Part shown: piece by piece, positions 1-20,599 of the stretch
Layout: each line of letters opens with the position of its first letter
Position numbering within the stretch: position 1 is the first letter of the stretch
Translations under genes and position numbers: made by a program
Notes under the pieces: generated by a model
Seen by the model: the letters and a program-made list of their open reading frames with translations, nothing else
Database searches by the model: none
What the model was told of the DNA's origin: nothing
IMG/VR virus record: IMGVR_UViG_3300050821_005864
Location: 1 to 20,599 of that record
DNA: 20,599 nucleotides
From: a virus
Strand: one strand, 5' to 3'

Positions 1-15
1 AGGAACAAGGCAGAC

Positions 16-44
16 TTGACAGCACACCCGCGCCGTGTTAAAAT
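16..44 (+). promoter_or_regulatory. Sigma70-type promoter P1 with extended -10
   Basis: The -35 box TTGACA is at 16-21, the spacer is exactly 17 bp, and the -10 box TAAAAT is at 39-44. A TG at 36-37 forms an extended -10. Transcription should start near 51 and drive the PEP-CTERM gene, leaving a leader of about 20 nt with AGGAG at 62-66. The same architecture recurs at 814-842 and 4109-4137. Confidence 0.8.
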
Positions 45-72
45 GGCGTGTAAAATTACACAGGAGAGCCAC

Positions 73-726
73 GTGAATAAATGGTTAATGACTACGGCAC
101 TGTTATTAGCAATGGGAACCGTGCCTGCTCACGCGACGTTGCAGATCGAAGTGTTCGACAACGGTTCGCTGATCGACAACGTAACGGGAATCACCACGGG
201 CGCAGCTTCGCTCACCGCCAACGACGCGAACTTCGCTAACATCACGATCAACGCGCAAGGTTCGCCCATCCTACCCAACGCAGATCTATCAAGCGTCACG
301 CTCGACGCCACTGCGGCGGTGGGCTTCACCGGTTCGCACACGCTGACAGTGGACATCCTGCAAAGCGCGATCTTCGGGACCGGAAACACCCTCTCGACCT
401 TTACCGTCAACGGTCTGACCAATGATCCTGGCCCGACCACCGAATCAACGTTCGCCGATGGCGGAGTGCTGGCCTCGCACACCTTCCCGGTGGCGTTGCT
501 CGACGGTTCGTTCGGGCCAGTGTCGGCAGAGACCGGTGCGTTCACCTCTGACGAGACCCAGTTCGCCGTGGATTTCACCGCGCCACGGCAATCATTCGGC
601 GGTTCTATTCAGTTGACCACTGGCGTTCCGGAACCGTCAACTTGGGCAATGCTGCTTGCAGGGTTCGGGTTAATTGGCGCGTTCGGCCTGTTTCGCAACC
701 GCAGAGCCAACTTTCGCCTGATTTGA
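73..726 (+). CDS. PEP-CTERM sorting-signal secreted protein carried by the phage
   Basis: This 217-aa exported protein has both hallmarks of exosortase substrates. The GTG at 73 is chosen because AGGAG lies 6 nt upstream and because translation from it gives a clean signal peptide: Lys near the N-terminus, a hydrophobic core, and an AHA/TLQ cleavage site after residue 21. Any earlier start would lie inside promoter P1. The C-terminus has VPEPSTW from residue 185, a Gly/Leu/Phe-rich membrane segment, and a basic RNRR stretch, which is the canonical PEP-CTERM tripartite signal. In known systems exosortase removes this tail and the protein is released or anchored at the envelope. The 160-residue middle is Thr/Ser/Asn-rich and looks beta-rich; I recognise no domain in it. 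It has its own promoter and a strong hairpin downstream, so it behaves like a lysogenic-conversion or moron gene. No exosortase is in the window, so sorting would depend on the host. Confidence 0.85.
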   Translation: MNKWLMTTALLLAMGTVPAHATLQIEVFDNGSLIDNVTGITTGAASLTANDANFANITINAQGSPILPNADLSSVTLDATAAVGFTGSHTLTVDILQSAIFGTGNTLSTFTVNGLTNDPGPTTESTFADGGVLASHTFPVALLDGSFGPVSAETGAFTSDETQFAVDFTAPRQSFGGSIQLTTGVPEPSTWAMLLAGFGLIGAFGLFRNRRANFRLI

Positions 727-732
727 CCCGAA

Positions 733-789
733 CGTCGCGAAAGACCGCTCGCGACGGGGCCGAATCCCGAACCCCCTGGGATTCGGCCC
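733..789 (+). terminator. Tandem hairpins after the PEP-CTERM gene
   Basis: Two stem-loops sit side by side just after the stop codon. The first pairs CGTCGCG (733-739) with CGCGACG (750-756). The second is a perfect 12-bp stem pairing 757-768 with 778-789 around a 9-nt loop. No T-run follows, so this is not a textbook intrinsic terminator. Its position between a gene end and the next promoter still makes termination or 3'-end protection the likely role. Confidence 0.6.
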
Positions 790-813
790 ACATTCTCAAT
801 GCGGAAGGGGGAC

Positions 814-842
814 TTGACACGAACTCGACGGCGTGCTAGACT
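814..842 (+). promoter_or_regulatory. Sigma70-type promoter P2 with extended -10
   Basis: The -35 box TTGACA is at 814-819, the spacer is 17 bp, and the -10 box TAGACT is at 837-842 with TG at 834-835. It lies between the terminator hairpins and the gene at 883, predicting a leader of about 35 nt. It shares the GACTTGAC and GTGYTA context of P1 and P3. Confidence 0.75.
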
Positions 843-882
843 GATCGTACGGGCGTGAAAAGCGCTCGGTGCGAGGTGTAAC

Positions 883-1380
883 ATGCAAGCAATGACACAA
901 TTGGTACTAAGCGAAGCAGTACTCTCCCTAGAGGAAGCGACAAGGCGAGTCATCACTGATACCCAACATTTCGTTGGGGCGGGTGACTTGATTCCGCTAA
1001 TCAGACACTATGCCGAATTGCGGGAAATCAACGAGACGATCAAGAAAGCACGCAAAGCGCTGGATGATCTAGAAGATCACTTGTCCCACACCGATGTTCC
1101 AGATGCATTCAAGCTATCTGGCATCAAGACAGTTAGCATCGAAGATCTAGGCCGCGTAACAGTAGCGTATAAGTGGAGCTGTTCGGTCATCGATGGCAAA
1201 AAACCAGAGAGCTTCGAGTGGCTCCGAGGCAGTGGGAACGGCGGCATTATCATCGAGACGATAAATGCCCAGACCCTCGCCGCGTTCGCCAAGCACGAAG
1301 TCGAGGCAAATGGCAAAGAACTGCCTACTGATCTATTCACAACATCCCTCCGCCCGTACACAAGCATTACTAGAACTTGA
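883..1380 (+). CDS. Conserved-looking phage protein of unknown function, 165 aa
   Basis: I do not recognise a named family. The protein has an N-terminal helical region, with charged stretches around residues 45-68 that could form a short coiled coil (ELREINETIKKARKALDDLE). A beta-rich middle follows, and the C-terminus contains ETINAQTLAAFAKHEVE and a Thr/Ser-rich end. Its general look matches early-region phage proteins that accompany DNA replication or recombination genes, but that is impression only. The ATG at 883 is preferred over the one at 892 because an AGGTG ribosome-binding site at 874-878 sits close upstream. It is the first gene behind promoter P2, and 13 nt separate its stop from the next start, so the two are probably cotranscribed. 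Production from an early transcript is expected; no enzymatic motif is visible. Confidence 0.75.
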   Translation: MQAMTQLVLSEAVLSLEEATRRVITDTQHFVGAGDLIPLIRHYAELREINETIKKARKALDDLEDHLSHTDVPDAFKLSGIKTVSIEDLGRVTVAYKWSCSVIDGKKPESFEWLRGSGNGGIIIETINAQTLAAFAKHEVEANGKELPTDLFTTSLRPYTSITRT

Positions 1381-1393
1381 AGGAGACCGAATC

Positions 1394-2239
1394 ATGCCAA
1401 ACGATATCGCACCGCGAAGAGGTAGCCTCAATCTTCCAGACTATCTGCGAGGCCAGACTAAGACTGAACGAATCGGGAACTACGACCGTTCCGATCTGGT
1501 CATCCCACGAATCAAGCTCCTGGCAATGGTGTCGCCAGAAGTTGAGGAATACGAGAACGCCAAAGCCGGAGAATTTTGGCACACGACCCTTAAGGAATCA
1601 ATGGGCAAGGAGCTGGTCGGAATCCCGCTGGTTCTGCGCAAGACCCACGTCCTTTGGGCACCAAGAGGCGATGAACGCGGCATTCTCGCCCGCTCGCGCG
1701 ATGGCATTCGGTGGGACCCACCTGAGGGCGAATTCCAGGTGAAGTTCAAGGGAAATCCACGAACATATACTTGGCGATTGAAGCCTACCGTCGCCGAATC
1801 GGGACTGGATCAATTCGGGTCGCAACGTGATGATGATCCCAATTCGCCGCCAGCCGCCGCGCTCACATACGAAATCCTCTGGCTGTTTCCGGACCGAATG
1901 GATCTCGGCCCATCTATTATCCTCAATTCGAGGGGGTCAGCTAAGGCGTGTCAAGACCTGCTGTCGATGGTTGATGCCAAACCAGTCGATCACTTCTTCC
2001 AACTGTACCTTATAAGTTCGGTAGTCGCCAAAGGGCCGGAGGGAACGACCTACCACAACTATCGCTACACGGGGTTGGGCTACGCGGACGAGAGCGACGG
2101 CGAAGTCGCCAGATCGATGTTCCTGCAGTACAAGGACATCGCGTTCCGGGCGAATGACGAACGAACGGGCGACGATGCCCCGTCGAATGGAGGCAGATCG
2201 GCAGCGCCGGTTCACCGAGACGAGCACACAAAGTTCTGA
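1394..2239 (+). CDS. Early phage protein upstream of the DNA polymerase; unassigned, possibly ssDNA-binding
   Basis: This 281-aa protein starts at an ATG with AGGAG (1381-1385) 8 nt upstream. The N-terminal part contains DLVIPRIKLLAMVSPEV followed by KAGEFWHTTL, and the middle is rich in aromatic and charged beta-type segments (TYTWRLKP, LTYEILWLFPD). The C-terminal 25 residues are polar and disordered-looking and end in Phe. No catalytic motif is apparent. Its size, its place directly before the polymerase and the Phe-ended tail would suit a single-strand DNA-binding or polymerase-accessory role like that of T7 gp2.5. That is inference from context, and the tail is only weakly acidic. It is cotranscribed with the gene at 883. 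The stop codon lies inside the first of two tandem hairpins before the polymerase gene. Confidence 0.7.
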   Translation: MPNDIAPRRGSLNLPDYLRGQTKTERIGNYDRSDLVIPRIKLLAMVSPEVEEYENAKAGEFWHTTLKESMGKELVGIPLVLRKTHVLWAPRGDERGILARSRDGIRWDPPEGEFQVKFKGNPRTYTWRLKPTVAESGLDQFGSQRDDDPNSPPAAALTYEILWLFPDRMDLGPSIILNSRGSAKACQDLLSMVDAKPVDHFFQLYLISSVVAKGPEGTTYHNYRYTGLGYADESDGEVARSMFLQYKDIAFRANDERTGDDAPSNGGRSAAPVHRDEHTKF

Positions 2240-2310
2240 CGCGGACTATCGCACCTTCCTAGCGTCAGAAGGGTGGGGAGTTGAGGATTGGTTCTCCGGG
2301 CTCCCCACCC
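2234..2310 (+). promoter_or_regulatory. Two abutting perfect stem-loops in the polymerase leader
   Basis: TTCTGACGC (2234-2242) pairs perfectly with GCGTCAGAA (2262-2270) around a 19-nt loop. Immediately after, GGGTGGGGAG (2271-2280) pairs perfectly with CTCCCCACCC (2301-2310) around a 20-nt loop. The second stem ends 8 nt before the GGAG of the polymerase gene at 2319-2322. No T-run is present. An attenuator, an RNase processing site or a translational control element are all possible. Confidence 0.6.
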
Positions 2311-2328
2311 ACTCTCTCGGAGATTTAC

Positions 2329-4101
2329 ATGTTCCATGACATCGATCCACAACGTGCCATAAATATGGTGTCGCAATCCACAGTTATCGCATTTGACTGC
2401 GAAACGACGGGGTTAACGGTTCATGATCGAGTATGTGGATGGGTGTTTACCGACGACTATGCAAGCATCTACGTACCCACTCGTCACCTGGGTGGAGGCA
2501 ATATTCTCAATGCGGGCGAATTCGAGAGAGTACTTGCTTTGTCTTTTCGAGATCGATCCAGGCGCGGATTTCGGACGGTCGGGCATAATCTTGGTTTCGA
2601 CCTTCGCATGGCGGGAAAACACGGAGTCTTCCCCGAATTCCCCCTGGAAGACACGATGATCAATGAGGCGCTTATCAGTGACATTACTAGGGGATATGGA
2701 CTCGACGACTGTTGCACTCGTCATGGCGTTACTGCTAAGCTTGGTGACGCTGTTTACCGTGCCATTGCTAGTAGATTTGGTGGAATGCCCGACCGTAAAG
2801 CGATGGCTAATTTTCACCGAATGGCAGGCGATGATCCTGACGTTGTTGATTATGCTACGGGTGATGGGATATCCACTCTAGAGCTGTGGAAAGTTCAGCA
2901 AAAGATGCTCGACGATCACGAATTACGGGTTCCCTGGAAGTTGGAGTGCCAACTTATTCACAGGGTGGCGCGTCTTCACCGACGCGGAATGAGAGTGGAT
3001 GGAGAATATGGAGAGCAACTTCGAGGACCGACCGGAATTCTTGAGACGAAAATTGCCACGCTTCAATCGGCCTTTCCATATGGTTTTAACACCAACTCGC
3101 CAAAAGACGTTGAAGGTTTATACCGTCGTGCGGGATTCGGGGACGACGACTTCGCTCGCACCGAGAATGGGGCCGTTTCATTTACCGAAGGGTGGTTAAA
3201 GAATAACGAGATTGGTGAGCGAATTATAGCGATCCGTCAGCTAAAGAAGGCTCGAGATTCGTTTGTAACGCCGCTCGTGGAGACGCATAATGTTAAGGGA
3301 CGAGTTCATCCTGTACTCAATCAATCTAAATCTGACGACTACGGTGCGATCGGAGCGCGATTTAGCTGTTCTGAGCCGAATCTTCAAGCGTTCCCAAAAC
3401 GAAATAAAGAAGTCGGGAAAGTCGTCCGACGACTCATCATTGCTGATGACGGTTTCGAGATTCAGGAAGGCGACGCCAAGCAGCAAGAGCCCAGATTGTT
3501 TGCATATTTCTCAGACGATGAGCGATTACTTCAGGGATACCGCACCGGAACTATGGACATCCACGACATCACTTCCGCTGGTCTGGGATTGCACCGAGAT
3601 ATCGCTAAACGAATGGCCATGGGAATCCTGACTGGCATGTCAGCTAAGGCACTGTCGGGGCACATGGGTTGGCCGTACCAACGAGCGCTCGATTACCACA
3701 ACGCATTTTTAAAACAGCAATTCCCCGCCATCCGCAAATTTCAGAAGGCTGCGATGGGGGTATTTCTATCAAGCGGATATGTTAAGTCAATCACTGGCAG
3801 GAAAGCTCGTCTCGACGATAAGGAATACGCTTATCGCGCGGTGAGCCGAATCATTCAGAACTCTGGCGGCGATCTCATGAAAACTACGCTGCTCAGGGCG
3901 TGCGAATATGAAGAGGCATATCCACAAGTTCAGCTGCTAATGACCGTACACGATTCACTGATATGGCAACGTGAAATAGGATTCGACACCAGCGAATTGA
4001 TAAAAGTGTGCGAGGCAGTCCCGAATGAATTCAACCTGGGTATTCCTATCCCGTACGAAATAGGAACAGGAGTCAATTGGGCGGAAGCAAGCTACGGATA
4101 A
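2329..4101 (+). CDS. dpoZ: Family-A DNA polymerase with 3'-5' exonuclease, DpoZ candidate
   Basis: This 590-aa replicative polymerase lacks the 5'-nuclease domain of E. coli Pol I. The exonuclease domain (about 15-195) is intact: ExoI D23-E25 in DCET, ExoII GHNLGFD with N87 and D91, ExoIII Y175-D179. The polymerase domain has GARFSCSEPNLQAFP (about 343-356), motif A with D382 and E387 (GDAKQQE), motif B R423-x3-K427, and motif C H541-D542. Motif B is odd: positions matching E. coli Phe762 and Tyr766 are Met431 and Thr435. The ATG at 2329 is chosen because GGAG lies 6 nt upstream. Earlier in-frame starts would lie within the leader hairpins. Several phages that carry PurZ encode such a PolA-type enzyme, DpoZ, which favours 2-aminoadenine. 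That assignment here rests on the purZ and mazZ neighbours, while the polymerase call itself is firm. Confidence 0.9.
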   Translation: MFHDIDPQRAINMVSQSTVIAFDCETTGLTVHDRVCGWVFTDDYASIYVPTRHLGGGNILNAGEFERVLALSFRDRSRRGFRTVGHNLGFDLRMAGKHGVFPEFPLEDTMINEALISDITRGYGLDDCCTRHGVTAKLGDAVYRAIASRFGGMPDRKAMANFHRMAGDDPDVVDYATGDGISTLELWKVQQKMLDDHELRVPWKLECQLIHRVARLHRRGMRVDGEYGEQLRGPTGILETKIATLQSAFPYGFNTNSPKDVEGLYRRAGFGDDDFARTENGAVSFTEGWLKNNEIGERIIAIRQLKKARDSFVTPLVETHNVKGRVHPVLNQSKSDDYGAIGARFSCSEPNLQAFPKRNKEVGKVVRRLIIADDGFEIQEGDAKQQEPRLFAYFSDDERLLQGYRTGTMDIHDITSAGLGLHRDIAKRMAMGILTGMSAKALSGHMGWPYQRALDYHNAFLKQQFPAIRKFQKAAMGVFLSSGYVKSITGRKARLDDKEYAYRAVSRIIQNSGGDLMKTTLLRACEYEEAYPQVQLLMTVHDSLIWQREIGFDTSELIKVCEAVPNEFNLGIPIPYEIGTGVNWAEASYG

Positions 4102-4108
4102 GCAGGAC

Positions 4109-4137
4109 TTGACGACGCGTGCACGCTGTGTTAAAAT
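4109..4137 (+). promoter_or_regulatory. Sigma70-type promoter P3 ahead of the purZ cluster
   Basis: The -35 box TTGACG is at 4109-4114, the spacer is 17 bp, and the -10 box TAAAAT is at 4132-4137 with TG at 4129-4130. The stretch GTGTTAAAATGG is identical to that in P1. It lies 7 nt after the polymerase stop and would fire the nuclease-purZ-mazZ-helicase run separately from the polymerase. The expected start of transcription (about 4143-4146) almost coincides with the first start codon. Confidence 0.75.
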
Positions 4138-4145
4138 GGGAGACG

Positions 4146-4358
4146 ATGATGGCGGAGCGAATAGGTGACGAATTACATGAGTTCGAGGCTCGAGTGGAAC
4201 ATTCCACACAGAAGGCTTGGCTAGTGATTGACACCATGTCAAATAATCAAGCCTGGCTTCCCAAGTCGATCGGGCGCATCGTTCGCGACGTCGATCCAGA
4301 AGGGTTAACTATATTCGCTGCCCCCGATTGGTGGTTGAAGAAAAATAGGTTCATCTGA
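4146..4358 (+). CDS. Small unassigned ORF, first gene behind P3
   Basis: This predicted 70-aa protein has no family I recognise. It has an acidic, helical N-terminal half (AERIGDELHEFEARVEHS) and a C-terminus with PDWWLKKNRF. There is no membrane segment or signal peptide. Two adjacent ATGs (4146, 4149) can start it. GGGAG at 4138-4142 is well spaced for the second, but it would be missing from a message beginning at P3. Translation may therefore use read-through transcript from the polymerase gene or start leaderless. Its stop overlaps the ATG of the next gene by one base, which supports real translation and coupling. Confidence 0.6.
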   Translation: MMAERIGDELHEFEARVEHSTQKAWLVIDTMSNNQAWLPKSIGRIVRDVDPEGLTIFAAPDWWLKKNRFI

Positions 4359-4552
4359 TGGTATACGATAATCCGAACCACGCTCCAAAAGCCTATTCGA
4401 CGAAATACTACAAATGCGATGCATGTGAGCGCCTGCACGTTGTGCTGGTAGATAAAGACGATAAATACATTGCAACTGCAGTCATCAGTCGCGACGTGCT
4501 AGAACACATGTTCAAGGTGATTGACGATGATCCAACTATTCTGACGCAATGA
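4358..4552 (+). CDS. Small unassigned protein with a CxxC pair, 64 aa
   Basis: I do not recognise this protein. It has one CxxC pair (C20, C23 in YYKCDACERLH), a beta-type centre (LHVVLVDKDDKYIATAVIS) and a helical end. A single CxxC is not enough for a lone zinc ribbon unless the protein dimerises or uses the nearby His. The ATG overlaps the upstream stop (TGATG), and its own TGA overlaps the next ATG in an ATGA junction, so it looks translationally coupled on both sides within the P3 operon. That tight packing is the main evidence that it is a gene. Confidence 0.6.
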   Translation: MVYDNPNHAPKAYSTKYYKCDACERLHVVLVDKDDKYIATAVISRDVLEHMFKVIDDDPTILTQ

Positions 4553-4941
4553 CCGAAGAGAGCCAGCTCAAGACAGAGCTTGTGAAGCAATGTAAAGCTA
4601 TGGGTTGGTACGCTCGCCGAATAGAGGATAAATTCGCTGTTGGTATTCTGGATATTCACATCGTTCCCACAAACTGTCAGACACTATTCGTAGAGGCCAA
4701 GGTGACTGATGGGCTGGTATTCCGGCCGACCGAGCGGCAATTCATCGAGGGACGACGCATTATCGAGGCAAGAGGATTCGCGCAGCCAGTGTTAATCGGT
4801 TGGCGACAAGACATAATGCACATCGCGGATTGGGCCAGGGAAGCGTATATAACGCGCGCGTTCAAACAACCATCGGGCATGAACTATGCCCAAACAATCG
4901 GAGAGTGGCTTCATGGGAAACAATACAATAACCAGTCTTAG
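4549..4941 (+). CDS. VRR-NUC / PD-(D/E)xK-like nuclease
   Basis: This 130-aa protein resembles small stand-alone VRR-NUC nucleases of phages. The N-terminal helix has E10 (QLKTELVKQCK). Then come RRIEDKFAVGILDI with D35, and LFVEAKV with E49-x-K51, the D...ExK core of PD-(D/E)xK enzymes. The polar RPTERQF and the later beta strand VLIGW fit the fold. Family members are thought to cut structured DNA or act in replication and repair. A role in recombination intermediates, host DNA degradation or genome maturation is equally possible here. The start overlaps the previous stop in ATGA form. The end overlaps the next gene by 29 nt. Fold assignment comes from motif reading only; the exact substrate is unknown. 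Confidence 0.75.
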   Translation: MTEESQLKTELVKQCKAMGWYARRIEDKFAVGILDIHIVPTNCQTLFVEAKVTDGLVFRPTERQFIEGRRIIEARGFAQPVLIGWRQDIMHIADWAREAYITRAFKQPSGMNYAQTIGEWLHGKQYNNQS

Positions 4942-5203
4942 CAGCATCGAAATGAGCGTAAAAGAATTGGTGGCGCGCAGAGCCTTGACTCATGGTAGTT
5001 GGGCCGAAACGGCAAGAGTAGCCCAGAATATTAAGAACGCGATGGGTAGTTCTCCAAATTGGCCGAACTTAGCAGACAGCCAGAAAGAAGGGCTAGACAT
5101 GATTGCGCAAAAGATAGCACGTATCCTGACTGGGAACATGAATGCTGATGAGCATTGGGAAGACATAGCTGGTTACATCGAGTTGATAAGGCGGGGACTG
5201 TGA
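4913..5203 (+). CDS. DUF6378-like all-alpha protein directly before purZ
   Basis: This 96-aa helical protein has the pattern RRALTHGSW...Q, then QKEGLDMIAQKIARILTG, then DEHWEDIAGYIEL. The pattern matches my memory of the DUF6378 family found in many phages (THG motif, LDMIA.KIARIL, HW.DIAGY). Its function is not established. The start at 4913 has GGAG at 4900-4903, 9 nt upstream, and lies within the end of the nuclease gene. Its stop overlaps the purZ GTG start (GTGA), so the two proteins are probably made in coupled fashion. Conserved His, Asp and Glu in a small helical domain next to nucleotide-metabolism genes make a nucleotide-handling role conceivable, but no motif proves it. Confidence 0.65.
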   Translation: MGNNTITSLSSIEMSVKELVARRALTHGSWAETARVAQNIKNAMGSSPNWPNLADSQKEGLDMIAQKIARILTGNMNADEHWEDIAGYIELIRRGL

Positions 5204-6258
5204 GCAGCCTATTCTCGTCAACTGGCCTCCACGTAATGGCGGGAGGCCAATATGGCTCCGAGGGTAAGGGTCTGCTCGCCGCTTGGCTCGCGGAACGCGC
5301 TGTCGAGGAGAACATTCCATTCAACGGCGTCATTACAAGCGCGGGGCCGAATAGCGGACACACCAGCTATTTCGGCGATCGTAAAATTGTGCTGAAACAG
5401 CTGCCTACCTTCGCAGTTCACATGAGCCTACGAGGGTGGCACATTCCAGTCTACTTTTCGGCGGGATCGGTGATCGACGCTGAAATACTGGTATCGGAAC
5501 ACAACGCATTCCAAGACATCCCCATCTATATTCACCCATGCGCGACGGTGGTTCTCGAAAAGGATAGGGTGGCCGAACATGATGCCTCTGGTAGCATATT
5601 CGCTGTTGCTGGAACCCGCAGTGGAACCGGTGCGGCTATTGCTCGCAAAGTCCGTCGGGATATTTCCGCTATTTATTACAACTATTCTCAGCGCCTGTTT
5701 CCCTATTATGAAAGTATTGTTGATCTGGATTATCATCCGTATTTTATGGAGATATCACAAGGATTTTCACTCGGATTGAACGAGGCTAAATTCTACCCGA
5801 ACGTAACCAGCCGCGAATGTACGTTCATGCAGGGGATGGCTGATTCCCGCCTCCCGCCAACGTATTACAAACGAGGCTATCTGGCGTTCCGAACTTATCC
5901 GATCCGAGTCGGGAATTCCGATGGGTTCAGCAGCGGAGATTGGTATCAGGATCAACAGGAAACCACCTGGGATGCGATAGGCGTTCCCGTCGAATATACG
6001 ACCGTAACTAAGCGGGTGCGCCGTGTCGCCACGTTCAGCTGGAACCAGTTCAAAGATTCGGTGACAGCGAATGCGCCGACGCACGTGTTCCTGAACTATA
6101 TGAACTACCTCCATACCAAAGAGCAGTTAGAGTTCTACGAGAAACACCGACAGGTAAGGAATGTTTCCCTTGGAGAAAATTACAAGTTTATCTTCGGGCA
6201 TGGGCCTCGAGTGGAGCAGGTTAACGATCAGGATTCCTCCGGAGTTGAGGGCATATGA
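5200..6258 (+). CDS. purZ: PurZ, phage adenylosuccinate synthetase homologue (2-aminoadenine pathway)
   Basis: This 352-aa PurA homologue is shorter than bacterial PurA (about 430 aa), as expected for phage PurZ. The P-loop is GGQYGSEGKG (residues 15-24). Ser20 replaces the catalytic Asp of PurA (GDEGKG), a change I recall being reported as diagnostic of PurZ. His54 in NSGHT matches the second catalytic residue, and GTRSGTGAAIARKVRRD matches the PurA GRGIGPAY region. The PurA TKLD motif that reads guanine of GTP is replaced by NYMN (299-302), consistent with ATP or dATP as phosphate donor. Known PurZ joins dGMP and aspartate to give N6-succino-2-amino-dAMP, which host PurB and kinases turn into dZTP. 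The GTG start overlaps the upstream stop, with AAGGCGGGG at 5188-5196. An ATG at 5236 is the alternative. Confidence 0.92.
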   Translation: MSSLFSSTGLHVMAGGQYGSEGKGLLAAWLAERAVEENIPFNGVITSAGPNSGHTSYFGDRKIVLKQLPTFAVHMSLRGWHIPVYFSAGSVIDAEILVSEHNAFQDIPIYIHPCATVVLEKDRVAEHDASGSIFAVAGTRSGTGAAIARKVRRDISAIYYNYSQRLFPYYESIVDLDYHPYFMEISQGFSLGLNEAKFYPNVTSRECTFMQGMADSRLPPTYYKRGYLAFRTYPIRVGNSDGFSSGDWYQDQQETTWDAIGVPVEYTTVTKRVRRVATFSWNQFKDSVTANAPTHVFLNYMNYLHTKEQLEFYEKHRQVRNVSLGENYKFIFGHGPRVEQVNDQDSSGVEGI

Positions 6259-6496
6259 GCACGACATGCGGCGCATGTTCGATGCGATGGTATACAAGCT
6301 TCGCAAGAATGCCCATAAAGGAAAGTGGGAACACGGACGCGTCGTCGAATATATGAATCATCTCCGTGAAGAAGTAGTGGAACTATCCAATGCCATTGAG
6401 GAAGGGAAGAACACCGTGGAAATAATCCTCGAAGCTGCCGACGTAGCGAATATGGCGCTCATTCTGTGTGCAATGGCGATCGACGGGAGGGACTAA
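6200..6496 (+). CDS. mazZ: MazG-like nucleotide pyrophosphohydrolase, MazZ candidate
   Basis: This 98-aa all-alpha protein carries the MazG metal-binding signature: E57-E58-x2-E61 in REEVVEL and, 16 residues later, E78-x2-D81 in EAADVAN. The preceding VYKLRKNAHKGKW is typical of small phage MazG-like enzymes. In 2-aminoadenine phages the partner MazZ splits dGTP to dGMP, which feeds PurZ, and its position straight after purZ fits that job. Start choice is uncertain. ATG 6200 retains RIPPELRAYEHDMRRMFDAM, which looks like genuine family sequence, but it overlaps purZ by 59 nt and lacks a good ribosome-binding site. ATG 6266 avoids the overlap but trims that part. A general house-cleaning (d)NTP pyrophosphatase is the alternative function. 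The stop overlaps the next ATG (TAATG). Confidence 0.85.
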   Translation: MGLEWSRLTIRIPPELRAYEHDMRRMFDAMVYKLRKNAHKGKWEHGRVVEYMNHLREEVVELSNAIEEGKNTVEIILEAADVANMALILCAMAIDGRD

Positions 6497-6711
6497 TGGA
6501 TGATAAACAGATCGTAGATCTCGCTGTGGAAACAGCCAAGATGATGGTTAGAGCAGCGGTGCAAACGATTGGCGATGTTGATGATGAAACACGCAACCTT
6601 ACACTATCAATGGCTTTGGGGATGGTTATGGTTACCTTCAAATACATCGATAAGGATATTCCTCACACAGCCGCAGCCACTTATTTGAGGCAACATCATG
6701 ATCAGGTATAA
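6496..6711 (+). CDS. Small helical protein after mazZ, unassigned, 71 aa
   Basis: I recognise no family. The protein looks wholly helical, with many Met residues (TLSMALGMVMVTFKYID), a polar start and HH near the end. The hydrophobic middle could be a buried core helix rather than a membrane segment because it is short and flanked by charges. The ATG overlaps the mazZ stop, and GGGAGGG at 6485-6491 gives a good ribosome-binding site. The sequence around that start (GGAGGGACTAATGGA) recurs before the zinc-ribbon gene at 6732. Confidence 0.6.
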   Translation: MDDKQIVDLAVETAKMMVRAAVQTIGDVDDETRNLTLSMALGMVMVTFKYIDKDIPHTAAATYLRQHHDQV

Positions 6712-6941
6712 GCTGCTGACTGGAGGGACTAATGGAGCCCAATGAATTTGACTGTATAGATTGCCATGTTCATGTATATTCATGGTTCGGCAGAACTACA
6801 GATCGCTGCATGGTTTGCCAATGGATACACAACAGTCCGGAATTAACTGAGGAAGAGATTAATGAGATACGATTCCTTACAGCAACCCCGCTATTCAAAG
6901 TAGAGGGGCCTGATAATGATCAGATATAAGCTGCTAACTGG
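6698..6941 (+). repeat. Direct repeat pair (26 bp, 2 mismatches) flanking the zinc-ribbon gene
   Basis: Positions 6698-6723 and 6916-6941 match at 24 of 26 bases and start 218 bp apart. Both read as ATG followed by codons for IRYKLLTGG. In the second copy this is the start of the 42-aa gene at 6916. In the first it runs into a stop after 15 codons. The repeat therefore looks like a duplicated gene start left when the zinc-ribbon gene was inserted or duplicated between them. Confidence 0.8.
6732..6929 (+). CDS. Small zinc-ribbon protein, 65 aa
   Basis: Two CxxC knuckles, CIDC near residue 8 and CMVC near residue 27, flank a short loop (HVHVYSWFGRTTDR) and make a likely structural zinc-binding ribbon. 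The remaining 35 residues are acidic and helical (ELTEEEINEIRF). Similar short proteins with DCIDC...C..C are common hypothetical proteins in phages and proteobacteria. Their function is unknown, with nucleic-acid or protein contact the usual guess. GGAGG at 6721-6725 lies 6 nt before the ATG. The gene is bracketed by the 26-bp direct repeat, and its end overlaps the start of the gene at 6916 by 14 nt. Confidence 0.7.
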   Translation: MEPNEFDCIDCHVHVYSWFGRTTDRCMVCQWIHNSPELTEEEINEIRFLTATPLFKVEGPDNDQI

Positions 6942-7044
6942 TGGTTTGCTCTGCCAGCAAGATAAGTGGGGAATATGGTGGGTCGTAGCTATATTCGCTC
7001 GCGGTAGACTGTGGTGGGTTACTGAAAAGGTGCCAGTTTCATGA
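6916..7044 (+). CDS. Tiny Trp-rich protein before the helicase, 42 aa
   Basis: This ORF encodes 42 residues starting MIRYKLLTGG, with five Trp residues (WGIWWVVAIFARG, RLWWVTEK) and a basic bias. The central WWVVAIFA stretch could touch a membrane but is too short for a confident transmembrane call. It is supported by exact packing: its start overlaps the zinc-ribbon gene, and its TGA overlaps the helicase ATG in an ATGA junction. Its first nine codons are duplicated at 6698. The function is unknown. Confidence 0.5.
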   Translation: MIRYKLLTGGLLCQQDKWGIWWVVAIFARGRLWWVTEKVPVS

Positions 7045-8444
7045 GTCAGCTTGATCCAGTTCAGGTCGCCGCGCTTGAAGCCTCCAAGGGTAGGCACGGG
7101 TTTGGATTTTGGATGGAGATGGGCCTCGGCAAGACATTAACGGCGTTAACTGAGTTCCAGCAGGGGGTTGCGAATGGCACAACGCGAATGGTTGCAGTTT
7201 GTCCGAACACGTTCAAAGGCGGATGGGCCGAAGAAGTTAACAAACACGGGATGGACGTTGAAACTCACGTCTTCCAGAGCGGTACATGGGCTAGTGACGC
7301 GTTCTTTAGACAGCGCTACGAGCGGCCTCCTCTGCTCATTGTTAATTACGAAGCGATCAGAAGCCCGGCCATACACGATCGTATTCTCGATTGGATGTCG
7401 AGAAAACCCTGCTATATCGCATTTGATGAATCCATCCAGATTAAAACTCATGACGCTCTACAGACCAAAGCGTCTATATCCCTTTCGCGAGCAGCAGCGG
7501 TTCGACGCATCCTTACAGGAAAGCCCACAACTCAAGGTCCTCACGATTTATGGGCTCAGATGCGAGCTATCGGCCAACTGGAGGGACGCAACTTTTACGC
7601 GTTCCGTGGTATGTTCTGTAGGATGGGCGGATTTAAAAATAAACAAGTCATCGGTTCCCAGAACGAGGATATGTTAGCCCAACTCATCGAGCCCCACGTG
7701 TTCCGCGCCACCAAAGAAGATTGGCTGTTCAGCATTCCCAAAGTGTACACCATCCGTGAATACGAGATGACGCAGGAACAGCGCGCTCAATATCGGAGCA
7801 TGGAACGCGAGTTCGTGCTATGGCTGAATGACGAAGACGTCGTTACGGTGGACGCAGCCATCACGAAATACATGAAGCTAGTTCAAATCCAATGCGGATT
7901 CATCATCGACACCGACAACGAATCAAAAGTGAGTGTTATCTGTGAACCCAGGAACAATCCGCGTGTTCGTGCATTGCTGAATATTCTTACCGACGAGGTA
8001 GCTGGCAAGGCCATAGTCGTATACATTCACCGATATACGTTCCAAATCTTGAGTGAAGTATTAAAGGAGTACAACCCGGCTCGAATCACAGGGGGCATGA
8101 AACCAGATGAAATCGACGAACAAGTCCACAAATTCAATGACGACCCAAGTTGTCGTCTCATTCTGGTACAAGAGCGAGCAGGGAAATATGGGCTCACGCT
8201 TCTTGGGGACGCTAGTCCAGGAAATAGATGCGCCACTACCATCTTCTTTGAAAATTCCTACAGCCTCGACGATCGCGCCCAAATCGAGGATAGAAACCAT
8301 AGGCGCGGGCAAGATGCCAATTCGGTCACCTATATTGACTTATGCGGAACCTCGATGGACCGGAATGTCATCCACGCTTTGCAACGCAAAGAAAGTATAT
8401 TCAAGGCTGTATTCAGCCATATTCGGAAGGCAATTCCAGCATGA
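7041..8444 (+). CDS. SNF2-like superfamily-2 helicase/ATPase
   Basis: This 467-aa protein is a compact SNF2-type DNA helicase or translocase of the kind found in phage replication modules. Walker A is MEMGLGKT (K31), motif Ia is VCPNTFKGGW, and motif II is DESI (D129-E130), where most SNF2 proteins have DEAH/DEGH. Motif III is ILTGKPTTQGPHDLWAQ. In the second RecA lobe, IVVYIHRYTFQILSEVL matches motif IV, GLTLLGDA matches motif V, and QIEDRNHRRGQ (about 414-424) is motif VI with its arginine fingers. Likely work is remodelling forks or recombination intermediates, or displacing proteins from DNA. The ATG overlaps the upstream stop, and GGTG at 7030-7033 provides a modest ribosome-binding site. 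Length is normal for phage SNF2-like proteins and no domain appears missing. Confidence 0.88.
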   Translation: MSQLDPVQVAALEASKGRHGFGFWMEMGLGKTLTALTEFQQGVANGTTRMVAVCPNTFKGGWAEEVNKHGMDVETHVFQSGTWASDAFFRQRYERPPLLIVNYEAIRSPAIHDRILDWMSRKPCYIAFDESIQIKTHDALQTKASISLSRAAAVRRILTGKPTTQGPHDLWAQMRAIGQLEGRNFYAFRGMFCRMGGFKNKQVIGSQNEDMLAQLIEPHVFRATKEDWLFSIPKVYTIREYEMTQEQRAQYRSMEREFVLWLNDEDVVTVDAAITKYMKLVQIQCGFIIDTDNESKVSVICEPRNNPRVRALLNILTDEVAGKAIVVYIHRYTFQILSEVLKEYNPARITGGMKPDEIDEQVHKFNDDPSCRLILVQERAGKYGLTLLGDASPGNRCATTIFFENSYSLDDRAQIEDRNHRRGQDANSVTYIDLCGTSMDRNVIHALQRKESIFKAVFSHIRKAIPA

Positions 8445-8758
8445 AAAGAAGTAAAGGCAAATCACTCGGTGGAACAGGTAAGTGGGCTCCGAAGCTCACA
8501 TTCGAGGAGCGCTGCGGATTTTACTATGCGTTCCTACTTGGAATACCGCGCGAAGTAATCGTTCGAGCTTCCGGGCTTAATCGAGGAACTGTAGTGAGGC
8601 TTACTAACAGGAAATATAAAGCCTACGGCGAAGTTCATCTGAAATTCGATGAACTGCAATCAGATGCATTCCGTGAACGGTATTATACTCCGGAGATAGT
8701 TGCGCGGCTGGCGGCGGCCCAGCCCCCTGCCCCTGCCCCAGCTGCGCCAGGTGTATGA
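8441..8758 (+). CDS. Small helix-turn-helix protein with Pro/Ala tail
   Basis: This 105-aa basic protein has a probable helix-turn-helix at residues 34-56 (LGIPREVIVRASGLNRGTVV). After it come RLTNRKYKAYGEVHLKF, an aromatic ERYYTPEIVARL segment, and a low-complexity tail of alternating Pro and Ala (92-103). It may regulate early transcription as the last gene of the + block, or take part in DNA packaging as small-terminase-like proteins do. The sequence does not decide between these. The ATG overlaps the helicase stop in an ATGA junction. The stop at 8758 ends the early block just before the convergent late operon. Confidence 0.65.
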   Translation: MKRSKGKSLGGTGKWAPKLTFEERCGFYYAFLLGIPREVIVRASGLNRGTVVRLTNRKYKAYGEVHLKFDELQSDAFRERYYTPEIVARLAAAQPPAPAPAAPGV

Positions 8759-8828
8759 CTTGTGTATGGATCAGTGTATGAGGTGCAGTGGCGGCTGGCA
8801 TACGTATAGCTCCCTGTACAGCTAGTGG
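8759..8828. other. Convergent junction between early and late blocks
   Basis: Seventy bases separate the converging gene ends. The left edge has three GTGTATG units (8751-8757, 8762-8768, 8774-8780) at 11-12 bp spacing. Further on there is a palindrome ATACGTAT (8800-8807) and a weak 5-bp stem TAGCT/AGCTA (8807-8811 with 8820-8824). I see no convincing GC-rich bidirectional terminator. Confidence 0.5.
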
Positions 8829-10346
8829 TCATTGATTTGCCGTTACTCCGCCGATCATTCCACGACGAATGAGGTCCTGGAGAGCCGTGTCATTATAGGG
8901 AGCGGCGGTTCCACTAGCTGTTCGGCGAGCCGCGTCAACCAGATTCGCCGTAGACCTGCTACTTACAGCCCCTGTCGCTCGACCTACAAGCGGAACGCCT
9001 GCCGCGATGCCACCGATAGAAGCAATAGCCGTACCAAGTCCTCCGCCGACATGTTCCCCTCCTGCCCCCGCTGCTGCTAACATAGCGACTTCTGGAAGCA
9101 TATGTCCGATGCGCCAGGAATGGGCACTGATATAATCAGCCGCATTTCCAGTATTGGTCCCCTGTTGAATCTTTCTGAGAGCATCGAATGAATCCTGAGG
9201 AATATCCGGGTCGGTTCGTAGATATTGACCGACAGCAGGGCGAACCCCTGCTCCACCCAATCTAGCCTCGTTCTGTATCTGATCCAACCGATCGAATATA
9301 TCAGCCGTCTGTTGCGCGCCTCGCGCTTGTCCAATCGCAGCCGGAACATCCGTCGGATCCATCCCTTTGGGAACCTTAGCGGGGGGCTGATTCTGCATCA
9401 GATCCTCAAGTCGTCGATGCAATATATCGCCATACGCTGAATCGCCGTCTGGAAGCGCCAGAGCTGCCTTCTGCCAATCATGGACATCCTTCACCGAGAA
9501 TGGTTGGCCCTCTGTAGTGGCGTCAGCGAATTTAGTAAATAACGTGTGGGCATCGCCATTTCCTACTTTAGTCATTGGTTGACCGCCAGCCGTTGCTTGA
9601 CCCCAGGCATCACGCGACACCCCTTGAAGTTGCAGCGGAGACCAGAACACGCCCTTGGTCTTGTCCCACATATTCGCCGCCGCGTCCTTCAAGTCATCGG
9701 TGGACGGCATATTTGGCATAATCTTACGCAATCCAGCTATTTTTTGGGCTAATGGCCCAATAATACCCCCTCCCACTGTTCCCTCAGCGCCAGCTTTCTC
9801 CATCTCTTCTGGACTCTTGCCCTCCGCTCCCGCCTGGAATGTGCTGGCGGTTCCGCCTTCGATTGCCGATGGGACCAGCCCGCCAGCAACATTGGCTAAA
9901 GGCCCGGATACGGCCTTCGCTACAGGGCCGAATATCTTGCCTGGACCCATAGTGTATCCAGCTCCGCCAGTCAAAGTAGACAGAACCGGCCCCAATTTCT
10001 CCTGATTAGCCTCGGTCTGCGCCTGTTCCTGAGCAAGCGGAGTTCCGGAAATCGCCGATGCAATGCGATTGTCCAATCCGCCAGTAAATCCGTGAAGAAA
10101 GTTACTCATACCAGCTTGCGCCCCTTGGTATTGTTTCCAGGGGGCTAGGAATATGTTAGCGAATCTGGCATCCATCGGTGAAGGCTGGTTCGTCGATGCG
10201 CCCGACGAACCAGCCGCCGGAGAGGAATTGGGAGGCGCTCCCCCTCCGGTTTTCTGGCCACCCAGTGCCGCATTCATTTCGGCTGGCGTGGCGTCATCGG
10301 GGAACTCGTGGATAGTTCCGTCGGCGTCAGTTACTGTCTGTGTCAT
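8829..10346 (-). CDS. Putative internal virion/DNA-ejection protein, 505 aa
   Basis: This is the last gene of the late operon. The N-terminus DADGTIHEFPDDATPAEMNAALGG resembles a short N-terminal motif I have seen on large phage virion and ejection proteins. It is followed by a Gly/Pro/Ser-rich linker (about 30-58). The middle has Gly/Ala-rich hydrophobic stretches (LSTLTGGAGYTMGPG, GTVGGGIIGPLAQKIAG) and the C-terminal part has another (GIAAGVPLVGRATGAVSS). These suit a protein that leaves the capsid and inserts into or crosses the envelope during DNA entry. There is no catalytic motif. The ATG overlaps the upstream stop (ATGA). In T7-like particles the comparable slot holds gp16, but no lytic domain is present in this protein, so the ejection role is inference from position and composition. 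Confidence 0.6.
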   Translation of the reverse strand: MTQTVTDADGTIHEFPDDATPAEMNAALGGQKTGGGAPPNSSPAAGSSGASTNQPSPMDARFANIFLAPWKQYQGAQAGMSNFLHGFTGGLDNRIASAISGTPLAQEQAQTEANQEKLGPVLSTLTGGAGYTMGPGKIFGPVAKAVSGPLANVAGGLVPSAIEGGTASTFQAGAEGKSPEEMEKAGAEGTVGGGIIGPLAQKIAGLRKIMPNMPSTDDLKDAAANMWDKTKGVFWSPLQLQGVSRDAWGQATAGGQPMTKVGNGDAHTLFTKFADATTEGQPFSVKDVHDWQKAALALPDGDSAYGDILHRRLEDLMQNQPPAKVPKGMDPTDVPAAIGQARGAQQTADIFDRLDQIQNEARLGGAGVRPAVGQYLRTDPDIPQDSFDALRKIQQGTNTGNAADYISAHSWRIGHMLPEVAMLAAAGAGGEHVGGGLGTAIASIGGIAAGVPLVGRATGAVSSRSTANLVDAARRTASGTAAPYNDTALQDLIRRGMIGGVTANQ

Positions 10347-12127
10347 TGTGGCACCAAATTACCGTTCGCATCGCGTTTCCATTGTTTAGTCTGCGCCGCT
10401 GCCCCTTTGAGCTGATCGTCCAGTTCCTTAGGAACTGGCATGCCAGCTTTATCGTAGACGATGCGCAGTTGACCAGCTATCTTATTGCGATAATCTGTAA
10501 TGGCTTTTTTGTAGTCCGTCCCTGGTATTGTCTGGTCGTGCAATCGGCTCTGCGCCTCGGTTCCAGCCGCGAATTCAGTGCCTAGAATTCGGCCAACTCC
10601 CTTAAGTGATTCCACCGCCGACACGCCAGCCGAACCAGATAACTGGTCTATCTTCGCTTGCAACGAAGCCCCCGCCGTTCCAGGCATCGCACGGATAACC
10701 TTCCCGATGCCGGTTCCGCCCCATCCGGTCAGGCTCTCAAGGCTCTTATCATTAATAATATCGTCGGCTAGCTTGAGTTGTTCGGTGATCTTCTGAGTTG
10801 CATCGGGCAGCTGGTTCTGAGCGTTCATCTTCTGTTGTGTCTGCAGCAACGCTGATTGGGTCATAGCCTCCTTCATTCCGGCATTCTTTGCATTCCACTC
10901 GTCGAATGAAGGTTTGGGCTGTCCCTCCGGAACTTGAGACATGGCAAGGCGGTAATCCTTCATACCCTCGGTCGGATTCATGCCACCCGATGCCAGCCAA
11001 TCATTGAATGCAACCGGCTGGCGCTTTCCAGCAAGCTCATCATTAGCGTAGAACGAGTAATTCTTGATTTGTTCAGTCGGTAGTTTTGTATCCTGCTGTG
11101 TCTTCGCCGTCTGTGCCTGAATAGCGGCGACGTCAGCCTGCGTCTTCGGAATAGTGGCCATAGTCGCTGCAGTGTCCGCTTTTGACTTTTCCAATGCCGC
11201 TGCAGCAGCTGGCTGAATGGTTGGGGTCCTTGCTTGAACCTCAGCCGTCTCCGCGCCTGTCTTGGCGATAGTTGCCGCCGCTGCTGGGGCAATGGTGGGC
11301 AATCTAGCCTGAGCCTCAGCTGTGTCCGCCTGAGTCTTGGCGATAGTAGCCGCCGCCGCTGGAGCAATAGTAGGCGTTCTAGCCTTAGCTTCGGCTGTCG
11401 CCGCTGCTGCTTGATCTGTCTCGGCCTGCGTTTTAGCGATGGTGAATGGAATGGATCCAGTCTCAGCGGTTGTTTTAGCAGTAGTTGCGCCAGCCTCTGC
11501 CGTTTGAGCAACATGAAGCGGATCAGCCTGAACCAACTTCTGACGCTCAATTTCAGTCATCAACTCTGGGAGCTTGCCTGCCTGAATATAGGCCGTAACC
11601 TGCTCGACTGGCATGTTAAGCTGCTTAGCGTACATCGGCGCGTTCTGCAATTGTTGCAGGAGCATGTTGCGCTGCCACATCGTCTGCTGCAACGCAGCAA
11701 CAGTTTGAAGCTGATCGCCAGCGGAAGGCATAGACTTGTTCAAGTCCGACATTGCGCCAATCATGTTGTCTCGATCTTGCTGATTGTGGCTGAATGCACC
11801 CGCAAGGAGGCCGAGGCCAGTATTAATTGAAGCGTTAGCTTGTTGGCGTTGCATCAATTGCAGATACAATTGCCCCATGTCCTGAGGAGTCTGATAAGCT
11901 TGCGGCTGAGGCGGAGCCTGTTGCTGTTGTTGCTGGGGCGGTTGCCCCGGCGAATTAGCGCCACCACCTTGCTGAGCAAGCCCAGGAGCAGCCGCTCCTG
12001 CGCCAGGACCCGGAACAGGCCCGGAACGCGAACCCGCTTGACCAGGGTACTGTCCCAATTGCTGGGCAAGCTGCGCCTGAGGGTTCGGTTGCCCCATCAG
12101 CGAGAATAACAGATCACCGATCGCCAT
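10343..12127 (-). CDS. Large Ala/Gln-rich putative internal virion protein with 25-residue repeats
   Basis: This 594-aa protein has three parts. Residues 1-80 are Gly/Pro/Gln-rich with a run of six Gln. Residues 85-230 are helical and Gln/Met-rich. Residues about 231-345 hold tandem repeats of about 25 residues with the pattern AKTxAxTAExQARxPTIxPAAAAxI. A helical C-terminal region follows, with a Gly-rich turn (LTGWGGTGIGKVIRAMPG). The repeats would form long amphipathic helices or coiled coils, as in ejection-channel proteins. No enzyme motif is visible. The start ATG overlaps the upstream stop (TAATG), with a GAGGG ribosome-binding site shortly upstream. Position before the 505-aa protein suggests the two act together in the particle. 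I do not recognise a named family. Confidence 0.6.
   Translation of the reverse strand: MAIGDLLFSLMGQPNPQAQLAQQLGQYPGQAGSRSGPVPGPGAGAAAPGLAQQGGGANSPGQPPQQQQQQAPPQPQAYQTPQDMGQLYLQLMQRQQANASINTGLGLLAGAFSHNQQDRDNMIGAMSDLNKSMPSAGDQLQTVAALQQTMWQRNMLLQQLQNAPMYAKQLNMPVEQVTAYIQAGKLPELMTEIERQKLVQADPLHVAQTAEAGATTAKTTAETGSIPFTIAKTQAETDQAAAATAEAKARTPTIAPAAAATIAKTQADTAEAQARLPTIAPAAAATIAKTGAETAEVQARTPTIQPAAAAALEKSKADTAATMATIPKTQADVAAIQAQTAKTQQDTKLPTEQIKNYSFYANDELAGKRQPVAFNDWLASGGMNPTEGMKDYRLAMSQVPEGQPKPSFDEWNAKNAGMKEAMTQSALLQTQQKMNAQNQLPDATQKITEQLKLADDIINDKSLESLTGWGGTGIGKVIRAMPGTAGASLQAKIDQLSGSAGVSAVESLKGVGRILGTEFAAGTEAQSRLHDQTIPGTDYKKAITDYRNKIAGQLRIVYDKAGMPVPKELDDQLKGAAAQTKQWKRDANGNLVPQ
11093..11437 (-). 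repeat. Tandem repeat region coding for 25-residue units
   Basis: On the - strand this stretch encodes successive units beginning AKT at residues 231 (with a 7-residue insertion), 263 and 288, then a degenerate fourth unit. The DNA copies diverge mainly at third codon positions, so the repeats look old and kept at protein level. Long open frames on other frames here are by-products of the repeat. Confidence 0.75.
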
Positions 12128-12369
12128 TAGTTACCCTCACCCGAAACCCAAATAGCAGTTGCCCCGGTAGGTGGAGTTGTTCCGTATGAAACGACCCAAA
12201 CTACCGTCGGTCCAGTGGGCAGTAATCCGCCGTACCCCATGATATGGGTTTCGGTGGCGACAAGGGCCGCCGGACCCGGACCACCATATGAGACAATTTG
12301 AACTGGAGAAGCAGTGTTTCCAGGAGGTCGAATGCCATACCCTGCAATCCAGATTGGTGTCGCAGCCAT
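12127..12369 (-). CDS. Small internally repeated YG protein, 80 aa
   Basis: The protein consists of about four units of 17-20 residues. Each is built on a hydrophobic strand ending in (S/G)YG and followed by a Pro/Gly turn: WIAGYGIRPPG, IVSYGGPGP, IMGYGGLLPTG and VVSYGTTPPTG. This suggests a small beta-solenoid or stacked beta structure. There is no signal peptide and no recognised family. Its start overlaps the stop of the upstream gene (TAATG), and its stop overlaps the start of the 594-aa gene the same way, so it is firmly embedded in the late operon. A minor virion component is likely. Confidence 0.65.
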   Translation of the reverse strand: MAATPIWIAGYGIRPPGNTASPVQIVSYGGPGPAALVATETHIMGYGGLLPTGPTVVWVVSYGTTPPTGATAIWVSGEGN

Positions 12370-13190
12370 TATTTCTGTCCACCTAACGCGGCGAAGAATG
12401 GATTGTTCGCGCCAAATGAGACGCCGGAGGAACCGCCGCCCAAGCCTGGCGCAGCTTGCTGGCCGATTCCGCCTTGTTGCCAGTTCTTAATAAAGTTGTT
12501 CAGGATTCCCTGGCCTTGAGGGCCGCCCCCAGCTTGCGATTGAGCAGCGGTGAATGGTGCGCCGGGGGTAACTGGATTTCCAGGATTTGCTAACAAGCTC
12601 AGCGCGTTCTGGTATGAATTCGGCTGACTGGGTTGCATCTGAGGCGCAGCTTGTTGCGCTCCCTGTTGCATCTGGTTGAAGGCATCGTAGCCTGCACCTT
12701 GGAGATACGCGCCCATTCCTGGGCCGCCGCCCTTAGGATTATTGCCGGAGGCGACGAAACTGTCGGACGGTGTTGCCGCCACGCCAGCTTGATACTCTTG
12801 CATGGCAGCTTGAGCCGGACCCCGTTGCTGTGGCGTTAGCGCCTGCCATTGCTGGCTATTCAAACCGCCGAATGGCTGCGCCACCGCCGTGTTCTGACCT
12901 TGCGGGACTTGAATGCCGGCGAACGGATTGCTTGACGGCGCAGCAGAAGACCCGCCCCCGATCCCAGGCGAGCTATTCAGCGTCATTCCCGGCTGAGAAG
13001 CAGGGAGCTGAATAGGCTGACCAGTTCCTGCGTTTACTGGTGCCCCGGCATATTGAGTTGGCCAACCAGGCATCTGACCTGGACCGCCGAATGAGGTATA
13101 CGGATTCGACCATTGGCCCGGATCGGGGTATTGGCCCGCCTGAGCGTAGTTATACTGCGGGAATAGGCTAGCGTTCGATCCGTCAACCAT
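12369..13190 (-). CDS. Pro/Gly/Gln-rich low-complexity virion-cluster protein, 273 aa
   Basis: Composition is strongly biased to Gly, Pro, Gln, Ala and Asn along the whole length (QYPDPGQWSNPYTSFGGPG, LPASQPGMTLNSSPGIGGG). No domain, membrane segment or enzyme motif is recognisable. It is probably intrinsically disordered. The start ATG overlaps the upstream stop by 8 nt, and the end overlaps the 80-aa gene. A PGMTLNS phrase near residue 88 echoes PGTTLNS in the neighbouring 134-aa protein, which hints that the two share ancestry. The late-operon position suggests a virion or assembly role. Confidence 0.6.
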   Translation of the reverse strand: MVDGSNASLFPQYNYAQAGQYPDPGQWSNPYTSFGGPGQMPGWPTQYAGAPVNAGTGQPIQLPASQPGMTLNSSPGIGGGSSAAPSSNPFAGIQVPQGQNTAVAQPFGGLNSQQWQALTPQQRGPAQAAMQEYQAGVAATPSDSFVASGNNPKGGGPGMGAYLQGAGYDAFNQMQQGAQQAAPQMQPSQPNSYQNALSLLANPGNPVTPGAPFTAAQSQAGGGPQGQGILNNFIKNWQQGGIGQQAAPGLGGGSSGVSFGANNPFFAALGGQK

Positions 13191-13587
13191 AGCTTATCCC
13201 CTGTGTATCTCCGAATGGGCCGCCGCCTCCCGGCGAACCTGGCCGTTGTTGCTGCATCAACATCTGCAGCATCTGTGGGTTCATCTGATGAGGCTGTAAA
13301 TTAGGAACCTGTTGTGGAGACATCTGCGCGGGCGGAGGTGATAACGCCCCGGCAAGCTGGCCGATCCCCTTACTAATCCCGCCCATATTCATATTATTCC
13401 CCGTCAGCGGGTTCTGAATTCCGCCAGCTTGGGCTGGTTGCGGCACATTCTGCTGCGGAGGCCCCATTTGCGGATTCGGTGCACCCATCGAATTAAGAGT
13501 GGTTCCTGGAGGCTGAGAAAATGGGGTCGTAGGGGCTTGCTGCCCGCCCATCATAGCCTGAATGCGCGCAAGAAGTTGAGGATCCAT
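13183..13587 (-). CDS. Pro/Gln/Met-rich low-complexity protein, 134 aa
   Basis: The sequence is dominated by Pro, Gln, Gly, Met and Asn (PPAQMSPQQVPNLQPHQMNP), with only a short ordered-looking N-terminus (MDPQLLARIQAMMGG). No family is recognised. It resembles the C-terminal half of the lysozyme encoded just upstream, which has the same GIPG/QQQQ/MQ style. It may be a split-off or duplicated tail of that protein. GGGAT lies 7 nt before the ATG and covers the stop of the lysozyme gene. A disordered structural or scaffolding-type role is possible but unproven. Confidence 0.6.
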   Translation of the reverse strand: MDPQLLARIQAMMGGQQAPTTPFSQPPGTTLNSMGAPNPQMGPPQQNVPQPAQAGGIQNPLTGNNMNMGGISKGIGQLAGALSPPPAQMSPQQVPNLQPHQMNPQMLQMLMQQQRPGSPGGGGPFGDTQGISYG

Positions 13588-13590
13588 TTT

Positions 13591-14451
13591 CTATCCCATC
13601 ATTCCGTAGGGGTACATTCCTTGCATTCCCATCATCCCCAGCCCCGGCATTCCCATCGCGCCGAGAGGAGCGCCTGGAATGCCATGAGCACCGGACGGTA
13701 TTCCTTGCTGTTGCTGCGGAACCAATGAAGCCAACAACGCTGCCGCCTGAGGATTTGGCTGATGAATGCCTAAATTTGGCGCCTGCATAGGCGTGATTTG
13801 CTGTTGCTGCTTTCCAAACGCCTGTCCAAGCTTTTGTAGATCACCCTGCTTATTCATGGCCTGCAATCCGCCCCCGATGTTTCCTTGAGCAAATAGACTA
13901 GCGGGAGAAGGCTGATCAGCAGGGGTTGCCGGAGCCGTTGCAACGGCGGGAGTAGAGGTCAATGTCGTACCCGTCGGAGCCGGGGTTGGATTCGGGGCAG
14001 AACCTGCTTTTCCTGGAACGAATTCATTATCGGCATTGAGCGATCCAACTTGGGAACCTCCTTGATAACGTTGCTGCCAATTGTTGACTTTAGGAGCTTC
14101 ATATTGCGTCGTCCAGATATTAGTTGCATCAGCAGCTGTCTTCGCTCCTTGCAGCCCTTGCAAGACATGTGAATACGGCCCCACTAGTTCCGACTTCATG
14201 AATTGCCATTGCGTATTGGGATCGGTATTACTAGTTCCCAACGTCTTAGCCATCTGCTGGAGACCAGCCTTGCGTGGACCGGTCCATTGAGCAATACCAA
14301 AATCGCCACCAGCGCCAACCGCAGTCGGGTCAAGATTGTAATGACTCTCGCCCCCCAACGAATATAGAACACCAAGCGCAGATTGAGGCGGTAATCCCAA
14401 TTCGCCGGTAAGCTTATTGAATATAAACTGTCTATTGTCGCTATCGGCCAA
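13591..14451 (-). CDS. Phage tail lysozyme (Phage_lysozyme2-like) with disordered C-terminus
   Basis: The first 125 residues match the tail-tip lysozyme type: IFNKLTGELGLPPQSALGVLYSL, then GGESHYNLDP with probable catalytic Glu35, then DFGIAQWTGPRKAGLQQ. The enzyme would cut peptidoglycan locally as DNA enters the cell. The remaining 160 residues are Pro/Thr/Gln/Gly-rich and end in a Gly/Met-rich stretch, probably a flexible linker to the particle. The start is TTG at 14451, supported by AAGGAG (14466-14461) 9 nt upstream and by an in-frame stop just before it. The gene overlaps the upstream S74-like gene by 11 nt. In T7 the lytic domain is fused to gp16; here it stands alone among ejection-type genes. 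Confidence 0.8.
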   Translation of the reverse strand: MADSDNRQFIFNKLTGELGLPPQSALGVLYSLGGESHYNLDPTAVGAGGDFGIAQWTGPRKAGLQQMAKTLGTSNTDPNTQWQFMKSELVGPYSHVLQGLQGAKTAADATNIWTTQYEAPKVNNWQQRYQGGSQVGSLNADNEFVPGKAGSAPNPTPAPTGTTLTSTPAVATAPATPADQPSPASLFAQGNIGGGLQAMNKQGDLQKLGQAFGKQQQQITPMQAPNLGIHQPNPQAAALLASLVPQQQQGIPSGAHGIPGAPLGAMGMPGLGMMGMQGMYPYGMMG

Positions 14452-15631
14452 GGCTCAATGCTCCTTGAACACCCCGCCGAATTTTTGGCCTCGGCAATGC
14501 CATGATTCCGGCCCCCGGCGCAATCGCCTTGCTGCCCGCGATGCTAACAACCTTGCTTGGATCCTGCTTCTGAATGTCCTGTGCCATCGGTCCGACAACC
14601 TTCGGATATGATTTCGGGTCGCCCTTGTAGCGATAGGCGTACATATCGAGGCCGCCCTGCTTACCAAGCTTCTTAATGTCGGTCTTCTGTTCACGATCGG
14701 AGCTGAACATCCCGCCTAGAATAGTGCCGACACCCAACATAGCCTGCATCGGATCCGTTGATGTCTGAACGTTCTGTGTTCCCGATGTGGTTTGAGACTG
14801 ACCATAAGGCGTCATTCCTAACGACGCCAGCAGAGTGTTCATCTGGGTGGTTGGGTAATTCCACGCCTGATTGAACTGGTTCATATTCGCAGCAATTTGA
14901 TTCTGTGCTTGCGTCTGTTCCTGTTGACCCGCGCTCCCGAGCGCCAAGCTCTGAATGTATGCATTTTGATTTTGCAAATTGCCGATATTGGAAAGCGCAT
15001 TCGTTGCCCCAAGCTGATTTTGCTGGCCCTGCAACACTGCCTGTTGATTGCCCTGAGCCGCCTGCAACTGGCGAGTGAGATCCCCGGTCGCGCCAGCCTG
15101 AGCTTGGCCGAAATTGGCCTGGTTCAGTTGGGAGGCCATATTCGCCATATTCAGCGCGCCTTGAGCCTGCGTAACGCCCGCCTGAACACCTTGACGCGAC
15201 CCGCCGAATGCGTTGGAGGACGCCGCTTGATCCGCTTGCTGAGCCTGTGTCTGTTGCAAGTTTTGCTGCATGATCGGCAGCGTCGTATTGATGACGCTCT
15301 GGGTAAAGGGATTCATATAAGGTGATAGATTGGTGTTCGCCAACGCTCCCGCCGTGACTTGGGGCGCACCTTGCCCTAGAACACCAAGAGCACCAGCCGT
15401 TGCAGCGTTATACTGCGGCGCGCTCGCCCCAGGCATGCTTGCCGCAACATCCCAAGACTGCTGCTGTTGCGGCGCAACACTAGCGACTTGTTGGCCCTGA
15501 TATTGCTGAAGGGGCCGGTTCGCGACATCCTGAGCAAATGCATAGTTCTGTTGCGCCGCCTGATTTACCCAGGGGGGCAATTGAGTCTGCGAAACCTGAT
15601 TAGAGGTCTGGGTAGTTCCTGACCCGCCCAT
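14441..15631 (-). CDS. Gln/Ala/Asn-rich virion protein with C-terminal S74-like chaperone domain
   Basis: This 396-aa protein begins with a Gln-rich segment, and residues 25-300 are a long Ala/Gln/Asn-rich, largely helical region. It then carries, at about 310-370, a sequence typical of the intramolecular-chaperone (peptidase S74) family: SSDREQKTDIKKLG, MYAYRYKGDP and VVGPMAQDIQKQDPSKVV. In tail spikes that domain trimerises the protein and cleaves itself off at the Ser of SD with help from Lys. Here it sits near the C-terminus with about 26 further residues after it and is shorter than usual, so cleavage is uncertain. AAGGAAC lies 9 nt before the ATG. Position between the GNAT-like and lysozyme genes resembles the gp14 slot of T7-like phages. 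Confidence 0.75.
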   Translation of the reverse strand: MGGSGTTQTSNQVSQTQLPPWVNQAAQQNYAFAQDVANRPLQQYQGQQVASVAPQQQQSWDVAASMPGASAPQYNAATAGALGVLGQGAPQVTAGALANTNLSPYMNPFTQSVINTTLPIMQQNLQQTQAQQADQAASSNAFGGSRQGVQAGVTQAQGALNMANMASQLNQANFGQAQAGATGDLTRQLQAAQGNQQAVLQGQQNQLGATNALSNIGNLQNQNAYIQSLALGSAGQQEQTQAQNQIAANMNQFNQAWNYPTTQMNTLLASLGMTPYGQSQTTSGTQNVQTSTDPMQAMLGVGTILGGMFSSDREQKTDIKKLGKQGGLDMYAYRYKGDPKSYPKVVGPMAQDIQKQDPSKVVSIAGSKAIAPGAGIMALPRPKIRRGVQGALSLGR

Positions 15632-15991
15632 CTACATGTTCCTTTGATATATGAATGAGCGAGCTTTCACTCTCCAGCCGCGCTTTCTGGCATCTGGGAG
15701 CCAGCCCTTCCGGCCATAAGCATTGATGACTCCGATTCCCATAGTCGCGGCGAACTCGAGTACTCGATCATGCAATACTCTAAGATCATCTATATCACCG
15801 ACCACCGCAACAATTTCCAGCACTCTAGCTTTCGGATATATTGATATCTGAGTAATTGCCCAACTATTGTTCTCGGCGAATGACTGCATCTTGCCTCGAG
15901 CAATCGCCGTCAAGATATCCTGCACCGAATACAGGCCCCCCATTCGGTCTAGAACCCGAGCCAACTTGCGATGATAAATCGCGTCGTTCAC
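15632..15991 (-). CDS. GNAT-like small protein of the virion cluster (T7 gp13-like position)
   Basis: This 119-aa protein has the layout of small GNAT-fold phage proteins next to ejection genes: a helical start (SVQDILTAIARGKM), beta strands AITQISIYPKARVLEIVAVVG, helix DLRVLHDRVLEFAATMG, and the ending VINAYGRKGWLPDARKRGWRV. The GRKGW...RGW signature near the end is the best clue. Whether it binds acetyl-CoA is unclear, because the classic Q/RxxGxG/A loop is not seen. The start is GTG at 15991, overlapping the upstream stop as GTGA. The stop lies next to the ATG of the S74-like gene. It may be a structural rather than catalytic use of the fold. Confidence 0.6.
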   Translation of the reverse strand: MNDAIYHRKLARVLDRMGGLYSVQDILTAIARGKMQSFAENNSWAITQISIYPKARVLEIVAVVGDIDDLRVLHDRVLEFAATMGIGVINAYGRKGWLPDARKRGWRVKARSFIYQRNM

Positions 15992-16260
15992 TGAGGCGTA
16001 CTCGATCCAGGCGGCACCTGAACTGCCGTAAAAGTCCCATTATCTGATACTGTTAACTTCCACACCAATCCCCCAGGCGACGATATCAGCATAATGCTAG
16101 GAATAGCGGTGCTCATTGGAATTTTGGACTGCAGTTGTTGGTTAATCCACGTGTTTAATCGGCGCAGGTAATCAACCAACTGCGGCGGAGCCTTCGGCAT
16201 GCTCGGAATATCGGGAGGAGGCGCTCCAACTGGCGTGTTGAGCCCAGGAATGGCTGCCAT
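15988..16260 (-). CDS. Small virion-cluster protein with Pro-rich N-terminus, 90 aa
   Basis: I recognise no family. Residues 1-27 are Pro-rich (LNTPVGAPPPDIPSMPKAPP). Next comes a helix, LVDYLRRLNTWINQQLQSKI, and then a beta-rich C-terminal half (IMLISSPGGLVWKLTVSDNGTFTAVQV). Small proteins of this layout often accompany phage tail genes. AGGAGATAG lies immediately before the ATG, one of the best ribosome-binding sites in the late operon, so it is probably made in quantity. Both ends overlap neighbours (TAATG upstream, GTGA downstream). Confidence 0.65.
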   Translation of the reverse strand: MAAIPGLNTPVGAPPPDIPSMPKAPPQLVDYLRRLNTWINQQLQSKIPMSTAIPSIMLISSPGGLVWKLTVSDNGTFTAVQVPPGSSTPQ

Positions 16261-17795
16261 TATCTATCTCCTCTTGGAACCGCATCGTAAAGATGCTGAC
16301 CAACGGCGAATGGAACCACCGGGGTTCCACCGATGCTCAACCTCATGCGAATATCGCGACCAGTCACCCTTGCGTCGACATACCCATCGGAGCGAATTGG
16401 AACCGGCGGTGACCAATATCCTGCCGTTCCCTGCGAACGCGACATGCTTGACCAAAATGAGAACAATAAATTGGATGGAGGATTCTTAATATCCGGAATA
16501 ACCTGTTTAAGCGTTGTTAGCCGAGTTCCAGATGCGATATTTAGATCGAACGTCTCGGCGAATGGTAACGAAGCATTCACGTAGACTTGCCCCAACTCAT
16601 GTTGGAACGCAATCAATCCATCGGCGAGGATAGGCTGAACAGTATAGCTCGAAGTGATCCCCGCTGAACGACTCATCTGACCTTGCGACCACCAACCTTC
16701 TTTATAATTGTAGAACACACATCTTGTATTGTGGGGCTGGTTATTCTGTGGGTAGAACCACCAGAACTCATTAAATTCAGAATCATGGTAAGCGAATGCC
16801 TGCTCCCTCACATTCGCAGGATCAATATCATCAGTGATCCACGGACGAACCAGACAAGCTACTGGAGCGATGGTAGTTCCATCAAACGAGAACAAACCCT
16901 GATCGCTCATCCAGAGAACATAGCTAGAAGTTGTGGTGATTGATAAGGGTGACCACGGAGTGCAATTATCTGCTAATTCAACGTAGTTGTAAACAAACGG
17001 CAAACCTAGAAATTGGACCAGATACGCTTTTTTAGCAGTAAACATTAGCGTCCCAAACCGTCCGGACACCGCTGTAATGATAGGCGACGCTGGTTCAATA
17101 TCAAGGTATCCAGCTTGATTGGTGACGCTGGTGTAATTCCAATCTGTCATCACTTCTTGATCGCACCACCCGAAGCGCCGGAATGATCCGCCACCGGTGG
17201 TTCCGTCCTCAGTGGTTCCGAACATAATGATGAACCGCTGCGCCGTAACAACGAAACAACGCCCCATCGGAGAACCAGCGACCTTGGTTAACAACGTTCC
17301 CGCAGCGGCGGAGGGGTCCCAAGATAGCAAATTGCCATCCGCCGAATATTGGACCACCAAGATTTGGCCGAAATTATCAACCGACCATATGTTCGGAATT
17401 TGGTCGACGCTGAGAATACTGCTCGAAGCGCGCGGCGTTCCGTAAGTATCTTCGCCATATTGAAGATCGCCGTATCCTCCTTGAGTAGGCAAAGGTGGGG
17501 CAGGCCAACCACCGGTCGGCGTAATTTCAGTTAACGTTCCAGATGTATCAACGTAAACATTCTGCTCACAAACATAAGCAACGTGATAGACTCCTTCGAG
17601 GTCGTACCAACCGTGAATAGCCTTACATCGCGATGCGAACGAATACGTATACTGAGCTTGGCCACCGATCGGCTGCATCTCTCCCTCGATCCAGCGGAAC
17701 AAATTAACCTCCGCCCAATTAGTCGAGGCCATATTTTTAGTAGGCATCGTTACGACGCCGGGAGGGATTTGAATTGGTTTGAACGGTGTGCTCAT
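16260..17795 (-). CDS. Beta-propeller-like phage tail/nozzle structural protein, 511 aa
   Basis: The N-terminus ([38 protein letters not shown]) matches a common phage structural family whose members begin with PPG..., then W..(V/A)NLVRW.EG...P(V/I)GGW. Repeated beta segments follow along the whole length: [46 protein letters not shown] and [10 protein letters not shown]. Such proteins form beta-propellers at the tail end of podovirus-type particles, comparable in role to T7 gp12 or the P22 stabilisation proteins. A tail-nozzle role is inferred from family style and from its place between the tail collar and ejection genes. The ATG overlaps the upstream stop (ATGA). Length is normal and no break is seen. 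Confidence 0.7.
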
Positions 17796-18550
17796 TGGTA
17801 CCGAATGATGAAGTTGACCCCTAGATAAGGAGGCATGTTATTGTGCGGCCCATTGCCTCCAAAATTTTGAATGCTGATGCCAGTCGCAGCACCTTCAACC
17901 TGCACGCCAGTCGCTGCCGCGTTGATGTTCGCTACCTGAGGCTGAATTCCGATGCCAGTGCCCGCCGCATCCGTTGCGCCGAGCGTCTCAGCTTGCGGCG
18001 GATAGCCACCCGTATTCCTAGCCCCGCCATCATGCACGCCACCGCCATGAACATGACCAGGATCACTGACGCCATGGCCATGGGGAGATTGACTGTGATT
18101 GTGCGTCGGATCGTAAAGCGGATGGGCATGAGTTGGGTCACTAACGCCATGATCATGGGCAGGTAATTCGTTGACATTCAAAGTATGAGTTGATTCTCCA
18201 CCCGTCGCTGCCAACGGAAGACTCGCGCTAGCCCCGATCGGAAATATATTTTGCATAGGGGGTAAATTAAAATTTGCGCCTGAACCGCCGTAAGTATACT
18301 GAATGACGTTAAACAGCGCTGCATAAGTAGTAGTGCTCAGCGAAGAACCGTCGCAGATTAGCCAATTTGCAGGCGGCGTTGGTGTAAACCACAACGCACC
18401 GGAACCAACCGGAGAAATGCCCGCCGCATTGTCAAACACTTGATCATCAATCAAATCAAGATCTGAATTAAGTTTGTTTCCCCAAGTTGCCGCGCTCGCG
18501 GCGACTTCCGGCTTTACCCAACCATAATTCTTAGTGATTGTATCAGCCAT
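17792..18550 (-). CDS. Tail collar-domain protein with His-rich HxH segment
   Basis: Residues about 48-105 ([24 protein letters not shown], then [12 protein letters not shown]) match the phage tail collar domain of short tail fibres. Residues 130-173 carry five HxH motifs (HDH 132, HAH 141, HNH 150, HGH 157, HVH 166) within DPTH/DPGH repeats. In T4 gp37 and similar fibres, HxH triplets in a trimer bind iron ions and stiffen a slender needle, so metal-threaded trimerisation is a reasonable guess. The C-terminus has repeats of ATG(I/V)xIQ and ends [17 protein letters not shown], the usual end of this family. GGGGAGAT sits before the ATG, and the gene overlaps the holin-like gene by 8 nt. Role: adhesion or distal fibre. 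Confidence 0.85.
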
Positions 18551-18728
18551 GCGGCGGATCTCCCCTCTTCGAGAACCAATAACCGGCGATGATCGCGCTC
18601 ACTCCTGGAATTGTGATCAAAAGCTTATCAACCACCTTCTCGTTATGAATGACTTCGGTGCCCATCAATATCATCGCCACGCTAACCAAGACGCCCCAAA
18701 CAAGAGTAACGATAAGATCGGGTCTCAT
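18543..18728 (-). CDS. Holin-like two-helix membrane protein
   Basis: From the ATG at 18728 the protein is 61 aa, with two hydrophobic helices ([19 protein letters not shown] and [17 protein letters not shown]) separated by a charged loop (HNEKVVDK) and followed by a basic tail (SKRGDPPHG). This size and topology fit a class II holin, which would open the inner membrane for the endolysin encoded directly upstream. An ATG at 18743 in the same frame would add MDLCN but overlaps the endolysin end. Neither start has a strong ribosome-binding site, so translation may be coupled to the endolysin gene. The gene order endolysin then holin is the reverse of the lambda order but common enough in phages. 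Confidence 0.7.
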
Positions 18729-18729
18729 A

Positions 18730-19179
18730 TTACACAAATCCATTGCGAGTGCCGCGATGATCGATGGTCAAAGCCATGTGACGCGGTACATTAGCACTCA
18801 AGCCTAAATGCACCCATGTGCCATACTCATATATTAATTGATCGATGCCCAATTTTTTCATATGTTGCTCAAGCTCTTTGCAAATCTGTTTCGGCGTCCC
18901 GAAATCAGGACAATAGAAATCAACCGCTAATCCGCTCATGTGAGCAGAATTCTTGGAACCTCCGACCGCTGCATTAACTTGCGGGCCGCGATAGCCAGAC
19001 GTAATAAATATTGGCTTGTCGTTCAAGAGTATGCGAACTTCCTCCATTACCTTAGCTATACGCTGGAGGTTCTTGTATTCATAACTTTGCGGCGACGGTA
19101 CATTTGAAATATTCCTACGCGCCGCTGTCTCACTAACGGTGAACTCTTCCAACGTAAAATGCTCTGTGAGTTGAGTCAT
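18730..19179 (-). CDS. Peptidase M15-type endolysin
   Basis: This 149-aa zinc peptidase is of the M15A/VanY-like type used as phage endolysin to cut peptide cross-links in the cell wall. The N-terminal part (EHFTLEEFTVSETAARRNISN) is the common lead-in. The core has SGYRGPQVNAAVGGSKNSAHMSGLAVDF with zinc ligands His80 and Asp87, and the third ligand His124 in WVHLGL. Glu118 nearby is a possible catalytic base. The ligand set is complete. There is no signal peptide, so release needs the holin-like protein encoded next. The ATG overlaps the upstream stop (ATGA), with AAGGGTGGG upstream as ribosome-binding site. Confidence 0.88.
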   Translation of the reverse strand: MTQLTEHFTLEEFTVSETAARRNISNVPSPQSYEYKNLQRIAKVMEEVRILLNDKPIFITSGYRGPQVNAAVGGSKNSAHMSGLAVDFYCPDFGTPKQICKELEQHMKKLGIDQLIYEYGTWVHLGLSANVPRHMALTIDHRGTRNGFV

Positions 19180-19394
19180 GTATTCCCACCCTTCTTGATC
19201 ACCTGAATAGGTGGAACAATATGTTCGGGTGGCGCAGCGGTTTTAGGTTCGTTGCCCTCATCCAACCACGTCAGATAGTCTTGATAGTCGATGTTGGCCG
19301 GATCGAACGGGATGAACGCGCCATCTTCATCGCGCTGGATCGATCTGTCACTGACTTGGCCCCGCATGTGATCCCAGACTTGCGTGTAGGTCAT
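19176..19394 (-). CDS. Small protein following the tail fibre gene, 72 aa
   Basis: No function is assigned. The sequence DRSIQRDEDGAFIPFDPANIDYQDYLTWLDEGNEP is a pattern I associate with short proteins commonly encoded beside phage tail-fibre genes, including C-terminal parts of fibre-associated proteins. The rest is Pro-rich and ends in Lys/Gly. The ATG at 19394 is preferred because GGAG lies 8 nt upstream. The TTG at 19400 would place that site too close. The start sits 3 nt after the end of the fibre gene, and the end overlaps the endolysin start. It may help assemble or cap the fibre. Confidence 0.65.
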   Translation of the reverse strand: MTYTQVWDHMRGQVSDRSIQRDEDGAFIPFDPANIDYQDYLTWLDEGNEPKTAAPPEHIVPPIQVIKKGGNT

Positions 19395-19396
19395 AG

Positions 19397-20599
19397 TCAA
19401 AGCTCCGCACTTAATTGCAATTGTCCAGTACCTTGATAGACAGTGACCGCACGATTGCTAAATGGCGCTGACGCTGTTGCCTCAAACTCGAGCACATCGA
19501 CTGAACTTTCGTTTGCGCCAATAGTAGTTAGCCCATAAGGGTTCACGCCATCATAAGCAGCAATAGCAAACGGCATCGTAATGGTCGGCGCTGCTCGCAT
19601 AGTTACTGGGTGATGACAACTTAAACGACTTAATGCTGTTGATGGCAACGTTCCAGAAACGAGGCCTTTTAGTGGCGGCACACCCTGATAATAATACCTC
19701 TGGCAATCGATCAGGCTCTTGGCTAACGACTGCCGATTATAGGGCGTTGCTACGGAGCCGACCTCCAACTTGACGCCAGTCACATAGAAGGTCGCGCCAT
19801 TAGTGGCGACGACGCTGACCGAACCAGTTACACCGTTGTACGCAGCCGACGCCCATGTGTTGGCTGGACCGCGATGGCTTGATCCTGAGCCAAGATCAAA
19901 AACAACATTTACCGAACCGGCATTACCGCTCATCACCCACGTTCCAGCGGTATCGCCGGGGATCGTAATGGTGATCTTGAACCAACCAGCCGCTGGAATA
20001 GAGTAAGAGAATGGATAAGATCGAGTACCGGCGTAATTCTGAACACACCCGCTGAATGTGCCGATCAGGCTAGAGAACACAAAGAATGATAGTGTCGCAG
20101 GTTGCGCACCTGTCGTTCCCCACATAAAGTCACTAACCATATCGGCTTCAATCGACTGACAGAATATGAATTGATCGGCAGCTACCGATGCATAAGCCGA
20201 TGATGACTGAAACCCAAGGCAATACGGAAAGCCAAAACTGGCTGCCGGTCCACCTTGACCATTAAGATTACGCCCCCACGTTCCTTTGCTGGCTTGTGCT
20301 CCGTAATAAAACCATCGATCAACCGTATAGGGGAGTGTTGTCGCCGCCGTCCCACTCCCCCCGCCGTTGCGCTGATCGATCCGCATGTCGCCGTTAATGA
20401 GCCTGTTATCGCCATAGCGCACGCCGTCGACATATTGCTTAGTCGCGGCCTGTAAATTGGCGGCAGGATCAGCGGCGAGAACGATGGGACCGCTCATGTT
20501 GCCGCCCGCCAGCGGCAGGAAGGCTACGCTCAAGCCGCTCGCGGCCCATTTCACCCCGTCCCAAACCCAAGTCACGCCCGCAGCGGTGAACTGCTGGCC
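19397..20599 (-). CDS. Tail fibre / receptor-binding protein, 5' end cut by the window edge
   Basis: The reading frame is open to the last base of the window, so the N-terminus is missing. The visible 400 residues begin with FTAAGVTWVWDGVKWAASG, then LPLAGGNMSGPIVLAADPAANLQAATKQYVDG. That is the usual particle-side linker of phage fibres. The rest is a beta-rich, Ser/Gly/Thr-rich body with a carbohydrate-binding-like jelly-roll look (DNRLINGDMRIDQRNGG, YTVDRWFY, FYVTGVKLEVGSVATPY). These DNRLINGDM...VDRW...GVQLE-type modules are widespread in phage fibres and bacterial surface proteins. The role is host surface recognition. An internal GTG at 20575 is unlikely to be the true start because family sequence continues upstream of it. 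Confidence 0.82.
   Translation of the reverse strand, partial: GQQFTAAGVTWVWDGVKWAASGLSVAFLPLAGGNMSGPIVLAADPAANLQAATKQYVDGVRYGDNRLINGDMRIDQRNGGGSGTAATTLPYTVDRWFYYGAQASKGTWGRNLNGQGGPAASFGFPYCLGFQSSSAYASVAADQFIFCQSIEADMVSDFMWGTTGAQPATLSFFVFSSLIGTFSGCVQNYAGTRSYPFSYSIPAAGWFKITITIPGDTAGTWVMSGNAGSVNVVFDLGSGSSHRGPANTWASAAYNGVTGSVSVVATNGATFYVTGVKLEVGSVATPYNRQSLAKSLIDCQRYYYQGVPPLKGLVSGTLPSTALSRLSCHHPVTMRAAPTITMPFAIAAYDGVNPYGLTTIGANESSVDVLEFEATASAPFSNRAVTVYQGTGQLQLSAEL

Follow-up and report, generated by a model that had tools for sequence, protein, structure and literature searches.

Does the virus behind this locus build its DNA with 2-aminoadenine (Z), and if so, how does it keep adenine out? The published account of Z phages holds two types of the polymerase DpoZ, sharing a change from Tyr to Phe, with DatZ as the usual partner. 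The whole stretch, here called the window (20,599 nucleotides; IMGVR_UViG_3300050821_005864), encodes a family-A polymerase with an exonuclease, a PurA homologue with the motif GSEGKG, and a MazG-like protein, all on the plus strand between positions 2329 and 6496, as an earlier note on this sequence had described. The virus is a phage of bacteria and a member of an uncultured group that often lacks DatZ. Its gene content makes a 2-aminoadenine phage a well-supported reading. DatZ, which completes the published Z-cluster and went unmentioned in the earlier note, was not found here.

The polymerase, PurZ, and MazZ-2-like genes form one operon, and all features named here lie on the plus strand. 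Downstream of the polymerase gene (2329..4101) are a small nuclease homologue (4549..4941; PHROG endonuclease, 8e-6) with a counterpart in the related genome G002 and a small helical DUF6378-like protein (4886..5203), whose stop overlaps the start of purZ (5200..6258). The mazZ-2-like gene, a dGTP pyrophosphohydrolase homologue, occupies 6200..6496 or starts at 6161. It is followed by a small ORF (6466..6711) that has a homologue in G002 and lies in the stretch holding DatZ in Ochrobactrum phage vB_OspP_OH (OH); by a small Cys-containing ORF (6732..6929) between mazZ and the helicase, like the former without a Pfam family; and by an SNF2-type helicase (7041..8444), which comes after the module in OH and G002 also.

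Profiles, alignment, and tree identify purZ as a homologue of N6-succino-2-amino-deoxyadenylate synthetase genes. Its product (352 amino acids, from a GTG that shares bases with the stop codon of the gene before it) matched the PurZ model (E = 1.9e-59) and the PHROG "2-aminooxy adenylosuccinate synthetase" (2.9e-48). With NCBIfam NF038379 it scored 201.3 bits, missing the curated cut-off of 300, and the next best model reached 108.7 bits. An ordinary PurA serving as a metabolic helper gene would agree with that shortfall and with the match to Pfam PF00709, but has hardly any chance of being correct: the PurZ model is far ahead of the PurA models, the gene is linked to MazZ and the polymerase, and Ser20 of GSEGKG (codon 5257-5259) replaces the catalytic Asp13 of PurA. 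This serine is invariant in 11/11 aligned phage PurZ proteins, whereas E. coli PurA has Asp. In the tree, the protein falls within a 35-row branch that holds phage PurZ (support, 100/99), with E. coli PurA and PurZ0 outside this branch and a long-branched PurA-like row (MaF61) and three cellular rows inside it. Phylogeny was one check that the earlier note had proposed, and together with the serine it bears out the assignment to PurZ rather than PurA.

The MazG-like protein begins at an ATG within the 3′ end of purZ and contains the sequences EEVVE and EAAD. It missed the Pfam cut-offs for MazG (15.8/22 bits) and PRA-PH (18.4/21.3 bits), and its overall similarity to the MazG of ZP6 is weak (36.8%; E = 4e-3). 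Nevertheless, the residues E71, E74, E91, and D94 of the EExxE and ExxD motifs are invariant in 10/10 aligned sequences, and the gene is placed after purZ; among the loci listed in the PurZ-seeded set, MazZ adjoins PurZ in 71/76. The acidic motifs and this position support the MazZ partner claimed earlier, in a MazZ-2-like form.

The polymerase (590 amino acids, from an ATG) has the exonuclease motifs DCET, HNLGFD, and YATGD, and its motif C contains the HD dyad. It matched the DpoZ_1 model with an E value of 6.2e-74, yet its score for NCBIfam NF038380 (DpoZ_1) was 249.5 bits against a curated cut-off of 500 (next best model, 174.8 bits). The best PDB match of its AF2 model (pLDDT, 89) was phiVC8 DpoZ (7pbk; TM, 0.83). 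At the position of Klenow Tyr766 and phiVC8 DpoZ Phe459, the alignment places Thr435 in the window (codon ACT, 3631..3633), Ser in OH, and Phe in both described DpoZ types. This gate residue is visible in 69 listed PurZ-seeded loci and is Thr in 68 of them and Ser in one (OH). Two of the three phiVC8-type insertions, one within helix O and one separating O1 from P, were compared by sequence alignment, and both were absent from the window, G2, and OH. Window-type, phiVC8-like, and Wayne-like polymerases formed three separate branches (bootstrap, 100 each). The polymerase is thus DpoZ-like with a third type of active site, and the label of DpoZ-type in the earlier note needs amending, as Thr instead of Phe, the two missing insertions, and the separate clade match neither described type. 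A DpoZ relative in a Z-less phage is the polymerase of JL001.

We then considered the gate residue together with PurZ. A polymerase with a Thr or Ser gate occurs with PurZ in 29/30 PrimPol-seeded contigs having enough context, a count drawn from 47/54 loci. A Thr-gate DNA pattern found 17 contigs, 16 with PurZ and one cut at the polymerase. Locus L201 (G037) has a Thr-gate polymerase and no PurZ in the 2.75 kb downstream, with polymerase-PurZ spacings reaching about 3.1 kb elsewhere, and the contigs of five polymerase-seeded loci with no PurZ (G053, G054, G055, G057, and G058) end ≤1.5 kb from the polymerase. The viral scans used short exact peptide patterns and kept 80 of 84 loci in one case and 80 of 195 in another; the seeded sets overlap in contigs, and the loci are redundant (54 distinct polymerase C termini in the PurZ-seeded set). 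A single closed sister genome, G038, falls inside the polymerase clade (98/100) and carries Asn at the Thr gate position, and searches of it found no PurZ, MazZ, or DatZ. A search for relatives of its polymerase matched only G038 itself. Because G038 is one event, the link between gate residue and PurZ lacks statistical footing.

By analogy with characterized homologues, the phage is likely to produce dZTP and to use it for replication. MazZ would convert dGTP to dGMP, PurZ would join dGMP and aspartate into dSMP, and host enzymes would take dSMP through dZMP to dZTP. The phage PolA would then copy Z opposite T and remove A by proofreading, so that Z would be expected in virion DNA. Ordinary PolA has a Tyr in the O helix where this enzyme has Thr, a change expected to leave the active site more open, which we infer may help with Z:T pairs and their extra amino group in the minor groove. 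Klenow Y766S is reported to have a more open active site (PMC3121766). The lower fidelity of that mutant is not equal to Z selectivity and counts against the open-gate idea.

DatZ is present in 7/7 named Z phages. It had no matches in the window, G001, or G002, of which the first two are fragments and the third closes on itself, and it is missing from 11/17 near-complete relatives. Whole-contig profile and PF12917 searches of near-complete relatives were negative as well, and for these relatives a move of DatZ to another genome position was rejected. Searches for DatZ by profile and for YfbR-like, dUTPase, and DUF5664 enzymes returned nothing in the window and 12 relatives, with control phages positive. 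Because DatZ is absent, adenine exclusion would depend on polymerase selectivity plus the use of dATP by PurZ, or it would be incomplete. It is quite possible, if short of an even chance, that DatZ-less members make dZTP but have a mixed A/Z genome, since nothing removes dATP: the 11 DatZ-less near-complete relatives have no YfbR-like, dUTPase, or DUF5664 enzyme either, and phiVC8 DpoZ by itself still inserts 1 to 6 adenines at physiological dATP (PMC8599892). On the other hand, PurZ itself might consume dATP, as S-2L PurZ can use it as a phosphate donor (PMC8342488).

An unrecognized protein substituting for DatZ, such as the DUF6378-like protein or either small ORF after mazZ, seems unlikely. 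The DUF6378-like protein is found in 81/82 loci listed in the PurZ-seeded set and is predicted to be helical like MazG-type enzymes, but it is kept in the Z-less G038 and is therefore not Z specific, and its model matched no PDB fold at an E value of 0.001. Replacement of DatZ by a single gene was rejected, as no family occurs in all 11 DatZ-negative genomes and in none of the 7 DatZ-positive genomes compared. The Thr gate is no DatZ replacement either, because it is found in DatZ-positive and DatZ-negative members alike. It is also highly improbable that the module is decaying, with DatZ lost first and then PurZ and MazZ. G038, without all three, and the eight changes of DatZ state needed on the PurZ tree (a quick tree) fit such a course, whereas 33 listed DatZ-less loci of the PurZ-seeded set, 47 to 85% identical to the window (the window itself excepted), have a near full-length PurZ with MazZ adjoining, a state too old and widespread for decay. 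Within the reading of a phage replicating with dZTP, we tentatively propose a third, independently derived adenine exclusion, in which a Thr open-gate family-A polymerase might pick Z over A without a dATP-removing enzyme and would retain its gate residue only as long as the phage keeps PurZ (Asn in the PurZ-less G038).

The PEP-CTERM gene, offered earlier as a pointer to the host, proved to be a phage gene: it recurs in G001 within phage sequence (97% DNA identity) and, as a diverged copy, in G002. On the strength of these copies, an origin of the window from host DNA was rejected, and because the gene is phage borne, it names the host only indirectly. The nearest cultured relative, OH, infects Ochrobactrum, an alphaproteobacterium, and already carries the module described here.

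The group, dozens of uncultured phage contigs, departs from the shared Tyr-to-Phe rule and often from the DatZ rule too, and the closed PurZ-less sister genome is a natural control. Two questions thereby become testable: which polymerase feature decides between Z and A, and whether such a phage has to remove dATP at all. The group may also hold new enzymes for work on Z-containing DNA.

Among known systems, the PurZ0 phages Vulture and Htur combine, like the window, a PurZ-type enzyme with PolA, but both have a dUTPase, Vulture has DUF5664, and the polymerases are far apart. S-2L (datZ-mazZ-purZ) shares with the window a MazG-type enzyme that follows PurZ but differs in having DatZ and MazZ-1 and in being without PolA (PMC8342488). 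The phiVC8-like phages (phiVC8, ZP6, SH-Ab 15497, and PMBT28) resemble the window in PurZ, MazZ-2 or DUF550, and a proofreading PolA; unlike the window, their DpoZ has a Phe gate and helix-O and finger-tip insertions, and phiVC8, ZP6, and SH-Ab have DatZ (PF13023), with which the PMBT28 hydrolase aligns. OH (Wolominvirus), in the accessible part of whose description the gene is named adenylosuccinate synthase and the words aminoadenine and diaminopurine are absent, differs in having DatZ and a Ser rather than a Thr gate. It shares the order polymerase, nuclease (putative, at the place matching 4549..4941), DUF6378, PurZ, MazZ, and helicase, identical to that of the window, with 56% identity in the polymerase, 49% in PurZ, 43% in the pyrophosphohydrolase, and 52% in the helicase, and its PrimPol, portal, and terminase are common to G002, the relative of the window.

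The window, a genome fragment held as an IMG/VR record of 20,599 bases, carries on its + strand a PEP-CTERM protein (positions 16-726, C-terminal signal VPEPSTWAML), a Pam3 gp33-like and gp34-like pair, and a family-A polymerase (2329-4101) with intact exonuclease and polymerase motifs. A small nuclease separates the polymerase from a DUF6378-like gene directly before purZ, the GTG start of which (5200) shares bases with the stop of the preceding gene. The MazG-like gene (MazZ) starts within the 3′ end of purZ, and two small ORFs lie between it and an SNF2 helicase, all on the + strand; the − strand holds additional genes. The polymerase with exonuclease, PurA homologue and MazG-like protein described in the earlier note are all present. 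PEP-CTERM-like signals also occur in phage proteins of three other contigs (G002, 5333-5923, TPELSTWAML; G010, 31330-32250; G021, 12681-13334); a phage protein addressed to the host exosortase would be unusual.

Judged by its sequence, the PurA homologue is a PurZ, not a PurA. It scored 201 bits against the NCBIfam PurZ model (cut-off of 300 missed) versus 109 bits for the next model, a PurA, and has Ser at the position of PurA Asp13, as do all 11 aligned phage PurZ proteins. The phylogeny proposed earlier to separate PurZ from PurA gave the same answer: in a 51-row tree, the window protein clusters with cultured Ochrobactrum phage vB_OspP_OH (OH) and the IMG/VR clade, joined by phiVC8, S-2L and other phage PurZ (100/99), with E. 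coli PurA and PurZ0 outside this branch. The same branch also takes in a long-branched row from a Flavobacterium phage, along with three cellular rows. Bacillus phage vB_BpsS-140 has a phage-type PurZ; no family-A polymerase, MazZ or DatZ is named within 6 kb on each side, where several neighbors are hypothetical.

PurZ relatives also occur in cells. A PurZ-like gene with Ser at the Asp13 position is found in many bacterial genomes (L300 to L375; e.g., L306:6083-9997 and L329:5885-10146), where its operon partners encode an RNase H-like exonuclease/kinase fusion and a dCTP deaminase-like protein. Homologues of both neighbors are adjacent in 42 of 80 loci, and at least one in 59. In Nostoc (L329), a gene resembling a restriction subunit by eye adjoins the operon. 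The operon may serve in defence or in the control of nucleotides; PADLOC gave no match for the two PurZ-like proteins tested. In two proteobacterial MAGs (∼1.8 and ∼1.6 Mb; L296:7282-11689 and L384:7831-12177), a PurZ grouping with the window clade (99/99) lies between a cytidylate-kinase-like gene and a Ham1-like NTP pyrophosphatase (Pfam call in L296), followed by an rpsA-like gene (first and last by eye). Their PolA has the normal Tyr at the gate (the position of Klenow Tyr766); neither assembly yielded a further PurA-family gene and DatZ was not clearly present, and these MAGs may be incomplete.

OH has the same gene order as the window, with identities of 49% (PurZ), 56% (polymerase) and 43% (MazG-like). 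OH gp31 (L002:16029-16529) is labelled phosphofructokinase, a label that phrog_474 also gives, yet in alignment it matches the clade's small DUF6378-like proteins. An IMG/VR scan for PurZ (80 of 84 loci kept, 42 to 97% identity), together with the window and OH, gave a PurZ-seeded set of 82 loci, 73 of which have a polymerase ORF. MazZ adjoins PurZ in 71 of the 76 loci with room for it, bearing out the partner proposed for the window. Contig G002 (44.8 kb) is self-closing and aligns along the window and the related record G001.

By analogy with characterised homologues (PMC8342488, PMC12884076), MazZ would convert dGTP to dGMP and PurZ dGMP to dSMP, host enzymes would complete the route to dZTP, and the phage PolA would incorporate Z. 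PF13023 detects DatZ in 7/7 named Z phages (six above the curated cut-off, OH below) and in 0/7 window-clade records. A wider DatZ profile matched 12 of 33 records; of the 17 records that reach 42 kb or more, DatZ is present in 6 and absent from 11, 5 of the latter being closed via end overlaps of 123 to 127 bases. In the PurZ-seeded set, DatZ occurs in 22 of the 55 loci with at least 2.5 kb downstream. On a quick PurZ tree, in which two long rows join, its state requires 8 changes, of which well-supported branches impose 4 or more, versus 19.7 when shuffled. The five loci without detected MazZ (L060, L063, L067, L077 and L078; the last two resemble one same phage) all have DatZ directly after PurZ, the reverse of the window. 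The datZ-mazZ-purZ triad is co-conserved in the ten genomes compared in PMC8342488, and PurZ phages "mostly" encode DatZ according to PMC12884076; since members lack either DatZ or MazZ while keeping the other, the triad is modular in the window clade, in both directions.

Searches for YfbR-like, dUTPase and DUF5664 genes detected them in control phages but gave nothing in the window, G001, the 11 near-complete DatZ-less relatives or the closed relative G038; comparison of DatZ-negative with DatZ-positive genomes yielded no gene family complementing DatZ. We rank first the reading that polymerase and PurZ would exclude adenine without DatZ. Second comes a mixed A/Z genome in DatZ-less members, as might be expected from phiVC8 DpoZ, which by itself still inserts some A (PMC8599892), but S-2L PurZ can use dATP (PMC8342488).

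As a seed that is independent of PurZ, PrimPol returned 54 loci. Of these, 47 were examined, largely on contigs found before, and 32 of the 47 carry the polymerase. Where downstream sequence sufficed, 29 of 30 had both PurZ and a Thr gate, and one had neither. A scan with a DNA pattern of the Thr-type O helix turned up 17 contigs, 16 with PurZ and one cut at the polymerase. The exception in the PrimPol set, G038 (44,213 bases, closed via a 127-base end overlap), has PrimPol, helicase, portal, terminase and DUF6378 in common with the clade; it lacks PurZ, MazZ and DatZ, and its gate is Asn, versus Thr in other members. Because its polymerase nests beside the window's subclade (98/100), we read G038 as a loss of the PurZ module, a single event.

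The gate is Thr in 68 and Ser in 1 (OH) of the 69 polymerases, among the 73 in the PurZ-seeded set, in which it is visible; 61 polymerase-seeded loci, overlapping in contigs with that set, gave 59 Thr, 1 Ser and 1 Asn. It is Phe in 8/8 phiVC8-like and 2/2 Wayne-like polymerases and Tyr in 4/4 Z-less phage polymerases and E. coli. In the Klenow Y766S variant the active site is more open and fidelity is reduced (PMC3121766), and we infer that an open site could aid Z:T pairs, with their extra amino group in the minor groove. The words Ochrobactrum and steric are absent from the main text of PMC12884076, and no Thr- or Ser-gate DpoZ was found in the open-access literature on PurZ/MazZ/DpoZ, DatZ/S-2L or a 2-aminoadenine steric gate. 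The best solved structure for an AF2 model of the window polymerase (pLDDT 89) is phiVC8 DpoZ (TM 0.83). In sequence alignment, the window polymerase lacks the helix-O and finger-tip insertions of phiVC8-like DpoZ and has Met and Ser at the positions of L455 and G548. The window clade forms one branch of the polymerase tree (100/100), phiVC8-like polymerases a second (100/99) and Wayne-like ones a third (100/100). The DpoZ-type polymerase of the earlier note is upheld in its tie to PurZ, but its own branch and Thr gate set it apart from both DpoZ groups described in PMC12884076.

Follow-up and report, generated by a model that had tools for sequence, protein, structure and literature searches.

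The purZ gene in the stretch of viral DNA analysed here (20,599 nucleotides, hereafter the window; a viral record of 20.6 kb that probably represents a fragment, and for which a nucleotide search against phage records returned no match) very probably encodes a PurZ of the ATP/dATP-donor type, which would make the dZTP precursor from dGMP supplied by a MazZ-like neighbour, with a DpoZ-like polymerase building 2-aminoadenine DNA. This reading is well supported, yet it describes an established property of PurZ and is not a discovery; what is new here is the back-and-forth switching between predicted ATP-type and GTP-type pockets among close relatives of this enzyme. The PurZ enzymes of Vibrio phage phiVC8 and cyanophage S-2L use ATP, and that of S-2L takes dATP equally well, lowering dATP (PMC8342488); the published picture assigns the two donor preferences to two monophyletic groups (PMC12884076).

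The gene is intact, with 352 codons, its GTG start at 5200 overlapping the stop of the upstream ORF (4886-5203) and its own stop lying at 6258; the start is backed by an N-terminal stretch, LF...GVH (residues 4-11), that is conserved in relatives. The product belongs to PF00709, the family that also holds PurA, and is matched in phmmer searches by the PurZ proteins of phiVC8 (E 8e-37) and S-2L (E 1e-32). The NCBIfam PurZ model NF038379 matches it with an E value of 1.8e-59 and 201 bits, under the curated cut-off of 300 bits, which is a naming threshold and not a biochemical feature; the relatives L112 (donor motif SHMD) and L080 likewise fall below it, and the model does not seem broad enough to cover the clade around Ochrobactrum phage vB_OspP_OH (the OH-like clade). 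The dN/dS of purZ against four relatives was 0.10-0.12, from which it follows that the gene is under purifying selection, and together with the above E values this establishes that the likeness to PurZ is not due to chance. An AlphaFold model (mean pLDDT 92.2, pTM 0.92) found its best fold matches in the solved PurZ structures, with alignments spanning the whole chain: phiVC8 PurZ with ATP and dGMP (6FM1; Z 40.6 with an rmsd of 2.1 across 324 residues) and S-2L PurZ with dGMP and dATP (7ODX; Z 39.8) led the list, PurZ0 (7VF6; Z 37.5) came next, and then E. coli PurA (1CG1; Z 34.9). The model was made without ligands, and the ligand contacts discussed below therefore rest on alignment. In the tree the protein lies on the branch of phage PurZ (98*), to which neither PurZ0 nor the bacterial homologues belong.

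Table 1. Genes and active-site features of the purZ region, in window coordinates.
Feature	Position	Strand	Basis
DpoZ-like DNA polymerase of family A, carrying a 3'-5' exonuclease domain	2281..4101	+	profile matches
Small nuclease-like protein	4549..4941	+	weak PHROG endonuclease match
DUF6378 protein directly upstream of purZ	4886..5203	+	related to phage OH p31 and phiVC8 p22
PurZ, predicted dGMP:aspartate ligase (N6-succino-2-amino-2'-deoxyadenylate synthase), 352 aa	5200..6258	+	sequence, profile, alignment, fold
Phosphate-binding loop GGQYGSEGKG, residues 15-24	5242..5271	+	sequence
Ser20 codon, replacing PurA catalytic Asp13; equivalent of S-2L Ser23	5257..5259	+	alignment
Glu21 codon, PurA/PurZ0-like residue	5260..5262	+	alignment
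NYMN, residues 299-302, adenine-type donor motif at the position of PurA TKLD	6094..6105	+	alignment
Gly335-Pro336, equivalents of S-2L G335/P336	6202..6207	+	alignment; PMC8342488
MazZ-like (d)NTP pyrophosphohydrolase (predicted)	6266..6496	+	EExxE...ExxD metal motif
SNF2-type helicase	7041..8444	+	similarity

The gene order around purZ is that of phage OH (Table 1), and the similarity of the MazZ-like ORF begins at 6221, so that its true start may be upstream of that given. The helix-O steric-gate residue of the DpoZ-like polymerase is Thr (RDIAKRMAMGILTGMS; 3595-3642, DpoZ residues 439-454), and throughout the OH-like clade Thr or Ser occupies this position and the helix-O insertion of phiVC8 is missing. 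Both characterised DpoZ groups have Phe at the steric gate (F459 in phiVC8) and most family A enzymes have Tyr (PMC8599892); judged from their sequences, the OH-like polymerases may represent a third DpoZ group. A DUF6378-type protein is encoded upstream of purZ across the OH-like clade, and relatives of it lie downstream of datZ in phiVC8 (p22), Bm1 and BUCT555, and it is possible that this protein is a nucleotide-pool enzyme of Z-DNA phages. At the other end of the region, positions 1-726 of the window encode a phage protein with a PEPxxWA-CTERM sorting signal, and in other contigs of the clade (L011, L012, L013) the same neighbour gene is directly preceded by another protein whose C-terminal signal is similar; this signal may point to a sphingomonad-like host.

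Residues of the active site were assigned from a multiple alignment of E. coli PurA (K-12 purA), the phiVC8 and S-2L enzymes, PurZ0 and relatives of the window protein. The first-pass annotation had placed Ser20 of the phosphate-binding loop at the catalytic Asp of PurA and NYMN at the TKLD position that contacts the guanine of GTP, and its residue numbers proved exact: Ser20 aligns with E. coli Asp13 (mature numbering; 14 with Met), N299-Y300-M301-N302 aligns with T-K-L-D 330-333, both assignments hold by fold when the model is overlaid on E. coli PurA and phiVC8 PurZ, and the rest of the aligned pocket showed neither an Asp nor a Lys-Asp. Both changes are real but standard for PurZ, Ser being present in 147/147 phage PurZ/PurZ0 sequences of a published set (PMC12884076). 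That annotation had overlooked the other half of the donor switch, Thr330 to Asn299, as well as Glu21 after Ser20, which is the residue of PurA and PurZ0 where most ATP-type PurZ have Thr. When compared with the list of S-2L contacts to dGMP and dATP (PMC8342488), identical residues were found in the window at G19, S20, G22, N51, G53, H54, T55 and T139, and further at R153 (the equivalent of the Arg contributed by the other subunit), Q187, T203, R236, V237, T267-T270, R274, N299, G335 and P336, the last two being the pair by which S-2L PurZ holds the donor adenine and stacks on it (PMC8342488). At the donor site S-2L N305 corresponds to N299, F306 is conservatively replaced by Tyr300, and Q308 is replaced by Asn302, which matches N297 of phiVC8. 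The dGMP-pocket residues unlike those of S-2L and phiVC8 are A50 to S52, G130 to A137, S131 to G138, Y203 to N201 and C204 to V202. In the aspartate loop, Thr267 and Val269 agree with PurZ and not with PurA.

The kept S-2L/phiVC8 contacts, together with the covariation across homologues described below, support the proposal already made from the active-site changes, namely that the substrate is a different nucleotide, here predicted to be dGMP, and the donor is of the ATP type. Replacement of Asp by Ser20 would provide space for the guanine 2-amino group, the donor adenine would be contacted by Asn299 and Asn302 and stacked upon by Tyr300 and Pro336, and the Asp that reads guanine in PurA and PurZ0 is gone. 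As the donor ribose would not be read, dATP should serve as well as ATP. By analogy with established work on PurA and on the phiVC8 and S-2L PurZ enzymes, dGMP, for which the MazZ-like neighbour would be the source, would be activated at O6 with (d)ATP prior to coupling with aspartate; the product of this NTP-consuming step would be N6-succino-2-amino-2'-deoxyadenylate, the dZTP precursor, dZTP would be finished by host enzymes, and the DpoZ-like polymerase would then make 2-aminoadenine DNA. The paper on phage OH describes its genes without a test of the DNA base (PMC7139368), and no enzyme assay for the OH-like clade or Z analysis of its DNA was found in the literature.

The nearest named relative is the phage OH PurZ, with 49% identity and the donor motif N-F-M-N; this phage has DatZ (p35) and a GSTGKG loop, whereas the window has no DatZ and GSEGKG. 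The phiVC8 PurZ (DgsS; 6FM1, 6TNH) is alike in fold (Z 40.6-40.9), in the Ser for Asp, in its MazZ and DpoZ neighbours and in its donor motif, N-F-C-N, seen with bound ATP and dGMP, yet it is only 34% identical in the structural alignment and has Thr after Ser where the window has Glu, and phiVC8 carries both DatZ and the helix-O insertion of DpoZ that the window lacks. Most ligand contacts of S-2L PurZ (7ODX), for which ATP or dATP use has been shown, are kept, those to dATP included; S-2L differs in Gln308 against Asn302 and in a loop Thr against Glu21, and it harbours PrimPol instead of DpoZ and has DatZ, unlike the window, which is DpoZ-like and without DatZ. The PurZ0 proteins of Arthrobacter, Gordonia and Microbacterium phages (7VF6) share with the window a Ser at the Asp position and a Glu after it (GSE), whereas their guanine-type motif with Asp at 302, present in all 74 aligned, is absent from the window, which has Asn302 instead, and the polymerase and dNTPases of their phages are a different set. 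Cellular PurA (E. coli purA) has its fold and overall chemistry in common with the window enzyme, in which Asp13 and TKLD are lost and the pocket is predicted to take dGMP, not IMP, with no GTP-reading Asp.

The first-pass annotation had added that use of dATP would drain the competing nucleotide. This is biochemically plausible, having been shown for S-2L; comparison of genomes lent it no support, as DatZ is retained no better in guanine-type relatives, in which PurZ would not be expected to take dATP. In phage OH DatZ is encoded between MazZ and the helicase, and the corresponding interval of the window (6496-7041) does not contain it, such that of the Z-cluster gene set (purZ, mazZ, datZ) the window, a fragment, shows no datZ. 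Likewise, no DatZ was found between MazZ and the helicase in the window's subclade, in L080 or in the Cys-loop pair L083/L084 wherever the interval was covered, and for three members of the subclade (G001, G002, G003) contigs of 44-45 kb encode no YfbR-like HD protein at all. With S-2L PurZ acting as a dATPase (PMC8342488), these absences would fit a PurZ that is the phage's main dATP sink, burning dATP as donor and so replacing a lost DatZ. We regard this as unlikely, since DatZ is absent from 24 of 30 guanine-type intervals as against 15 of 31 adenine-type intervals (raw counts, kinship ignored), and its loss, being common in guanine-type relatives, therefore needs no dATP-burning PurZ. Moreover, cellular ATP far exceeds dATP, so that ATP would be the usual donor, and the role of dATP sink could fall to MazZ, DUF6378 or DpoZ selectivity. 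A test for compensation between donor type and DatZ found no such link, the interval counts running opposite to the prediction. The clade shows that likely Z-DNA gene sets can do without DatZ.

To return to the ATP/dATP-donor reading, relatives of the window polymerase and PurZ were collected, giving 243 unique sequences comprised of OH-like and other PurZ, PurZ0, bacterial homologues and E. coli PurA. Positions 299 and 302 carried either N with N or Q (adenine type) or S/T/M/A with D (guanine type): sequences without N at 299 always had Asp302, those with it always had N or Q at 302, and no mixed pair occurred among the 243. For the wider PurZ collection only this absence is used, as one of its two search patterns itself held N..N and biased the adenine-type frequencies. 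The 71 unique OH-like sequences are divided into 35 with N299 and N302 and 36 with S/T299 and D302, mostly SHMD. A tree built without the donor and loop columns gave the same adenine/guanine layout as the first and required at least five state changes, all forced by starred branches; in 5/5 independent pairs 299 and 302 changed together, a number of pairs for which a sign test cannot fall below p 0.06. Within the OH-like clade the two types were told apart best by positions 302, 299 and 300 (MI 1.00, 1.00 and 0.91), which are the donor-base contacts. These positions and the covariation back the donor role of NYMN beyond what homology by itself would.

A careful tree showed three donor-state changes within the OH-like clade, and an AU test rejected one origin of the guanine type in this clade (p 4e-56). 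Both states occur in the clade of the window itself: L080, with the guanine-type motif TFLD, branches among the nearest kin of the window (99/96), and import of its motif by recombination was rejected, both motif flanks being closest to the window clade. L223 and L233, beside Acinetobacter phage SH-Ab 15497, carry SFCD and represent a further switch to the guanine type, while the tree puts L085, a candidate reversion, inside the SHMD clade, although a place outside it is compatible with the AU test (p 0.11). Donor choice is thus probably an evolutionary toggle, an ATP-type phage ancestor having given rise to guanine pockets at least three times (the SHMD clade, L080 and L223/L233), with perhaps one reversion (L085) and with 299 and 302 coupled. 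Because both states occur in one clade and a single origin is rejected, donor type, as predicted from the motif, does not follow the published split of GTP-type PurZ0 and ATP-type PurZ. We take PurZ0 to be of the GTP type, its usual description, to which the Asp at its donor position also points; one sentence of PMC12884076 assigns ATP and GTP to PurZ0 and PurZ the other way round from the usage followed here.

The existence of L080 indicates that this lineage can carry a guanine-type pocket, and the loop with Glu21 resembles that of PurA and PurZ0 and recurs unchanged in guanine-type homologues from bacteria, from which it might be argued that backbone contacts and the Glu21 phosphate loop dominate as in PurA and PurZ0, and that GTP is still used or no donor is preferred. 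Such an outcome is highly improbable given the strict 299/302 pairing. Within the OH-like clade Glu21 is confined to the window's 11-member subclade (GSEGKG; elsewhere mostly Thr), and there N..N is kept in 11/11 members; Glu21 and N..N also coexist in Bacillus phage vB_BpsS-140. That the gene is a phage copy of PurA making AMP from IMP is scarcely credible despite the common fold and family (PF00709; Z 34.9 for E. coli PurA), as the Asp conserved in 99% of PurA (PMC12884076) is Ser in all OH-like sequences, Thr267 and Val269 are PurZ-like, and the neighbours are DpoZ-like and MazZ-like.

Among the bacterial homologues, chromosomes of Pseudomonas, Cupriavidus, Paraburkholderia, Variovorax, Mycobacterium and others (L151:6040-10279, also L154-L157, L162, L163, L165 and others) were found to harbour an operon encoding a fusion protein of about 535 aa. 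Its N-terminal part is a P-loop kinase, and the PurA-like domain joined to this has Ser at the Asp position (GGQYGSEGKG) and TF(A/T/V)D as a guanine-type donor motif. The fusion protein is flanked on one side by an IrrE-peptidase protein, which also gives a weak Macro/DarG-like match, and on the other by a DUF7002 protein, for which a literature search found no paper naming the domain; weak PADLOC matches were to capP, DarG and VakA. This gene content suggests a putative defence or toxin-antitoxin island.

The window enzyme, read as an ATP/dATP-donor PurZ, is itself a divergent member of a known family. Its relatives provide a warning that donor type cannot be inferred from clade membership, and close natural pairs that differ at the donor motif, such as the window enzyme and that of L080, make the choice between ATP and GTP directly testable with existing enzymes. 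If the toggle is true, donor type would be tuned to nucleotide pools and not fixed by descent.
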